Assembly: GCF_013346935.1 (NCBI RefSeq)
Contig: NZ_JAAEEB010000003.1
Coordinates: 124,001-188,000, forward strand
DNA from: Lactobacillus melliventris
GTDB taxonomy: Bacteria; Bacillota; Bacilli; Lactobacillales; Lactobacillaceae
Length of the DNA: 64,000 nt
Direction: 5' to 3'
Every line of letters starts with the position of its first letter. Positions within the stretch are counted from its first letter, which is position 1. The notes below the pieces were generated by a model. The model saw nothing but the letters and a program-made list of their open reading frames with translations. It searched no databases and was not told where the DNA came from. Shown one piece after another: positions 1 through 64,000 of this stretch. The position numbers were made by a program, and so were the translations under genes.

Positions 1-1314
1 TTTAACGTCATTATTAGTTTTTTGCGGATAAATTCAGGCATGCAAGTCGTTATGTTACTGGTGGTTCTAATAATTGTTGGCGGTATTGTAGTAACTTTGA
101 GGATAACCAGATCCACTTTAAGCAGTTTAGCTGAAAAAGAAGATGCACCTGCAATTTTTCAAAAACATTCAGGGCTAAAAATAATTGAAGTGGTTTTAGG
201 GTTAATGGCAGTAGTTGCAGGCTACTTTATGTTAAATCTACCTAGCCATAGCTTGGTTAACACTGTATTGCCAGCATTTGTCACAATTGTATCAGGTACT
301 TATTTGCTTTGCCACTCGTTATTAAGCTTGGTGCCTGAAAGTTGGTTTGCCAAAATCAAATTAACTAAGGGAAAAACGCAGCTGGAGCTTCACCATTATG
401 CCAGCGTTTTTACTATCATTTCACTACTCTTCGCTTTGACTATGGGCGCTCTCGCTTTAAGTCATGACTTTAATGCTTTTCCCCAAGTTATTAAAAGGGG
501 CATATATTATGATGGGGTAATTGTCAGCAATACCGCTAATATTAAAAACGATGTTGCTCAACTAAAAATTAAGAAGCAGCAAACTTACCATTATAAAGAA
601 ACAAAAGGGCACTTTTATTTTGTTCGTAATGAACTGGCAGATAATCCAATTAAGTATGTCAAAAATATCGGCAGAAGCAATTTTCAAGTCAAAGCTATCA
701 AGTTAGACCAATTGAATAAAAATTCTTTAGCAGGTGAAAGTTTCCGCGAACTCGTTCCTAATAGCAGTCAAAAAGATAAAACAATTGCACTTTGTTCAAC
801 TGCAGAATTAAATAAGGTTAAAGGTAAAACTAAATATCTGACTTTGGTGCAGCTAAACAGTTTCGATAGAGATTGGCCATTTCTACTAAAAATTGAACAT
901 AAACGGGCTCAAAGTAGTGCCGTCTATAGTCGTCTCTATAGCAACTCTAAGGCGGCTACTTATCAGCTGATATTGGGGATGAGTAAAGAAATGAAGATCT
1001 TGGGCTATTCAGTGGCATTTGTGTTTGGCGTAAGTCTGATTACTGTTTTAATGATAGTAGTAAAAGCTGCTAAAAGAGAACAGAAGTTAGCGAATGAGAG
1101 GCTGGCTCAAAGAACATGGCAGAGCAAAACAGGACTTTTGTTCTTTGTTCCTGCAACATTTGGTGTCTTTGATGTTTTGTTTGGCTTAAAATTTTTTGAT
1201 CAGATTTTGCCAACAGCATATTATAAAGTTTGGCTACCAATAGTATTGATGTTACTAGTTTATTTTGTTATTTATCTGCTAACAGTTCGGAGATATCACA
1301 ATGCTGAATTTTAA
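1..1314 (+). CDS. ABC transporter permease, FtsX/BceB-like (5' end outside window)
   Basis: The reading frame is open to the left edge, so this is the C-terminal part of a longer protein; a TTG at 22 need not be the start. I see about three hydrophobic helices in the first 150 residues, an extracytoplasmic stretch of roughly 150 residues rich in Lys, Asn and Gln, then three more helices near the C-terminus. A conserved-looking 'LAEKEDAPAIFQKHSG' stretch follows the first helix. This layout (helices, outside loop, helices) matches the second half of bacitracin/antimicrobial-peptide ABC permeases of the FtsX superfamily, but no ATPase partner is visible here, so the family call is moderate. The stop codon is only two bases from an insertion-sequence relic (1317-1365), so the native 3' end may have been altered. 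Confidence 0.5.
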   Translation, partial: FNVIISFLRINSGMQVVMLLVVLIIVGGIVVTLRITRSTLSSLAEKEDAPAIFQKHSGLKIIEVVLGLMAVVAGYFMLNLPSHSLVNTVLPAFVTIVSGTYLLCHSLLSLVPESWFAKIKLTKGKTQLELHHYASVFTIISLLFALTMGALALSHDFNAFPQVIKRGIYYDGVIVSNTANIKNDVAQLKIKKQQTYHYKETKGHFYFVRNELADNPIKYVKNIGRSNFQVKAIKLDQLNKNSLAGESFRELVPNSSQKDKTIALCSTAELNKVKGKTKYLTLVQLNSFDRDWPFLLKIEHKRAQSSAVYSRLYSNSKAATYQLILGMSKEMKILGYSVAFVFGVSLITVLMIVVKAAKREQKLANERLAQRTWQSKTGLLFFVPATFGVFDVLFGLKFFDQILPTAYYKVWLPIVLMLLVYFVIYLLTVRRYHNAEF

Positions 1315-1316
1315 AA

Positions 1317-1365
1317 AATTTAGACATAAAGATGACCCCCAAATTTGTCCTAAATTTGGGGGTCA
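1317..1365 (-). mobile_element. Relic of the left end of an IS3-family element
   Basis: Read on the minus strand from 1365, these 49 bases match the left end of the IS at 37721-37769 with only one difference. They include the 14-bp inverted repeat (TGACCCCCAAATTT and its complement) around a 5-base loop and the first codons of orfA (Met-Ser-Lys). Homology stops abruptly at 1317, next to the stop codon of the upstream gene. It is a solo left end with no transposase body, most likely left by deletion. The hairpin may now act as a barrier between the convergent permease and dmkA genes, but it has no T-run. Confidence 0.75.
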
Positions 1366-1398
1366 TATCATCCTGAGCGTGCTTTTTATTGTGTTTAT

Positions 1399-2412
1399 TT
1401 AATGAAAGATAATGCCTAAAATTAGTCCGCAGACTTGCATTAATTGAAACCAAAACAAGTTTTGCGGTGCTAAATCAAAAGTTGTGGGTACTCTGTGCTT
1501 GACGTTATCTTCATCAACCCAAAAAGCCATATCCTTGGTCTGCTTCTGCCTGAATGCCTGCACGTTTTTATAGAGCTTCGGCAAAGTTACAAAAATTAAT
1601 AGTTGCCAAATGGGTAAAAGACGGAATATGACGCTGATAGCAACTATAGCAAATGGGGCCAGAGTTAAAAAGCTGAATAAGTTTAAGGAATTCTGAACTC
1701 CAATGTATGAAGGTAGGGTGTGACGGCCATTAGCCAAGTCCTGCTTCAAATCGCAGGTATTGTCCGCCAGCATTGTCGCCGCGTTAAAGAATGCTTGCGG
1801 TAAAGCTACCCAAAAAATTAATAATAGATTGGCTAAGTTGCCTCCGACATTAAATTGCGGCCAATCAAAATTTAAATAGGCTAATTGACTTACTGGTGAA
1901 TTGATATAAACAGCTAAAAACATAATTCCCAGCCCTTCAAATAAACCAGCAAGAATTTCTCCCAATGGTACCCTGGAGAAAGGCACTGGACCGTATGTGT
2001 AAAATACAGCTACAAAAAGTCCGGGGGCACCGATTAGTAAAATAAAGAGATTAGTTCGGACAGTTAGCCAAATGCCTAAGACCGCTGCAATTAAAAGCAG
2101 GCTAAGCATAACTGCCATTGCAGTTGCTGGCGATAAATTGCGCTTACCGATTAAATTGTGTTCTTTTTGATAATCTTTGCTTTTAGCCAGACGATAGTCT
2201 TGAACGTTATTAAAACCAGTAACAAATAAGGCAATCGCGCCTTGAGCAACTAGGTATATTAAAGAATTTTGCCAATTAAAAGTATGAAAATAAAAATAAG
2301 CAAACAGTATTCCTAATAAATACGGCATTAAGCTGTTTAACTTGGTATTAAGCCGCACCAGTTCAAAAAAATCAGTTATTGTGAAATGACTGTACTTCGT
2401 TTTAGCTTCCAT
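1399..2412 (-). CDS. dmkA: 1,4-dihydroxy-2-naphthoate polyprenyltransferase (MenA/DmkA, UbiA family)
   Basis: Membrane prenyltransferase that joins a polyprenyl chain to dihydroxynaphthoate, giving demethylmenaquinone. The 337-residue protein has about eight to nine hydrophobic helices and the two Asp-rich motifs of the UbiA superfamily: NNVQDYRLAKSKD at residues 68-80 and DNTCDLKQD at 217-225. The start at 2412 has GAAAGGA just upstream. It is the last gene of the minus-strand pplA-fmnB-dmkA operon. Its substrate chain should come from DmkB (7680-8639) in the divergent operon. No other menaquinone genes (menF, D, B, E) are in the window, so the naphthoate may be imported or made elsewhere. 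In FLEET loci this homologue is named DmkA. Confidence 0.87.
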   Translation of the reverse strand: MEAKTKYSHFTITDFFELVRLNTKLNSLMPYLLGILFAYFYFHTFNWQNSLIYLVAQGAIALFVTGFNNVQDYRLAKSKDYQKEHNLIGKRNLSPATAMAVMLSLLLIAAVLGIWLTVRTNLFILLIGAPGLFVAVFYTYGPVPFSRVPLGEILAGLFEGLGIMFLAVYINSPVSQLAYLNFDWPQFNVGGNLANLLLIFWVALPQAFFNAATMLADNTCDLKQDLANGRHTLPSYIGVQNSLNLFSFLTLAPFAIVAISVIFRLLPIWQLLIFVTLPKLYKNVQAFRQKQTKDMAFWVDEDNVKHRVPTTFDLAPQNLFWFQLMQVCGLILGIIFH

Positions 2413-2457
2413 TGAATTTTCCTTTCAGAACATCATTTAACAGAGAAAAGTTAATTA

Positions 2458-3543
2458 CTAGTTTTTAAGCTTTGCAAGTCGGTAACCATTACCTGAAAAC
2501 AATTTGAATTTGTTTTTTAAACCGGAAGTAATATATACTTTTTTCTTTTTGGTGATAAATATTGCTTCTACGCCAGGTTTATGTTCCACATAGTCGTAGC
2601 CTTTTTTCAAACCGCGATTAAATACAGCAGTTGAAAGGCCATCGCCAGTGGTTGAACGCTTGGCAATAATTGTGACACTTAACAAGTTGTTTTGACAAGG
2701 ATAACCCGTTTTAGGATTCATTAAGTGGCTATAAACTTTATTACCGACTTTGAGGTATCGTTCATAAATACCTGATGTTACTGCAGTTGCATTCTTTTGC
2801 GGTAAAGAGCCGATGGCATCACCACGCGCAGCGCTGGGATCCTGAATACCTACCGTCCAGTTACTGTTATTCGTAGGAGAATTGCCCATAACATAAACGT
2901 TTCCGCCTAAATCAATAATCGCGCTGGTCACACCATTTTTTTGTAAAACTTTCATGACTTCATCAGAAATAAATCCTTTGGCCATGCCACCTAAATCGAG
3001 CATCATTTTCTTTTTCTTAAGAAAAACAGTTTGTTTCTGATCATCAAAAATCACATTATGATAATTAACCAGCGGCAGCCGCTTTTTGATGGTGCTTGGC
3101 TTAGGTTTATGAGCATCAGGAAAGCCAATCCGCCATAAACTGGTAATTGGTCCGATTGTTAAATCAAAGGTTCCAGCAGAAATTTTGCTGTAATAGTATG
3201 CATCTTTACACATACGATAAATGGTGGGAGTGACTTTTACCGGTTTAATTCCGGCATATTTGTTAATTTTGTCTATTTCACTGCCTTTTTGATTAACGGT
3301 GGTTTCAGTGGCTAATTGTTTAATTCTTTTAAAGCCTGCTTTTAAAGCTTTCTGTTGGTGTTTATTGTAAATTTTAATGGTGCAAACTGTTCCCATTAGA
3401 AATTGAGTATCTGAAGTAGGGGTAGTGGTAACAGCGGTTTTGGCCGGTGCTGTGTCTTTACTCTGAGTTGAGCAAGCTGTCAGGCTGAAGCTTGTAATTA
3501 GTAATGCAAGTAGCAGCAAAAACTTGTTTGTTTGCTTCTTCAT
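2458..3543 (-). CDS. fmnB: FAD:protein FMN transferase lipoprotein (ApbE family)
   Basis: ApbE enzymes move FMN from FAD onto Thr/Ser of target proteins; here the target is very likely the neighbouring PplA. The start at 3543 is chosen because it gives a lipoprotein signal (MKKQTNKF, hydrophobic core, LTAC lipobox) and has AGGAG upstream; an upstream extension adds residues before the signal peptide and is unlikely. Visible ApbE motifs include MGTVCTIKIY near the N-terminus of the mature part, LDLGGMAKGF, IDLGGNVYV, TSGIYERY, and the C-terminal TTGDGLSTAVF with the Asp and Thr expected at the metal site. These residues are intact, unlike in the cytosolic paralogue at 54290-55219. Second gene of the pplA-fmnB-dmkA operon. 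Confidence 0.9.
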   Translation of the reverse strand: MKKQTNKFLLLLALLITSFSLTACSTQSKDTAPAKTAVTTTPTSDTQFLMGTVCTIKIYNKHQQKALKAGFKRIKQLATETTVNQKGSEIDKINKYAGIKPVKVTPTIYRMCKDAYYYSKISAGTFDLTIGPITSLWRIGFPDAHKPKPSTIKKRLPLVNYHNVIFDDQKQTVFLKKKKMMLDLGGMAKGFISDEVMKVLQKNGVTSAIIDLGGNVYVMGNSPTNNSNWTVGIQDPSAARGDAIGSLPQKNATAVTSGIYERYLKVGNKVYSHLMNPKTGYPCQNNLLSVTIIAKRSTTGDGLSTAVFNRGLKKGYDYVEHKPGVEAIFITKKKKVYITSGLKNKFKLFSGNGYRLAKLKN

Positions 3544-3612
3544 ATAATTTATTTCTCCTAATAAAAAAGAGCGGCTAAATGTCACTCTTTTTGTGATTAA
3601 CTAATTATCTTT

Positions 3613-4530
3613 TTATTCCTGGTAAACGATATTGTCAACCTTGATAGTTCCGCTTTTACCTTTTTGAGCGGCATTAATTAGTTGTTCAGCGTAAGCAATA
3701 AATGAATGAGAAGATTCTGTTGCTCCTGAAACAGCTTGTACTTTTTCAGTATTTCCTTTAGCTTTGATGAATTCCTTTTGTAATTTTGGAATGTATTCTT
3801 TAGGACCAACTTTGTTAACCTTCTTCATTTGCTTTTCATAAGCAGCATTCTTGGTCTTGGAAACGCCCTTTTTATTAACTTGGTCGTAAGTAAAGTCACT
3901 GATTTTACCGTTTTTAACTACCATAGTTAAAACTTGGCGATAACCGTGACTATAGTTCTTTTCAGCCAGTTTATACGTACCATCTTTCATCTTCTTATTG
4001 TTATTGATGTGAATGGTAGCTGTATCACCTTTTTGTGCAGCCTGAGTCAACTGGTTAACATAGTTCTTTAAAGTATTACTGGAACTAGTGGCTCCAGTAA
4101 CAACTTGAATAGCGCTCGAATTAGCACCACTTGCGGCAAATGATTTTTGTAATTTTGGAATGTATTCTTTAGGGCCAATCTTTGCTTGAGAATACTTCTT
4201 CATTTGTGCTTCGTATTTAGCATCCTTAGCCTTGGACTTGCCGCTCTTGTCTACATTATCGTAACTGGTATCAGTAACTTTACCATTTTTAACGGTCATA
4301 GATACTTTAACACGATAGCCGTTGAAATAGTTGTCTTCTACTAATTTGTAAACACCGTCTTGCAGTTTACCACCGGCAATCTGCTTAGGAGCTTTCTTTT
4401 TCTCAACTTTGCTTACCTTTGGCTTAGAATCGCTTGAAGAACTTTTCTTAGCTGTTGTTGAACAAGCACTTAATAAAAGTGTAGAGAGTGCCAGAATGGC
4501 AGTACTATATATTAAATTATTCTTTTTCAT
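3613..4530 (-). CDS. pplA: Surface lipoprotein with two FMN-binding domains (PplA-like)
   Basis: Extracellular electron carrier of FLEET: covalently bound FMN passes electrons from the membrane to outside acceptors. The protein starts with a lipoprotein signal (LSAC, lipidated Cys23), then a Ser/Lys-rich linker. Two tandem FMN-binding domains follow, each with a 'DG.YKL.E..Y.HGYR' opening and the GPKEYIPKLQK segment. The flavinylation motifs are TGATSS (Thr148) and SGATES (Thr271), both of the form ApbE enzymes modify. The presence of two sites matches Listeria PplA. It is the first gene of the minus-strand operon, with GAGGGAG ahead of the ATG. The fmnB product is its likely flavin transferase. 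Confidence 0.9.
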   Translation of the reverse strand: MKKNNLIYSTAILALSTLLLSACSTTAKKSSSSDSKPKVSKVEKKKAPKQIAGGKLQDGVYKLVEDNYFNGYRVKVSMTVKNGKVTDTSYDNVDKSGKSKAKDAKYEAQMKKYSQAKIGPKEYIPKLQKSFAASGANSSAIQVVTGATSSSNTLKNYVNQLTQAAQKGDTATIHINNNKKMKDGTYKLAEKNYSHGYRQVLTMVVKNGKISDFTYDQVNKKGVSKTKNAAYEKQMKKVNKVGPKEYIPKLQKEFIKAKGNTEKVQAVSGATESSHSFIAYAEQLINAAQKGKSGTIKVDNIVYQE

Positions 4531-4565
4531 AATATCTCCCTCAGTAATAATAAAAGATTATAACA

Positions 4566-4583
4566 TTGTGTACGTGTTCACTT
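4566..4583. promoter_or_regulatory. Candidate Rex- or Crp/Fnr-type operator, copy 1 (pplA side)
   Basis: TTGTG-N8-CACTT. It lies just upstream of a TATAAT box read on the minus strand (4557-4562) in the pplA promoter. The spacing equals Rex sites (TTGTG-N8-CACAA) and also fits TGTGA-N6-TCACA Crp/Fnr sites. The same pattern recurs at 4691-4708. The assignment to a regulator is inference. Confidence 0.4.
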
Positions 4584-4690
4584 ACTATAATTATAAGATA
4601 GAGCTCTACTTTGTGCAACTACAAAATATGAAAGCGGAAACTTATAATTATAGCAATTAAATCGTATAAGTAAAATATTACGAACATAGT

Positions 4691-4708
4691 TTGTGAAAGT
4701 GACCACTT
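4691..4708. promoter_or_regulatory. Candidate Rex- or Crp/Fnr-type operator, copy 2 (ndh2 side)
   Basis: Second TTGTG-N8-CACTT, ending in the -35 region of the likely ndh2 promoter (TTTACC at 4707-4712, 17 bases, TATAAT at 4730-4735). A bound protein would be expected to block the promoter. Same form as the site at 4566-4583. Confidence 0.42.
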
Positions 4709-4735
4709 TACCATAGTCCAAAACACTAGTATAAT
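4707..4735 (+). promoter_or_regulatory. Likely sigma-A promoter of ndh2-eetA-eetB-dmkB
   Basis: TTTACC and TATAAT separated by 17 bases. An overlapping TATAAT follows at 4735-4740. ACTAGT repeats flank this AT-rich tract as an inverted pair (4726-4731 and 4745-4750). Confidence 0.5.
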
Positions 4736-4774
4736 ATAATATAACTAGTATATTCGCATTAAGGAGTGTTAAAA

Positions 4775-6670
4775 GTGGCTGAAACAAATATTGTAGTTAT
4801 TGGCGGCGGCTATGGTGGTCTGTATACGACTAAGCACCTTGCCAAGAAATTAAAAAAGCGGCATGATATCAAAATCACGCTGATTGATAAAAATCCTTAT
4901 ATGACTATGATGACTTCACTTCATGAAGTTGCGGCTAACAGGGTAGAAGCCAAAAGTTTGAAATATGATCTGCAACGTTTATTTTCGCGGAGAAAAAATG
5001 TTGATGTTGTAACTGACAATATTACCAAAATTGATCAATCTGCCAAAAAAGTTATTGGCGATAACGGCAGTTATCCCTACGATTATGTCATATTAGCTAT
5101 TGGTTCGCAGCCTAATGACTTTAATACTCCTGGTGTTAAAGAAAACGGCTTTGTTTTAGGCAATCTGGACGATGCAGAGCAATTACGTGACCACATTGAT
5201 ATGATGGTTCATTTAGGTTCTAAAGAACGCGATCCCGAAAAGCGGGCACAGTATCTTAACTTTGTCGTTGTTGGTACCGGGTTTACTGGCACTGAAATGG
5301 CCGGAGAATTAAATTCTTGGCGTGGTGATTTAGCTAAAAAATATAACCTGCAAAAAGATGATATCAAGATAACCATGATGGAAATGGCACCAACGGTTAT
5401 GAATATGCTTGATCGCTCTGATGCTGATAAGGCAGAAAAATATCTCTTAAAACAAGGTGTAGAAATTAAAGTCAATACTGGCGTTGTTGGTGTTCATGAA
5501 AATTATATTGATCTTAAAGATGGTTCAACATATCCGACCAGAACTTTAATTTGGACTGCTGGTGTTAAAGCTGTTGATACTGCTAAAAACTTTGGTTTTG
5601 AGACTGGCAGAGCCGGCAGAATTATAGTTAATGAATATTCCCAAATTCCAACCGATCCCCATGTTTACGTCATAGGAGACGTTGCTCTTTATGATGCTAA
5701 CGGCAGCGGCCGCGGTGAACCACAAGTGGTTCAAGGGGCTGAATCTGCTGGTAAGTGTGCTCTAAGAAATATTTTGAGTCAGATTAACGGCGGTGAACCC
5801 GTTAAGTTTAAAGGCACCTATTCAGGATTTATGGTTTCTTTAGGGCCTGCTTGGGGTGTGGCCTCTCTTGTTAATACTTTTCATCTGAGCGGCTTTTTCG
5901 CCATCTTAATGAAAGACATAGTGGATATGATTTACTTTATGGAAATCTATTCTGGTCATTATCTCTTTCATTATATTATGGATGAATGGTTCAGAATTAA
6001 GCGCCCAACTTTATGGCGCGGTAATCTTAACCGGTATGGCAATGTCTTATGGACTGTACCTTTGAGAATTTACTTAGGCTTAATGTGGTTAGTAGACTGC
6101 TGGTATAAAGTTCAAGGCAGTGGTTCTTGGTTTACCAACAAATTGCAACTGCATTTTCCATGGCTTGTGCAAGCTGCAACCAGTGGCGCTTCACAGAAAG
6201 CTGCCGCTACTACAGCAGCAAGTGGCAAGGCAGCGACTTCTGCTGCTCCTGCACTATTTTCCCTAAACTATGACTATGGTCACTCACCAATGGCTGTTTT
6301 TGATAAAATGCCAAACTGGGTACAATCAATGACTAAAGTCATGATTCCTAACAAGGATGCGGCATTAGTTGCTCAAAAGACAATGACGTGTTTGGAAATT
6401 GCATTAGGAATTATGCTGGTTTTAGGATTATGCACCTGGTTTGCCGGTGGCATGAGCGCAATTTTTGTAGCTATTTTCTGTTTATCAGGAATGAACTATT
6501 GGGTAAATGTTTGGATGATATTTGCGGCAATAGCAGTTATGAACGGCTCTGGTAGAGCATTTGGTCTGGACATGTGGTTTGTTCCATGGCTAGAAAAGAA
6601 GCTTACTAAGCTGAGATATGGTGTCTTGAAGCCAATTTATCATGTCGATAAAAACGGGGTAAAGAACTAA
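4775..6670 (+). CDS. ndh2: Type II NADH:quinone oxidoreductase with C-terminal membrane domain (Ndh2)
   Basis: Oxidises NADH and reduces demethylmenaquinone at the inner face of the membrane; entry point of the FLEET chain. GTG start at 4775 has AAGGAG eight bases upstream and gives an N-terminus that runs straight into the FAD-binding IGGGYGG loop (residues 10-15). A second dinucleotide motif, VVGTGFTGTEMAG, lies near residue 165, and the FAD-closing YVIGDVALY near residue 305. At 631 residues it is about 200 longer than classical Ndh. The extra C-terminal part has several hydrophobic helices and an Ala/Thr-rich linker, as in the FLEET form of Ndh2. First gene of the plus-strand operon, divergent from pplA. 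Confidence 0.9.
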   Translation: MAETNIVVIGGGYGGLYTTKHLAKKLKKRHDIKITLIDKNPYMTMMTSLHEVAANRVEAKSLKYDLQRLFSRRKNVDVVTDNITKIDQSAKKVIGDNGSYPYDYVILAIGSQPNDFNTPGVKENGFVLGNLDDAEQLRDHIDMMVHLGSKERDPEKRAQYLNFVVVGTGFTGTEMAGELNSWRGDLAKKYNLQKDDIKITMMEMAPTVMNMLDRSDADKAEKYLLKQGVEIKVNTGVVGVHENYIDLKDGSTYPTRTLIWTAGVKAVDTAKNFGFETGRAGRIIVNEYSQIPTDPHVYVIGDVALYDANGSGRGEPQVVQGAESAGKCALRNILSQINGGEPVKFKGTYSGFMVSLGPAWGVASLVNTFHLSGFFAILMKDIVDMIYFMEIYSGHYLFHYIMDEWFRIKRPTLWRGNLNRYGNVLWTVPLRIYLGLMWLVDCWYKVQGSGSWFTNKLQLHFPWLVQAATSGASQKAAATTAASGKAATSAAPALFSLNYDYGHSPMAVFDKMPNWVQSMTKVMIPNKDAALVAQKTMTCLEIALGIMLVLGLCTWFAGGMSAIFVAIFCLSGMNYWVNVWMIFAAIAVMNGSGRAFGLDMWFVPWLEKKLTKLRYGVLKPIYHVDKNGVKN

Positions 6671-6681
6671 CAATGGTAACT

Positions 6682-6724
6682 CTAAAAAGTCCTATGGTTT
6701 TATCTGTAAGACTTTTTTAGTTTT
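6682..6724 (+). terminator. Possible intra-operon terminator between ndh2 and eetA
   Basis: Stem CTAAAAAGTC (6682-6691) with GACTTTTTTAG (6710-6720), followed by TTTTA. It may lower expression of the downstream eetA-eetB-dmkB genes relative to ndh2. AT-rich and therefore weak. Confidence 0.4.
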
Positions 6725-6743
6725 ATTGTTAGTGAGGTAATAC

Positions 6744-7121
6744 ATGAAAATTTTAAAGAAGCTTAAACTTGGTGATTTTTTAATTATAGTAGTTTTATTA
6801 ATCATTAGTTTTACTCCTTTTTATATGTTGCACAATCAGGAAAAAGCTGACGATCAAATTATAGGAATCGTCAAAATTAATAATCGTGAAGTGAAAAGAC
6901 TCTCTTTAGCTAAAGATCAGAAATGGCGTTATCAAAAAAATGGTAAAATTAATATTGTACAAATAAAAAAGCACAAGATTCGGGTAATTGATGCCAATTG
7001 TAAGGATCAAGTATGTGTTAAAGAAGGCTGGAAAAGCGAAAGCGGGGATACAATAGTCTGTCTGCCACATAAATTTTTAATTGAGCTAAAAAATAAAAAT
7101 CAAATTGACGATAATAAATAG
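6744..7121 (+). CDS. eetA: EetA, membrane-anchored NusG-domain-II-like protein
   Basis: A 125-residue protein with one N-terminal transmembrane helix (residues about 12-30) and an outside domain of the NusG domain II/DUF type. The conserved cysteine stretch CKDQVCVKEGW...CLPHK is clear near residues 89-113. In Listeria and Lactiplantibacillus FLEET loci EetA works with EetB in passing electrons from quinol to extracytoplasmic acceptors; the chemistry is not settled. It lies 12 bases ahead of eetB, in the same operon as ndh2 and dmkB. Confidence 0.82.
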   Translation: MKILKKLKLGDFLIIVVLLIISFTPFYMLHNQEKADDQIIGIVKINNREVKRLSLAKDQKWRYQKNGKINIVQIKKHKIRVIDANCKDQVCVKEGWKSESGDTIVCLPHKFLIELKNKNQIDDNK

Positions 7122-7132
7122 ATTTAAATATT

Positions 7133-7678
7133 ATGACTGAAACAAATAATTATTTACGCACATATGTGTTTACAGGAATTCTATGCTCACAAGGAATTAT
7201 TCTTAGTGTTGTTGAGCAAATGTTTCCTTCGCCCTTTTTCTTTGCACCTGGTGCCAGGCTTGGTTTAACTAATATTATAACGATGATCGCATTAATGATT
7301 TTACCTTTTAATAATTGTATTTTACTGACATTTTTGCGCCTGGTGCTAACTGCTCTGATGACAGGAGGTACTGGTACCTTTTTATTCGCTGCAGCAGGGT
7401 CATTTTTAAGTCTGTTTTTAATGAAATTGTTTTTACCGCTGGTTCCCAGATTTATCAGCATAATGGGGGTATCAATTCTTGGCGGCGTATGTCATAATTT
7501 TGGTCAATTATTAATTGCAGTGCTGCTAGCACATAGTAAATATATTTTATTGTATTTGCCTTTATTGACAGTATTCGGAATTCTTTCTGGAACAATAGTT
7601 GGTCTTGTCAGCAGCTACTTATTGCATTATGTTGATGCATTGAGTTTTATCAAAGGAATAATTAATAAAGGTAATTAA
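7133..7678 (+). CDS. eetB: EetB, Gx-transporter-family membrane protein
   Basis: 181 residues, almost wholly hydrophobic, with about five to six helices. It belongs to the family often annotated 'heptaprenyl diphosphate synthase component I' or Gx transporter because it usually sits beside a polyprenyl synthase, as here (dmkB begins two bases later). Visible signs are the PGARLGLTNIITM segment and the Gly-rich GGTGTFLFAAAGSFLS. In FLEET the partner of EetA. No strong Shine-Dalgarno is seen before 7133, so it may be translated by coupling with eetA. Confidence 0.82.
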   Translation: MTETNNYLRTYVFTGILCSQGIILSVVEQMFPSPFFFAPGARLGLTNIITMIALMILPFNNCILLTFLRLVLTALMTGGTGTFLFAAAGSFLSLFLMKLFLPLVPRFISIMGVSILGGVCHNFGQLLIAVLLAHSKYILLYLPLLTVFGILSGTIVGLVSSYLLHYVDALSFIKGIINKGN

Positions 7679-7679
7679 C

Positions 7680-8639
7680 ATGTCAAGGCTAGAAAAAGAG
7701 TTACAGCAAGTCCAAAATACAATTCAAAAAAATATCCGGACGCCAAAAGGTAAACTGGGAGAAGCAGTCAGATATGCGTTTTCTAAGCCTGGCAAGCAAT
7801 TACGTCCTAGTTTTGTTTTATTATTTGGAGAAATGGGTGAAAGCAAGAGGGAACAGAAATTAATTAATATTGCCGGTTCGATTGAAATACTGCACAATGC
7901 CACTCTAATTCATGACGATATCATTGATAATTCAAATGTTAGAAGGGGCAGAGCATCGGTTCAAGCCAAATACGGTAAAACTATAGCACTATATGCTGGA
8001 GACTTCTTATTTGCTTTGTCATTACAGCTGCTAAGTGAAAACACTTCAAAGATAACAAATCTGCGTGCAAACGGCAGCACTATGCAAAAAATACTTGCAG
8101 GTGAAACCACTCAGTTTGGTAATGAATATGATATTACAATTACGGAAGAAGAATATCTTGAACAAATTCGGGGCAAAACGGCTAGTTTATTTGGTTATGC
8201 CTGCTATATTGGTGCTCTAGAAGGTGGACTTAGTAAAAGACTGGCCAGAAGTGCTCAGCAAGTAGGTGTGCTATTTGGTCAGGCATTTCAACTGCGGGAT
8301 GATATATTAGATTACACCGCTTCTACTGCTGAATTAAAAAAGCCGGTATTATCAGATGTGGTTAACGGTGTTTATACTGGTCCCCTGATTTTTGCACTGA
8401 AAAAAGATTCTTCTGGTAAATTGAGGGATTTAGTTAAGAAGGGTAAGAAACTGAATTCTGCTCAATTGGAGCAAATTGACCTTCTGGTGAGTGAATTGGG
8501 TGGAATTAGGCATGCACAAGATTTAGCAAATGACTTTACAAATAGCGCATTGGCGCTACTTGAGAAAAACTTTGCCGAGTATCCTGGATATGAAAAGGTC
8601 GCTGATATTGTCCGTAAAATGCTTACCAGAAATTGTTAA
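7680..8639 (+). CDS. dmkB: Polyprenyl diphosphate synthase (DmkB)
   Basis: Trans-prenyltransferase that builds the isoprenoid tail of demethylmenaquinone from IPP and an allylic primer. Both Asp-rich motifs are intact: HDDIIDNS near residue 80 (first, DDxxD) and LRDDILDY near residue 207 (second). The length, 319 residues, is normal for the family. It overlaps the eetB ribosome context tightly and closes the ndh2 operon; a strong terminator follows. Its product is the substrate for DmkA (1399-2412). Confidence 0.9.
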   Translation: MSRLEKELQQVQNTIQKNIRTPKGKLGEAVRYAFSKPGKQLRPSFVLLFGEMGESKREQKLINIAGSIEILHNATLIHDDIIDNSNVRRGRASVQAKYGKTIALYAGDFLFALSLQLLSENTSKITNLRANGSTMQKILAGETTQFGNEYDITITEEEYLEQIRGKTASLFGYACYIGALEGGLSKRLARSAQQVGVLFGQAFQLRDDILDYTASTAELKKPVLSDVVNGVYTGPLIFALKKDSSGKLRDLVKKGKKLNSAQLEQIDLLVSELGGIRHAQDLANDFTNSALALLEKNFAEYPGYEKVADIVRKMLTRNC

Positions 8640-8647
8640 TTATAAAA

Positions 8648-8714
8648 AAAGAGGTTGACTTAATGTTTGCTATGACCTCCAAATTAGGAGTCAAAACAGT
8701 TCAACCTCTTTTAT
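8648..8714. terminator. Long nested hairpin, bidirectional terminator
   Basis: Outer stem AGAGGTTGAC paired with GTTCAACCTCT plus a T-run, between convergent dmkB and 8764-9078. A second hairpin, TGACCTCC...GGAGTCA, is nested inside it; its sequence resembles IS3-family ends (compare TGACCCCCAAATTTAGGA at 37721). Confidence 0.7.
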
Positions 8715-8763
8715 TTTGATGAAAATATTTAAAAGTTAGCTAAATTAATTGTTAATTTTAGAT

Positions 8764-9078
8764 CTATGCCTTTTTAGGTTTACGAGTGAAACCAAATATG
8801 ACTTGTAAAATCACCAGAGCGCAGTAAGCCATCAGCATATATACCAAAAGACTAATGTCTGCCCTAGTAGAAGCAAACCAGTACCACTGATTTCCTTCAG
8901 TACTATAGATTAAATCAGCCAGACCTATTAAAGCTAAAATCAAAACATTAATAATTGCAAAAATCCATAAGTTGCCATTTTCATGTTTAGCAACATATAT
9001 AATCGACCAGGCTGCTGACCATATTCCCCAAAGACCGGTAGCAGCAATTATAATCCAGTAAAAAACCGTAGCAAACAT
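8764..9078 (-). CDS. Small membrane protein of unknown function
   Basis: 104 residues with three hydrophobic helices (about 4-28, 38-58, 74-98) and a short Lys-rich tail (RKPKKA). Very rich in Trp and aromatic residues. AGGAGG lies seven bases before the ATG, so it is probably translated. It lies between the FLEET locus and the liv region but is transcribed alone and toward dmkB. I do not recognise the family. Confidence 0.6.
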   Translation of the reverse strand: MFATVFYWIIIAATGLWGIWSAAWSIIYVAKHENGNLWIFAIINVLILALIGLADLIYSTEGNQWYWFASTRADISLLVYMLMAYCALVILQVIFGFTRKPKKA

Positions 9079-9235
9079 ATTTATGCCTCCTCAATAATTC
9101 TATTTTACCATAAAGCTCATAAAATCACATGTTTATTTGGCACTATTTATGATGGTGGGGAATCAACGAATTTTTCTAAGAATAAATTTAATAGAAGAAT
9201 CTTAAAGCTTTGCTAAAAATAATTGTAAATTTATC

Positions 9236-9264
9236 TTGACATGCTAATGTTCTTTTTTTATAAT
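9236..9264 (+). promoter_or_regulatory. Consensus sigma-A promoter of the livJHMGF leader
   Basis: TTGACA (9236-9241), 17 bases, TATAAT (9259-9264): an exact consensus promoter. It directs transcription through the leader peptide at 9301 and the attenuator at 9476-9503 before reaching livJ. Confidence 0.85.
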
Positions 9265-9300
9265 TCTAAGTATTAAATTAAATTTTGGGAGGTGATTTTA

Positions 9301-9390
9301 ATGAAAGCTAAATATTTAAATATGCGAAGTAATGCTAAAAATATTATTGCCCAAAATTTAATTGCCTTGTTGTTGTCGCGTAGGACTTAG
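9301..9390 (+). CDS. 29-residue leader peptide of livJHMGF (BCAA-sensing)
   Basis: ATG at 9301 with GGGAGGTG seven bases before it. The peptide has Ile-Ile, then Asn-Leu-Ile-Ala-Leu-Leu-Leu-Ser-Arg-Arg-Thr-stop. The C-terminal part is nearly the same as that of the second leader at 14202-14291 (Asn-Leu-Val-Ala-Leu-Leu-Leu-Glu-Arg-Arg-Thr-stop) although the N-terminal parts differ. Three TTG Leu codons in a row sit just before the sequence that can pair with the downstream RNA (9382-9390). I infer that ribosome stalling on Leu codons controls the attenuator. Not a structural protein. Confidence 0.8.
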   Translation: MKAKYLNMRSNAKNIIAQNLIALLLSRRT

Positions 9391-9399
9391 CTTGAATAG

Positions 9400-9503
9400 A
9401 TTACTTCTAGTAATTTTACATGTTGAGCCCTTGTTTGCGTCTAATGAATGGGGCTTGACCAATAATTGACTAAAGCCTCATTCATTAAGTGAATGAGGTT
9501 TTT
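9400..9503 (+). promoter_or_regulatory. Transcription attenuator upstream of livJHMGF
   Basis: Parts seen: small hairpin ATTACT-TCT-AGTAAT (9400-9414); segment 2 (TTGAGCCC, 9423-9430), able to pair with the leader stop region AGGACTTAG (9382-9390) or with segment 3; segment 3 (9442-9456), able to form 15 pairs (one G-U) with 9473-9487; and a Rho-independent terminator, stem CCTCATTCA (9476-9484)/TGAATGAGG (9490-9498) plus TTTTT. The segment 3 to 9473-9487 helix destroys the terminator. Expected logic: completed leader translation favours 2:3 and termination; stalling at Leu codons favours 1:2 and readthrough. Confidence 0.78.
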
Positions 9504-9533
9504 GGTTACCAAGCTATTTATAAGGAGAAAATG

Positions 9534-10736
9534 ATGAATAAATTTTCAAAGAAAATGTTGCGCGTCCTGACGTTGGGAATGGCTGGCTTAGCGTTAGCAG
9601 GCTGTTCAGTAGCAAAAAGCGGGGGAGGCAAGGGTACACACCAAGATAAAGATACAGTCAAGGTCGGGATTAATATTGAGTTGTCTGGTACTGCTGCCGG
9701 CTACGGCAGTGCCGAAAAACAAGGTATAGTTCTAGCCGCTTCTGAAATTAATAAGGCTGGTGGAATTAACGTCAATGGGCATAAGAAGAAGCTTAAGTTG
9801 CTTATCCGTGATAACAAGTCCTCAATTGCTACTTCGGCTTCAGTCGCTGCACAATTGGTAACCAAGGATAAAGTGGCTGCAGTTGTAGGGCCAGCTACTA
9901 CTAACTGCGGTACGGCAGAAATTCCTAATGTTACCAAGGCTTCTGTTCCCTGCGTTAGTCCATCCGCAACTGATCCAAACTACACTAAACAGAAGGACGG
10001 CAAAGTGCAACCTTATGCCTTCAGAGCCTGCTTCCAAGATACATTCCAGGGAAAGAGCGCAGCTAAGTTCGTCGACAATAAGCTGAAAGCCAAACGGGTA
10101 GCTGTCTATGCTGATAACTCCAGTGATTATGGCACTGGTTTAGCTAAAGCCTTCAAGGAAACTTATAAAGGCAAAATTGTGGACAGTCAAACATATTCTG
10201 CCGGTGATAAAGACTTCAACGCTGTTTTAACTTCATTTAAATCTAAGAAGATCGATGCTATTTATGTACCCGGCTATTACACAGAGCTTGGTTTAATCAT
10301 AAAGCAAGCACGTCAGATGGGTCTAAAAGCTCCAATCGTTGGTGGTGACGGAATGTGTGATCCGAAACTAGTTCAAATAGCAGGTGCTAAAAATGCAACT
10401 AATATTTATTACACCACGCCATTTTCAACCAATGTAGCTGCTAAAAACCCAGATTCAAAAGCTGCTAAGTTTATCAAAGCATATAGAGCTCGTTATCATT
10501 CCGAAGCGCCAACATTTTCAGCTTTGGCTTATGATGCAGTTTATTTAGTAAAAGCAGCTATTGAGCAACAAAAATCTGATGATTCCGTTAAAGTTGCTGC
10601 AGGTCTGGCTAAGATAAAAGACTTTGATGGTGTTACCGGTAGAATTACCATGGATAAGTTCCATAATCCTGAAATGCCGATCGCTATTGAAAAATTGACT
10701 AATGGTAAAGTAAGCGACTCGTTTCGTGTTGAGTAA
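9534..10736 (+). CDS. livJ: Branched-chain amino acid ABC transporter, substrate-binding lipoprotein
   Basis: Binds Leu/Ile/Val (family expectation) outside the membrane and hands them to LivHM. Start at 9534 is favoured by AAGGAG six bases upstream; an ATG three bases earlier is possible and longer forms would begin inside the terminator hairpin. Lipoprotein signal with lipobox LAGC (Cys24). The periplasmic-binding type I fold is seen from VKVGINIELSGTAAGYG, the IRDNKSSIATSASVAAQL segment and VGPATTN. It is about 400 residues and closely related to the second copy at 14453-15655. First structural gene of livJHMGF. Confidence 0.92.
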   Translation: MNKFSKKMLRVLTLGMAGLALAGCSVAKSGGGKGTHQDKDTVKVGINIELSGTAAGYGSAEKQGIVLAASEINKAGGINVNGHKKKLKLLIRDNKSSIATSASVAAQLVTKDKVAAVVGPATTNCGTAEIPNVTKASVPCVSPSATDPNYTKQKDGKVQPYAFRACFQDTFQGKSAAKFVDNKLKAKRVAVYADNSSDYGTGLAKAFKETYKGKIVDSQTYSAGDKDFNAVLTSFKSKKIDAIYVPGYYTELGLIIKQARQMGLKAPIVGGDGMCDPKLVQIAGAKNATNIYYTTPFSTNVAAKNPDSKAAKFIKAYRARYHSEAPTFSALAYDAVYLVKAAIEQQKSDDSVKVAAGLAKIKDFDGVTGRITMDKFHNPEMPIAIEKLTNGKVSDSFRVE

Positions 10737-10761
10737 ATAAAAATAAAAGGAGTGCTTAAAT

Positions 10762-11640
10762 TTGCAAACAGTTTTACAGCAAATCATTAATGCCTTGTCA
10801 CTAGGATCAATTTATGCCTTGCTGGCTTTAGGCTATAGCATGGTTTATGGCATTATTAACTTAATTAACTTTGCTCATGGCGATATTTATATGTTAGGTG
10901 CATTCTTTGCTTACTATGTGATTAATGCTTGGCATTTTAACTTTATTACAGCACTGCTTTCTGCAATGATTATTGGTGCAGTTTCTGGTGTAGTGATTGA
11001 ATATTTTGCTTATCGACCACTACGTAAATCACCTCGAATAGCAGTATTGATTACGGCTATTGGTGTTTCGTTCTTACTAGAAAATGGTATGTCATATTTT
11101 GTCGGTTCAAATGCTCGTAGTTTTCCGCAAGTAATTGAACAAGTTAATTACAATATTGGTGGGGTGCAAATTTCAAACGTTCAAATTTTGATTTTAGTTA
11201 CCGCCTTGATTTTAATGGTTTCATTACAGCTGATTATTCAAAAAACTAAGATGGGTCGAGCGATGCGGGCAGTTTCTGTTGATCCCGCTGCAGCTGAATT
11301 AGTTGGTGTTAATGTTAATCATACAATATCATTTACCTTCGCTTTAGGTTCTGCTTTAGCTGGTGCTGCAGGTATTTTAATTGGAATGTATTATAACCAA
11401 ATTGATCCTTTAATGGGAATGACGCCTGGTATTAAGGCGTTTGTGGCTGCCGTTTTAGGCGGAATTGGTTCAGTACCTGGAGCATCTCTTGGTGGCTTCT
11501 TAATCGGAATTTTAGAGACATTTTTCCAGTCAATTGGCTTGTCGGCATATAAAGATGCAGTCGTTTATCTGGTATTAATTGTTATTTTGCTTTTCTTACC
11601 TGCTGGCATTTTTGGCAAAAATACTAAAGAGAAGGTGTAG
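10762..11640 (+). CDS. livH: Branched-chain amino acid ABC transporter permease LivH
   Basis: One of the two channel-forming subunits. TTG start at 10762 with AAAGGAG 10 bases before. 292 residues, about eight hydrophobic helices; the family signature LALGYSMVYGIINLINFAHGD occurs as residues 21-41 and a Gly-rich PGIKAFVAAVLGGIGS motif (ATPase-coupling EAA-like region) near residue 222. Second gene of the operon, 26 bases after livJ. Confidence 0.92.
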   Translation: MQTVLQQIINALSLGSIYALLALGYSMVYGIINLINFAHGDIYMLGAFFAYYVINAWHFNFITALLSAMIIGAVSGVVIEYFAYRPLRKSPRIAVLITAIGVSFLLENGMSYFVGSNARSFPQVIEQVNYNIGGVQISNVQILILVTALILMVSLQLIIQKTKMGRAMRAVSVDPAAAELVGVNVNHTISFTFALGSALAGAAGILIGMYYNQIDPLMGMTPGIKAFVAAVLGGIGSVPGASLGGFLIGILETFFQSIGLSAYKDAVVYLVLIVILLFLPAGIFGKNTKEKV

Positions 11641-11648
11641 GTGGCAAA

Positions 11649-12605
11649 ATGAAATCGAATTGGAAATACATTTTGTCGTGGCTGTTATTAATGGTAGGTG
11701 GATTTTACCTAATCAATGCGCTGATAATGGTTGGCGTCATAGATGATTTTATTGAAAACATGCTGGTCACGATTGGAATAAATATTATCTTAGCAACTGG
11801 CTTGAACCTGATTATAGGCTTCAGTGGTCAATTTTCTCTTGGTCATGCAGGTTTTATGGCAATAGGAGCATACGCTACTGCAATTATTACTCAACGTATG
11901 AGTAGTGAAGCTGGCTTCTTAGTTTCAATGTTCGTAGGGGTACTTTTAGCTATTATCATTGCAGCAATTATTGGGACGGCTACCTTCATTCGCTTAAAGG
12001 GTGATTATTTAGCAATTGCTACTTTAGGAGCAGCTGAGATTATTCGGAATGTCATTAATAATTTGAAAATTACTGGTGGAGCAGCCGGATTGTACAATAT
12101 TCCGCAATTATGTTCATGGCCTACTGTTTATATTTTAGTTTGTGTAACTACAATTATCTTGACGAATTTTATTCGTTCGAAAAATGGTCGAGCAATTAAG
12201 GCTGTGCGGGAAGATGAAATAGCTGCTGAAGCAATGGGTATTAATACTACCAAATGGAAATTAGCTGCTTTTGTCTTAGGAGGCGCGACAGCTGCAATTG
12301 CCGGCAGTCTCCATGCTTCATTCTTACAAACAATCTCACCTTCAAACTTTGGCATTATGGAATCAATCTCTATACTGGTTATTGTTGTTTTGGGTGGTGT
12401 TGGCAGTATGACTGGCACATTTGTAGCAGCAATCGTTTTAGGAGTTTTAGACACCGTTTTACAAAGCTTTGGTGCATTAAGAATGGTGATCTATGCTATA
12501 GTTTTAATATTAATCATGATTTTCAAGCCATCGGGACTTTTAGGTAACTGGGAATTCTCCCTTAAAAATTTAACCCGCCACTTCGGTAAAAAGGAAAGGA
12601 GCTAG
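11649..12605 (+). CDS. livM: Branched-chain amino acid ABC transporter permease LivM
   Basis: Second channel subunit. 318 residues with about nine helices; LivM signatures include GLNLIIGFSGQFSLGHAGF near residue 53 and VVLGGVGSMTGT near residue 247. It starts eight bases after livH ends, with GAAGGTG upstream, and stops two bases before livG. Works as a heterodimer with LivH. Confidence 0.92.
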   Translation: MKSNWKYILSWLLLMVGGFYLINALIMVGVIDDFIENMLVTIGINIILATGLNLIIGFSGQFSLGHAGFMAIGAYATAIITQRMSSEAGFLVSMFVGVLLAIIIAAIIGTATFIRLKGDYLAIATLGAAEIIRNVINNLKITGGAAGLYNIPQLCSWPTVYILVCVTTIILTNFIRSKNGRAIKAVREDEIAAEAMGINTTKWKLAAFVLGGATAAIAGSLHASFLQTISPSNFGIMESISILVIVVLGGVGSMTGTFVAAIVLGVLDTVLQSFGALRMVIYAIVLILIMIFKPSGLLGNWEFSLKNLTRHFGKKERS

Positions 12606-12607
12606 AT

Positions 12608-13390
12608 ATGCCACACTTATTAGATGTTGACCACGTAGTGCGAAAATTTGGTGGGTTGACTGCCGTTAATGATGTTTCACTCCATCTGGACAAGCACGAA
12701 CTAGTTGCCTTGATTGGACCTAACGGTGCTGGTAAAACTACCTTGTTCAACTTGCTAACCGGCATGGTGCAAGTTACTAGCGGAAAGATTAATTTACAAG
12801 TTGATGATCAAAATTATGATTTAACCCATAAAAGTGCAGTTCAAATAGCAGATTTAGGATTGTCCCGGACATTTCAAAATATTCGCTTATTTAAAGACTT
12901 AACAGTAATGGATAATGTTTTAACTGCAATGACAAATGAATATAAGGAAAACTTTTTAACAACAGTTTTTCGCTTACCGAGTTTCTATAAAACCGAAAAG
13001 GAAATGAGAGCAGCCGCCCAAAAATTACTGGCAATTTTTGATTTGACAGAAAATGAGCAAACTCTAGCCAAAAACCTGCCCTATGGAACGCAAAGACGTC
13101 TAGAGATAGTTCGAGCATTAGCAACACATCCGCAGATTCTTTTCTTGGATGAACCAGCGGCGGGGATGAACCCTGAGGAAACGGCAGATTTGACTAACCT
13201 TATTAAGTATATTCAAAAAGAATTCCAAATCACGGTTTTGCTGATTGAACACGATATGTCTTTGGTCATGAACTTGGCGGAAAGGATCTACGTACTTGAT
13301 CAAGGTGAAATACTGGCTACCGGATCACCTGAAGAAATCAAAGCAAATCCTAAAGTTATAGAAGCATATCTAGGAGAGGGTGATGACTAG
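12608..13390 (+). CDS. livG: Branched-chain amino acid ABC transporter ATP-binding protein LivG
   Basis: Cytoplasmic ATPase. Walker A GPNGAGKTT near residue 37-45, Q-loop in SRTFQNIRLF, signature region LPYGTQRRLEI (an LSGGQ variant usual for LivG) and Walker B ILFLDEPAAGMNPEET. 260 residues, normal length. AAAGGAGC immediately upstream. Pairs with LivF. Confidence 0.93.
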   Translation: MPHLLDVDHVVRKFGGLTAVNDVSLHLDKHELVALIGPNGAGKTTLFNLLTGMVQVTSGKINLQVDDQNYDLTHKSAVQIADLGLSRTFQNIRLFKDLTVMDNVLTAMTNEYKENFLTTVFRLPSFYKTEKEMRAAAQKLLAIFDLTENEQTLAKNLPYGTQRRLEIVRALATHPQILFLDEPAAGMNPEETADLTNLIKYIQKEFQITVLLIEHDMSLVMNLAERIYVLDQGEILATGSPEEIKANPKVIEAYLGEGDD

Positions 13391-14101
13391 ATGGCAATGT
13401 TAGAAGTTCGTGACCTGTCTGTAAATTATGGTGTTATTCAGGCTGTCAAGAATGTCAGCTTTGAAATTAACCAGGGTGAAATTGTAACCCTGATTGGTGC
13501 AAATGGTGCTGGCAAATCAACTATTGTTAAAACCATTTCTGGTTTACTTAAACCTAAAAGCGGTCAAATTTTTTACCTTGGAGAAGAAATTGATCATAAA
13601 AGTGCACCGCAAATTGTGAATGCGGGTATTTCACAAGTAGCTGAGGGTCGGCATATCTTTGCTGGCATGACTGTAATGGAAAACCTGCAGATGGGTGCAT
13701 TTTTACAAAAAAATCATGACGAAGTTTCTAAAACGTATAAAGAGATTTTTGAGCGTTTCCCAATTTTGCAAAAAAGACGAAGTCAGGATGCTGCCACTTT
13801 ATCTGGTGGTGAACAGCAAATGTTGGCAATGGGGCGTGCCTTAATGGCTAAGCCTAAATTGTTACTACTTGATGAGCCTTCAATGGGTTTATCACCCTTA
13901 TATATTCAAGAAATTTTTAAAATTATTAAAGAACTAAACGAAAAAGGTACGACTATTTTGTTAATTGAACAAAATGCTAAACAAGCATTGTCAATTGCAG
14001 ATCGGGGCCATGTGTTGGCTACCGGTGTAGTGCAATTAAGTGGTACCGGTCAAGAACTATTAGCTAACCCAGAGGTGCAGAAAGTATACTTTGGTGGCTA
14101 G
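13391..14101 (+). CDS. livF: Branched-chain amino acid ABC transporter ATP-binding protein LivF
   Basis: Second ATPase of the importer. Walker A GANGAGKST (residues 36-44), signature LSGGEQQMLAMGRAL, Walker B LLLLDEPSMGLSP, H-loop replaced by the family-typical LLIEQNAK. It begins directly at the livG stop, with AGGAGAGGGTGATG as ribosome site, so translation is coupled. No terminator is evident before the second leader at 14202, so some readthrough into livJ2 is possible. Confidence 0.93.
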   Translation: MAMLEVRDLSVNYGVIQAVKNVSFEINQGEIVTLIGANGAGKSTIVKTISGLLKPKSGQIFYLGEEIDHKSAPQIVNAGISQVAEGRHIFAGMTVMENLQMGAFLQKNHDEVSKTYKEIFERFPILQKRRSQDAATLSGGEQQMLAMGRALMAKPKLLLLDEPSMGLSPLYIQEIFKIIKELNEKGTTILLIEQNAKQALSIADRGHVLATGVVQLSGTGQELLANPEVQKVYFGG

Positions 14102-14201
14102 TACATAATAAAACTGTTGTAATGACTGTGAGAATAATTCATTATTAAGTCACACGTTCAAACGCATAAAGTTTACTTAAAATTCTGAGGAGGTAATTTT
14201 G

Positions 14202-14291
14202 ATGACAACGAAATATTTAAACAAACAAAACAATATTAATATCTTTCAAATTCAGAATTTAGTTGCCTTGTTGTTGGAGCGCAGGACTTAA
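14202..14291 (+). CDS. 29-residue leader peptide of the second livJ
   Basis: ATG at 14202 with GAGGAGGTAA eight bases before it. It has the same length and same C-terminal half (Asn-Leu-Val-Ala-Leu-Leu-Leu-Glu-Arg-Arg-Thr-stop) as the first leader at 9301-9390, plus three Ile codons and the three consecutive TTG codons. The N-terminal residues have diverged apart from Lys-Tyr-Leu-Asn, as expected if only the sensing codons and the RNA pairing are selected. Confidence 0.8.
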   Translation: MTTKYLNKQNNINIFQIQNLVALLLERRT

Positions 14292-14300
14292 CGTGTATGA

Positions 14301-14409
14301 ATTACATTATGTAATTTAAAAGCAGTTAAGCCCTAGTTTGCGTGTCAATGATTGGGGTTTAACTAATTAATAATTTGAGCCTCATTCATTGAATTGAATG
14401 AGGCTTTTT
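14301..14409 (+). promoter_or_regulatory. Transcription attenuator upstream of the second livJ
   Basis: Same architecture as 9400-9503. Hairpin ATTACA-TTA-TGTAAT (14301-14315) differs from its partner by a compensated base pair. Segment 2 GTTAAGCCC (14325-14333) pairs with the leader stop region AGGACTTAAC (14283-14292) or with segment 3 GGGTTTAAC (14355-14363). Segment 3 (14345-14359) also pairs with 14378-14392, the left arm of the terminator GCCTCATTCA/TGAATGAGGC (14379-14404) plus TTTTT. Confidence 0.77.
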
Positions 14410-14452
14410 GGTTGGCATTTTAATTAATTTTAGAGAGAAAAGGAACTAAAAG

Positions 14453-15655
14453 ATGGATAATATTAGTGGTATTAAAAAAGTAATGAGTGTTGTTGTTACT
14501 GGTGTGGCGGCTTTCATGCTGGCAGGCTGTACTGTAGCAAAAAGTAGTGGCAGTACTGGTACTAAACAGGATAATAAAACTGTCAAGATTGGCGTTAACA
14601 TGGAATTGTCTGGAGCTGCAGCTGGCTATGGCAATGCTCAAAAGCAGGGAATTGAACTAGCCGTTAGTGAAATTAATAAAAAGGGCGGCATTGACGTTAA
14701 CGGTCAAAAGAAGAAAATTAAGCTCATTGTGCGTGATAATAAAACAGCTATTGCTACGTCTGCTTCTGTTGCAGCCCAACTAACTAATAAAGATAAAGTT
14801 GCGGCAATCGTGGGACCGGCCACTACCAATGCGGGTACAGCCGAAATACCTAATATTACTAAAGCAAAAGTGCCAAGTGTCAGTCCTTCAGCGACGGATC
14901 CGAATTACACTTTACAAAAGAATGGCAAAGTACAGCCATTTGTTTTTAGAGCATGCTACCAAAATAACTTTCAAGGTAGCAGTGCTGCCAAGTTTGTAAT
15001 GAATAACGTTAAGGCAAAAAGAGTAGCCGTTTACAGTGATAACTCAAGTGATTACGGCAATGGTCTGGCTAAAGCATTTAAGAAAGCATATAAAGGTAAA
15101 ATTGTTGATAGTCAAACTTTTTCAGAAGGTGACAAGGACTTTAACGCTGTTTTAACTTCGTTTAAAGCAAAGAAGGTTGATGCTATTTATGTTCCTGGTT
15201 ATTACACTGAAGTGGGTTTAATCATTAAACAAGCACGTCAAATCGGAATTAAAGTGCCAATTATTGGCAGCGATGGCATGGCTGATCCGAAACTGGCTCA
15301 GATAGCTGGAGCTAAAAACGCAAGCGGAATCTACTACACAACACCATTTTCAACTCAAGTAGCTGCTAAAGATCCGACAGCTTCTAAATTTATGCAGAAT
15401 TTTAAGAAGCGTTACCATGAAGAAGCACCAACCTTTTCAGCTTTAGCTTATGATGCTGTATATATGATCAAGGAAGCAATTGAAAATGAAAAATCTGATG
15501 ATTCAGCCAAAATTGCTAAAGGGTTAAGCAATATTCAAAACTTCATTGGCGTAACTGGCAAAATTAATGTTGATAAAAATCATAATCCTGAAAAGCCACT
15601 AGCAGTAGAGGAATTAATCAACGGTAAAGTAGGGAAAACTTTTAAAACTGAATAA
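14453..15655 (+). CDS. livJ: Second branched-chain amino acid-binding lipoprotein (LivJ paralogue)
   Basis: 400 residues, closely similar to LivJ at 9534-10736 over the full length (for example the shared VPGYYTE, NHNPE/FHNPE and SDDSxK segments), with lipobox LAGC at Cys26. It is monocistronic, with its own leader and attenuator upstream and a terminator downstream. A duplicated receptor could widen specificity or raise uptake of the shared LivHMGF channel; which amino acid each prefers cannot be read from sequence. Only a weak AAAGGA ribosome site is seen before 14453. Confidence 0.9.
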   Translation: MDNISGIKKVMSVVVTGVAAFMLAGCTVAKSSGSTGTKQDNKTVKIGVNMELSGAAAGYGNAQKQGIELAVSEINKKGGIDVNGQKKKIKLIVRDNKTAIATSASVAAQLTNKDKVAAIVGPATTNAGTAEIPNITKAKVPSVSPSATDPNYTLQKNGKVQPFVFRACYQNNFQGSSAAKFVMNNVKAKRVAVYSDNSSDYGNGLAKAFKKAYKGKIVDSQTFSEGDKDFNAVLTSFKAKKVDAIYVPGYYTEVGLIIKQARQIGIKVPIIGSDGMADPKLAQIAGAKNASGIYYTTPFSTQVAAKDPTASKFMQNFKKRYHEEAPTFSALAYDAVYMIKEAIENEKSDDSAKIAKGLSNIQNFIGVTGKINVDKNHNPEKPLAVEELINGKVGKTFKTE

Positions 15656-15673
15656 TTTTGTTAAAAAAATAAT

Positions 15674-15705
15674 AAAAGGCCCACATTTATGATGTGAGCC
15701 TTTTT
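15674..15705. terminator. Terminator between livJ2 and gntR
   Basis: AAAAGGC..CACAT with ATGTG..GCC and a run of T; sits between convergent genes and can serve both. Confidence 0.75.
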
Positions 15706-15746
15706 GTTTTCAAAATATTAGCCTCATGAATTTGAGTACTTCATTC

Positions 15747-16469
15747 TTAAAACCTGATATTTTCTATAATCGTATAATCTCGTTGATCGTACCGATTTCT
15801 GCTAATTGAATATTCAATGGGCTTACCATTGGTTAGCCAAACTATTTGTTCTAGTTCAAGCATAGGGTCATCTTTTTTGGCGGCCAGATATTTCTGATCA
15901 TATTCATCAGATTTGGTAGCCTTGATTTTGCGATACGCATGACCAAATTTTAGCTTTAAGTTTTGGTGAATGTAATTATATATGGATGAATGCAAAATAT
16001 CAGTATTTAAGTTGGGAACTAAATTAACTGGCATATAAGTATGCTCAATGACAAGAGGATTATCATCTACAAGTCTTAGGCGAATGATATTATAAACCGG
16101 GTCAGAGCTAGTTAAATTAAGGTTTTTTTGAATTTGTTTATTAGGGAAACCAACAGAGAACTTAATAATTTTACTTTTAATATCATCTGTTTTCATCAAT
16201 TCCATTAAGCCGGTAAACACATTGGCCGGGGAATCAATTTTACTGCGAATAGGGATAGCACTCGATACAAAAGTGCCTAAACCAGACTGCTTATAAATTA
16301 TCCCTTTTCTCTCCAAGCCGTCTAAAGCTTTTTTGACGGTTAATCGACTAACTCCTAGTTCATTAGCTAATGTTTGTTGATTAGGTAACAAGTCCCCAGG
16401 CTGATAGGTGCCAGCTTTAATTCTACTAACAATAGTTTGAACAACAGCTAAATATTTTGCCTTTGCCAT
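15747..16469 (-). CDS. GntR/HutC-family transcriptional regulator
   Basis: 240 residues: an N-terminal winged helix (residues 1-70, PGDLLPNQQTLANELGVSRLTVKKALDGLERKG) and a C-terminal UTRA ligand-binding domain (about 90-235, with DPVYNIIRLRLVDDNPLVIEHTY). Such regulators bind sugar phosphates. It lies downstream of the celB-type PTS permease and phospho-beta-glucosidase genes on the same strand, so it is the likely local repressor; its target may be the inverted repeat at 19416-19471. A terminator separates it from celB. Confidence 0.82.
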   Translation of the reverse strand: MAKAKYLAVVQTIVSRIKAGTYQPGDLLPNQQTLANELGVSRLTVKKALDGLERKGIIYKQSGLGTFVSSAIPIRSKIDSPANVFTGLMELMKTDDIKSKIIKFSVGFPNKQIQKNLNLTSSDPVYNIIRLRLVDDNPLVIEHTYMPVNLVPNLNTDILHSSIYNYIHQNLKLKFGHAYRKIKATKSDEYDQKYLAAKKDDPMLELEQIVWLTNGKPIEYSISRNRYDQRDYTIIENIRF

Positions 16470-16513
16470 TTTTTAGTCACCACTATTCTGCTAAATTTTT
16501 TGATTTTTATTAT

Positions 16514-16560
16514 AAAAAAGATGTCACATATAAGTTTAGCATTATTTGTGACATCTTTTT
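16514..16560. terminator. Terminator between the PTS gene and gntR
   Basis: Long stem AAAAAGATGTCACA (left) with TGTGACATCTTTTT (right). Read on the minus strand it ends the bgl-celB transcript. Confidence 0.75.
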
Positions 16561-16562
16561 AC

Positions 16563-17990
16563 TTATTTATTTGATACTTGTTCTTGTTCTTGCATTAATA
16601 ACATTTTATCGTACTTCTTTGCAAACGGCCAATAGACGGCTGTCGAAATTAGTAATGTGCAGGCCTGCCAAATAGCCATCTTCCAACCGCCTATTAAGAA
16701 TCCGGAAATAACTGCCGGTGTTGTCCACGGTGCCGCTACTCCATTAAGAGGAGGTACAATTCCCAGTTTGATTACGAAATATGTTGAAGCTGCCACTATT
16801 ACTGGCGTTAAGAAAAATGGCACAGCCAGCATAGGATTCATCACGATAGGTATACCAAACAAAAATGGTTCATTAATATTAAAAATACCAGGAACTAGTT
16901 CCAGTTTACCAATTGATTTTAGTTGTTCAGATCTTGCTGCTACTAAACAAAATACGATCAAGCCAATTGTTATTCCTGAACCGGTCAGGTTAATGAAGTT
17001 GTTATAAAACTCATTAGTAACAATGTGGGCACCATTGGCAAATGTCAATTTTCCTGCCGCAAATAGTCGAGCATTGTCAGCAGTATTGGCTTGTAGCATT
17101 GGTGCAACTAAAGAACCCATGATTAAGCCACCATGAACTCCAAAGAACCAGAAGAACGGAACTAAAAATCCGATTGCCAGCGCTCCACCAAATGAGTCTG
17201 ATATTCCTTGCAGTGGGATTTGTAATGTGTTGTAAATCCAGTTCAAAAAGTCGGTGTGTGCAAATGAACTAAAGCCTGCAAAAATTAACATTGCTCCAAT
17301 GAGAATAATCCCAGCTGGAATCATTGCAGTAAACTGATTGGATACTGCGGGTGGGACAGATTCGGGCATCTTGATAGTCCAGCCGGCTTTCATAATTTTG
17401 CTGTAAATCCAGCCAACAAGTAATCCGATAATGATAGCGGCAATCATCCCGTCGCCACCGAGCCATTTAGTATTAATAACGCCAGTAACCGGTGACTGCA
17501 AAAATGCTTGTAAAGCATGTGGTAATTTGTCAATGTTTTCAGTAACGGCCTTACCAGTCATGATTGTAGTATTACCATTAGTAATTCCGCCAGCCAAAGC
17601 AGCTTTGAGGGGATTATCTATACTTAAATTCTGTAACATGATAAATACAGCTGCAGAAGTTAAGGCCGGTGCTAAAGGTTCAAACTTTTCGTTTTTAACA
17701 TAGACATAAGCTATACCAATAGCTGCCCATAAACCCATCAACTGGAAAGTAGTGTTATTTGCCTGGGCAAAGAAAGCACCCCAGCCTGACGCATTAATTG
17801 CATTAGCAACTGCAGGGATTGGAATATTGCCGAGAATTAAAAATATTGACCCAATAATGATAAACGGTAGTGAATAGACCATACCATTTTGTAAGGCAAC
17901 TATTGCTTTAGTGTTAACGAATTTCATTATTGGAGGCAATATCTTTTTGTTAATAAAGGCACTGAAACCTGATTTTTCTTGATTAGCCAT
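16563..17990 (-). CDS. celB: PTS cellobiose/beta-glucoside-type EIIC permease (Lac family)
   Basis: 475 residues with about ten hydrophobic helices and Lac-family EIIC features: N-terminal IMKFVNTKAIVALQNGMVY, GGLIMGSL and FNINEPFLFGIPIVMNP near residue 347. It carries only the membrane IIC domain; no EIIA or EIIB is encoded next to it, so these must be supplied from other loci. The ATG overlaps the stop of the upstream glucosidase (TAATG), indicating coupled translation. Substrate presumably a beta-glucoside, given the partner enzyme. Confidence 0.88.
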   Translation of the reverse strand: MANQEKSGFSAFINKKILPPIMKFVNTKAIVALQNGMVYSLPFIIIGSIFLILGNIPIPAVANAINASGWGAFFAQANNTTFQLMGLWAAIGIAYVYVKNEKFEPLAPALTSAAVFIMLQNLSIDNPLKAALAGGITNGNTTIMTGKAVTENIDKLPHALQAFLQSPVTGVINTKWLGGDGMIAAIIIGLLVGWIYSKIMKAGWTIKMPESVPPAVSNQFTAMIPAGIILIGAMLIFAGFSSFAHTDFLNWIYNTLQIPLQGISDSFGGALAIGFLVPFFWFFGVHGGLIMGSLVAPMLQANTADNARLFAAGKLTFANGAHIVTNEFYNNFINLTGSGITIGLIVFCLVAARSEQLKSIGKLELVPGIFNINEPFLFGIPIVMNPMLAVPFFLTPVIVAASTYFVIKLGIVPPLNGVAAPWTTPAVISGFLIGGWKMAIWQACTLLISTAVYWPFAKKYDKMLLMQEQEQVSNK

Positions 17991-19372
17991 TATAATTCAT
18001 CTCCATTATTTTTAAATGTTTTTTGAAACCAATAAAATGATTTTTTGGGTATTCTTTTTAAATCTTTTATATCATGATTTGATCTATTGACGTAAACCGT
18101 CCCGTAGCGCTTTTCCATATCGCCCTGAGAGCTGGGAATATCTATTAACCCCCAGCCTAAATACCCTAAAACTTGAGCACCATCTAAAAAAATTGCATCT
18201 TTCATAGCTTTGATGTGCTCTCGGTGATAGTCAATACGCTGATCATCCTGAATCGTGTGTTGCCCATCCCACTTTTCTCTCAGGCCAATGCCATTTTCTA
18301 TAGGAAAAATCGGGATATGGTAGTGATTGTACATAGTAGCAATTGCATTTCTAAAACCAAGGGGGTCGATTGCCCAGCCCCATTCATTCGTCTTAACGTA
18401 TTTTGCCGGTACACCACCTTGTAATAAGTAGCGGTTAGGTGCTTCGCCTTTTGGAAGATGATCACTTGACAACACCCATGAAGAATAATAAGAAAAAGCG
18501 AGGAAATCAGCTTGTGCCTTTTTCATATCAGCTATGTCTTCTTCAGTTATGTCCATATTAATGTCATTATTTTTAGCATATTGTAGGACTTCTGGGGAGT
18601 ACCCCCGACCCGTATCAGCATCATAAATATTAAAATTTAAAAATTCTTGCACTTGTTTAGCTGCCCAAACATCTTCGGGCTTGCTGGTCTGCGGGTAAAT
18701 TTGTTGGTAGGCTAACATACCGCCAATCTTGACATCAGTAAAGTTTTCATGAATGTAGTTGGCTAACTTTATATGACACATCATTGTGTGGTGAAAAATG
18801 GTATACATGTCAGATAAGCTTTTATCGCCATTTTGGTATCCAGAAATATTGAAGACTTGGTCTTGGAAATATAAGTTATGCTCATTGAATACAATCCAGT
18901 ATTTAACGCGATCAGAGAAATGATCAATCATTTTTTTGCCAAATCTGATAAAAGCATTAACAACATGTTTTGAAATAAAACCATTGTATGCTTGAGCTAG
19001 TTTAAGCGGCATATCAAAATGATAGAGACAAACCATTGGCTCGATTCCGCGCTCCAGCATAGCGTCAATTAAATGATCATAAAATTCGATGCCCTTCTCA
19101 TTATATGCACCATCTCCGTTTGGACAAACTCGTGACCATGAAATTTGAATACGATACATATTCATATTCATTTCTTTCATGATATCGAGGTCTTCTTTAT
19201 ATCTATGGTATTCATCGATTGCTACATGCCAGTCTGACGTGTTGGCAGAAGGCTGGCGAATATCATAGACTGATAAACCTTTTCCATCTTCGTTCCAAGC
19301 GCCCTCGGTTTGCATACTTGAAACGGAATTCCCCCAAAAAAAGCTTTTTGGCAACTTTCTTTGTTCTTTCAT
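17990..19372 (-). CDS. GH1 6-phospho-beta-glucosidase
   Basis: 460 residues. Cleaves phosphorylated beta-glucosides delivered by the PTS. The GH1 acid/base motif is seen as FNEH (near residue 176) and the nucleophile motif as PIENGIG (near 359); the N-terminal [22 protein letters not shown] is typical of phospho-beta-glucosidases. AAAAGGAGTG lies ahead of the ATG at 19372. First gene of the operon with the PTS permease. Confidence 0.9.
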   Translation of the reverse strand: MKEQRKLPKSFFWGNSVSSMQTEGAWNEDGKGLSVYDIRQPSANTSDWHVAIDEYHRYKEDLDIMKEMNMNMYRIQISWSRVCPNGDGAYNEKGIEFYDHLIDAMLERGIEPMVCLYHFDMPLKLAQAYNGFISKHVVNAFIRFGKKMIDHFSDRVKYWIVFNEHNLYFQDQVFNISGYQNGDKSLSDMYTIFHHTMMCHIKLANYIHENFTDVKIGGMLAYQQIYPQTSKPEDVWAAKQVQEFLNFNIYDADTGRGYSPEVLQYAKNNDINMDITEEDIADMKKAQADFLAFSYYSSWVLSSDHLPKGEAPNRYLLQGGVPAKYVKTNEWGWAIDPLGFRNAIATMYNHYHIPIFPIENGIGLREKWDGQHTIQDDQRIDYHREHIKAMKDAIFLDGAQVLGYLGWGLIDIPSSQGDMEKRYGTVYVNRSNHDIKDLKRIPKKSFYWFQKTFKNNGDEL

Positions 19373-19390
19373 TCAGTCGCACTCCTTTTA

Positions 19391-19404
19391 TGCAAGTGTT
19401 TACA
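19391..19404 (-). promoter_or_regulatory. Candidate cre site upstream of the phospho-beta-glucosidase
   Basis: Minus-strand TGTAAACACTTGCA, 12 of the 14 positions of TGWAANCGNTNWCA. It lies between the likely promoter and the ribosome site, where CcpA would block transcription. Confidence 0.38.
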
Positions 19405-19415
19405 AATTACACATA

Positions 19416-19471
19416 AAGTATATATTTTTTAAAAAGTAAAATCAATATTTTATTTATAAAAATATATACTT
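19416..19471. promoter_or_regulatory. Inverted repeat, candidate operator of the bgl operon
   Basis: AAGTATATATTTTT at 19416-19429 and its exact complement AAAAATATATACTT at 19458-19471. This is the expected region for a GntR-family operator, but the tract is very AT-rich. Confidence 0.4.
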
Positions 19472-19487
19472 AAAAGTAAAATAAAAA

Positions 19488-19513
19488 ATACTTCGAAAAA
19501 AATTCGAAGTATT
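19488..19513 (-). terminator. Terminator of the methyltransferase/phosphatase transcript
   Basis: Perfect 11-bp stem AATACTTCGAA/TTCGAAGTATT followed, on the minus strand, by a T-rich run. Confidence 0.75.
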
Positions 19514-19525
19514 AAATAGCAGTTA

Positions 19526-20380
19526 TTAAAGCTTTTGTGCTACTACTGAAAAGGTTAATGGCACTTGCGGTAAATTTGTTGGTTGTATCCAGCCTTCTTG
19601 GGCTTTATCATAGATTAATGAAGGTAAAGACTGCCAATCACTAACCTGGTGTTCTCCGACATTTTTAATAGTCAAACCAGCATTAATTAATGTATTAATA
19701 ATTTCTGCAAAATCATGCGCCCAATTATGATTAGTTTGATGTTTAATTTTTCCAGTAGAATTTGAGGTATATGAAGCATCTGATTCGTAGGTATTTTCAG
19801 TGCCACTAAAGTAATTTAACTTAATTTCCAGTCCAGCATTATCCAGTGCAAACAGTAGTGGATGATTATCGCGAATCATAAAAATACCACCGGGCGCTAA
19901 TAATTGCGCAATTGATTGTGCCCAAGACTTTAGTTCCGGTAGCCAGGTAATCGTACCGGCACTTGTTACGATTATATCAAATTTACCTGTTTTTTCTGGT
20001 AAAGCTTTGGCGGCATAACGGGCGTCACCTTCTACATAGGTGATTGGAGTATTAGCCTCATTAGCTAGCTTGCGAGCATATTTTAAAGCTACAGGTGAAA
20101 AGTCAAGGCCATATACATCTTTAGCACCTAGACGTGCCCAGCTAAGAGTATCATCACCAATGTGGCATTGCAGATGAAGTAGTCGTTTGTTTTTAACCGT
20201 ATTATGAGATAAGTATGGCTTGAGTACGGCGAAGTCACGCTTAACAGTTGTAGTAACGGCACTTTTATCTTTAACAAACTGAGTGAGATCGCCATAGCCA
20301 CCATTTGCATGTACAACAGCACGGTCATTCCAGTTGTTTAAATTGTCAGTGATTTCCGAGTGCTCATTTTCTAATTGCAT
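19526..20380 (-). CDS. Class I SAM-dependent methyltransferase
   Basis: 284 residues. SAM-binding motif I is seen as LLHLQCHIGDDTLSWARLGA (about residues 67-86), followed by the acidic loop VYGLDFSPVAL and motif IV FDIIVTSAG near 134. The substrate is not evident; the fold resembles small-molecule or tRNA/antibiotic-type methyltransferases. It lies 28 bases downstream of a histidine phosphatase on the same strand and probably shares its transcript. Confidence 0.8.
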   Translation of the reverse strand: MQLENEHSEITDNLNNWNDRAVVHANGGYGDLTQFVKDKSAVTTTVKRDFAVLKPYLSHNTVKNKRLLHLQCHIGDDTLSWARLGAKDVYGLDFSPVALKYARKLANEANTPITYVEGDARYAAKALPEKTGKFDIIVTSAGTITWLPELKSWAQSIAQLLAPGGIFMIRDNHPLLFALDNAGLEIKLNYFSGTENTYESDASYTSNSTGKIKHQTNHNWAHDFAEIINTLINAGLTIKNVGEHQVSDWQSLPSLIYDKAQEGWIQPTNLPQVPLTFSVVAQKL

Positions 20381-20408
20381 AAATTTTCTCCTATAATTAA
20401 AGAAAATA

Positions 20409-21053
20409 TTACAGTTTCAGTTTGTCATATGAAACAATTTTCATTTCTTTATCCGTCATATTCATTATGGTAATTGAAGCGTTACGAGGCCGCTTTTTAA
20501 TTTCAAAATCTCCGTAGCGATCAGCAATGCTGTGGATGGTAAAGCCATGAGTAACAAGTAAGATGTTTTCTGCGCCATCTAACTGGCTGATTAATTTAAA
20601 ACCTTTATCTAGTCTTTGCCAATACTCATGGGCATTCTCAGCGTCATGAAACGGGTCAGCTTCTTTAATCCAATCTTTAACAGTGTTTAGAGATTCATTT
20701 TTAAGCATTTCTGCGTGGCTGGTGTAACCATGTGGGCCGCTAATCATTTGCCAAGCAGCATCCGAATCCATACCTTCAAAATAGCCGTAAAAATGCTCAC
20801 GGAAAAATGGGCTGGCAATGTGTTGAATTTCATCATGATTAACGTTGTGCTTAATAATAATATCGCAAGTATCACTTGCTCTCTTAAGATCACTTGACAA
20901 GGCAATATCAAAAGGAATGTCTTTCAGAACTTTTCCCACTTGTTCTGCGCCTGCTATTCCTTTTTCTGTTAGTGGTGTGTCACACCAGCCCTGCATTTTG
21001 TTATAGCGATTAATATAGGTTTCACCGTGACGCACAATATATATTCTTTTCAT
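20409..21053 (-). CDS. Histidine phosphatase family protein (phosphoglycerate mutase-like)
   Basis: 214 residues with the catalytic RHGET motif at 8-12 (IYIVRHGETYINR), GWCDTPLTEKG, and the second catalytic His in VTHGFTIHS near residue 166. The small size and sequence match broad-specificity phosphatases rather than glycolytic GpmA. A second member of the same superfamily is at 47762-48367. Confidence 0.85.
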   Translation of the reverse strand: MKRIYIVRHGETYINRYNKMQGWCDTPLTEKGIAGAEQVGKVLKDIPFDIALSSDLKRASDTCDIIIKHNVNHDEIQHIASPFFREHFYGYFEGMDSDAAWQMISGPHGYTSHAEMLKNESLNTVKDWIKEADPFHDAENAHEYWQRLDKGFKLISQLDGAENILLVTHGFTIHSIADRYGDFEIKKRPRNASITIMNMTDKEMKIVSYDKLKL

Positions 21054-21076
21054 TTTACTCCTCGCAAATTTTTAAC

Positions 21077-21715
21077 TTATTTCCCGTATAATTTTTCAAC
21101 CTTGGCAACATCAACGGGTTCAATTGAGTAGAGCGAACCAGTTGGATACATTACCGAAACGCCATTATTATGTTTAAGACCTATTGCATGTCCCAATTCA
21201 TGTTCAACAGTATTAAGAATGCGTTGATACGTATAATTATATGGTGAGAAATTTTGTAAATAATAAATGTTTAGCCTGGTTAAAGCAGAGTACATAATCC
21301 CGGTTTTAACGTAATAATGAAAGGTAGTATAACCGGCATAGTTCGTGTTGGGACTGTAAATCTGCTCTATCACAATCTTAGCATTTTTCTTGCTTTTAGC
21401 TTGGGTAAAAGTAAAGGCTTTAGTATCATTCCATGCTTTAATCGCGTCATTAGTAGCGGAAATCAGTTCTTGATTATCATTAAGATCAATGTAGACCGAA
21501 GCTGTGGGCTTTTTCCAGCGCCAAGAAGTTGCAACAGCGACATGCTTCTTTTTACTTTTTTTACTTTTTTTCTTTTTAGCCTTTTTAGCATAAACAGTCT
21601 GCGAAGACCAGTTAGTTAAAGGGTTATCAGCAACGGGAGTTATTGCACTTCCAATTGTCAGAATTGCAACTAGTGCACACGCTAATTTAGAGAAAAAATG
21701 ACGAAAATTTTTCAT
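21077..21715 (-). CDS. Secreted matrixin-like zinc metalloprotease
   Basis: 212 residues. N-terminal signal peptide (MKNFRHFFSK then hydrophobic core, likely cleavage near YA-KK), a very Lys-rich linker (KKAKKKKSKKSKKKH), then a compact metalloprotease domain. The zinc site HELGHAIGLKH (172-182) has the HExxHxxGxxH form, and a Met-turn-like SVMYP follows 14 residues on, as in M10 matrixins. It is small for the family and has no propeptide with a visible cysteine switch. Probably released or wall-attached through the cationic linker. Confidence 0.8.
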   Translation of the reverse strand: MKNFRHFFSKLACALVAILTIGSAITPVADNPLTNWSSQTVYAKKAKKKKSKKSKKKHVAVATSWRWKKPTASVYIDLNDNQELISATNDAIKAWNDTKAFTFTQAKSKKNAKIVIEQIYSPNTNYAGYTTFHYYVKTGIMYSALTRLNIYYLQNFSPYNYTYQRILNTVEHELGHAIGLKHNNGVSVMYPTGSLYSIEPVDVAKVEKLYGK

Positions 21716-21925
21716 ACTTTAATCACTCCATTATCTTACATTATATAAGAAAAATGGTGAAAGTATCATATTTTACTAACTTTAGCATATTAAATTATAG
21801 TCATAAACTGCCTAAATTATCTTAATTGCCCCTATTTTACTGGTTGAAAAAATAAGTGCAGGATTTTAATATAAACCGATTTCATGGTAAAATAGAATGC
21901 AAGTTTTGAAAAAATAGGTGAGTTT

Positions 21926-24220
21926 ATGACAAAAGCGATGGATGATAAAGAATTTGAGCAAAAACATCTCGACCGGATTTTGAAAATGATTAGAGCTAAA
22001 AAGTCCGAGTTGTCTTCGTCAATTAAGTCCGCTGAAGGTGAGGCCCAAGATCTTAATTCACACTTTTTTGATGATGTAAAACTAGATTATGACGGTTATT
22101 CAACGTCAATGGAAACTGCATTGTCTATTCACCAACAGCAACAGCTGCTTGATGAACGTCAAAATGCCTGGCAGCATGCCGCAAAGCAACTGAGTACAGT
22201 GCAAAAGTTAGAACAAAGGCCATATTTTGCCAGAGTAGATTTTAAAGAGAACAAGGAGAAGCCAGAGACTATTTATATTGGTTTGGGCTCCTTTGCTGAT
22301 AAAAATAACCATTTTCTGATTTATGATTGGCGGGCACCAATTTCTTCAATTTATTATGATGGGAAAATTGGGAAAGTTTCTTATATGTCACCTGAAGGTG
22401 AAATTACCGTTGATATGACTAAAAAGCGGCAGTTCATGATTAAGGATGGCAAGATCGTTAATATGTTTGATACCAATGAATCCATTGGCGATCAAATGTT
22501 GCTGGAAGTTTTGGGTGAAAAATCCGGCACCCAGATGAAATCAATTGTGACTACTATTCAGCGTGAGCAGAATAAGATCATTAGAAATACCAGTGCCGAC
22601 TTGCTTTTTGTTCAAGGTGCAGCTGGTTCTGGTAAAACTTCTGCCATCTTGCAAAGAATAGCTTACCTGCTTTATCGCTATCGGGGCAACCTCACTAGTA
22701 GTGACGTTATTATGTTCAGTCCAAACCAATTGTTTAACGATTACATCAAGAATGTTTTACCTGAAATGGGTGAACAAAACATGGTGCAAATGACCTATTG
22801 GCAGTTTGTGGCGAGAAGACTGCCGGGAATGACAGTCGAAAACTTGTTTGACCAATTTGAAGATAGCGCAGCTGATTCTGCTATCAGTCAGTTTAAGGAC
22901 TCTACCAGCTTCTTTAATCTGTTACATCATTATGCTAAGCACCTTAATAATCGGGGGGTAATTTTTAAAAATATTTACTTCCGCAATAAAAAGAAACCAT
23001 TTTTTACGAAAGAAAAAATCAGTGAGCTCTACTATTCATTTAATTCCAACTATAATTTAAGCAACAGAATTGACGCTACACGTGAGGAATTAATTAAGTC
23101 ACTTAATCGTAAAATTAATGGTGAAACTAAAAAGGCGTGGGTATCGGATGCAATTCAAAACCTCAGCCAGGAACAATTGAATGCTTTGTATGATCGACCG
23201 GACCAAGAATTTGAATCTGAAGAAAAAGAAGAAAAATTCCTCAGCCGTAAAATCGTGGTCAAAGCACTGGAAAAAGTTTTCCAGCAAATAAGACGCAATA
23301 ATTTTATTAACATGCGTGCCCAATATCTGAGCTTTTTACGTGCAGTTCCTAAAATGACTGATTTAGCTAAATGGCAAATTAGCGAAAAAGACTGGGAAAA
23401 ACATGTTGAAGATGTTAAGCAAAGCTTTATGAAACATTATATTCATATGAATGATGTTTCAGCGTATTTGTATCTTTATGATCTAATTACGGGTCGTCAC
23501 GTGGATTATGAAATGCGCTATGCTTTTATTGATGAAATTCAAGATTATACTCCGTTTCAACTTTGTTATCTCAAGTATAATTTTCCCCGCGCCAAATTTA
23601 CGATGCTGGGTGACTTAAATCAGGCTATTTTTACTAAAGACGAAAGCAGGAGCCTGCTTAAGCAGATTAGTGGTCTGTTTGATCCTGAAAAAACGGATGT
23701 GGTGCAATTAACCAAATCATATCGCTCAACTAAGCAACTGACAGAATTTACCAAACAAATTTTGCGGCAAGGCGAAAAAATTGAATCATTTAACCGTCAA
23801 GGACCTAAACCAGTTCTGTGGGGGCGGTCCAATAATACTGCTGCTATGCAGGTATTAGAACAAATTTTAAGTGAAAATGATCAAGCCAAATTGACAACAG
23901 CGATCATCACCAAAGATTTAGCCAGCGCGAAAATTGTAGCGCAGCAACTAAAAGAGGATAGGGTGAAGGCGACGCTAATTGCTACTGCCAATCAACGTTT
24001 GGTAGATGGTACTCTTGTCATCCCGTCATATTTGGCTAAGGGTCTGGAATTTGACGCAGTCATTATGTGGGCTGCTTCGAAAGAAAATTATCATCGCATT
24101 GATGAAACACAACTTGTCTACACAATTACTTCTCGTGCAATGTACAAGCTTGATATTATTTATGCAAACGAAAAGAGCCCACTTCTTGAAGTAGACCCAG
24201 AAACGTATATAGAAAAATAG
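21926..24220 (+). CDS. helD: HelD-like UvrD/Rep superfamily helicase (RNA polymerase recycling factor)
   Basis: 764 residues. N-terminal alpha-helical arm (1-95) rich in Lys/Glu, then a beta-rich segment (KPETIYIGLGSF...YDWRAPISS) typical of HelD, Walker A QGAAGSGKTSAILQR near residue 231, Walker B FIDEIQDYTPFQ near 537, and C-terminal helicase motifs (MLGDLNQAIF, KSYRS, PSYLAKGLEFDAV). HelD removes stalled RNA polymerase from DNA. The AGGTGA ribosome site is weak. The GNAT gene follows eight bases later. Confidence 0.88.
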   Translation: MTKAMDDKEFEQKHLDRILKMIRAKKSELSSSIKSAEGEAQDLNSHFFDDVKLDYDGYSTSMETALSIHQQQQLLDERQNAWQHAAKQLSTVQKLEQRPYFARVDFKENKEKPETIYIGLGSFADKNNHFLIYDWRAPISSIYYDGKIGKVSYMSPEGEITVDMTKKRQFMIKDGKIVNMFDTNESIGDQMLLEVLGEKSGTQMKSIVTTIQREQNKIIRNTSADLLFVQGAAGSGKTSAILQRIAYLLYRYRGNLTSSDVIMFSPNQLFNDYIKNVLPEMGEQNMVQMTYWQFVARRLPGMTVENLFDQFEDSAADSAISQFKDSTSFFNLLHHYAKHLNNRGVIFKNIYFRNKKKPFFTKEKISELYYSFNSNYNLSNRIDATREELIKSLNRKINGETKKAWVSDAIQNLSQEQLNALYDRPDQEFESEEKEEKFLSRKIVVKALEKVFQQIRRNNFINMRAQYLSFLRAVPKMTDLAKWQISEKDWEKHVEDVKQSFMKHYIHMNDVSAYLYLYDLITGRHVDYEMRYAFIDEIQDYTPFQLCYLKYNFPRAKFTMLGDLNQAIFTKDESRSLLKQISGLFDPEKTDVVQLTKSYRSTKQLTEFTKQILRQGEKIESFNRQGPKPVLWGRSNNTAAMQVLEQILSENDQAKLTTAIITKDLASAKIVAQQLKEDRVKATLIATANQRLVDGTLVIPSYLAKGLEFDAVIMWAASKENYHRIDETQLVYTITSRAMYKLDIIYANEKSPLLEVDPETYIEK

Positions 24221-24228
24221 GTGATTCT

Positions 24229-24678
24229 ATGACTGAAAGTGAAAAATTTACGTTTAAAACAGTTGCGCAAATGACTGGGCGGGAAATGTTTTGCGTTGCT
24301 CGTTTGCGGATAGATACATTTGTAACGGAACAGGAAATTACTGTACCCGAGCTGGATGACGAAGATTTGGACGCTATTCAAGTCTATTTACTGAATGATC
24401 AAAAAACAAACGCTCTGGCTGTTTGCCGCATTTTTCAAGAAAAAGACAAGTGGCTGGTAGGCAGAGTGGCAGTTGCTACAGCGGCCCGCGGGCAAAAACT
24501 GGGTACCAAAATGATGACTCAGGTTCACGAATACTTGCGTAATCAGGGAGTTGACCGCCTTTATTGTCATGCACAATGGCAGGCTAAGCCCTTCTACGAC
24601 TTTTTAGGCTACCATACTAAAGGTGAGCCTTTTACAGAAGCTGATATTAAGCATGTAATGATGTATAAGGATTTATAA
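24229..24678 (+). CDS. GNAT family N-acetyltransferase
   Basis: 149 residues. The acetyl-CoA-binding motif A is visible as VGRVAVATAARGQKLGTKMM (about 83-102), and the C-terminal YDFLGYHTKGEPFTEADIKHVMM resembles ElaA-type acetyltransferases. Probably co-transcribed with helD. Substrate unknown. Confidence 0.82.
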   Translation: MTESEKFTFKTVAQMTGREMFCVARLRIDTFVTEQEITVPELDDEDLDAIQVYLLNDQKTNALAVCRIFQEKDKWLVGRVAVATAARGQKLGTKMMTQVHEYLRNQGVDRLYCHAQWQAKPFYDFLGYHTKGEPFTEADIKHVMMYKDL

Positions 24679-24686
24679 AGATAATA

Positions 24687-24715
24687 ACTTGCACTACAAT
24701 TGTGCAAGTTTTTGT
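24687..24715. terminator. Terminator between convergent GNAT and GDSL genes
   Basis: AACTTGCAC with GTGCAAGTT plus TTTTG. The stem overlaps the last codons and stop of the minus-strand GDSL gene. Confidence 0.7.
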
Positions 24716-25266
24716 TTAATTGACGCTACTACCAGGTTAATTAAGATTTGATTTCCTGCAGCTGTAAGATGCTGTCCATCTTCTTGGTAATATGAAGATA
24801 AGTTTTCTAACTGACAAAAATTAGCGATCAAGTTAATGAAAGGAATGTTATATTTGCGGGCACAATCTGCAGCGATTTGATTATAAATTGTCATATTTTG
24901 GTGATTGTAGTATTGCATAATATACTTATTATTAGGATCCTCATAAGCAGGACCTACAATAATCATTTTCGAAGCACCAATACTTTTAACCATGTCGTTA
25001 AGATTGGCGGCATACTCAGCACTACTGATTCCCCAACCAGTAGACATGTCGTTTGTACCATATTCAAGGACCACTATGGCAGAATCTGTTGGAATTAAGT
25101 TTAAACGCTGCTTGCCTTGAGCTGTTGTGGCACCACTTAAAGATAAGTTGCTAATTAGAGCTTGATCAGCAAACTCTTTTTGCACGCCAGTAGTTACTAT
25201 TTTAGTATCATGACCAGCACGATAACCATTAAACAGGGAGTCACCAAATAAGATTATTTTTTTCAT
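24694..25266 (-). CDS. SGNH/GDSL-type esterase or lipase
   Basis: 190 residues, no signal peptide, so cytoplasmic. Block I GDSLFNGYRAG carries the nucleophile Ser10; block III is YGTNDMS; block V DGQHLTAAG carries the catalytic Asp and His near residue 167-170. Belongs to the single-domain arylesterase/lysophospholipase-like group. Transcribed alone. Confidence 0.85.
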   Translation of the reverse strand: MKKIILFGDSLFNGYRAGHDTKIVTTGVQKEFADQALISNLSLSGATTAQGKQRLNLIPTDSAIVVLEYGTNDMSTGWGISSAEYAANLNDMVKSIGASKMIIVGPAYEDPNNKYIMQYYNHQNMTIYNQIAADCARKYNIPFINLIANFCQLENLSSYYQEDGQHLTAAGNQILINLVVASIKQKLAQL

Positions 25267-25361
25267 AGTTTTGCCTTTCTGTATGATTAAGGAAATTAAT
25301 TAAAGAACTTTATGTTTTTATTTTACTATATTATAAAAATTAAAATTCAAGGATATCTAGG

Positions 25362-26276
25362 ATGAAAAATTATTTACAGTTTAATAGAGAAGAATGGCAG
25401 TCATTGTCTGCCACTGAACCGGTTAAAATAACTCAAGATGAATTGGCTAAGATTAAATCTTTAGGAGATATTATCAATTTAACTGATGTGCAAGAGGTAT
25501 ATGACAGTTTAATCAAGTATCTTTATTTAGTCTATCAAGAAAAGCGGACTTTGCAGCAAAAGCAAGGGCTTTTTTTACACCAAAAAGTTGCAAGCGCCCC
25601 CTTTATTATTGGTATTTCAGGTTCTGTAGCAGTGGGGAAATCAACTACTGCACGGCTTTTGCAAATATTACTTAGTCGTTCATATCCAGGTTTAAAAGTG
25701 CACTTAATGACTACAGATGGTTTTATTTATTCCAATCAAGAATTAACCAGGCGCAATTTAACCGACCGCAAAGGTTTTCCCGAAAGTTATAATATGAACT
25801 TGCTTATTAATTTTTTACAAGATGTCTTAAGTGGCAAGAAGGACATTGTTTACCCACTATATTCTCAGGAGTTAAGTGATATTGTTCCCGGAAAATATGG
25901 ACACGTATGTGAGCCTGATATTTTAATTATTGAGGGAATTAACACGTTGCAACTGCCTACCAATGGTCAAATTGTAACCAGCGACTTTTTCGATTTTTCG
26001 ATTTATATTGATGCACCAGAAGACCTGATTGAAAAATGGTTCATGCAGCGTTTTGTCAGACTGATGGAGCTCAATAAAAATAATCCACATAACTTTTATT
26101 ATGAAATGGCTAATGGGCCACGGGATGAAGCTCTTAGGTTTGCACAAGAAACTTGGCAAATGGTAAATTTGGTTAATTTGCGGGAATATATTGCCCCTAC
26201 CAAACAGCGTGCCAGTTTGATTTTGCATAAAACTGCTGGCCATGTTATTGACAAAATTTATCTCAAACAAATCTAG
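25362..26276 (+). CDS. coaA: Pantothenate kinase type I
   Basis: 304 residues; first step of coenzyme A synthesis. P-loop GSVAVGKS at residues 87-94, and the CoaA-specific MTTDGFIYSNQEL and KGFPESYN segments follow. Length is normal. AAGGATATCTAGG lies before the ATG. No partner gene in the immediate neighbourhood. Confidence 0.93.
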   Translation: MKNYLQFNREEWQSLSATEPVKITQDELAKIKSLGDIINLTDVQEVYDSLIKYLYLVYQEKRTLQQKQGLFLHQKVASAPFIIGISGSVAVGKSTTARLLQILLSRSYPGLKVHLMTTDGFIYSNQELTRRNLTDRKGFPESYNMNLLINFLQDVLSGKKDIVYPLYSQELSDIVPGKYGHVCEPDILIIEGINTLQLPTNGQIVTSDFFDFSIYIDAPEDLIEKWFMQRFVRLMELNKNNPHNFYYEMANGPRDEALRFAQETWQMVNLVNLREYIAPTKQRASLILHKTAGHVIDKIYLKQI

Positions 26277-26348
26277 CGTGTAGCGGGGATAACTTTAATT
26301 TATAAGAGGCTTTAAAATAATGATATTGGGAGATAGCAGGAGAAACAA

Positions 26349-27338
26349 ATGTTACTGTTAAACAGAAGTGATATTGAAAAATGTTATTCATTAAAAGATT
26401 GTATTGCTGCGGTCAGTGATGCTTTTCGTTACTTTTCTGCCGGCAAAGTAGATGTACCATTAAGAACGCAAATTCTTAAGCAAAATGGTAAGGATACTTT
26501 CTTATGTATGCCCGCTTTTTGTGAAGATTACGAAGCTGCTTGCGTGAAGGTATTGAATATGTTTCCTGAAAATATTAGTCATGGATTACCATCTATTAAT
26601 GCCCAAGTCTTAAATATTGATGCCCAAACCGGTGTAGTTAATGCTATATTAGACGGTAATTATGTAACCCAATTACGCACCGGCTCTGCTTCAGGAGTTG
26701 CACTCAAGTACTTGGCGAAAAAGAATTGCAGGAAGGGTGCCTTAATTGGAACAGGCGGACAGGCTGCAACTCAGCTTGAAGCCATGTTGATTGTGCGAGA
26801 CTTGGATGAGGTGGCCGTGAGTGACCTTGATTTTGAACGTGCTCAAAAGTTTGCTGTGAAAATGCAAGAGGACTTGGCCCAATACCACACCAAAATCACG
26901 GCGGTTGAGACTGGGAATGAAGCAGTACAGGATGCAGATGTGGTCATATCTGTCACGCCGTCAACTAAACCAGTTTATGATGCTCACTTTATTAAGCAAG
27001 GTGCTACTATTTGCGGTGTAGGTGCCTATCAACCACAGATGGAAGAAACACCAGCAGAACTGGTTGCTAAAGCGGATAAAATTTACTTTGATTCTAAAGA
27101 CGCTGTTTTGGCAGAGTCAGGTGACATAATTATTCCGTTAAATAAAGGCTTAGTTTCTGACTCTGACTTTACTGGCGAGATTGGCCAAGTCGTTAGCGGT
27201 GAAGTAACTGGACGCGAAAATGACAATGAGATAATTTTCTTTGAAACGGTTGGTATTGCGGCTCAAGACTTGATGGCCGCAAAATCCATTTATGATAACG
27301 CTGTAAAGCATAACGTTGGAACTCAAGTTAACATGTAA
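26349..27338 (+). CDS. Ornithine cyclodeaminase/mu-crystallin family protein
   Basis: 329 residues. Rossmann NAD(P)-binding motif ALIGTGGQAATQLEAM near residue 134, and the family pattern VLNMFPEN...GLPSINAQVL upstream. Family members include ornithine cyclodeaminase, alanine dehydrogenase and ketimine reductase; the reaction cannot be fixed from sequence. AGCAGGAG precedes the start. Confidence 0.82.
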   Translation: MLLLNRSDIEKCYSLKDCIAAVSDAFRYFSAGKVDVPLRTQILKQNGKDTFLCMPAFCEDYEAACVKVLNMFPENISHGLPSINAQVLNIDAQTGVVNAILDGNYVTQLRTGSASGVALKYLAKKNCRKGALIGTGGQAATQLEAMLIVRDLDEVAVSDLDFERAQKFAVKMQEDLAQYHTKITAVETGNEAVQDADVVISVTPSTKPVYDAHFIKQGATICGVGAYQPQMEETPAELVAKADKIYFDSKDAVLAESGDIIIPLNKGLVSDSDFTGEIGQVVSGEVTGRENDNEIIFFETVGIAAQDLMAAKSIYDNAVKHNVGTQVNM

Positions 27339-27381
27339 GTCTCAACTTTTTAGTTTATTTAAAATGATTGATTTTATGGTG

Positions 27382-27410
27382 TTGATAAAGTCCAAATTTT
27401 GCTATACTAA
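27382..27410 (+). promoter_or_regulatory. Likely efp promoter
   Basis: TTGATA (27382-27387) with TACTAA (27405-27410, 17-base spacer) or TATACT (27403-27408, 15-base spacer). Either way transcription should start at about 27414-27417, at or beside the ATG of the short reading frame that follows. Confidence 0.5.
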
Positions 27411-27415
27411 TCATT

Positions 27416-27490
27416 ATGAATGAGATTTATTTATTATTAATAAAAAAGTTTGCTTTACCTCCGGCGTGGTTTTCTGAAATCAATAATTAA
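27416..27490 (+). CDS. Putative 24-residue leader peptide of efp with Pro-Pro motif
   Basis: Codes for Met-Asn-Glu-Ile-Tyr-Leu-Leu-Leu-Ile-Lys-Lys-Phe-Ala-Leu-Pro-Pro-Ala-Trp-Phe-Ser-Glu-Ile-Asn-Asn. The Pro15-Pro16 codons (27458-27463) are a classic EF-P-dependent pause motif. No Shine-Dalgarno precedes the ATG, which lies at the predicted 5' end of the transcript, so translation would be leaderless. The proline codons lie inside TTTACCTCC (27454-27462), which can pair with the efp ribosome site. Function is inferred; the frame may be fortuitous. Confidence 0.4.
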   Translation: MNEIYLLLIKKFALPPAWFSEINN

Positions 27491-27517
27491 TTTAATAAAT
27501 GGATTTAAAGGAGTAAA
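27454..27517 (+). promoter_or_regulatory. Predicted anti-SD/SD pairing upstream of efp
   Basis: TTTACCTCC (27454-27462) can pair with GGAGTAAA (27510-27517), eight base pairs with one bulged C, covering the efp Shine-Dalgarno. A ribosome held at the Pro-Pro codons would keep this pairing open. Confidence 0.42.
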
Positions 27518-27519
27518 AA

Positions 27520-28092
27520 ATGGTACAAGCAATAAACTTAAAAAAAGGTATGGTTTTTAGTCAGGACGGCAAACTAATTCGGGTTTTGAAAGCTAACCAC
27601 CATAAGCCCGGAAAGGGCAACACGGTTATGCAAATGGATTTGCGTAACGTTGAAAGTGGTGCTGTGGTTCATAAGACTATGCGTCCAACTGAGAAAGTAG
27701 ATTTAGTTGATATCACTAAGAAAAACGCACAATATCTTTATAATGAGGGTGATATTTATACTTTCATGGATACTGAAACTTACGAACAATATGAAGTTTC
27801 AAGTGAACAATTAGGTGATGACAAACTTTATCTGATGCCTAATATTGAAGTTCAGTTGGAATTTGCTAATGACAGTAAATTGCTGGGTGTGGAATTACCG
27901 TCAACTGTAACGATGAAAGTAACTCATACTGAACCTGGCATTAAAGGTGCTACTGTTACTGGTTCTGGTAAACCTGCCACAATGGAAACCGGATTAGTAG
28001 TTCAAGTTCCCGACTTTATTAAAGAAGGAGAGGAGCTGGTTATCAATACAGCTGAAGGTTCCTATAAGTCGAGAGCTGAAGGAAGTAAATAA
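27520..28092 (+). CDS. efp: Translation elongation factor P
   Basis: 190 residues. Relieves ribosome stalling at consecutive prolines. KOW-like N-terminal domain with the modifiable lysine in HHKPGKGN (Lys32), followed by two OB domains; the signature KVTHTEPGIKGATVTGSGKPATMETG is intact. AAAGGAG six bases before the ATG. Upstream lies a short frame with a Pro-Pro motif whose RNA could mask this ribosome site, suggesting feedback control. Confidence 0.95.
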   Translation: MVQAINLKKGMVFSQDGKLIRVLKANHHKPGKGNTVMQMDLRNVESGAVVHKTMRPTEKVDLVDITKKNAQYLYNEGDIYTFMDTETYEQYEVSSEQLGDDKLYLMPNIEVQLEFANDSKLLGVELPSTVTMKVTHTEPGIKGATVTGSGKPATMETGLVVQVPDFIKEGEELVINTAEGSYKSRAEGSK

Positions 28093-28142
28093 TTACATAT
28101 TTACTATTAGAATAATAAAAAGACGTAAATAAAATGTACTAA

Positions 28143-28176
28143 GCCCCAAAAGTTGTCTAACTTTTGGGGCCTTTTT
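28143..28176. terminator. Bidirectional terminator between efp and rpiR
   Basis: Perfect 12-bp stem GCCCCAAAAGTT/AACTTTTGGGGC with a T-run on the plus strand; serves the convergent genes. Confidence 0.85.
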
Positions 28177-28180
28177 ATTA

Positions 28181-28981
28181 CTAAATATCACCTACAGCTT
28201 TTCTGGTAGTAAGCATTGACTTTTGTAAATCAGTTTCTTCTTGCAAGCATGAAGTCAAAATATCAATTAGGTACATATTCGAAAACTGGGAATTAATAAA
28301 TTTCTCGTTATTAGCAAAGCGCGGATTATATACGTGAAAAATCAGGTCGCTAAGTTGAGCAACAGGATTTTCGAGATAACTGGTAATCGAAACGATTTTT
28401 GCCCGATGTTTCTGCGCTAAAGTCAGTGTTTTAACAATGCAGTCAGTTGTACCGCTATTTGATACAGCTAAAAAAAGATCATTACTGTTGGCAATACTAG
28501 CACGCATTTCCATCCAATTTGGATCGCTGAAGCTTTGAGCATCGAAACCCATTCGCATAAGTCTCAGACCAAATGTAGCAGCAGAAACACCGGAACTACT
28601 GGAACCAATTACAATAATATGTTCTTGCTTTTTTAACAACGCAATAAACTGCTTGATTAGACTTTGATCTATCATTTGCTGAGTATTTTTAATAACTGTT
28701 TGATAAAAAGTAAAAACTTCACTTAAAATGTCATCTTTTTGTTTAGGAACAGTATTAATTAAATGATGACCAATGCTAACCTTCATGTCGGAATAACTTT
28801 GACAGCCGATTTTCTTGACGAACCTGGTAATGGTTGAAATAGAGGTTGAAGTGTGACGTGCCAGTTCAGTAATTTTCATATTATTTATTTGAGGACTGTT
28901 TTGCAAAATATAATTGGCAATAACTTTTTCATTTTTAGAAAAATTCAAATAATTTTTTTGGATTGCTATAAGTGGATTCAA
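28181..28981 (-). CDS. RpiR/MurR-family transcriptional regulator
   Basis: 266 residues: N-terminal HTH (1-75, ELARHTSTSISTITRFVKKIGCQSYSDMK) and a C-terminal SIS sugar-phosphate-binding domain (about 110-240, IVIGSSSSGVSAATFGLRLMRMG). Divergent from the phosphatase/mannose-family PTS operon starting at 29148 and probably its regulator. A near-palindrome GAAAAATATTTTC (29097-29109) lies in the shared promoter region and is a possible operator. Confidence 0.85.
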   Translation of the reverse strand: MNPLIAIQKNYLNFSKNEKVIANYILQNSPQINNMKITELARHTSTSISTITRFVKKIGCQSYSDMKVSIGHHLINTVPKQKDDILSEVFTFYQTVIKNTQQMIDQSLIKQFIALLKKQEHIIVIGSSSSGVSAATFGLRLMRMGFDAQSFSDPNWMEMRASIANSNDLFLAVSNSGTTDCIVKTLTLAQKHRAKIVSITSYLENPVAQLSDLIFHVYNPRFANNEKFINSQFSNMYLIDILTSCLQEETDLQKSMLTTRKAVGDI

Positions 28982-29147
28982 AATAATTTCCTCCCAAGAA
29001 AGCCTTAAAGTTTATTGTAAGCGGATAGATTTTCTTTTTTTCATTGTACTATATTTTATCAAAAATGAAAATAATTTTTTTTAAAAATAAATTGCGAAAA
29101 ATATTTTCTTGTAGTATTATCATTAATGAAAGGGGTATCAAAAGCTA

Positions 29148-30239
29148 ATGAAAAAGCAACCATACATTTTACCGAACATTTCTATGAAACGTGATGGCGA
29201 GCAACTGATAATTAAATTGCAGAATGAGAACAATGGCCCTTATCAGCTTTTAATAGGTGATGTACCAGAACTTGAAAAAATACAAAAGGTTATAGCGGAA
29301 AGCTCTAGCGGTGATTTTACAGTTAAAATTCCACGCAAGAATTTGCCAAAATACTATATTATCAAAAACAGCGCTTCTCATTTTGTGACGAATATCTTTG
29401 CTGAACGAGTTATTCCACTTGAAAATGCAATCAATATCCGAGATATGGGAGGCTACTCAGCTAAAGACGGGCGCTTTTTAAAATGGGGTGTTTTGTTTCG
29501 CGGAGATCAGTTATCAAAGCTTAATGACAGCGATCAGCAAATATTAACAAATTATAACTTGCAAACAATTGTTGATTATCGTTCACCACATGAAAGACAG
29601 TATCATCCCAATAAATATTTACCTACAGTTTTACAAATTCTCAATTGTGACCCACAGTCAAGCTTTTCTGAGGCTGCCGCAAATGTAGTTGATTTAAAAG
29701 GTGAAAATGAAAAATTGGTACAGTCTTTGGAAAATGGTGAAGTCCCAGAAAGGTATATCAACGATCGTGGCGACAATGTCATTGAAAGTTATGAGGACCT
29801 AGTAACCTCTCCGATTGCGCAAAAGTCTTATGGCAGAATGCTAAAAGCTGTGGTGCGCAGAGAAGCTTTGCCATTACTTCACCATTGCCGTGGTGGCAAA
29901 GATAGAACCGGTTTTGGCTCAATGTTGATATTGCTGCTGTTGAACATCAAAGAAGAAGATATAGTGCGCGATTACATGCTGACTAAGATTATTCGCAAAG
30001 AAAGAAACCAGTTAAAGTATGACTTGTATCATAAACTGGTTCAGAAAAAATCATATCTTGATTATTTAATGGCTATGATTGATACGCGCGAAAGTTACAT
30101 TAAAGCTGCAATCAATAAAATATACGAGCTTTTTGGTACTCCTGAAAATTACTTTCAGCAACATTTTAAATTAACTATGGCAGAAATTAACAAAGCCAGA
30201 GATTTTTATTTGGAAAAGGGGAACGAAAATGGCAGATAA
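29148..30239 (+). CDS. Tyr/dual-specificity protein phosphatase-like protein
   Basis: 363 residues. C-terminal two thirds match the bacterial tyrosine-protein phosphatase family (INIRDMGGYSAKDGRFLKWGVLFRGDQL, then the P-loop HCRGGKDRTGFG near residue 245 with the catalytic Cys). The first 90 residues form an extra beta-rich domain. It is the first gene of an operon with four mannose-family PTS genes and overlaps EIIA by 11 bases. The target is unknown: it could act on a sugar phosphate, a phosphoinositide-like ester or a PTS protein. A related shorter protein is at 53488-54279. Confidence 0.78.
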   Translation: MKKQPYILPNISMKRDGEQLIIKLQNENNGPYQLLIGDVPELEKIQKVIAESSSGDFTVKIPRKNLPKYYIIKNSASHFVTNIFAERVIPLENAINIRDMGGYSAKDGRFLKWGVLFRGDQLSKLNDSDQQILTNYNLQTIVDYRSPHERQYHPNKYLPTVLQILNCDPQSSFSEAAANVVDLKGENEKLVQSLENGEVPERYINDRGDNVIESYEDLVTSPIAQKSYGRMLKAVVRREALPLLHHCRGGKDRTGFGSMLILLLLNIKEEDIVRDYMLTKIIRKERNQLKYDLYHKLVQKKSYLDYLMAMIDTRESYIKAAINKIYELFGTPENYFQQHFKLTMAEINKARDFYLEKGNENGR

Positions 30240-30678
30240 AAATACTCCAGTTGCAGTGATTTTAGCTAGTCATGGCTATTTGGCCAAAGAAGCACTGCGT
30301 AGTGCAGAAATGATTGTAGGTAAGCAAGATAATTGTGCTTATTTGGCTGTGACAGAAAACCTGAACTTGAATCAAGCAAAAGAAAAAATGAATCAAATGT
30401 ATGATGAACTTGACACCAGTAATGGTACCATCATTATTTGCGACATTTTAGGGGGAACGCCATCAAACGTCAGTGGTACCTTTTGCTTGGAAAAGGACAA
30501 TGTTTTGGTATTAAGCGGATTAAATTTGCCAATGCTGCTAGATTTATTTACCAATCGTAATCGCAGTTTGGCTGAACTAGCAGATTCACTAGAAAAGTCC
30601 TACAACATGGGATTTCAGAATATTTCAGAAAGATTTAAAGAAGAGGAGCAAGACGAAGATGGCAGTGGAATTTTGTAG
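30229..30678 (+). CDS. PTS mannose/fructose/sorbose-family EIIA component
   Basis: 149 residues. Man-type EIIA fold with phosphorylated His15 in VILASHGYLA and the GGTPSN loop near residue 72. Phosphorylated by HPr and passes phosphate to EIIB. Overlaps both the phosphatase gene before it (11 bases) and EIIB after it (20 bases). Confidence 0.87.
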   Translation: MADKNTPVAVILASHGYLAKEALRSAEMIVGKQDNCAYLAVTENLNLNQAKEKMNQMYDELDTSNGTIIICDILGGTPSNVSGTFCLEKDNVLVLSGLNLPMLLDLFTNRNRSLAELADSLEKSYNMGFQNISERFKEEEQDEDGSGIL

Positions 30679-31135
30679 AATTGATGATCGTTTGATTCAT
30701 GGACAAGTGGTAACAACTTGGCTTAATGTTAAGCAAATTGAGCAGGTAATCATTGTTGATGATAAAGTTGCTAAGGATAAGATTCAATCGAATGTTTTAA
30801 AAATGAGCGTTCCACGCAATGTTAAATTACATATTTTTTCGACTGAGAAATTTTTAAAAATTGTCCCTCATAATCCGGTTACAAGGAGAACGATGCTTTT
30901 GTTTGCCTCTCCATTTACGGTGGAAAAGATTGTTGACAGTGGTTATCAAATACCAAAATTAAATATTGGTGGCATTCGCGGCAATGATGAACGTAAACAA
31001 TATACCAAAGCTGTTTTCTTAACTGATGAGGAAAAGAAAGCACTGGAGAAATTGCTGGATTTAGGAATAGATATAGAGATTCAAATGGTTCCAACAGATG
31101 GAGCCGTTAAATTAAGTGAGGTTTTACAAAAATGA
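30659..31135 (+). CDS. PTS mannose/fructose/sorbose-family EIIB component
   Basis: 158 residues. Phosphorylated His14 in the family signature RIDDRLIHGQVVTTW; the pattern VDDKVAKDKIQSNVLKMSVP follows. GAGGAGCAAGACGAAG is the ribosome site within the end of the EIIA gene. Overlaps the EIIC start by four bases. Confidence 0.9.
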   Translation: MAVEFCRIDDRLIHGQVVTTWLNVKQIEQVIIVDDKVAKDKIQSNVLKMSVPRNVKLHIFSTEKFLKIVPHNPVTRRTMLLFASPFTVEKIVDSGYQIPKLNIGGIRGNDERKQYTKAVFLTDEEKKALEKLLDLGIDIEIQMVPTDGAVKLSEVLQK

Positions 31136-31953
31136 AAGTCTTTATCTTAACGGCTTTGGCCTTTCTCTTAGGAATTGATAATGTCAGTACAAAGATGTTC
31201 AGGCGGCCTTTGTTAATTGCACCAATTGTGGGTATTATTTTAGGCAATTTGCAAGCTGGACTTATTATTGGCGCAACACTTGAAGTTATGTGGATGGGTA
31301 TTGGTGATGTTGGTGCCTATATGGCTCCAGACATCATTACCGGTACGATGATTAGTACTTCTCTTGCAATAATGGGTAACACCAGTGGCAATATTTCAAC
31401 AATGGTGGCAACTGCCATTACACTGGCTGTTCCAACTTCAATTTTGGCGCAACAACTACTTGTTTTAATCGAAACAATTAACTGTTCTCTTAACGGCTGG
31501 GCCAAACGGCTAGCTGATAATGCTGATGTTAAAGGTACATTTTGGTTGACTTGGCCACCTGCATTTTTATATGGTTTTGCTTGTGCATTCCCTACCTTTT
31601 TGGCTCTGCAGTTTGGTGCAGGAGCAATTCAACAAGCAATAAATGACCTGCCAAAATTTATTATTAATGGCTTAAGCACGGCAGGTTCCATCATTCCTTC
31701 TGTAGGTATTGCATTATTGATGATGACAATGCTTAAAAAAGGTGAATTATGGATGTTTATTATTTTAGGCTTCGTCTTATCTTCCTATTTAAAATTAGAT
31801 ATCTTACCAATTACGTTGATCGCTTTGGTGTTTGCTTTCTTATACGAAAGAGCAACTCGTGAGCCTAGTGCTAAAGCTCAAGTTTCACCAAGCACGCAAT
31901 TAAATAATTCAAGCAGCGATGAAGAAGACGATGAGGAGGACTATGACCTATGA
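31132..31953 (+). CDS. PTS mannose/fructose/sorbose-family EIIC permease
   Basis: 273 residues with about seven helices and the signature GATLEVMWMGIGDVGAYMAPD near residue 46. The C-terminal tail is strongly acidic (SSSDEEDDEEDYDL) and lies outside the membrane core. ATGA overlaps with EIIB before and EIID after. The transported sugar is not evident; neighbours include no catabolic enzyme. Confidence 0.88.
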   Translation: MKVFILTALAFLLGIDNVSTKMFRRPLLIAPIVGIILGNLQAGLIIGATLEVMWMGIGDVGAYMAPDIITGTMISTSLAIMGNTSGNISTMVATAITLAVPTSILAQQLLVLIETINCSLNGWAKRLADNADVKGTFWLTWPPAFLYGFACAFPTFLALQFGAGAIQQAINDLPKFIINGLSTAGSIIPSVGIALLMMTMLKKGELWMFIILGFVLSSYLKLDILPITLIALVFAFLYERATREPSAKAQVSPSTQLNNSSSDEEDDEEDYDL

Positions 31954-32798
31954 GTGAAGAAAAGTTAACTGCGCCTGAACACAAATTGAACAATAGAGAT
32001 ATTTGGCGCATGTTTATGCGCCTCAATACTATGCGCATTACCTTAAATTATGAAACGCTGCAAGGTGTAGGATTTATGCGGGCAATCGCACCGGCTCTGG
32101 CAAAAATCTATCCTGATAAAAAAGACTTATCAGAAGCTATGAAGCGGCATTTGGTTTTCTATAATTCTCACGTTAATTTTGATGCTGTAATTTTAGGATT
32201 ATCAGCCGCAATGGAGGAAACAACATCTCCAGATGAAAAAGATGGGATCAATCCATTAAAAACTGGGTTAATGGGACCTTTAGCCGGTTTAGGCGACAGT
32301 CTGATTAAATTTACCTGGCTGCCAATCGTTGGTAGTATTGGTGCCTCAATTGCCTTTGGTGGCAGCATCTTTGGCCCAATTTTGATGTTTATTCTCTATA
32401 ACATAATTAATATGGGAGCAAGATACTATGCTGTTTCATTTGGTTATAAAAAGGGAATTGCTTTTTTAAATAATAACGAACAAAGCGATGTCATCCAGCG
32501 TATTTCCACAATGGCTAATGTAGTTGGATTAATGGTTGTTGGTGCTCTGATTTCAACAGTTATTAAAGTCAAAACACCATTAAAAATTGTTGTTCACTCT
32601 AATGTCTCTAACAAAGTTGGTGGCAATGTCATTAGCTTGCAATCGATGTTTGATAAAATTATGCCGGGTCTGTTAAGCCTACTGGTAACTGTTTTGGTTT
32701 ACTACATCTTAAAGAAGACTAATGGTAAACATGCAGCAATGTTAATCATTGCAATGATGGTGGTAGTAGTTGGCTTAACCTATTTCAAGATTTTATAA
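31950..32798 (+). CDS. PTS mannose/fructose/sorbose-family EIID permease
   Basis: 282 residues. EIID signatures FMRLNTMRITLNYETLQGVGF (near 22-42), FYNSH and GLMGPLAGLGDSLIKFTWLP (near 107) are clear. Forms the membrane complex with EIIC. Last gene of the operon; a good terminator follows. Confidence 0.9.
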   Translation: MSEEKLTAPEHKLNNRDIWRMFMRLNTMRITLNYETLQGVGFMRAIAPALAKIYPDKKDLSEAMKRHLVFYNSHVNFDAVILGLSAAMEETTSPDEKDGINPLKTGLMGPLAGLGDSLIKFTWLPIVGSIGASIAFGGSIFGPILMFILYNIINMGARYYAVSFGYKKGIAFLNNNEQSDVIQRISTMANVVGLMVVGALISTVIKVKTPLKIVVHSNVSNKVGGNVISLQSMFDKIMPGLLSLLVTVLVYYILKKTNGKHAAMLIIAMMVVVVGLTYFKIL

Positions 32799-32859
32799 TA
32801 TTAATAGTGAAGAATTAGGTATTTTTTGAAAATTAAAACTAAATTCAAATGTAAATTTT

Positions 32860-32894
32860 AGTATCAAGTTGCTTATAAAACTTGATACTTTTTT
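32860..32894 (+). terminator. Terminator of the mannose-family PTS operon
   Basis: 11-bp stem AGTATCAAGTT/AACTTGATACT followed by TTTTT. From here to 33027 I see no gene or clear signal. Confidence 0.8.
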
Positions 32895-33027
32895 ATTTAA
32901 CATAGTTATTTGGAATAAATGTTAAACGAAAACATGACTATGATTTTAATAGTTACAAAAAGGTATAATTATTGATTTTTGAATCTCTTGACATGCATGA
33001 AGTATACATCAGCAAAATTCATAAAAA

Positions 33028-33079
33028 AATCCTAATAACAGTTAATTAAAATTTTTCTATAATTGCTGTTAATAGGATT
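33028..33079 (-). terminator. Terminator of the bglP-GH1 operon (minus strand)
   Basis: AATCCTAATAACAG (33028-33041) with CTGTTAATAGGATT (33066-33079), one mismatch; on the minus strand it runs into seven T. Confidence 0.7.
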
Positions 33080-33156
33080 ATTAATAAAATATCAAGTTAC
33101 AAAAGTTGTAAATAATTGAGATAGTAGCTTTATGGATTTTAATTTTATATTGCTTT

Positions 33157-36538
<3,382 letters not shown>

Positions 36539-36587
36539 AGTTTTTGCTCCTTTTCTAAAGAAAATGAAGATAAACGATCGAATATCA

Positions 36588-36630
36588 TTAATGTAATAAT
36601 TATCTTTTTTAATGATAATTATTACATTAA
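36588..36630. promoter_or_regulatory. 17-bp inverted repeat, operator 1 of the bglP/rpiR region
   Basis: TTAATGTAATAATTATC (36588-36604) and its exact complement (36614-36630) around nine bases. The core ATTATC-N9-GATAAT (36599-36619) recurs at 36672-36692. Lies in the bglP promoter region. Confidence 0.6.
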
Positions 36631-36671
36631 CTATAATACCAAATTTTTGAATATTCAATATTTTTGTAAAA

Positions 36672-36692
36672 ATTATCAAAAAGAATGATAAT
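36672..36692. promoter_or_regulatory. Operator 2 (ATTATC-N9-GATAAT) before rpiR
   Basis: Same core and same nine-base spacing as the site at 36599-36619, located 20 bases before the rpiR start, consistent with autoregulation. Confidence 0.57.
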
Positions 36693-36712
36693 ATGTAACT
36701 GGAGGATTAGTA

Positions 36713-37459
36713 ATGTTCAATTTTATGAATGAGAAATATCATACGGATAATTTGTCTAAATCCGATAAAAAAATTTTGGCCTATATAAATAAATATCCGC
36801 AAAAAGTAGAACTTTTTACCATAAATCAGTTAGCTTTGGAAGTAAAAACTTCTGTAGCTTCTGTTCAACGGTTGTGCCAAAAATTAGGCTATTCAGGTTT
36901 TAGAGAATTTAAATTTGAGTTAAGTAAAAATTTGAAAGAACTTTATAAAAAGGATCAAAATTCGTCAAATTACTATTTGTCTAAAATATCAAATATTGTT
37001 TCAAATATCAGTATTGATGATAAAAATAGCAATATCCTAGTTAAAGAACTGACAAACGGTTACCCAAATATTTTATTAGGCAGTTATTACTCGGGCCTTC
37101 CTGCATATTATTTATATGATGGACTGATAGATCTCGGTTATTCAGCTAATTTTGCTACTAATACCACTGATGGGGAACATTTATTGAATACTGTGTTGGA
37201 TGAAACTACAATAGTTTTGTTTTCAATACATGGTCTTCTTGAAAAATATAGAAATTATTGGAGAGTACTTTTAGATTATAAAAGGAACAGTACATTTTTA
37301 ATTACAATGAATAAAGAAAGTAAGCTTCAAGATTATTTTTCTCATACTATTTTCTTACCAGGCATATCTTTAGCTAATCAGTTTCCGATTGATCCTCAGA
37401 CTATCCCTATGTTGTATATTGAGATGTTACTTAATAAAATTTATAATCTAAAAAATTAA
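36713..37459 (+). CDS. RpiR-family transcriptional regulator of the bglP operon
   Basis: 248 residues: N-terminal HTH (about 15-75, TINQLALEVKTSVASVQRLCQKLGYSGFREFK) and a degenerate SIS domain (about 105-235). Divergent from bglP with two shared operator copies between them. TGGAGGA lies nine bases before the ATG. Its SIS region lacks the clear Gly/Ser-rich loop of the 28181-28981 protein (here NILLGSYYSGLPAYYL), so the ligand may differ. Confidence 0.8.
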   Translation: MFNFMNEKYHTDNLSKSDKKILAYINKYPQKVELFTINQLALEVKTSVASVQRLCQKLGYSGFREFKFELSKNLKELYKKDQNSSNYYLSKISNIVSNISIDDKNSNILVKELTNGYPNILLGSYYSGLPAYYLYDGLIDLGYSANFATNTTDGEHLLNTVLDETTIVLFSIHGLLEKYRNYWRVLLDYKRNSTFLITMNKESKLQDYFSHTIFLPGISLANQFPIDPQTIPMLYIEMLLNKIYNLKN

Positions 37460-37585
37460 TTTTTTACGAATTTTTTGGTTTAGTCGCAGCATAAATTTAT
37501 CTATTATTTATGGTGACAAAAATCCTATAAAAAATCTCGTTCTGCTTTTAGCCAATACTTGTATAATAATTGTGGAGGCGAGACT

Positions 37586-37723
37586 ATTAGTATAGGACCT
37601 TTGTCAGAATGGGTGACAGCATTTGCTGAAATTACAGCTATTTGCGTTGCATTATTTTTGCCTGTTTATGACAAAAAACAGGAAAAACGTAAAAAGACAC
37701 GTAATATGAAGGCTATGAAGTGA
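37586..37723 (+). pseudogene. Small membrane ORF truncated by the IS insertion
   Basis: A frame beginning after GGAGG (37574-37578) encodes one hydrophobic helix (EWVTAFAEITAICVALFLPV) and a Lys/Arg-rich tail (KKQEKRKKTRNMKAMK). The stop TGA is the first codon of the IS left end, so the original C-terminus is lost. The only start at proper spacing is ATT (37586); TTG at 37601 is 22 bases from the ribosome site. TATAAT at 37562-37567 may be its promoter. Low certainty. Confidence 0.35.
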
Positions 37724-37758
37724 CCCCCAAATTTAGGACAAATTTGGGGGTCATTTTT

Positions 37759-38272
37759 ATGTCTAAATTATCTAAACAAGATAAAGTTGAAATCTATCAT
37801 CTTTGGCACGATTATCAAATCGCCCCTGCTGAGCTAAGTCAGCGTTATCGGGTTGGCAAGACTAATATTAATTACTTGTTAGCTTTAATTGGCCGTCACG
37901 GTCTAGCTATTTTAGATCAGCCTTTCACTGCTTATACAAGTAATTTTAAGGAGCAGGCCCTTAGGCGAATCATAGTTGAACATGAGCCTGCCCGTCGAGT
38001 ATCTATTGACTTGGGCTTAAAAAGTAGTGGCATGTTGTCCAATTGGCTGCGCGAATATCGTAAAAATGGGTATAATATCGTTAACAAGCAGAGAGGACGA
38101 CCGCCCTATGACCAAAAGAGAACAGCTGATCAAACAGGAAAATCATCGGCTCAAGCAAGAGAACGACCGCTTACGCCAGCAGAACTTGAAGCTGAAAATC
38201 GAGAACGAATTCGTAAAAAAATTGAGCGTCTTAGTCGACCAGCGGACCAAGAACCGCAAGCCGCGGAAATAG
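37759..38272 (+). pseudogene. IS3-family transposase OrfA, frameshifted
   Basis: N-terminal HTH part (MSKLSKQDKVEIYHLW..., two HTH units) reads normally to GYNIVNKQRGRP. The family leucine-zipper part (MTKREQLIKQENHRLKQEN...ENEFVKKLS) lies in the +1 frame from 38108. Removing one base in the CCGCCC run at 38101-38106 restores one continuous OrfA. A run of seven A at 38215-38221 is the likely programmed -1 frameshift site for the OrfAB fusion. Confidence 0.75.
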
Positions 38273-38277
38273 CCTAG

Positions 38278-39153
38278 GCAGTTACCCAACTAAGGCGCGA
38301 GCTTAAAGTCAGCGTAACTTTTATTCTTGATACCATTAATGCCAATCCCAATCTGCCGCACTTATCCCGTAGTAATTACTACTACACTTTAAAGAAGAAG
38401 GATAAAGAGCGAGATAATCGAGAAATAATGGCAGAAATCAAAACTATCTATGAAGAACACAAGCACCGCTATGGCTATCGCCGCATTACTGCAGAGCTTA
38501 GGCGTCGTGATTTATTAGTCAATCATAAAAAAGTGCAACGCTTAATGAACAAGCTGAAATTGTTTGGCATAGTCAGTAAACGCTGGCACAAATACAGCAG
38601 CTATCGCGGCACTCAGGGTCCGATTAAGCCTGACCTGATTAAACGCAGCTTTAGTGCGGTTTATCCCAATCACAAATGGTATTCAGATATAACTGAGTTT
38701 AAGCTCAAGGGGCAAAAGACCTATTTATCACCGATCATTGATGGCTGCACCCAAGAGATTGTTTCCTATACTATTTCCCGCAGCCCTAATCTTAAGCAGA
38801 CCATGGACATGTTAAGAAAGGCCTGGGACAAGCATCCGGCACTAAATGGTTTGATCTTTCACACAGACCAAGGCTGGCAGTACCAACACCCGCAATTTCA
38901 AGCGTGGCTCAAAAATCATGGCATTAGCCAGTCAATGTCACGCAAGGGCAATTCGCTTGATGATGGGTTAATGGCAGGCTTCTTCGGGATACTCAAGCGA
39001 GAAATGTTTTATGGCTTTGAAAAGCAGTTTAAGAATCTCACTGAACTGGAAGACGCAATCAGAGACTACATTGAGTATTACAATCAGAATAGAATCAAAA
39101 TCAAACTAAAAGGACTAACTCCGCTTGAATATCGGCAGTTAGTCCTCAGTTAG
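38278..39153 (+). pseudogene. IS3-family transposase OrfB with mutated catalytic Glu
   Basis: The homologous frame begins upstream of the first ATG (38428), right after a TAG at 38275-38277, with AVTQLRRELK... The rve integrase core shows D in WYSDITEF and D in FHTDQGWQY. At the D(35)E position the residue is Ala (GCA, 38974-38976, in GLMAGFFG where the family has GLMEGFFG), 35 residues after the second Asp. The enzyme should be catalytically dead. Confidence 0.8.
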
Positions 39154-39292
39154 CAGCTAATATAAAGTGTCCTAATTTTAGGGTTCACATCAGGTCAGTG
39201 TCTTTTTCATATATGTATTTTTCTTGATCTTAATATTCATAGATACTTGCAGATTTAAATTGAGAGAAAACTAATCATTGAGTACCGGTAAC

Positions 39293-39367
39293 TTTGGTCC
39301 AGCTGAATATCTGAAACTAGGCTTCAACTAGTAGCTAATAAGGTGCAGTAATTTTAGGGCTCAAATC
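39293..39367 (+). mobile_element. Remnant of the right end of another IS3-family element
   Basis: A frame FGPAEYLKLGFN-stop (39293-39331) resembles the end of an OrfB, and the following GTAGCTAATA...GTAATTTTAGGGCTCA parallels the right end of the intact IS (TAGCAGCTAATA...CTAATTTTAGGGTTCA at 39151-39187). The rest of this element is gone. Confidence 0.5.
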
Positions 39368-39399
39368 AAAAATAGCAAACTTTTAGCCTATATTTTTAC

Positions 39400-40161
39400 T
39401 TATAACTGTATCTGGACAACTTGAACTCCAGCTTTCATGAAGCTTTCAACTGTGTCTCTAGGGGTGAATGAGTCGGTAATTAAAATGTTAATATCACCAG
39501 CTTGGCCAATTGTAAAATTAGAAAATTGGTTAAATTTACTGTAATCAGCAACGACAATTAGTTTACGAGATTGTCTAATAATTGCCTTGTTCACTTTGGC
39601 TTCTTCCATAAATGGAGTTGAGATGCCACGTTCAATGCTTAAGCCTGCACACCCAATTATTGCCCAATCAGCGAAAATTTTTAAAAAAGGTTCAACAGCG
39701 AGATCACCGCTCATAATCATTTTGCGAGTTACATTGCCACCGCTTAAAATGATTTGACTGTTACTGGCACGCATGTCTAAATTTCCAGCATAGCCATTAT
39801 TGGTCAAAATATTGACATCTTTTTTTAACAAATAAGGAATTGCCTCAAAAGCAGTTGTGCTTGAATTAATAAAAACCCAATTATGTTTTTCGACATGAGC
39901 AGCTGCTTCTTCGCCCAATCTTTGTTTGATATAACTAACTGAATCAGTAAAAGGAACTTCCTCAGGTTTAACTAGGGAAATAACGCCTTTTTCTTGTAAT
40001 ATCTTACCTTGGTTGGCCAGATTACTACAATCTCTGCGGATTGTCATAATTGACACATTCAGCTTTTTACTCAACTCATCTAAGCTGATTTTTTTTTCGT
40101 GGTTAAGTAAATTAATAATTTTTTGACGTCTGTTTTTGATTTCTTGATATGAATTCTTCAT
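39400..40161 (-). CDS. DeoR-family transcriptional regulator (UlaR-like)
   Basis: 253 residues from the start at 40161 (MKNSYQEIKNRRQK, with GGTGA upstream); a longer frame to 40233 has no ribosome site. N-terminal DeoR HTH (ISLDELSKKLNVSIMTIRRDCSNLANQGK) and C-terminal DeoR sugar-phosphate sensor domain (about 80-235). Divergent from the ula operon. Three TTATCAYTWAAW repeats in the shared spacer are its probable operators. Confidence 0.83.
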   Translation of the reverse strand: MKNSYQEIKNRRQKIINLLNHEKKISLDELSKKLNVSIMTIRRDCSNLANQGKILQEKGVISLVKPEEVPFTDSVSYIKQRLGEEAAAHVEKHNWVFINSSTTAFEAIPYLLKKDVNILTNNGYAGNLDMRASNSQIILSGGNVTRKMIMSGDLAVEPFLKIFADWAIIGCAGLSIERGISTPFMEEAKVNKAIIRQSRKLIVVADYSKFNQFSNFTIGQAGDINILITDSFTPRDTVESFMKAGVQVVQIQL

Positions 40162-40226
40162 TTTTAATTCACCGTATAATATTAAGTTCGATTTATTATT
40201 ATAAAAAATAACATAAAAAGCGATAT

Positions 40227-40288
40227 TTATCACTAAATTTATTTATTTTTTGAAAAATTATCATTTAAAACAAATTTTATCATTAAAT
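40227..40288. promoter_or_regulatory. Three direct repeats, probable DeoR/UlaR operators
   Basis: TTATCACTAAAT (40227-40238), TTATCATTTAAA (40258-40269), TTATCATTAAAT (40277-40288). Same orientation, spaced 31 and 19 bases start to start. The last ends five bases before the -35 box. Confidence 0.55.
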
Positions 40289-40292
40289 ATGG

Positions 40293-40321
40293 TTGAAAGC
40301 GATAACACTGTACAATATAAT
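40293..40321 (+). promoter_or_regulatory. ula promoter with overlapping consensus cre
   Basis: TTGAAA (40293-40298), 17 bases, TATAAT (40316-40321). TGAAAGCGATAACA at 40294-40307 matches the cre consensus TGWAANCGNTNWCA at all fixed positions, overlapping the -35 box; CcpA should repress here. Confidence 0.78.
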
Positions 40322-40362
40322 TTACATTGACATCAAAAGTAAAAGAGTTCTAGGAGGAAAAA

Positions 40363-41436
40363 ATGACAAAACCAAAAAACATTAATGAAGTCACACCAGC
40401 AGTTTTCGCGGAAAATAATTTCCCAGAATGGGGCACGTTCTTGAATGAACAGATTGCGGCGAAACAGGTACCTGAAAAGTCATTTACAATTTGGTGGCTT
40501 GGTTGTATGGGTACCTGGCTTAAAACCCATGAAGGAACAAATATTGCCATTGATATGTGGAACGGTACAGGAAAACATACCCATGGTGATGGCAAGATGC
40601 GCCAAGGTCACCAAATGATGAGAATGACAGGTGGAGAAGCCTTACAACCTAATTTACGTAACAAGCCGTACGTAATTGACCCATTTGCCATCAGAGATCT
40701 AGATGCATTATGTGTTACACATACTCATCATGATCACCTGGATATTTACACAGCCGCTTGTGTTAATAAGTTTTGCCCTAATGCTAAATTCATCGGTCCA
40801 CAAGGTGTAGCTGATGAATGGGAAGAATGGGGCATACCTGCAGAAAAGATTACTGTTGTTAAACCTGGCGATGAAATTAAAGTTGATTCAGTAACAATTA
40901 AGGCCTTGGAAGCCTTCGATCGTACAGAACTTGTTACTGAAGATGACCCTAACGTTAAATTAGCTGGTACTAAACCAATAGAAATGGCTAAAGTAGCCGT
41001 TAATTATTTGGTTAAAACATCAGGCGGTAATCTTTACCATTCAGGCGATTCACATTATTCTAACACTTTTGTGAAACATGGTAACGAAAATGAAGTAGAT
41101 GTAGCACTTTGTGCATATGGTGAAAATCCGCGCGGAATAACAGATAAACTTGATGATTCCCAAGTTCTGCGTATGGCTGAAGCTTTGAATACTAAAGTAA
41201 TTATCCCAATGCATTATGACATCTGGACTAATTTTTATAGTGACCCCAAAGATATCTTAGCTCTGTGGAACAGAAAGAAGAATCGTCTGCAATATCAATT
41301 TAAACCATATATTTGGCAAGTTGGCGGTGAATTTGATTACCCACAAGATAAAGATAAATTTGAATATATGTATGATCGTGGATTCCACGATGCGTTTAAG
41401 AATGACCCTGATTTACCATTCCCAGAATTATTATAA
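40363..41436 (+). CDS. ulaG: L-ascorbate 6-phosphate lactonase
   Basis: 357 residues. Opens the lactone of ascorbate 6-phosphate after PTS uptake. Metallo-beta-lactamase fold with THTHHDHLD (near residue 119-127), and C-terminal HYDIWTNFYSDP characteristic of UlaG. AGGAGG before the ATG. First gene of ulaG-C-A-B-D-E-F. Cytoplasmic. Confidence 0.93.
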   Translation: MTKPKNINEVTPAVFAENNFPEWGTFLNEQIAAKQVPEKSFTIWWLGCMGTWLKTHEGTNIAIDMWNGTGKHTHGDGKMRQGHQMMRMTGGEALQPNLRNKPYVIDPFAIRDLDALCVTHTHHDHLDIYTAACVNKFCPNAKFIGPQGVADEWEEWGIPAEKITVVKPGDEIKVDSVTIKALEAFDRTELVTEDDPNVKLAGTKPIEMAKVAVNYLVKTSGGNLYHSGDSHYSNTFVKHGNENEVDVALCAYGENPRGITDKLDDSQVLRMAEALNTKVIIPMHYDIWTNFYSDPKDILALWNRKKNRLQYQFKPYIWQVGGEFDYPQDKDKFEYMYDRGFHDAFKNDPDLPFPELL

Positions 41437-41472
41437 TTTGATTTTTAATTGAAAGTTTGGCGGGAGGAAATC

Positions 41473-41949
41473 ATGCTCAGTTATTTTTTAGAAAATCACT
41501 TGATTAATATCAGTCACAAACACCCAAAGGATTGGCAGGAAGCAATTAGGATATCCGGTGAAATAATGAAAGAGAATAATCTTGTTACGGACAAGTATAT
41601 TGATCAGGTAATTGCGGACATTAAGCAATATGGACCGTATATTGTAATTGTTCCCGGAGTGGCAATGCCACATTCACAAGCTGACAGTTCGGGGGTTTTA
41701 GGGACTGGAATTGGTCTGACGATATTTCCAGAAGCAGTTTCCTTCGACCGGAATGATCCAGAAAAAGATGCACAATTATTTTTTATGCTGGCGGCTAAAG
41801 ACAATCCAACTCATATGAAGAATATTGCCAATTTGTCTAACTTACTGATGGAAGATGGCATGATTGAAGACCTCCGTAAAGTAAAAAGTTTACGAGATTA
41901 TCAAGAAGTCATGCAAAAACATGATATGAGTAAAGAAAAAAGCAGGTAA
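41473..41949 (+). CDS. ulaC: PTS ascorbate-specific EIIA
   Basis: 158 residues from the ATG at 41473, chosen for GGGAGGA just upstream. Mannitol/fructose-type EIIA fold with active His67 in VAMPHSQAD. Accepts phosphate from HPr and passes it to UlaB. Six bases before ulaA. Confidence 0.88.
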   Translation: MLSYFLENHLINISHKHPKDWQEAIRISGEIMKENNLVTDKYIDQVIADIKQYGPYIVIVPGVAMPHSQADSSGVLGTGIGLTIFPEAVSFDRNDPEKDAQLFFMLAAKDNPTHMKNIANLSNLLMEDGMIEDLRKVKSLRDYQEVMQKHDMSKEKSR

Positions 41950-41954
41950 GAAAA

Positions 41955-43448
41955 ATGCAAAATATTTTAAATGCTTTGTTAGCTGTTTGGAGTTACTTTG
42001 CCACTAATGTTTTAAATCAACCAGCTTTTATGATTGGTTTTATCGTTCTTATTGGTTATATTTTGGAACGGAAAAAGTGGTATGAAGTTTTATCAGGATT
42101 TTTAAAAGCCACAGTTGGTTATTTTATATTAGCTGCCGGTTCCGGTGGTTTGGTTAATACCTTTAGGCCGATTTTAGTAGGATTAAAGGACCGTTTTCAT
42201 TTGAGTGCGATGATTATTGATCCTTATTTTGGACAAAATGCTGTTAATGCGGGAATAATGCAACGCTTTGGCCGTTCGTTTGCAGATACAATGCTTTTGT
42301 TATTATTCGCATATATTATCAATATCTTGTTAGTAAGATTCTCTAAATACACTAAATTACGTGCAGTTTTTACAACGGGTAATGTTCAAGTACAACAAGC
42401 GGCAACCGCTTTTTGGCTGATATTATTCTGTTTTCCTAAATTAAATCGTTTCTCAATTTTAGCAATCATGAGTTTGATTTTGGGATTGTATTGGGCAGTT
42501 GGTTCTAACCTGACTGTAGGAATTACCCAGGAACTGACAGATGGTGCCGGCTTTGCCGTTGCCCACCAGCAAATGTTTGGTATTTACTTTTTTGCTAAAC
42601 TTTCTGAAATGATTGAGAAGCATTCAGTTAAAAAGAGTAAGGGTAAAAATAAGCGACTGGAAGATATTAAACTGCCAAGTTTTATGTCAATCTTTAACGA
42701 TAACATGGTATCGACTTCAATTTTAATGCTGTTTTTCATTGGTGCAATTTTGGTTGTGCTCGGTTCCGACTATTTAACTAAGGCTCATTTTATGCAAAAA
42801 GGGCAAAGTTTTATCTTTTACATTTTGCAAACCTCTCTGCAATTTTCAGTTTACTTAGCAATTTTACAACTAGGTGTTAGAACTTTCGTCAATGAATTAA
42901 CTGAATCATTTACAGGAATTTCAGATCGCTGGCTTCCAGGCGCGGTCCCTGGTATTGATGTTGCCGCCACACTGGGTTTTGGCTCACAGAATGCTCAGAC
43001 AATTGGGTTCATGTTTGGTGCACTTGGTCAATTCACGATGATTATTTTATTGCTGGTTTTCCATTCACCAACACTGGTTATAGCCGGGTTTATTCCGTTA
43101 TTCTTTGACAATGCCGCAATAGGGCTTTATTCAAATGACCGTGGAGGCTATAAGTGTGCGATGATCATGCCTTTCATCTCAGGTTTAATTCAGGTTGCTG
43201 GTTCAGCCTTAATCGCTACCTGGGTAGGTATGGCAAGATACGGTGGCTATTTAGGAATGTTTGATTGGGCTACTGTTTGGCCATTCTTTACTGTAGTTAT
43301 GAAATACCTTGGCTATATCGGTGTAGCACTTATCATTATTTTGCTTTTGGCAATTCCTCAATTACAATACCGTGCTGATCCGGAAGGATACTTTATGATC
43401 ACTGAAGATTACCCAGCATGGAAGAAATTAAATAATAAAGAAGAATAA
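41955..43448 (+). CDS. ulaA: PTS ascorbate-specific EIIC permease
   Basis: 497 residues, about ten to eleven helices. UlaA/SgaT features include GGLVNTFRPI, IIDPYFGQNAVN and LPGAVPGIDVAATLGFG. The membrane channel for L-ascorbate (vitamin C) with concomitant phosphorylation. Confidence 0.92.
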   Translation: MQNILNALLAVWSYFATNVLNQPAFMIGFIVLIGYILERKKWYEVLSGFLKATVGYFILAAGSGGLVNTFRPILVGLKDRFHLSAMIIDPYFGQNAVNAGIMQRFGRSFADTMLLLLFAYIINILLVRFSKYTKLRAVFTTGNVQVQQAATAFWLILFCFPKLNRFSILAIMSLILGLYWAVGSNLTVGITQELTDGAGFAVAHQQMFGIYFFAKLSEMIEKHSVKKSKGKNKRLEDIKLPSFMSIFNDNMVSTSILMLFFIGAILVVLGSDYLTKAHFMQKGQSFIFYILQTSLQFSVYLAILQLGVRTFVNELTESFTGISDRWLPGAVPGIDVAATLGFGSQNAQTIGFMFGALGQFTMIILLLVFHSPTLVIAGFIPLFFDNAAIGLYSNDRGGYKCAMIMPFISGLIQVAGSALIATWVGMARYGGYLGMFDWATVWPFFTVVMKYLGYIGVALIIILLLAIPQLQYRADPEGYFMITEDYPAWKKLNNKEE

Positions 43449-43469
43449 TTAAAGAAAGGAAGATTCAAT

Positions 43470-43772
43470 ATGAAAATTTTGACTGCCTGTGCTAATGGTT
43501 CAGGAACGAGCTTAATGTTACTGCGGACCGTTAAAAAGACGCTAGAGAAAATGGGCTATCAAATAACGCAAGCTGATCATACTTCCATTTCGGAAGCTAA
43601 AGGTATTGCTCGCAACTATGACGTAGTATTTACCTCAATTCCGTTTATTAATATGTTTGACGAAGTAAAAAAACGAGGTGGCGAAGTGATTGGTATAAAA
43701 AATGTTATTTCAGCTAAAGAGGTTGAAGACAAAGTAAATGCCTCTGATATTCCCACAAAGTTTAAGAAGTAA
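43470..43772 (+). CDS. ulaB: PTS ascorbate-specific EIIB
   Basis: 100 residues. Phosphorylated Cys7 in the loop TACANGSGTSLM, typical of lactose/ascorbate EIIB domains. AAAGGAAG upstream. Lies between ulaA and ulaD. Confidence 0.9.
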   Translation: MKILTACANGSGTSLMLLRTVKKTLEKMGYQITQADHTSISEAKGIARNYDVVFTSIPFINMFDEVKKRGGEVIGIKNVISAKEVEDKVNASDIPTKFKK

Positions 43773-43784
43773 TAGGAGATAAAA

Positions 43785-44423
43785 ATGGATTTACCAAAAT
43801 TACAGGTTGCTTTAGATAGTGACAACACAGCTCAGGCAATAGAAGTTTTACGTAAAGTAGAAGATGTAATTGATGTTGTTGAAGCAGGAACTATTCTTAT
43901 TTACCGTGATGGATTAAGTGCGGTCAGAAACTTGCGTGCAATGGCACCAGATAAAATTTTATTGGCCGATGCTAAATGCGCTGACGCTGGAACTAAATGT
44001 GGTCAATCATGTAAGGATGCAGGCGCGGACTGGATGACATGCATTAACGCTGCGACTGTTCCCACTATGAGCAATGCCCAAAAGGAAATTGAAGTTCAAG
44101 TTGAACTCTATGAAGGTTGGGACAATAAAGATAGAATGCAGGAATGGCTCGATCATGGTATTCACCAGGTAGTTTATCATCAAAGTAGAGATGCTAAATT
44201 TGCAGGTCAAAAATGGTCAGAGCAGGATGTTGAAAACGTCAAAGATTTGATTGCTATGGGCTTTAAAGTTTCAGTAACTGGTGGCGTTCATCCCGAAATC
44301 CTGAAACTATTTAAAGGAGTTCCAGTTTATACGTTCATTGCTGGTCGTGCAATTAGAGAAGCTGACGATCCTCATGCTGTTGCTAAACAATTTAAGGATG
44401 AGATCAACAAAATCTGGGGTTAA
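43785..44423 (+). CDS. ulaD: 3-keto-L-gulonate-6-phosphate decarboxylase
   Basis: 212 residues. Orotidine-phosphate-decarboxylase-suprafamily barrel with LQVALDSDN at the start, DAKCADAGT (near 63; D-x-K-x-x-D catalytic motif), HQSRDA and the phosphate-binding GGVHPE and FIAGRAI. Gives L-xylulose 5-phosphate. Confidence 0.92.
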   Translation: MDLPKLQVALDSDNTAQAIEVLRKVEDVIDVVEAGTILIYRDGLSAVRNLRAMAPDKILLADAKCADAGTKCGQSCKDAGADWMTCINAATVPTMSNAQKEIEVQVELYEGWDNKDRMQEWLDHGIHQVVYHQSRDAKFAGQKWSEQDVENVKDLIAMGFKVSVTGGVHPEILKLFKGVPVYTFIAGRAIREADDPHAVAKQFKDEINKIWG

Positions 44424-44493
44424 TTATATGTTAAAAAGGGATAAATGAGCGATTGTTCATTTTTCCTTTTTTTATTAATTATGAGGAGAAAAA
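44424..44493 (+). other. Intra-operon spacer with weak hairpin
   Basis: AAAAGGGATAAATGA and TCATTTTTCCTTTTT can form an imperfect stem between ulaD and ulaE. It may be a partial terminator or an mRNA-processing site. Confidence 0.35.
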
Positions 44494-45375
44494 ATGACAG
44501 TTAATGCTTTAGGAATTTATGAAAAAGCTTTGCCTCAAAACTTGTCGTGGCGTGAAACTTTTGAATTAACACATGATTTGGGTTTTAATTTTTTAGAATT
44601 TTCAGTTGATGAGAGTGACAAGAGACTGGCAAGACTAGACTGGACACGTGAACAAAGAAATGAAATTCGTAATTTGATGTGGGAGACAAACACACGCATT
44701 AATAATTTAATGCTGTCTGGTCATAGACGTTTTCCTTTGGGATCAGCTGACCCAGCGATTAGAGAAAAATCTTTATCAATGATGCAGAAGGCGATAGATC
44801 TTTGTGTAGATTTGGGTATACATAACATTCAAATGGCTGGTTACGATGTTTATTATGAAAAAAAGTCTGCAATGTCTCGGGAATATTATGTTGAGAATTT
44901 GATCAAGTGTGTTCATATGGCAGCTAGCAAAAATATTATGTTGTCAATTGAAACAATGGATGATCCCTTTATAAATAGCTTACCTAAAATTGCACATTAT
45001 CACGACTTAGCCAAGAGCCCTTGGCTCCAAGCTTATCCCGATTTGGGAAACTTGAGTGCCTGGCCGGAAAATGATGTGCCGGTACAACTTGAAAAATACA
45101 TTGATACTATCTGTGCAATTCACCTAAAGGACAGTAAAATGGTTACTTCAGCTTTTAAAGGGCAATTTAAGAATGTGCCTTTTGGTGAGGGATGTGTTGA
45201 CTTTAAAGGCCTGCTTCGAACGCTAGTGAGATTAGACTATAATGGCAGTTTTACCATTGAAATGTGGTCTGGAGATAATGGTGATAAAAACGCGCTTGAC
45301 GAAGTGAAAAGTGCGAAGGCATTTTTTGACGATATTTTTAAGTGTGTGGGAATAACTCAAGAGAAGGTTAATTAA
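44494..45375 (+). CDS. ulaE: L-xylulose-5-phosphate 3-epimerase (L-ribulose-5-P 3-epimerase)
   Basis: 293 residues. AP-endonuclease-2-like TIM barrel: GIYEKALPQNLSW at the start, LSIETMDDPFINS (metal-ligand Glu near 152), LGNLSAWP and IHLKD (near 207), and TIEMWSG with the C-terminal Glu. Converts L-xylulose 5-P to L-ribulose 5-P. Confidence 0.92.
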   Translation: MTVNALGIYEKALPQNLSWRETFELTHDLGFNFLEFSVDESDKRLARLDWTREQRNEIRNLMWETNTRINNLMLSGHRRFPLGSADPAIREKSLSMMQKAIDLCVDLGIHNIQMAGYDVYYEKKSAMSREYYVENLIKCVHMAASKNIMLSIETMDDPFINSLPKIAHYHDLAKSPWLQAYPDLGNLSAWPENDVPVQLEKYIDTICAIHLKDSKMVTSAFKGQFKNVPFGEGCVDFKGLLRTLVRLDYNGSFTIEMWSGDNGDKNALDEVKSAKAFFDDIFKCVGITQEKVN

Positions 45376-45387
45376 AGGAGAAAAAGA

Positions 45388-46083
45388 ATGCTGGAAAAAT
45401 TGAAAAAGGAAGTTTACCAAGCAAATATGTCATTACCTAAGTTGAATCTAGTCACTTTCACTTGGGGAAATGTTTCAGGAATAGACAGAAAAAAAGGACT
45501 ATTTGTTATTAAGCCTTCTGGTGTTCCTTATGAAGAATTACAGCCAGAAGACATGGTAGTTATTAATTTAAAAGGAGAGGTTGTTGAAGGTGATAAGAAT
45601 CCATCTTCTGATACTCCAACTCATACATATCTGTATAATCATTTTCCTAAAATTGGCGGAATTGTTCATACCCATTCACCATGGGCAGTTTCTTTTGCGG
45701 CAGCCAAAATGGATATTCCCGCTTTGAATACTACTCATGCAGATACTTTTTATACTGATGTACCGGCTGCAGATGCTTTGACGAAAGAAGAAATAGAAGA
45801 AGATTATGAAGGTAATACTGGTAAAACGATTGTCCGTACCTTTAAGGAGCGTAATTTAGATTATGAAGCAACTCCCGCTGCACTAGTTAGTCAGCACGGT
45901 CCTTTTACATGGGGAGAAACACCTGCAAAAGCCGTTTATAATGCTAAAGTATTGGAAGTAGTGGCTGAAGAAGATTTCCATACTTTGGAACTAACTCATC
46001 AAAGTTCTGAACTGCCACAGTACTTACTTGACAAACATTATTATCGTAAACATGGTCCTAATGCTTATTATGGTCAAAGATAA
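45388..46083 (+). CDS. ulaF: L-ribulose-5-phosphate 4-epimerase
   Basis: 231 residues. Class II aldolase fold: TWGNVSGIDR, SSDTPTHTYLY, zinc ligands in HTHSPWA (near residue 94-96) and SQHGPFTWG (His near 171). Delivers D-xylulose 5-P to the phosphoketolase or pentose-phosphate route. Last gene of the ula operon. AAAGGAG upstream. Confidence 0.92.
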   Translation: MLEKLKKEVYQANMSLPKLNLVTFTWGNVSGIDRKKGLFVIKPSGVPYEELQPEDMVVINLKGEVVEGDKNPSSDTPTHTYLYNHFPKIGGIVHTHSPWAVSFAAAKMDIPALNTTHADTFYTDVPAADALTKEEIEEDYEGNTGKTIVRTFKERNLDYEATPAALVSQHGPFTWGETPAKAVYNAKVLEVVAEEDFHTLELTHQSSELPQYLLDKHYYRKHGPNAYYGQR

Positions 46084-46106
46084 ATATTAAAAACTAATTC
46101 ATTTAA

Positions 46107-46186
46107 AAAACTGATAAATCTTATAAAATATGCTACTTGAAGAAAAATTCAGCTAGCATTTTAAAATAAAGATTTATCAGTTTTTA
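46107..46186. terminator. Large terminator hairpin after the ula operon
   Basis: AAAACTGATAAATCTT (46107-46122) with its exact complement (46169-46184) and T-run; the loop holds a second partial stem. Confidence 0.78.
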
Positions 46187-46206
46187 AGTTGGGTTTTTAC
46201 CGCTTG

Positions 46207-46887
46207 CTAATATTTTGTTTCTTTAATATCATCTTCTGGCCGATGCCCTTGAATCCTGATCACTTGCCAGGTAAAATCACTTTTAGGTGCATTTTTTAAG
46301 TTGATAGTCAATTGGTTATCAGCAAAAGTGAAATCAAGTTCAGTTCTTTGGGCGATCATTTCAATGCGGTTGGGTTCAATGGTCAAGCCGTGAATTTTTA
46401 TTATTTCAGGCAAGGGAGCCTTGATGAAGATATACTTCTGAAAGTGCATGTGTCTATTTTGCAACACAAAGCCATTATCTTCATTAACATTGCTGATAGT
46501 AAGATGACACGGCTCGCCTTCATTAAAGGCATGACCAAAAAGATGCATCCAGTTATTGATTTGCGTAAGCAGTGCTTTAGTTTCTGCCAATAAATTGCCG
46601 TCATCTGTGATGGGAATATCAATTATTGCTTGTTGTCCTGCTTTGCGCTGCGAAACTAGTTGCTCTACCACATTCGCGGCAGATAATTCATAGTTAGCTT
46701 GAATGGGTTCAGTAGTGACTAAAGCAATAGTATACTTTTTGCAGGCTTTTGCAAAGTCAGTTTTAAATGCATCAGCAGCAACGGCGCGAGCACCAATATT
46801 GCGTGCAGTTTTTACTAAAAAATCAGCATCTACACCTTTAGCATTTTTTAGTTTAAAATTTAATACGATGGCAAAATCAGGATTCAT
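46207..46887 (-). CDS. Hypothetical protein, possibly glycosidase-related
   Basis: 226 residues, no signal peptide or membrane segment. The N-terminal half has alternating hydrophobic strands (FAIVLNF, ARAVAADA, IALVTTE) like a barrel fragment. The C-terminal half (LPEIIKIHGLTIEPNRIEMI...LTINLKNAP) resembles the beta-sandwich tail of alpha-L-fucosidase-like proteins. No catalytic motif is seen, so I do not assign a reaction. Divergent from yaaA. Confidence 0.5.
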   Translation of the reverse strand: MNPDFAIVLNFKLKNAKGVDADFLVKTARNIGARAVAADAFKTDFAKACKKYTIALVTTEPIQANYELSAANVVEQLVSQRKAGQQAIIDIPITDDGNLLAETKALLTQINNWMHLFGHAFNEGEPCHLTISNVNEDNGFVLQNRHMHFQKYIFIKAPLPEIIKIHGLTIEPNRIEMIAQRTELDFTFADNQLTINLKNAPKSDFTWQVIRIQGHRPEDDIKETKY

Positions 46888-46943
46888 TAATTTTTCTCCT
46901 CTAGTAAGTATCAGTAATAAGTTTAACCCAAAAGGTGGTAAAG

Positions 46944-47711
46944 ATGAAAATTATTATTTCACCAGCGATGAAGATGATAGTCGACCGCGAATCTTTTCCT
47001 GCTAAGTCTCAGCCGCAGTTTTTAGCCCAAGCTCAAGCATTAGCTGCTTTTTTAAAAAAGTGTAGTTTTAACGAATTGCAAAAAATTTGGCAGTCAAGTG
47101 AACGCACGACCAAGGAAGGTCAAAAACAAATTAAGGAACTTAATTTAAACCAAAAGGATAATCTAACTCCAGCCGTTATTTCGTATTCTGGTATTCAATA
47201 TCAATACATGGCTGCTGACCTGTTTACTGCTCCTGCTCTATCTTATTTACAAGATAATGTACGGATATTATCGGGACTGTATGGTGTTTTACGGCCTTTT
47301 GACGGTGTATGGCCCTACCGCTTAGAAATGAAAAATAAAGTTTGGGGGTTTAGTCAGCCCAACTTGTACCAATTTTGGGGTTCAACAATCGCTGATAATC
47401 TTTTTAATGAAGATCAAGTGTTAATTAATTTAGCTTCAAAAGAATATTCGCGCAATATTACGCCCTTTGTAGCAAATAACAGACAAATGATTAGCATTGA
47501 TTTTCAAGAAAAGAAAAATGGTCAGTGGCAGACAGTTGGTGTACATGCCAAAATGGCGCGTGGAGAAATGGTGCGTTATATTGCAGAAAAGCAATTGAGT
47601 AAGCCGCAGCAATTGCAGGACTTTCATGATTTTGGCTTTAATTTTGTACCAAATATTAGCACCGACAATACTTACATATTTCGGACAGAGTATGATTTTA
47701 GGCGGCGCTGA
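46944..47711 (+). CDS. yaaA: YaaA family peroxide stress protein (DUF328)
   Basis: 255 residues from the ATG at 46944 (AAAGGTGG before it). Family blocks MKIIISPAMKM, YSGIQYQYM, ILSGLYGVLRPFDGVWPYRLEM and INLASKEYSR are plain. In E. coli YaaA lowers free intracellular iron under peroxide stress; the biochemical role is a DNA-binding/iron-related function still debated. Confidence 0.88.
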   Translation: MKIIISPAMKMIVDRESFPAKSQPQFLAQAQALAAFLKKCSFNELQKIWQSSERTTKEGQKQIKELNLNQKDNLTPAVISYSGIQYQYMAADLFTAPALSYLQDNVRILSGLYGVLRPFDGVWPYRLEMKNKVWGFSQPNLYQFWGSTIADNLFNEDQVLINLASKEYSRNITPFVANNRQMISIDFQEKKNGQWQTVGVHAKMARGEMVRYIAEKQLSKPQQLQDFHDFGFNFVPNISTDNTYIFRTEYDFRRR

Positions 47712-47761
47712 AGAATTTAGAGTAAAAGAATATATTTACGACATAGAAATGTGAGGTTATT

Positions 47762-48367
47762 ATGGAAATTGTTTTTGTTCGTCATGGTCAAACTGATTTA
47801 AATAAAACTGGCCGAATTCAAGGTTCAGTCTATGATCATGATTTGGATGAGGTTGGCCGTGCAAGTGCTGAAAGAGCCGCTGCCAATTTTGATCCTTCTG
47901 GTTTTGACGTGGTCTTTTCAAGTCCCTTAAAGAGGTCTTTGACCACCGCTAAAATTTTCACCAAGGGACAAAAAGAAATTAAAATTGATCAGAGGTTAAC
48001 AGAAATTAATTTTGGCGAGTGGGATGGTGAATTTCTTTCCGAATTAGGACAAAAATATCCTGACGCAATTGATCCTTGGGGTAAGGCCGCTGCTGCTTAC
48101 ATCAAATATGCACCTAGTGGTGAATCATTTGAGTCATTAGATGAAAGATGCGGCAGCTTTTTAGCTGATATGAAAAAGAACTATTTAACTAAAAAAGTTT
48201 TGGTATTTTGTCATGGCACTCTTATCAGAATGATGTTTGCTCATTATTTTACGCAAGGTGATATGAACTTCTTTGAAACTATGGACAATTGTGCGTTAGC
48301 AAAAGTTTCTTATCGCAGTGGCATTCCGCGGGTAAACTACTATAATCGTATTTTGACACTAGAATAA
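47762..48367 (+). CDS. Histidine phosphatase family protein
   Basis: 201 residues. Catalytic RHGQT (residues 7-11), SSPLKRSLTTA and the second His in VFCHGTLIRMM near 157. A phosphoglycerate-mutase-like broad phosphatase. Separated from yaaA by 50 bases and followed by a clear terminator. Confidence 0.85.
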   Translation: MEIVFVRHGQTDLNKTGRIQGSVYDHDLDEVGRASAERAAANFDPSGFDVVFSSPLKRSLTTAKIFTKGQKEIKIDQRLTEINFGEWDGEFLSELGQKYPDAIDPWGKAAAAYIKYAPSGESFESLDERCGSFLADMKKNYLTKKVLVFCHGTLIRMMFAHYFTQGDMNFFETMDNCALAKVSYRSGIPRVNYYNRILTLE

Positions 48368-48375
48368 AAAGCAAT

Positions 48376-48399
48376 AGACCTCAATAAGAGGTCTTTTTT
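48376..48399 (+). terminator. Terminator of the histidine phosphatase gene
   Basis: AGACCTC (48376-48382)/GAGGTCT (48388-48394) plus TTTTT. Confidence 0.8.
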
Positions 48400-48427
48400 G
48401 CTGGCGGCAATTAAATGAGCATTATAA

Positions 48428-48456
48428 TTGACGATTAATCGTCAGTGAATTATTCT
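48428..48456 (+). promoter_or_regulatory. hrtRBA promoter, with palindrome over the -35
   Basis: TTGACG (48428-48433), 17 bases, TATTCT (48451-48456). A perfect 16-base palindrome TGACGATTAATCGTCA spans 48429-48444, overlapping the -35 box; it is distinct from the downstream HrtR-type operator. Confidence 0.68.
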
Positions 48457-48462
48457 TTTTAA

Positions 48463-48477
48463 GTGACACAGTGTCAC
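48463..48477. promoter_or_regulatory. HrtR-type operator
   Basis: Perfect palindrome GTGACAC-A-GTGTCAC at the expected transcription start. It agrees, except for the outermost base pair, with the 15-base HrtR operator of Lactococcus lactis as I recall it (ATGACACAGTGTCAT). Confidence 0.8.
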
Positions 48478-48504
48478 CGAGAAGAAGAGGAGATGAATCA
48501 GAAT

Positions 48505-49026
48505 ATGGTTAAGGCGACTTTTATTAACTTGCCACAGGATAAAAAGCAAAAAATTGAAAGTGCATTACTGAAAGAATTCAGTCAATATCCTTTGGCAAAA
48601 GCACAGGTAGCGCGAATAGTTAAGGCGACTGGGATTGCGCGTGGCGCTTTTTATAAGTATTTTACGGATTTAAATGATGCTTATCACTATATATATGATT
48701 TAGCTCTAAAAACTGTTCATTCACCAGTGAAAATATTGCCGCAATTTCAAGCACAGCAGTATTACGATAATGTAACTCATTTCCTGGAAGAAACAAAAGA
48801 AAGTACATATGCAGGATTAATTAAAATGCATATTTTGTATAACGAGAATACATTTGATCATCATTTTCCGGCAAAAATACTGTCCGCATTAGATCCGCAA
48901 AATTGGAGTGCTATGGTACTTAGTCATGCAGCTATTAGGATGGTTCTTGAGAATCCAGAACAAAAAGCAGCTATTATGAAGCCCTTGAAGGCAAGTTTGG
49001 AATTGTTAAACAGAGGGAAAAATTAA
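48505..49026 (+). CDS. hrtR: Heme-sensing TetR-family repressor HrtR
   Basis: 173 residues from ATG 48505, which aligns with the lactococcal HrtR N-terminus (MVKATFINLPQDKKQK against MPKSTYFSLSDEKRKR, the latter from memory); GTG 48463 and ATG 48493 are less likely, the first lying in the operator. HTH region AKAQVARIVKATGIARGAFYKYF. His72 and His141 fall where the lactococcal heme ligands His72 and His149 align. It should leave the operator when heme binds, inducing the hrtBA pump. GTG/ATG overlap with hrtB. Confidence 0.83.
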   Translation: MVKATFINLPQDKKQKIESALLKEFSQYPLAKAQVARIVKATGIARGAFYKYFTDLNDAYHYIYDLALKTVHSPVKILPQFQAQQYYDNVTHFLEETKESTYAGLIKMHILYNENTFDHHFPAKILSALDPQNWSAMVLSHAAIRMVLENPEQKAAIMKPLKASLELLNRGKN

Positions 49027-50087
49027 TGTTTTTAGCAATTAAAGAAATAAAAAGAGAAAAACTTCGTTACGGCTTAATTATTTTAATGATCTTTTTGATT
49101 AGCTATCTAATATTTATTTTGTCAGCACTGGCAACAGGTTTGGCCAGTGAAAATACCCAGGCACTAGAATCTTGGAATGCACAGAAAGTAGTTTTAAACA
49201 AAAATGCTAATGTCAGTATGAGTCAATCGATTTTAACAAAAAGTGACTTAAAAAAGGACGCATTAACTAAAGATGAAGCCCTAGTTGGACAAATTCCGGT
49301 AGTAGTCAAAAACTCAAAGCGACCACAAATTTCAGCGCAGTTCATCGGAATTAAAAAGGAACAGTTTATTTATCATGATCAGGAACTGATTGCAGGTAGA
49401 AAAGCAAAAAAGAATTATGAAGTAACTGTCGATCAGGCTTTTAAAGCTAAGGGTTACCAGTTAGGCGATAAATTAGCGCTAAACGGATCTACTAAAAAGT
49501 ACCGCATTGTTGGTTTTGTTAAAAATGCCAAAATCAATATTGCCCCAATTATTTATGGCACGCTGCAGTCTTGGAAAAAATTACGCCAAGGAATGCCAAC
49601 TTTGCGGGCTGCGGCAATAGTTTCTCGTAATCCAGATTATAACTATAATTATCAAAATTGTAAGACCTACCCCATTAACCAGTTTATTAAAAAACTCCCG
49701 GGGTACACTGCCCAAAATATGACTTTTGAATTAATGATTGGTTTTTTATATGTTATTTCATTAATTATAATTGCAGTTTTTCTCTATATTTTAACAATGC
49801 AGAAACTGCATAACTATGCGGTTATGCGTGCACAGGGGATTCCCAGCAGTACGTTGGTTAAAGCGACTATTAGTCAGGCACTGATATTAGTGCTTGCAGG
49901 TTTAATTATCGGATTAATAGCCACGATGATAACAATTAAGGTTTTACCGCCTGCTGTTCCGATTAGTTTTACACCCCAAATTATTTTGACTGGAACAATC
50001 GGCTTATTGGTAACTGCAATTATCGGCAGTTTAATTCCAGTCAGATCAATATTAAAAGTAGATCCGGCACAGGCGATAGGTGAATAA
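49026..50087 (+). CDS. hrtB: Heme efflux ABC transporter permease HrtB
   Basis: 353 residues of the FtsX/DevC-type permease fold: N-terminal helix (17-39), an outside domain of about 180 residues, and three C-terminal helices (about 240-262, 283-305, 322-340). Removes toxic heme from the membrane with HrtA. The stop lies one base before the hrtA start, with the ribosome site GGTGA inside its last codons. Confidence 0.83.
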   Translation: MFLAIKEIKREKLRYGLIILMIFLISYLIFILSALATGLASENTQALESWNAQKVVLNKNANVSMSQSILTKSDLKKDALTKDEALVGQIPVVVKNSKRPQISAQFIGIKKEQFIYHDQELIAGRKAKKNYEVTVDQAFKAKGYQLGDKLALNGSTKKYRIVGFVKNAKINIAPIIYGTLQSWKKLRQGMPTLRAAAIVSRNPDYNYNYQNCKTYPINQFIKKLPGYTAQNMTFELMIGFLYVISLIIIAVFLYILTMQKLHNYAVMRAQGIPSSTLVKATISQALILVLAGLIIGLIATMITIKVLPPAVPISFTPQIILTGTIGLLVTAIIGSLIPVRSILKVDPAQAIGE

Positions 50088-50088
50088 C

Positions 50089-50763
50089 ATGGCAATTATT
50101 GAATTAAAAAATGTTCAAAAAATTTATGGTACAGGGGCGGCACAAGTCGTCGCACTAAAAAATATTAATTTTAAGGCAAACCTAGGTGAAGTTGTATTAA
50201 TTATGGGCCCGTCAGGGGCTGGTAAAAGCACCTTTTTAACAATTGCCGGCTCTTTGCAAAAACCGACTGCGGGCAAAGTTATTGTTGGCGGTCAGGACAT
50301 TGCGCATATTTCTACTAGAGAAAGTGACCGTTTACGACTAACACAGCTTGGCTTTGTATTGCAGGCTTATAATTTAGTACCGTTTCTAAAAATTAAAGAG
50401 CAATTTGAATTAGTTAATAAAATAAAAAAAGAGGGCAATATCAGTGCTGCCGAATTGCAAGAATTACTCAAGCAGCTGGGAATTAATTCTTTAATTAATA
50501 AGTATCCTAATGAACTTTCAGGTGGGCAACAGCAACGCGCAGCTATTGCCCGTGCTCTTTATGCTAACCCGCAAATTTTGCTGGCCGATGAGCCTACCGC
50601 TTCTCTTGACAGTGAGAATGTGGCTGAAGTAGGTCAATTGTTTAAAAAATTAGCTAAAGATTATCACAAAGCCGTCTTGCTGGTCACACATGATCCGCGA
50701 CTAGAACAATACGCAGATCACATTTATGAAATGATGGATGGAAAAATCAGGCAAAAGAGTTAA
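50089..50763 (+). CDS. hrtA: Heme efflux ABC transporter ATP-binding protein HrtA
   Basis: 224 residues from ATG 50089. MacB/LolD-type ATPase: Walker A GPSGAGKST, Q-loop VLQAYNLVPFL, signature LSGGQQQRAAIARAL, Walker B LLADEPTASLD, H-loop VTHD. Third gene of hrtR-hrtB-hrtA. Start chosen over the upstream GTG for its position after GGTGAATAAC. Confidence 0.87.
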   Translation: MAIIELKNVQKIYGTGAAQVVALKNINFKANLGEVVLIMGPSGAGKSTFLTIAGSLQKPTAGKVIVGGQDIAHISTRESDRLRLTQLGFVLQAYNLVPFLKIKEQFELVNKIKKEGNISAAELQELLKQLGINSLINKYPNELSGGQQQRAAIARALYANPQILLADEPTASLDSENVAEVGQLFKKLAKDYHKAVLLVTHDPRLEQYADHIYEMMDGKIRQKS

Positions 50764-50945
50764 TTGTTAATTTTTAAGAATAAAATAACTATTAGCAATG
50801 TTTTTTAAAAAAATGTCAAAGTAACTAAATTGTTTTATCAATAGTAATTTTTTGTTTGTAATTTTTTTAACTAGTTCTAATTATTGTTATTAATTGAAAC
50901 CGCTTATTAAAAGTTAGAAAAATCCTTTATTCTTTTGTGTTAGGA

Positions 50946-50980
50946 AAAAGTACTTTGTCCTTGACAAAGTACTTTTAAAT
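50946..50980 (+). terminator. Probable terminator of hrtRBA
   Basis: Perfect 14-bp stem AAAAGTACTTTGTC/GACAAAGTACTTTT (50946-50976) around three bases, in a 450-base spacer. A small stem TTACTATT/AATAGTAA follows (50981-51002). I see no other gene or signal between 50764 and 51213. Confidence 0.65.
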
Positions 50981-51213
50981 TTACTATTCTTAATAATAGT
51001 AAAAAAGATGTTATTTTTAAGCAAAATAACAGAAGTAATTAAAAATAAAATTATTAATTTTTAAGCTGTTTGAAGAATTGATTGAGAGATGGATTCTACG
51101 TTAAACTGACTAAAATATTTTATTTCATGTTTTTATTTGGCAGGATTTTTGTCTATAGCTTAATAGTGTAATACTAAATTTTTGCTAAATAAAGCTTTTT
51201 ATCTAGAGGTACA

Positions 51214-51438
51214 ATGATGAACGATATTCCCGAAGACAAATCTATTGAATTAACAACTGACTACCAGAACCATAGCATTAATATGGCTTTTTCGGATAAT
51301 CTAACAGATGATTCTGAACGTGGCTATATACTATCAGCTGCTTTCTTTTCATTTTGTGCAGCTCAAGGCTTAAGTAAAGAAGAATTAAGTGATATGGTTT
51401 CAACTTACTATGATGAGTTTTTGAATAATGAGGATTAA
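51214..51438 (+). CDS. Small acidic hypothetical protein
   Basis: 74 residues, strongly acidic (about 16 Asp/Glu against 3 Lys/Arg), with no membrane segment. AGAGG is a weak ribosome site before the ATG pair at 51214/51217. No family recognised. It lies alone before a TetR gene. Confidence 0.45.
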   Translation: MMNDIPEDKSIELTTDYQNHSINMAFSDNLTDDSERGYILSAAFFSFCAAQGLSKEELSDMVSTYYDEFLNNED

Positions 51439-51543
51439 CTGCTCATTACATTTGTGTGCTTAAATATATTTCACCTGTGGCAATACCAGTTCTAGAAGCT
51501 GGTCTAAAAAATACGTTTAAAGTTAATCAAGGAAAAAATCAAA

Positions 51544-52149
51544 ATGGCTAGAAAAAAAGAAATAGGAAAAAGTAAGATCTTAAATATTGCTTATAAAATG
51601 GTTGTTAAGGATGGAGTTGAAAGCTTAACGGCCCGCAGCATTGCTAAGGCTGGCCATTTTTCTACTCAGCCTTTGTATCTTGAATTTGATAGTATGGACG
51701 ATTTACGCCAAGAGGTTTTGCGTAAAATTGCAGACAACTTAAAGAATAAAATTTTACAGAAAAGCTATATTGCTGAACCATTGATTGACATGGATTTATC
51801 GTATATTGATTTTGCCCAAGAACAAGAGAACCTCTTTAAAGCAATGTTTGTTGAAGGTAAGTGTGGCAATGAAATAATCGCTGATACTTTAATAGATTTT
51901 GGAACTGAGAAATTTAAAGAGCAATATCCGGATAGTAAGTATTCTGCAGAAAAAATCAGAAGTATTATTATTGCTAACTGGATAACTACTTGTGGAATTG
52001 CTTCATTAATAGTTAATAAAATTGCGACTTTTTCCCAAACACAAATTATCAACGTTTTAAAGGCACAAATTAATGATGCAATTTTAAACGATTGGCTTAG
52101 CAAGAAAAGTAATGTTTCTCTGTTTAAGACAGAAGAAAAATACAGTTAA
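51544..52149 (+). CDS. TetR/AcrR-family transcriptional regulator
   Basis: 201 residues. N-terminal HTH (KSKILNIAYKMVVKDGVESLTARSIAKAGHFSTQPLYLEF, about 8-48) and an all-helical C-terminal domain. Placed before the two FMN reductase genes and likely their regulator. An inverted repeat CTTACA-TAG-TGTAAG (52172-52186) lies in the spacer. The ligand is unknown. Confidence 0.8.
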   Translation: MARKKEIGKSKILNIAYKMVVKDGVESLTARSIAKAGHFSTQPLYLEFDSMDDLRQEVLRKIADNLKNKILQKSYIAEPLIDMDLSYIDFAQEQENLFKAMFVEGKCGNEIIADTLIDFGTEKFKEQYPDSKYSAEKIRSIIIANWITTCGIASLIVNKIATFSQTQIINVLKAQINDAILNDWLSKKSNVSLFKTEEKYS

Positions 52150-52171
52150 AGCCCCGAAATAGTTTTTACTA

Positions 52172-52186
52172 CTTACATAGTGTAAG
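52172..52186. promoter_or_regulatory. Short perfect inverted repeat, candidate TetR operator
   Basis: CTTACA-TAG-TGTAAG between the TetR gene and the first FMN reductase; a TATAAT box for the reductase operon follows at 52264-52269. Confidence 0.35.
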
Positions 52187-52304
52187 CAAGATAAGCTATA
52201 CGAAAGTATTAAATTATTAAAGCTATCTGAAATCAGGAACATGTTAAAAAGATACGGATATGCTATAATTAACAGTGAAATTAGTTTCCTGAAAGGTGGT
52301 TTTT

Positions 52305-52844
52305 ATGAAAATCCTTGCATTATCTGGCTCAAATGCCAAAAATTCATTTAATGAGGCATTGCTTAAATTTATTTCTAAGCGTTTTGCCGACAGGTATGAT
52401 TTTAAGCTGACAACAGTTAAAGGGTTGCCAATGTTTAAAGAAGGTGAAGATGCCCCAGAAGCAGTCCAAGCCTTGAGTAAAGAAATTGAAGATGCCGACT
52501 TGGTATTAATTGGTTCTCCTGAACAACAACACTCTGTTACCAGTGCTTTAAGTAGCGCGCTTGAGTGGTTATCTTGTGTAACTCACCCATTTAAGGGTAA
52601 GCCAGTTGCTATTGTTTCAACTTCACCAATGCCACAAGGTGCTTCTCGTTCACAAAGTCGTTTGAAGAGTCTGTTTTTAGCACCTGGTTTTGGCGCTAAG
52701 GTCTTCAATGGTGATGAATTCATGATGGGTGTTGCACCAACTCAATTTGATGATAATGGTGACTTGAAAAATGAAGAAACCGTTAAATTCTTAGATCACT
52801 TTTTCGATGAAGTTGATAGTTGGTACGCACAAGTAACTAAATAG
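52305..52844 (+). CDS. NADPH-dependent FMN reductase family protein (1)
   Basis: 179 residues from ATG 52305 (GAAAGGTGG upstream). Flavodoxin-like fold; FMN-binding loop [11 protein letters not shown] at the N-terminus and [20 protein letters not shown] where the family has a Pro-Glu-Tyr loop. Reduces flavins or quinones with NAD(P)H. Eleven bases before its paralogue. Confidence 0.82.
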
Positions 52845-52855
52845 GAGGGCTGAGA

Positions 52856-53404
52856 ATGAAAATATTAGCAATTGTTGGTACAAATGCACCTTTTTCATAT
52901 AATCGCTTTTTAGCACAATTTATTGCCAAGCATTATAGTGATAAAGCAGATATTGAAGTTAAAGAAGTCGACAAATTGACACCTTTCTGCAGAACAGAAA
53001 TGGCTGATGATACTATCAAGGCTTGGATCGAAGACGTTAAGAGTGCTGATGGTATTGTAATTACTACTCCAGAATATGATCATACAATTCCTGCTGCTTT
53101 AAAGAGCAGTCTTGAATGGTTAGGCTCACACGCTGGCCCTAACGTTATGAAAATGAAGCCCGTTGCTATTGCTGGTGCATCATATGGTTCACAAGGTACT
53201 GGCCGTGCCCAAGAAGATATGCGTGAAATTTTGCTTTCACCTGATATGAGTGCAAATGTTTTACCAGGCAATGAAGTTTTAATTGGTCAAGCTCCAGATA
53301 AATTCAACAAAGAAACTGGTGAATTGACTGATGAGGCAACCATCAAGCAATTAGATGGCATGATGGACAACTTCTTTAAGTTTGTTGAGCAAGCACATAA
53401 ATAA
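52856..53404 (+). CDS. NADPH-dependent FMN reductase family protein (2)
   Basis: 182 residues. Flavodoxin-like: AIVGTNAPFSYNR phosphate loop and TPEYDHTIPAALKSSLEWL, the canonical family motif. AGGAGGG upstream. It may form a heterodimer with the preceding product, as the two differ in their flavin-contact loops. A terminator at 53433-53473 follows. Confidence 0.84.
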   Translation: MKILAIVGTNAPFSYNRFLAQFIAKHYSDKADIEVKEVDKLTPFCRTEMADDTIKAWIEDVKSADGIVITTPEYDHTIPAALKSSLEWLGSHAGPNVMKMKPVAIAGASYGSQGTGRAQEDMREILLSPDMSANVLPGNEVLIGQAPDKFNKETGELTDEATIKQLDGMMDNFFKFVEQAHK

Positions 53405-53432
53405 ACTTTTGCTAGATTAACTGGCAGAGAGT

Positions 53433-53473
53433 AAAATAACCGGATAGGGGGTATCCTATCCGGTTATTTTTTT
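53433..53473 (+). terminator. Terminator after the FMN reductase pair
   Basis: AAATAACCGGATAGG with CCTATCCGGTTATTT, T-run to 53473. The phosphatase and ApbE genes downstream therefore depend on readthrough or a separate promoter. Confidence 0.8.
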
Positions 53474-53487
53474 GAAAGGAAGTTGGC

Positions 53488-54279
53488 ATGACTGAACCTG
53501 TCATTTTACCTGTAAAATCTGTTCGTAATCCGCGTGATTTGGGTGGCTATATTGGCTTAAACGGACATCAGATTAAGTTTCATCGCTTACTACGCACTGG
53601 TAACATAAGTAAAATAACGCCAGAAGATGAACAGTTTTTACTTAATTATGGTCTGACTAAAATTATTGATTTACGCTCTCCGGCAGAATGCAAAGCTAAT
53701 TCTGATAAAAGTATTCAGGGCGTTGCTCATTATGAATTCCCCTTATCGGCTGATGATAATACCGGTGGTAAGGGTTTGGATATGAGCAGGGAATTTGAGC
53801 AATACCGCAAGGATCAATATGCCGGCTTTTATATGATGTGTCAAAGATATCATGATCATATCAGTAATCAATTTTCTCAGAATAATATTCATCAAATTGT
53901 TAGTTTAATTGCTGCTACAACTGATGGCGCAGTTTTATATCATTGTTCAGAAGGTAAGGATAGAACGGGATTAGTCACAGTAATACTGCTTTACATTTTA
54001 GGCGTGGATTTAGAAACAATTCGCCAGGATTACCTTTATTCCAATATAATGCTCAACGATTACCGTAAAGTTCGCGATGCCCGATTTAAAAAAGCCGGTG
54101 AAAATGATAAGTTTCGGGCTAACATGCGTATTTTGGGTTCAGTTGCCAATGCATATTTTGATACCAGCCTGATTACCATCAATGAGGATTTTGGTGGAAT
54201 TGATTCCTATATTGCTAACCAGTTAGGAATTGACCAGCAAATGCAAGAGAAGATAAGAAAGAATTATTTGGAAAATTAG
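53488..54279 (+). CDS. Tyrosine/dual-specificity phosphatase-like protein
   Basis: 263 residues. VRNPRDLGGYIGLNG near the N-terminus and the P-loop HCSEGKDRTGLV (Cys near 153) place it with bacterial tyrosine phosphatases. It lacks the extra N-terminal domain of the 29148-30239 protein. Overlapped by nothing; ten bases before the cytosolic ApbE homologue and likely co-transcribed. Substrate unknown. Confidence 0.82.
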   Translation: MTEPVILPVKSVRNPRDLGGYIGLNGHQIKFHRLLRTGNISKITPEDEQFLLNYGLTKIIDLRSPAECKANSDKSIQGVAHYEFPLSADDNTGGKGLDMSREFEQYRKDQYAGFYMMCQRYHDHISNQFSQNNIHQIVSLIAATTDGAVLYHCSEGKDRTGLVTVILLYILGVDLETIRQDYLYSNIMLNDYRKVRDARFKKAGENDKFRANMRILGSVANAYFDTSLITINEDFGGIDSYIANQLGIDQQMQEKIRKNYLEN

Positions 54280-54289
54280 GGATAAAATA

Positions 54290-55219
54290 ATGATTAAAAA
54301 TTTGGCTATAGAACAAGAAGTAGGACAGCATCATGCCTTGGGTACAGCAATCACTTTACAGGTTTTTGGTGCTCGTGATAAAAGCGTGATTAATGATTCC
54401 TTTACTTTGATTGACCATTATGAAGACTTATTGACAGTTAATCGTGATGAATCGGAAGTAATGGATGTTAATCATGCTGCAGGTAAGCACCCCGTTCAAG
54501 TTTCAAGCGGTACCTATGATTTAGTTAAATTGGCGGTAGAAAAAAGTCGGGAAAATTTTGGCTTCAATGCTTTGATAGGCCCGGTTGTTAAGTTATGGGC
54601 AATTGGTTTTAAAAACGCTCACGTTCCTACTGCTGAGCAAATTAAGGAAAGAATGGCACTGATTGATCCGTTTAAAGTTGACCTAAACGATGCTGATCAA
54701 ACCATTTTTTTGCAAAAAGAGGGCATGGAATTAGACTTAGGCGGTATTGCTAAAGGCTGGATTGCCGATCGTATCAAAGATTACTGGCGAGCTTACGGAG
54801 TTCACGCCGGAATTATTAATCTTGGTGGTAACATTTTACTTGTTGGCGACTCACCTAAAAGGACTAGTGGTCAGTGGTCAGTAGGAGTACAGGATCCCAA
54901 AGAGCCTCGTGGCAATAATATTGCTTCGGTGATGGTACCGGAATGTTCTGCAGTTACCAGCGGAACTTACGAACGTTATCTAGAAGTTGACGGTCATAAG
55001 TATCACCATTTAATTGATCCGCGAACTGGTTATCCGGTTGAAACTGATTTGGCTGGCGTGACTACTTTTACCAAGTATTCAGTTGAAGCTGAAATCGAAT
55101 GTAAGAGATTGTTTTTTGCAGGTAAGCCGGTTGCTGGTTGGCATGATGATCCTGACCGCATTGGAGCAGTTTTTGTTTATAACGATGAACACGTTGAGTA
55201 TGATAACTTTCAAAAGTAA
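54290..55219 (+). CDS. Cytosolic ApbE-family protein, active-site variant
   Basis: 309 residues without a signal peptide, so cytoplasmic. ApbE motifs are present: LDLGGIAKGWIADRI, GIINLGGNILLVGD, TSGTYERYLEVDG and HHLIDPRTGYP. The C-terminal metal-site block, TTGDGLSTAVF in the lipoprotein paralogue (2458-3543), reads SVEAEIECKRLFF here: the Asp and Ser/Thr are gone. It may act on a cytosolic flavoprotein, hydrolyse FAD or be inactive. It follows two FMN reductases, suggesting a flavin-linked role. Confidence 0.78.
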   Translation: MIKNLAIEQEVGQHHALGTAITLQVFGARDKSVINDSFTLIDHYEDLLTVNRDESEVMDVNHAAGKHPVQVSSGTYDLVKLAVEKSRENFGFNALIGPVVKLWAIGFKNAHVPTAEQIKERMALIDPFKVDLNDADQTIFLQKEGMELDLGGIAKGWIADRIKDYWRAYGVHAGIINLGGNILLVGDSPKRTSGQWSVGVQDPKEPRGNNIASVMVPECSAVTSGTYERYLEVDGHKYHHLIDPRTGYPVETDLAGVTTFTKYSVEAEIECKRLFFAGKPVAGWHDDPDRIGAVFVYNDEHVEYDNFQK

Positions 55220-55220
55220 T

Positions 55221-55247
55221 AAAAAAGTGCCTCTAAGGCACTTTTTT
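55221..55247 (+). terminator. Terminator of the cytosolic apbE transcript
   Basis: AAAAAAGTGCC/GGCACTTTTTT perfect 11-bp stem. Confidence 0.85.
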
Positions 55248-55278
55248 AATTACAATTTAAATTTGTAAGGTAAGTATA

Positions 55279-56349
55279 TTATTTTAACGAGAGAGCTTTA
55301 TGGCAAAATTCTGCTTGAATAGCACTCTTTGGTACCCAGGCAATTGCACCATGATCATAATTCATGTTCTTGCCACCAGTACCCGCTTTATCAAACTTGG
55401 AGTAATAAAGGGGATCATAAACCAAGAACTTGTCTTTCTTGTAGCCGGTGATAACTTTGCAGTGATTGCGCTTGTAATCGCCAGCTTTTTGATATGAAGA
55501 AAACCCATAGTATAACACTGGCTTGCCAGCCTGAATATACATTTTAAGATCATCAACAGTTAGTTTTTTACTGGAAATATTAATAATCTTTTTGCCCTTT
55601 TTAAAAGTCCGGGCATATTTAGCTAGAGCACCGGGGCTAATTACGTAGCCAAAGCCGACGCCAGTGTAAACATTCCCTTTTTGTCCGCCTTTAACTGGTT
55701 GCATTGGTAAATTATTTTGAATTTTTGTAAGCAAGCTAGTGGTAATTTTCTGTCCCTGAGAACCTAACAACATTGCCATTGATGCTCCTGCACAGCCCCA
55801 CGGGGTTTTAACAGGAACATATTGACTGACATATGGCGTCTTCTCAATTGTTTTAGCCTGATTAGGAGTAGCTACGGCTTTTTTATTAATGTAGCCAATT
55901 GATTTTTTACCCTTTTTGTTAAGCCAATAGTATGTTTTGCCATTGTGGGTAAATTTTTTATTGACATTAAATGTTTGGTGAAAATAATTCTTGGCTGCCT
56001 TCTTCTTGGTAAAATTATCAAGATAAATACCATAATTCTTTTTAACAATTGCTACTTTGAAAGTTTTGACTTTTTTGGCAGTGGCATTAGCAGGCTTTTT
56101 ATTCTGGGTCGCGGCAGCCGGGACATTGGTTTCGGTCTTACCTGTTTCTTTGTCTGTCTTTTGGTTTTCTTGCGGCTTTTGTGTCTCAGACTCTTTATTT
56201 ACTTGATTATGGTCCTGCTTTAATTGCTTATTTTGAGATTCCGTTTCTGCGCTAACTGTTTTGGTCAGATTGTTACTGAAAACAGGTGCTGCAAGAATAA
56301 CAGCTGCAGAAATAGTTGCAATTTTCTTTAAAGTTAATTTACTTTTCAA
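55279..56349 (-). CDS. Secreted C39-like peptidase family protein
   Basis: 356 residues: signal peptide (to about VSAETE, residue 37), a low-complexity Gln/Lys/Glu/Thr linker (38-95), a surface-layer-like segment of about 75 residues with KTYYWLNKKGKKSIGYINKKA, and a C-terminal C39_2 peptidase domain from PYVSQYVPVKTPWGCAGASMAML (catalytic Cys in PWGCAG) with His in NHCKVITGY and Asp in YDPLYY. Probably processes an exported peptide or acts on the cell wall. Transcribed alone; substrate unknown. Confidence 0.82.
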   Translation of the reverse strand: MKSKLTLKKIATISAAVILAAPVFSNNLTKTVSAETESQNKQLKQDHNQVNKESETQKPQENQKTDKETGKTETNVPAAATQNKKPANATAKKVKTFKVAIVKKNYGIYLDNFTKKKAAKNYFHQTFNVNKKFTHNGKTYYWLNKKGKKSIGYINKKAVATPNQAKTIEKTPYVSQYVPVKTPWGCAGASMAMLLGSQGQKITTSLLTKIQNNLPMQPVKGGQKGNVYTGVGFGYVISPGALAKYARTFKKGKKIINISSKKLTVDDLKMYIQAGKPVLYYGFSSYQKAGDYKRNHCKVITGYKKDKFLVYDPLYYSKFDKAGTGGKNMNYDHGAIAWVPKSAIQAEFCHKALSLK

Positions 56350-56524
56350 TTTATCCTCCTAATTTTTCTTATTCAAAATACCTTCATAACAAGTTTACTA
56401 CAACAAATGGCAAATATATGCCAAAAAATTATGTGGATTTCTATTATTAGTAGAAGTGTATATAACATAATTACTCAAATTATTTTAGTTAAAGATCGAA
56501 GTAAACTTTTGCTAATTGATAAAC

Positions 56525-56559
56525 AAAAACAGCGTCTAAACTAACAAGTTTAAACGCTG
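56525..56559 (-). terminator. Terminator of cvpA
   Basis: CAGCGTCTAAAC/GTTTAAACGCTG (one G-U) and, on the minus strand, a T-rich run. Confidence 0.7.
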
Positions 56560-56572
56560 ATGACTATTTTAT

Positions 56573-57109
56573 TTAGGCAGCAGTTCTACTGATACTAAAG
56601 ATACTGTTGAACAACCCGTTGGATAAGCCAGGTGTGTTATAAATGATGAAACGAATAAATGATGAGTCTAAAGTTTGCTGGATAAACCACGGATTTTGCA
56701 AAGCATTAAGCATTGACAAGATAATGTAAACGAAGAAATAACTGGCAAAAAAAGATACGACAGCACCTAAAACACTATCTAGTAAATTGCCAAAGTTAGT
56801 TGCATGGGGATTTTTATTAGGTACCCAGCCTTTAAAAATCTTAACAACCATTTTGCCCAAAAAGACAATGATAAAGAATGCCAAAAAACGAAAGAGCATT
56901 AAGTTAGTTCCGGGAGTTAAAGTGGTTTGAATATTTTGCCCGGTGATCTGACTGTAAAGCCAATTGCCAACAGGATTTTGAAACAGAATAGCTGTAATGA
57001 AGACAATGGCAGCAAATATCAGATTAATAATTAATCTGGTGAAGCCCGTTTGAAATCCTTTGTAGGTTTTTAGTGTCAAATAAGCCAGTACAATTAAAGT
57101 AACAATCAT
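56573..57109 (-). CDS. cvpA: CvpA family membrane protein
   Basis: 178 residues with four hydrophobic helices and the family N-terminus VLAYLTLKTYKGFQTGFTRLI and GNLLDSVLGAVVSFF. Homologues are tied to colicin V production and, elsewhere, envelope stress or purF; the exact role is unknown. AAAGGAGAT precedes the ATG. Divergent from rsmG. Confidence 0.82.
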   Translation of the reverse strand: MIVTLIVLAYLTLKTYKGFQTGFTRLIINLIFAAIVFITAILFQNPVGNWLYSQITGQNIQTTLTPGTNLMLFRFLAFFIIVFLGKMVVKIFKGWVPNKNPHATNFGNLLDSVLGAVVSFFASYFFVYIILSMLNALQNPWFIQQTLDSSFIRFIIYNTPGLSNGLFNSIFSISRTAA

Positions 57110-57202
57110 ATTTATCTCCTTTGACGATATTATAGCTTAATTTATGCGTTTAGACTTTGACGACAGTCGAAAAATATTTCATAATTAAAGGGATGCATTG
57201 AC

Positions 57203-57231
57203 TTTACATTAAGCCAATTTTAGCGTTAAAT
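57203..57231 (+). promoter_or_regulatory. Likely promoter of rsmG-noc-soj-parB
   Basis: TTTACA (57203-57208), 17 bases, TTAAAT (57226-57231). Transcription would begin at about 57238-57241, at the first base of the palindrome that follows. Confidence 0.45.
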
Positions 57232-57240
57232 TTAAAGGGT

Positions 57241-57265
57241 GTGAAACAAGGTTTCACGGGTGAAA
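57241..57265. promoter_or_regulatory. Two overlapping palindromes at the rsmG start
   Basis: GTGAAAC-AAG-GTTTCAC (57241-57257) and TTTCAC-GG-GTGAAA (57252-57265). The second resembles a parS core (TTTCACGTGAAA) split by two bases; the first would fold as a 7-bp hairpin at the 5' end of the mRNA. Either a DNA-binding site or an RNA hairpin near the rsmG ribosome site. Confidence 0.5.
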
Positions 57266-57266
57266 A

Positions 57267-57989
57267 ATGAATCCTGAACAGTTCGTCCAAGAATTATCAA
57301 AACGTAATTTTAAATTAAATGAAAAACAAATCAACCAATTTAACCAATACTTTACCAGTCTGATTGAGACTAATAAAAAAGTTAATCTTACGCGGATAAC
57401 AGAAAAAGATGAGGTCTATCTAAAGCATTTTTGGGATAGTATCACACCTCTTTTCACATTTGGTTCAGTATTAAAAGGGGCTGATACTTTATGTGATGTT
57501 GGTGCCGGTGCCGGTTTTCCTTCTATTCCTTTAAAGATTATGCTGCCTGAATTAAAGGTTACAATCGTCGATTCTTTGGGCAAACGGTTGAATTTTTTAC
57601 AGGGCTTAATCACCCAGTTAAATTTAGAAAATGTTACCTTGGTTCATGGCCGTGCCGAAGACGTGGGGCAAAATAAACAGTATCGTGAACAATTTGATGT
57701 TGTGACTGCCCGTGCTGTTGCTAACATGGCCGTTTTAAGTGAGTATTGTTTGCCGTTAATTAAAGAAAGTGGCAATTTCATTGCTCTCAAGGGACCAAAA
57801 GCTGAAGACGAACTGAAATCAGCTCAGAAAGCCTTAAAAGTTTTAGGTGGTAAGGTCATTGCAGTTAAAGAATTACAATTACCTCGAAGTACCGAAGAGC
57901 GCACTTTGATTCTGATAGAAAAAGTGCAGGCTACGCCTAAGAAGTATCCGCGGCAGGCGGGAACTCCGCACCGCAAACCAATTCATTAA
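57267..57989 (+). CDS. rsmG: 16S rRNA (guanine-527-N7)-methyltransferase
   Basis: 240 residues. Methylates G527 of 16S rRNA. SAM motif [14 protein letters not shown] near residue 73 and [28 protein letters not shown]-terminal basic tail ([15 protein letters not shown]) is typical. First gene of the rsmG-noc-soj-parB block. Confidence 0.93.
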
Positions 57990-58004
57990 ACAGGGGGACT
58001 CAAA

Positions 58005-58853
58005 ATGTCATTATTTTCTTCTTTACGTCATCATGAAGAAATACCTAAAAATAAACAAATTCAGGATATTGAGCTAAGTAAAATAAAACCCAATTCTTTT
58101 CAGCCGCGGCACCAGTTTTCTGAAGAATCAATTCATGAATTGGCATCAACCCTTGATAAAGATGGGTTACTGCAACCAATTGTTGTACGTGAAAAAGAGG
58201 GCAATTATGAAATTATTGCTGGTGAACGCAGACTGCGAGCTGCAAAGCAGCTCGCTTGGACAAAAATACCGGCAATAGTTAATAACATGGATGATAGCCA
58301 GGCTGCATCATTGGCTTTAATTGAAAACCTGCAAAGGGAAGATTTAAATCCGATTGATGAAGCACAGGCTTATAGTAATCTTATGAAACTAAATAGCCTG
58401 ACTCAAACTACTTTGGCCCAAAATATTGGCAAGTCACAATCTTATGTTGCTAACAAGTTGCGCCTTTTAAAGTTAACACCGAAGGTACAAAGTTATTTGG
58501 CCAGTGGTAAAATTTCGCCACGTCATGGTCGCTGCTTGGTAGGACTGAGTGAGAAAGATCAGGGCCGTGTCTTAGATGAAATACTTGCAAATAACCTGAA
58601 TGTTAGCGACACCGAAAAAATCGTTAAAAATGTTGACCAGTATTTTGCAGGCAAAAAAGTTAAGGATAAAGAAAAAGAGCAGGCAGAACAAACAAGACGA
58701 GCAGCCAATCGTATCCCTAAAGACTTAAAAGTACAAATTAATACAATTAAAAAGGCAATTAAACTTGCTCAACAGTCTGGCATCAAGGTTAAGTTCAAAG
58801 AAAATAATGATCCTGATGATTATATGATTACGATTGAATTGAAAAGAAAGTAG
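58005..58853 (+). CDS. noc: ParB-like nucleoid occlusion protein Noc
   Basis: 282 residues. ParB/Noc fold: QIQDIELSKIKPNSFQPR, the CTP-binding GERRLRAAK, IENLQREDLNPIDEA and an HTH (TLAQNIGKSQSYVANKLRLLKL). Position between rsmG and soj identifies it as Noc rather than Spo0J; the first ~20 residues (MSLFSSLRHHEE) form an amphipathic helix as in membrane-tethered Noc. Sits 15 bases after rsmG. Confidence 0.85.
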   Translation: MSLFSSLRHHEEIPKNKQIQDIELSKIKPNSFQPRHQFSEESIHELASTLDKDGLLQPIVVREKEGNYEIIAGERRLRAAKQLAWTKIPAIVNNMDDSQAASLALIENLQREDLNPIDEAQAYSNLMKLNSLTQTTLAQNIGKSQSYVANKLRLLKLTPKVQSYLASGKISPRHGRCLVGLSEKDQGRVLDEILANNLNVSDTEKIVKNVDQYFAGKKVKDKEKEQAEQTRRAANRIPKDLKVQINTIKKAIKLAQQSGIKVKFKENNDPDDYMITIELKRK

Positions 58854-58868
58854 GAAGGCATGGAAAAT

Positions 58869-59648
58869 ATGGTGAGTGTAATTTCAGTTGCTAACCAAAA
58901 AGGTGGCGTCGGTAAAACGACAACAACTATAAATTTAGCGGCTTCGATTGCGGAACGCGGTTATCAAGTCTTAATTGTCGATATTGATCCGCAGGGTAAT
59001 GCGACCTCTGGCCTGGGGATTGAAAAATCTGCTATTGATCAAGATATTTACAGCGTTTTGATTAATGATGTTCCCCTTAAAGATACGATTTTCCATACTT
59101 CAACTAAGCGGCTGGATTTAGTTCCGGCAACTATCAATTTGTCTGGAGCTGAAACAGAACTAATCAGTATGATGGCCAGAGAAACGCGCTTGAAGTCAGC
59201 TTTAGATTCAATTAGCGACAATTATGATTTTATTTTTATTGATTGTCCGCCTTCATTAGGACAATTATCTATCAATGCTTTTACGGCATCTGATTCAATT
59301 TTAATTCCCGTTCAAAGCGAGTATTACGCTATGGAGGGGCTTAGTCAGCTGCTTAATACGATCCGCTTAGTGCAAAAACACTTTAATAAAGATTTAGGTG
59401 TTGAGGGCGTTTTGCTGACCATGCTGGATGCGCGGACTAATTTAGGTGCAGAAGTAGTAAAAGAAGTACGTTCTTATTTTTCTGATAAGGTTTATAAAAC
59501 TATTATTCCGAGAATTACTAAGTTAGCTGAAGCACCTAGTTATGGAGAAGCAATTACTGAATATGCTCCTAATTCACGTGGTGCTGAAGTTTATGATGAT
59601 TTAGCTAAGGAGGTGTTAAAGAATCATGGTAAGAAACTCAAGAAATAA
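58869..59648 (+). CDS. soj: Chromosome partitioning ATPase ParA (Soj)
   Basis: 259 residues from ATG 58869, which has AGGAAGG ten bases before it; an ATG at 58860 sits too close to that site. Deviant Walker A KGGVGKTTT (residues 11-19), Walker B FIFIDCPPS. ATP-dependent DNA binding; works with ParB in origin segregation and DnaA control. Confidence 0.92.
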   Translation: MVSVISVANQKGGVGKTTTTINLAASIAERGYQVLIVDIDPQGNATSGLGIEKSAIDQDIYSVLINDVPLKDTIFHTSTKRLDLVPATINLSGAETELISMMARETRLKSALDSISDNYDFIFIDCPPSLGQLSINAFTASDSILIPVQSEYYAMEGLSQLLNTIRLVQKHFNKDLGVEGVLLTMLDARTNLGAEVVKEVRSYFSDKVYKTIIPRITKLAEAPSYGEAITEYAPNSRGAEVYDDLAKEVLKNHGKKLKK

Positions 59649-60513
59649 AGATACTAAAAAACATGGTGGTTTAGGTCGGGGGATTGAAGCCTTGTTTGAA
59701 GACGAACCGCAAATTGAAGATAATGAAGAAGAAATTCAGGATTTAAATTTAAGCGATATCAGACCTAATCCTTATCAACCACGTAAAAACTTTGATGACA
59801 AGTCTCTTAAAGAATTGGCTGATTCGATTAAAGAAAATGGTGTTTTTCAGCCAATTATTGTGCGTAAGTCGGTGAAAGGCTATGAAATTATTGCTGGTGA
59901 GCGCAGATTTCGTGCTTCAAAACTAGCAAAAAAGACTACTATACCTGCCATTGTCCGTGACTTTAGCGAAAGCCAGATGATGGAAGTTGCCGTTTTAGAG
60001 AATCTGCAACGTGAGGACTTAACGCCTCTTGAAGAAGCTCAGGCATACGAAATGTTGCAAAAAAACCTGGGCTTGACCCAAGAAGAAGTTTCAAAAAGAA
60101 TGGGTAAATCCCGTCCTTATATTGCTAACTATTTGCGTCTTCTGACACTTCCTAATAAAACTAAGCACTTGTTACAGCACGGTGAACTGTCAATGGGACA
60201 AGCCAGAACGCTTTTAGGCTTAAAGAATAAGGACAAAATTGATGAAGTAGCTAAGCAGGTGGTTAAGGAAGGGATGCCAGTACGCAAAGTTGAGGCACTG
60301 GTAGCCAATCTTAATTCTAAAAAGCCGCGCAAAAAGACAGTGCACAAATCGCCCTTTATTCGTGCTACTGAACATCAATTAGCTGATAAGCTGGGTTCAA
60401 CTGTCAATATTTCCGCCAGCAAAAAAGGTAGCGGCCATTTGTCAATTGGCTTCTCTTCAACAGAAGAGTTGAATAGAATACTCGATGTGCTGGGAGTCGA
60501 CCTTGATGAATAA
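59626..60513 (+). CDS. parB: Chromosome partitioning protein ParB (Spo0J)
   Basis: 295 residues. N-terminal Lys/Arg-rich GLGRGIEALFEDE (ParA-stimulating peptide), ParB box with GERRFRASK and ENLQREDLTPLEEAQAYEML, central HTH and a C-terminal dimerisation domain. AAGGAGGTG lies in the end of soj; the genes overlap by 23 bases. No exact parS site was found by eye in the window. Confidence 0.93.
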   Translation: MVRNSRNKDTKKHGGLGRGIEALFEDEPQIEDNEEEIQDLNLSDIRPNPYQPRKNFDDKSLKELADSIKENGVFQPIIVRKSVKGYEIIAGERRFRASKLAKKTTIPAIVRDFSESQMMEVAVLENLQREDLTPLEEAQAYEMLQKNLGLTQEEVSKRMGKSRPYIANYLRLLTLPNKTKHLLQHGELSMGQARTLLGLKNKDKIDEVAKQVVKEGMPVRKVEALVANLNSKKPRKKTVHKSPFIRATEHQLADKLGSTVNISASKKGSGHLSIGFSSTEELNRILDVLGVDLDE

Positions 60514-60781
60514 AGAAATTGCTTATGGTTTGGCAGATACGGTATTGATGAAAAAGCCACATGCTTGTAAAACTAATGACTGGGAAGTTCTGCGTTTAGG
60601 GGCTGATATCAGGTTAAAGTGCATGGGGTGTGGCCATATCGTAATGATGCCGCGTTCAAAATTCGCGCATAATTTTAAAAAAGTTTTAACTAAGGCTAAT
60701 GATCCGGTTAATATTAAAAATACGCTTTATGTGCCTAAAAAAGAGATAGCACGGCCGGATATTAATCAAGAAAATAACTGA
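60506..60781 (+). CDS. DUF951 family protein
   Basis: 91 residues from ATG 60506 (overlapping parB by eight bases). Family core MKKPHACKTNDWEVLRLGADIRLKCMGCGHIVMMPRSKF with the CxxC pair, suggesting a small metal-binding or RNA-linked protein. Conserved in Firmicutes between parB and ychF. Its C-terminal 30 residues are unusual in length. Confidence 0.85.
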   Translation: MNKEIAYGLADTVLMKKPHACKTNDWEVLRLGADIRLKCMGCGHIVMMPRSKFAHNFKKVLTKANDPVNIKNTLYVPKKEIARPDINQENN

Positions 60782-60805
60782 TTTTGTCAAAGAAAGAGGA
60801 TAAAA

Positions 60806-61906
60806 ATGTCATTAACTGCTGGGATTGTTGGATTGCCAAACGTGGGCAAGTCAACTTTGTTTAACGCAATTACTAAAGCGGGTGCGGAAATGGCCAACTA
60901 CCCGTTTGCAACGATTGAGCCTAATGTCGGAATGGTTGAAGTTCCGGACAAGAGACTGGCTCGAATACAGGAACTGATTCCGGCTAAGAAAATTGTTCAT
61001 ACTACTTTTGAGTTTACCGATATTGCCGGACTAGTTAAAGGCGCTTCAAAAGGTGAAGGTCTGGGTAATAAATTCTTGGAAAATATTAGGCAAACGGATG
61101 CTATTATCCATGTTGTTAGGGCCTTTGAAGATGATAATATTACTTCTGTTACTGGTAAAGTAGATCCGGAAGAAGATATCAACACTATCAACTTGGAATT
61201 GGCAATTGCAGATCTTGACGCCGTCAACCGCCGTATTAATAAGGTAAAAAAGATTGCCCAGCAAAATGACAAAGAGGCTAAAGCAGAGTTCAATGTTTTA
61301 CAAAAAATCAAGCCGGTTTTAGAAGAAGGCAAGGCTGTCCGTTCAATCAGTTTTAATGACGATGAGCAAAAAATTGTCAAGGGCTTGTTCTTGCTGACTG
61401 ATAAACCCGTTATCTATGTAGCGAACATCGCTGAAAGTTCAATGGCCGACCCAGAAAAAGACCAGTACTATCAAGTGGTTAAAAAACATGCAGAAAGTGA
61501 AAATGCGGAATGTTTAGGTATATCTGCTGCAACCGAAGAAGAAATTGCCGGCTTGGATGACGATGAAAAAGCTGAGTTCCTAGAAGCAGAGGGCGTAACA
61601 GAGTCAGGTCTTGATCGTTTAATCCGTGCAGCCTACCACATTTTAGGCTTAAGGACTTTCTTTACGGCTGGTGGTCCTGAAACACGGGCATGGACTTTTC
61701 ATAAGGGAATGAAGGCTCCGCAAGTTGCAGGCGTTATTCACTCTGATTTTGAGCGGGGATTTATTCGTGCTGAAGTAGTTTCATTTACTGATCTTGATCA
61801 GTATGAAACCATGCAAAAGGTTAAAGAAGCGGGGAAGCTACGTCTTGAAGGTAAAGATTATGAAGTTCAAGATGGCGACATTATTGAATTTAGATTTAAC
61901 GTTTAG
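60806..61906 (+). CDS. ychF: Redox-regulated ATPase YchF (Obg-like)
   Basis: 366 residues. G1 GLPNVGKST (residues 8-16), G3 DIAGLVKGASKGEGLGNKFL, C-terminal TGS domain (about 280-366). YchF prefers ATP and contacts the ribosome. AAAGAGGA upstream. Ten bases before the DUF1129 gene. Confidence 0.94.
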   Translation: MSLTAGIVGLPNVGKSTLFNAITKAGAEMANYPFATIEPNVGMVEVPDKRLARIQELIPAKKIVHTTFEFTDIAGLVKGASKGEGLGNKFLENIRQTDAIIHVVRAFEDDNITSVTGKVDPEEDINTINLELAIADLDAVNRRINKVKKIAQQNDKEAKAEFNVLQKIKPVLEEGKAVRSISFNDDEQKIVKGLFLLTDKPVIYVANIAESSMADPEKDQYYQVVKKHAESENAECLGISAATEEEIAGLDDDEKAEFLEAEGVTESGLDRLIRAAYHILGLRTFFTAGGPETRAWTFHKGMKAPQVAGVIHSDFERGFIRAEVVSFTDLDQYETMQKVKEAGKLRLEGKDYEVQDGDIIEFRFNV

Positions 61907-61915
61907 GAAAAAATA

Positions 61916-62698
61916 ATGGCAGAAAAGAAAACTGAAGAACAAGCTAAGATTGATACTAATAAGCAGGAAAAGTTAAAAGAAAAGGTAATTAATCAGAATA
62001 AAGATGACGAGGTCAAGCAAATGCAGCCTGCTGAATTGCGTAAGCAGCTCAGTAATAAGAACTCTGACTATGTTTTTCGTTTGCAAAAAGAACTGGAAAC
62101 ACAGGGTAAAATGAGTCATGAAGATGCACAAAAAAGAGTGGATGAGCTTTTAAATGACTTGGTAATTGCACAACGTCATGGTCAACCAGCCAGCACGTAT
62201 TATAATATGTCGCCTAAACTTAAGGCTGCTGACATGTTAAAGCCCAAAAAGAAAAAAGCCTCAGATATTCCATTTTGGCAATACGCTACGGATAATGCCT
62301 TGTTTTATGTTGCTATTTTCTTTGGTCTTTTTGGCTTAATCGGCTTGTTCCAAAAGAATGACAAATATAATTCACAGATGGGTGTATTAACATTATTGAT
62401 TGTTGGTGCTTCACTAGGTGTTTTCATGACCAAATATAATGACTGGGTTTTACCTAATGGCAGTAAAAATCGTAAAATTCCGTGGTCAAAATTAATCTGG
62501 GGTTTTGTTTTACTGATGGGAATGCTCTTTATCTGCTTTGGCGTATTAGGCCTTCCTGCATTACAAGTGATCAACCCGGCTTTGCCAGGAGTATATAACT
62601 TAATTATTGCAGCGGTAGCGTATGGCATTCGCTGGTTGTTCCGCCGGCATTATGAAATTATTGGTTCGGCCTTTTCACCAGCTGATAAGAGCAAATAG
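61916..62698 (+). CDS. DUF1129 family membrane protein
   Basis: 260 residues: Lys/Glu-rich N-terminal half (1-115) with predicted coiled coil, then four helices (about 125-145, 155-170, 190-210, 218-238). Found next to ychF in lactobacilli. Function unknown. Confidence 0.8.
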   Translation: MAEKKTEEQAKIDTNKQEKLKEKVINQNKDDEVKQMQPAELRKQLSNKNSDYVFRLQKELETQGKMSHEDAQKRVDELLNDLVIAQRHGQPASTYYNMSPKLKAADMLKPKKKKASDIPFWQYATDNALFYVAIFFGLFGLIGLFQKNDKYNSQMGVLTLLIVGASLGVFMTKYNDWVLPNGSKNRKIPWSKLIWGFVLLMGMLFICFGVLGLPALQVINPALPGVYNLIIAAVAYGIRWLFRRHYEIIGSAFSPADKSK

Positions 62699-62747
62699 GT
62701 GCTTTTTGTCAAGAAAAGCGCTATACTTAGATAACTATATGTTTTAA

Positions 62748-62789
62748 AGGATAAATAGATTTATTATGAATCTATTTATCCTTTTTAAA
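62748..62789 (+). terminator. Terminator of the parB-ychF-DUF1129 transcript
   Basis: AAAGGATAAATAGATT and AATCTATTTATCCTTTTT form a long stem with T-run. Confidence 0.85.
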
Positions 62790-62839
62790 CTGAAAACACG
62801 TAAAAAAGAAAGCATTAATAAATTAGAAAGAGGTATTTA

Positions 62840-64000
62840 ATGATTAACACGCTGCGTAAGTCAATCAGGCAGTATAAAAAACTGTCGTTGCTGTCGCCAT
62901 TATTTGTTACTGGTGAAGTTATCATTGAGATGTTAATACCGTATTTAGTTGGTATATTAATAGACAATGGCATTATGAAGGGAAATATGTCATATATCAC
63001 TAAGACTGGTGTTATTTTACTGGTGCTAACAGTTGTTTCACTTGTTTTAGGTTCCGGTGCCAGTTATGCCTCTGCTCACGCTGCTTCTGGTTTTGCGGCT
63101 AACCTGCGTAAAGATATGTTCTATCATGTGCAAGATTATTCTTTTGAAAATATTGACAGGTTTTCCAGTGCGAGTCTAGTTACGAGGATGACTACTGATG
63201 TTAATAACATTCAGATGTCTTATCAAATGCTGATTAGAATAGCAGTTCGGGCACCAATGATGTTGTTAGTTTCAATTATTATGTCAATAATAGTTAGTCC
63301 ACAGTTGTCACTTGTTTTTGTCGTGATTGCACCGATTTTCGTAATTCTTTTAGGCTTAGTAATTAAAAGTGCCAGCAAGTATTTTCCTAAAATTTTCCGC
63401 GGTTATGACCGCATGAACCAGGTTGTCCGGGAAAATGTTCGTGGTATTCGCGAAGTCAAAACCTATGTGCAAGAAGAAGCGCAAACTGTTAAGTTTAAAA
63501 AATCGGCTGGTTTTATTTATAGACTTTTTGCTACAGCTCAGAAGATCATGTCTCTTAACTCCATGATTGTCATGGCTGTTTTGAATATTTCTAATTTAGC
63601 TATTTGCTGGTTTGGTGCTAAGGAAATTGTGGGTGGCAGTTTACAGACTGGTCAATTAATTTCAATGTTCTCATATTCCAACTCTGTCTTAGGCAGCTTG
63701 AATATGCTGGCTATGATCATTACTCAGCTGGTAGTTTCAGGAGCCAGTGGTCACAGGGTTGCTGCGGTTATTAATGAAAAGCCCTCAATTGAAAATCCAC
63801 GTAAACCGTTAAAGCATGTGAATAATGGAGAAGTGATTTTTGATCATGTCAACTTTAAGTATGACCCAGATGATAAGGAACTGGCTTTAAGTGATATTAA
63901 CTTAAATATCAGGCCGGGTGAAACAATAGGAATAATTGGTCGTACGGGGTCATCAAAATCTACATTAGTTTCTATGATTCCGCGGCTTTATGATACTGAT
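62840..64000 (+). CDS. ABC exporter, fused permease and ATPase (3' end outside window)
   Basis: The frame is open to the window edge: 387 residues are visible. A six-helix type I exporter transmembrane domain (about 15-310) precedes the nucleotide-binding domain. The Walker A reads GRTGSSKSTL, the Ser-for-Gly form common in heterodimeric multidrug exporters of Firmicutes, so a partner half-transporter probably lies downstream. GAAAGAGG before ATG 62840. Substrate unknown. Confidence 0.85.
   Translation, partial: MINTLRKSIRQYKKLSLLSPLFVTGEVIIEMLIPYLVGILIDNGIMKGNMSYITKTGVILLVLTVVSLVLGSGASYASAHAASGFAANLRKDMFYHVQDYSFENIDRFSSASLVTRMTTDVNNIQMSYQMLIRIAVRAPMMLLVSIIMSIIVSPQLSLVFVVIAPIFVILLGLVIKSASKYFPKIFRGYDRMNQVVRENVRGIREVKTYVQEEAQTVKFKKSAGFIYRLFATAQKIMSLNSMIVMAVLNISNLAICWFGAKEIVGGSLQTGQLISMFSYSNSVLGSLNMLAMIITQLVVSGASGHRVAAVINEKPSIENPRKPLKHVNNGEVIFDHVNFKYDPDDKELALSDINLNIRPGETIGIIGRTGSSKSTLVSMIPRLYDTD

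Follow-up and report, generated by a model that had tools for sequence, protein, structure and literature searches.

Sequence evidence for a probable leucine-responsive leader-peptide attenuator family upstream of livJ in lactobacilli

The livJHMGF operon of Lactobacillus melliventris is very probably controlled by a leucine-responsive, ribosome-mediated transcription attenuator, and the element described here is one of an order-wide set and not an isolated case. Judged against Rfam 15 and the papers listed by literature searches, the attenuator family appears to be new. The window, i.e. the whole stretch of 64,000 nucleotides that was analysed, contains livJ at 9531-10736, encoding the substrate-binding protein of a branched-chain amino acid (BCAA) ABC transporter, followed by livH, livM, livG and livF at 10762-14101, all on the forward strand like every attenuator feature described below. 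The best NCBIfam match of livJ lies below the cut-off and Pfam Peripla_BP_6 above it; the best NCBIfam matches of the other four genes are LivH, LivM, LivG and LivF, each below cut-off, and Pfam domains exceed their cut-offs for the three Liv proteins tested. LivJ of the window is 93-98% identical to LivJ of L. kimbladii, L. kullabergensis, L. huangpiensis, L. laiwuensis, Lactobacillus sp. W8174 and uncultured Lactobacillus. We take the organism to be a Lactobacillus of the honey-bee type with the bee gut as habitat.

The initial annotation of this region had described an exact consensus promoter, a strong Shine-Dalgarno (SD) sequence and a 29-codon frame with three consecutive leucine codons, and all of these parts were recovered. 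The promoter TTGACA-17-TATAAT at 9236-9264 agrees with the consensus at 12 of 12 positions, and GGGAGG at 9287-9292 precedes the ATG at 9301. The leader open reading frame (ORF) MKAKYLNMRSNAKNIIAQNLIALLLSRRT at 9301-9390 ends with ALLLSRRT-stop (translation, frame test), and codons 23-25 at 9367-9375 form the leucine run. Segments 1, 2 and 3 and a terminator, with positions read from the sequence, are likewise present upstream of livJHMGF as had been proposed. Segment 1, AGGACTTAGC at 9382-9391, consists of the Arg-Thr-stop codons and one further base, and is separated by a small hairpin at 9400-9414 (folding) from segment 2, GTTGAGCCCT at 9422-9431, which can take either segment 1 or segment 3 as partner (both segments by alignment, swap test and covariation). 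Segment 3 at 9442-9459 can pair with 0, 2 or 4 (alignments, swap test, folding). Segment 4 at 9473-9487 builds the antiterminator together with segment 3 and provides the left arm of the terminator at 9476-9484 (alignment, swap test, folding), and segment 5 at 9490-9503 is composed of the right arm at 9490-9498 and five T at 9499-9503 (sequence, alignment, swap test, folding). The pairing of 9442-9456 with 9473-9487 over 15 bp with one G-U, claimed at the outset, is correct, and 1:2 comprises nine pairs with one A.C mismatch. Three further pairings had been missed. Segment 2 pairs with 9450-9459 of segment 3 over 10 bp. Segment 0, the sensed leucine codons together with the preceding alanine codon (GCC TTG TTG TTG, 9364-9375; folding, swap test, frame test), can pair with segment 3. 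The third is a hairpin over the SD, in which 9276-9289 pairs with 9350-9363.

Folding of the leader, which had been suggested as a check, revealed that the whole leader is more stable than 200 of 200 shuffles (z -4.6). Among the single hairpins, 3:4 (-20.4 kcal/mol) and the terminator (-16.9 kcal/mol) are matched by 0 of 200 shuffles each and 2:3 (-13.3 kcal/mol) by 4 of 200, and the 1:2 stretch (-19.9 kcal/mol) is equalled by 28 of 200. As in ribosome-mediated attenuators, a short leader ORF with a ribosome-binding site is present, the regulatory codons suit the downstream genes (a leucine run before livJ, with codon classes tracking the targets), and terminator and antiterminator are mutually exclusive at the sequence level.

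The reading frame indicates that the leader is translated through the leucine run. In a set of 83 elements, which includes near-duplicates, frame 0 begins with an SD-preceded ATG and stays open across the run in 82, and frames 1 and 2 do so in none (0/83 each); the remaining leader starts with the valine codon GTG. The three run codons encode leucine in 79, 82 and 76 of the 83 elements, and TTG, TTA, CTA, CTC and CTG are all used. In alignment A3, for which 98 elements were drawn after leaving out near-duplicates, the best SD-backed ORF lies in frame 0 for 94 elements and in frame 2 for four, and three of the latter read the run as isoleucine (NIIIIIKSRA, NIIIIINNRT and NIIIIIKTRT). This frame preference and the synonymous exchange of leucine codons argue against a riboswitch, T-box or protein-binding RNA within which the ORF would be incidental. 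Such an RNA would account for the better conservation of the RNA segments relative to the N-terminal half of the peptide, which diverges freely, but no Rfam model matches within the window at the gathering score, and the only models reported when three loci were searched by E-value were three for microRNAs, located at one extremity of L061. We consider it highly improbable.

A second possibility is that the peptide arrests the ribosome by its own sequence and senses free leucine instead of empty tRNA at the leucine codons. The stretch Q-(N/D)-L-x-LLL is indeed well conserved in livJ leaders, as would be expected from an arrest peptide, but the pairing of these codons in the gate helix described below accounts for QNL/QDL. 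Furthermore, the C-termini past the run differ (SRRT, KMKDPT or an immediate stop), since the reading frame of segment 1 (AGGAC...) is not the same in all leaders, and isoleucine runs replace leucine in the leaders of one ilvE and two livJ-like genes. An arrest peptide is therefore very unlikely in our view, and we return to leucine codons read by a translating ribosome as the sensor.

Five alternative helices (0:3, 1:2, 2:3, 3:4 and 4:5), the basis of the proposed switch, covary at the sequence level. In alignment A1 of 18 elements the paired cells amount to 96% for 1:2, 91% for 3:4, 97% for 2:3 and 99% for 4:5. Changes on both sides of a pair occur in these close genus sequences at 0 of 9 pairs in 1:2, 4 of 17 in 3:4, 1 of 10 in 2:3, 1 of 8 in 4:5 and none in 0:3, and the covariation of the set 0:3, 1:2 and 4:5 is not above that of its shuffles in A1. 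In A3, which was fitted to the helices 1:2 and 4:5, both-sided changes affect 7 of the 9 pairs in the former and all 8 in the latter. The helices 0:3, 2:3 and 3:4 are absent from that fitted model and are covered by a swap test, in which the own partner was compared with partners from distant elements and a mean rank of 0.5 indicates no preference. Using 97 elements (L172 was left out of tests on the 98-element set, its segment 4 columns being empty), the mean ranks were 0.69 for 0:3, 0.66 for 1:2, 0.71 for 2:3, 0.78 for 3:4 and 0.90 for 4:5, and six control pairings gave 0.42-0.50. These ranks are to be read as support and not as probabilities because the elements are related. A sixth helix, the gate helix, is formed between the region that precedes and overlaps the leader SD (5' strand 9276-9296) and the codons directly before the run (3' strand 9343-9363). 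It appears in single folds and in the swap test with a rank of 0.80 (80/97 beat the median swap; control 0.43, 37/90), and was not predicted by RNAalifold on alignment A4. In single folds its z value is -2.0 for the first copy in the window and -0.1 for a second copy, which is described below. The hairpin over the SD may restrict translation of the leader to the first ribosome.

For the transcript, its termination, the leucine response and the order of events we infer the following scheme. When leucine is scarce, the ribosome would stall on the run at 9367-9375, cover segment 0 and halt short of segment 1; 1:2 would then form and leave segment 3 free for the antiterminator 3:4, so that RNA polymerase would enter livJ. 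When leucine is plentiful, the ribosome would reach the stop codon and hide segment 1, segment 2 would capture segment 3, and 4:5 would terminate transcription. In untranslated RNA 1:2 and 0:3 could close a long hairpin that would favour termination in many, not all, elements (mean 3:4 probability 0.57, with the terminator not always favoured). In the attenuators of the E. coli trp and leu operons, a leader ORF with regulatory codons is combined with mutually exclusive helices and a terminator, and in trp the stalled ribosome covers segment 1. Segments 0, 3, 4 and 5 fit this four-segment scheme and would act like trp segments 1, 2, 3 and 4, whereas the additional covarying segments 1 and 2 fall outside it and would form an inserted relay, and here the stalled ribosome would spare segment 1. 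The initial annotation had called the element a complete ribosome-stalling attenuator of the trp/leu type. The principle of a leucine leader-peptide attenuator on livJHMGF is strongly supported by the frame, by leucine identity under synonymous change, by adjacency to livJ and by the covarying alternative helices, but the wiring does not fully correspond: the segment named 1 is most likely left free on a stall and hidden by a ribosome at the stop codon, and the trp-like competitor is segment 0. We regard the relay in particular as somewhat better than an even proposition.

A plain trp-type attenuator, a sub-case of the leucine reading, would make do with 0:3, 3:4 and 4:5, and 1:2 and 2:3 would be by-products; a ribosome stalled on leucine would free segment 3, and otherwise 0:3 would form, followed by the terminator. 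The covariation of 0:3 (rank 0.69) is in line with this, as is the position of the leucine codons inside segment 0, resembling that of the tryptophan codons in trp segment 1. It would also be the simpler account for leuA leaders, in which the stop codon directly follows the leucine run, so that the two ribosome positions, first-codon stall and stop, are only 9 nt apart. On the other hand, 1:2 and 2:3 covary as well, and the ribosome at the stop codon of a livJ leader would still cover part of segment 0, leaving segment 3 free. In addition, masking segment 1 alone on a transcript ending at segment 4 lowered the probability of 3:4 in 53 of 67 Lactobacillaceae elements and raised it in none, compared with 7 lowered and 3 raised for an equal mask in the loop between segments 1 and 2. 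On the full transcript, the segment 1 mask lowered 3:4 in 8 of 67 and the loop mask in 6. Taken together, we assume that the plain trp-type arrangement is rather unlikely and continue with the relay.

The spacing within the leaders is compatible with such a relay. The first run codon lies 13-25 nt, mostly 15-16 nt, before segment 1, and the stop codon lies between -6 and +29 nt from it (97 elements). The ribosome was assumed to extend about 11 nt past the first base in the A site; halted at the first run codon it would then just spare segment 1, and on reaching the stop codon it would cover this segment partly or completely. Folding with the corresponding masks on transcripts ending at segment 4 gave a mean 3:4 probability of 0.75 for the stall and 0.29 for the stop; 82 of 97 elements changed in the predicted direction, one was reversed and 14 stayed within 0.1. 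With mask reaches of 9, 11 and 13 nt, 67, 66 and 61 of 83 elements behaved as predicted and 0, 1 and 3 were reversed. At equilibrium of the full transcript the terminator exceeds 0.5 in 75 of 83 elements when the ribosome sits at the first leucine codon and in 79 of 83 when it sits at the stop. Because the terminator is preferred by most elements in all ribosome states, the switch would have to be kinetic. For the second copy in the window the terminator is favoured in both ribosome states. For the first element the full transcript yields 3:4 at 0.96 with the ribosome at the first leucine codon and the terminator at 0.98 at the stop, and the transcript ending at segment 4 yields 3:4 at 1.00 in both states and hence no difference.

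Between segments 2 and 3 the T-rich sequence TTGTTTGCGT at 9431-9440 is conserved and lies, beyond its first base, outside the proposed helices, and we regard it as a candidate pause site for RNA polymerase. TTNTTT, a NusG pause motif, follows segment 2 in 43 of 97 elements, compared with 5.6 expected from shuffled letters. This is no more than suggestive of NusG-type pausing at this position.

The element is widespread in the genus and beyond. A DNA search gave some match at E 0.01 in 22 of 60 genomes, and the matches below 1e-5 were all within the genus. The model R1, built from the 18 elements of A1, matches 26 of 75 genus genomes at E 0.01, two of them weakly. The 37 strong matches (E <1e-11) in 24 genomes comprise 31 directly upstream of livJ and six upstream of genes for peptide-binding proteins. 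Three of these six targets (L023, L028 and L108) were assigned by family searches and the others by similar starts; the targets at L023 and L028 are SBP_bac_5 proteins, and the best match at L108 is Opp4A, below cut-off. In the genus, 36 livJ genes were found in 27 genomes, and all 31 close ones (72-100% identity) carry the element directly upstream. The element also precedes livJ in Lentilactobacillus hilgardii. A search upstream of livJ in other lactobacilli by means of the leader C-terminus had been proposed initially; the relatives were found by covariance model, and their leader C-termini vary. The five distant livJ genes (53-55% identity) gave no confident model match in the genus (best E 0.019). 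By eye, these loci (L160, L161, L162, L163 and L164) possess another, diverged leader ending in VITLLQIM-stop or similar and a terminator-like hairpin of their own.

A second covariance model, R2, was built from 83 elements. At E up to 0.0001 it has matches in 113 of the 397 Lactobacillaceae genomes, spread over 16 of 40 genera, and these matches were read individually in part. We use this as the leading count because the genomes of L106, L114, L115/L116, L117 and L118 enter the count of R1 (97/397 at E up to 0.001, some false) through false matches alone. Eight of 40 inspected R1 matches, L106, L107 and L114-L119, show no matching leader or layout and were left out of A2 and A3. In the order, R2 matches 49 of 395 genomes, again read individually in part, from the families f1, f2, f3, f5, f7, f8 and f9, and 21 matches from families other than f1 were inspected individually. 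A phylum sample searched with stricter filters gave a match in 1 of 189 genomes, the genome of the window itself.

The genes downstream of the elements point to a common physiological theme. In the 98-element set the first downstream gene is livJ in 54 cases, leuA in 20, leuB in one, ilvD in four, ilvE in one, an oppB-like permease in four and a peptide-binding protein in six; in 90 of 98 cases the target thus belongs to the BCAA or peptide-uptake genes. Targets were classified by sequence motif, family searches covered representatives, and the six peptide-binding proteins were counted out of fourteen labelled 'other'; the remaining eight targets include CstA, an M20 peptidase and two PTS EIIC-like proteins. 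This distribution, the freely diverging N-terminal half of the peptide and the covarying alternative helices are difficult to reconcile with an independent gene for a small functional peptide, equipped with its own terminator and unrelated to livJ control. Promoter, SD, ORF and terminator would fit such a gene, which we nevertheless consider extremely improbable.

The codons near the run follow the target. Mean numbers of leucine, isoleucine and valine codons are 4.1, 0.2 and 0 in leuA leaders (n=20), 3.7, 0.7 and 0.2 in livJ leaders and 2.75, 2.25 and 1.0 in ilvD leaders (n=4), and the single ilvE leader has 0, 5 and 0. At L147, L148 and L156, two livJ-like genes and one ilvE are preceded by leaders with five isoleucine codons (NIIIII..R(T/A)-stop), which arise when TTA-type repeats are translated in the ATT frame; with the RNA layout unchanged, these elements apparently sense isoleucine instead of leucine. 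At L143, L151 and L153, VIINLLI-stop leaders with the same layout are followed by a PTS EIIC_2 protein, identified by family search at L143, which one would not expect under the control of a BCAA attenuator.

Among the closest known systems is the experimentally studied Rli60 of Listeria, an attenuator of ilvD with a 13-amino-acid BCAA leader, a terminator and an antiterminator; ilvD is transcribed less when this leader is not translated (passages of PMC5864092). The window family resembles it in these three components; as described there, Rli60 differs in having four segments and biosynthesis genes as target, whereas the window element belongs to a transporter and would sense leucine almost alone. 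The window gave no match to RF02414 at the Rfam gathering score of 60 bits. At ilvD leaders this model reached 37.7-55.4 bits in 5 of 5 genomes chosen for the search, all below the cut-off; an E-value search of 16 loci contributed weak matches at two of four ilvD elements (39.4 and 37.7 bits), and three further chosen genomes gave 52-55 bits. In the latter the ilvD leaders end with VITILLL-stop or VITILLR-stop, segments like 1 to 5 can be discerned by eye, and one leader has 13 residues, as in Rli60. R2 recognizes these three leaders weakly (E 0.0002 to 0.03), and L180-L182, which were among the candidates for A3, did not reach E 0.001, so that Rli60-like leaders are absent from A3. Rli60 probably shares its layout with the window family, and common descent is likely but not proven.

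Other leaders in Firmicutes can be compared as well. The ilv-leu operon of S. aureus has a leucine-rich attenuator peptide before BCAA genes, similar to the window, but according to passages of PMC5794164 its antiterminator pairs with the poly-U tail and leaves the terminator stem intact, and the target is biosynthetic. For Lactococcus lactis a BCAA-rich leader and terminator have been predicted (review PMC6123439), in this case before a biosynthesis operon, and the likeness to the window family is one of description; RF02414 matches the L. lactis control genome below cut-off. For hisZ/hisS paralogues in bacilli, histidine leader peptides were predicted in place of T-boxes; these concern histidine and tRNA-synthetase genes, and livJ is absent from the passages of PMC2965389 consulted. 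The identities of T-box, riboswitch and enterobacterial leucine leader (RF00512) were rejected, as the Rfam searches (window at gathering score, three loci by E-value) gave no match. A Phe_leader match at L147 in the 16-locus E-value search scored 36 bits against a cut-off of 55 and was taken as a chance likeness of leader layouts.

Amino acid control in Firmicutes is usually told through T-boxes and CodY. Single leader peptides in this phylum are already on record (passages of PMC2965389 and PMC6123439), and an earlier survey of the amino acid leaders in Rfam, of which there were four at the time, places them mainly in gamma-proteobacteria and before biosynthesis genes (as far as covered by passages of PMC3766115). 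The elements described here point to a family of ribosome-sensing attenuators that is widespread among lactic acid bacteria and is also located before genes for BCAA and peptide uptake. A livJ attenuator in lactobacilli was not found in the open-licence literature among the matches listed (titles and abstract openings). CodY controls BCAA genes in other Firmicutes (passages of PMC6123439), the same physiological task as proposed for the window attenuator. We detected CodY (PF06018) in 0 of 397 Lactobacillaceae genomes, and a control search detected CodY of B. subtilis and L. lactis. None of the eight livJ loci of Enterococcus and Vagococcus (L196-L200, L202-L204) matched R2 at E 0.01. Upstream of five of these genes (L197, L199, L202, L203 and L204) a CodY-box-like sequence is seen by eye in some cases near the promoter.

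It is tempting to speculate, though we would not yet favour it, that the window harbours two members of a BCAA regulon that extends across the Lactobacillales and uses a single RNA chassis. This chassis would comprise the gate over the SD, the sensing codons, the relay helices 1:2 and 2:3, the pause site, and the antiterminator and terminator. Only the codon run would have been changed (leucine; leucine, isoleucine and valine; five isoleucines) to serve uptake, peptide-uptake and biosynthesis genes, and the regulon would replace the BCAA control by CodY in the CodY-less Lactobacillaceae. If true, the relay would represent a separate kind of wiring among attenuators, with segment 1 hidden by the terminating and not by the stalled ribosome, and Rli60 of Listeria would conform to it as well. 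The family probably ties this experimentally studied leader to dozens of unstudied ones with a clear wiring prediction, its covariance model can be tested and deposited, and it is of relevance for BCAA uptake in bee-gut and food lactobacilli.

The second member is a complete attenuator copy at 14202-14411 between livF and a second livJ, which had escaped the initial annotation. Its leader ORF MTTKYLNKQNNINIFQIQNLVALLLERRT-stop extends from 14202 to 14291 (sequence search, leader alignment), the core with segments 0-5 from 14262 to 14411 with a terminator at 14377-14406 (model match), and the livJ-like binding protein gene from 14453 to 15655 (NCBIfam and Pfam searches). A promoter-like site was not found on its strand within 14000-14460, and therefore the second copy perhaps works on read-through of the liv operon. 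It may serve as an internal attenuator, adding a binding protein whose supply is tuned separately.

Upstream of the first element, consecutive genes at 4766-8639 encode a pyridine nucleotide-disulphide oxidoreductase, a NusG-domain-II protein, a heptaprenyl diphosphate synthase component I and a polyprenyl synthetase. We take this row to be similar to ndh2-eetA-eetB-dmk, a part of the loci for flavin-based extracellular electron transfer.
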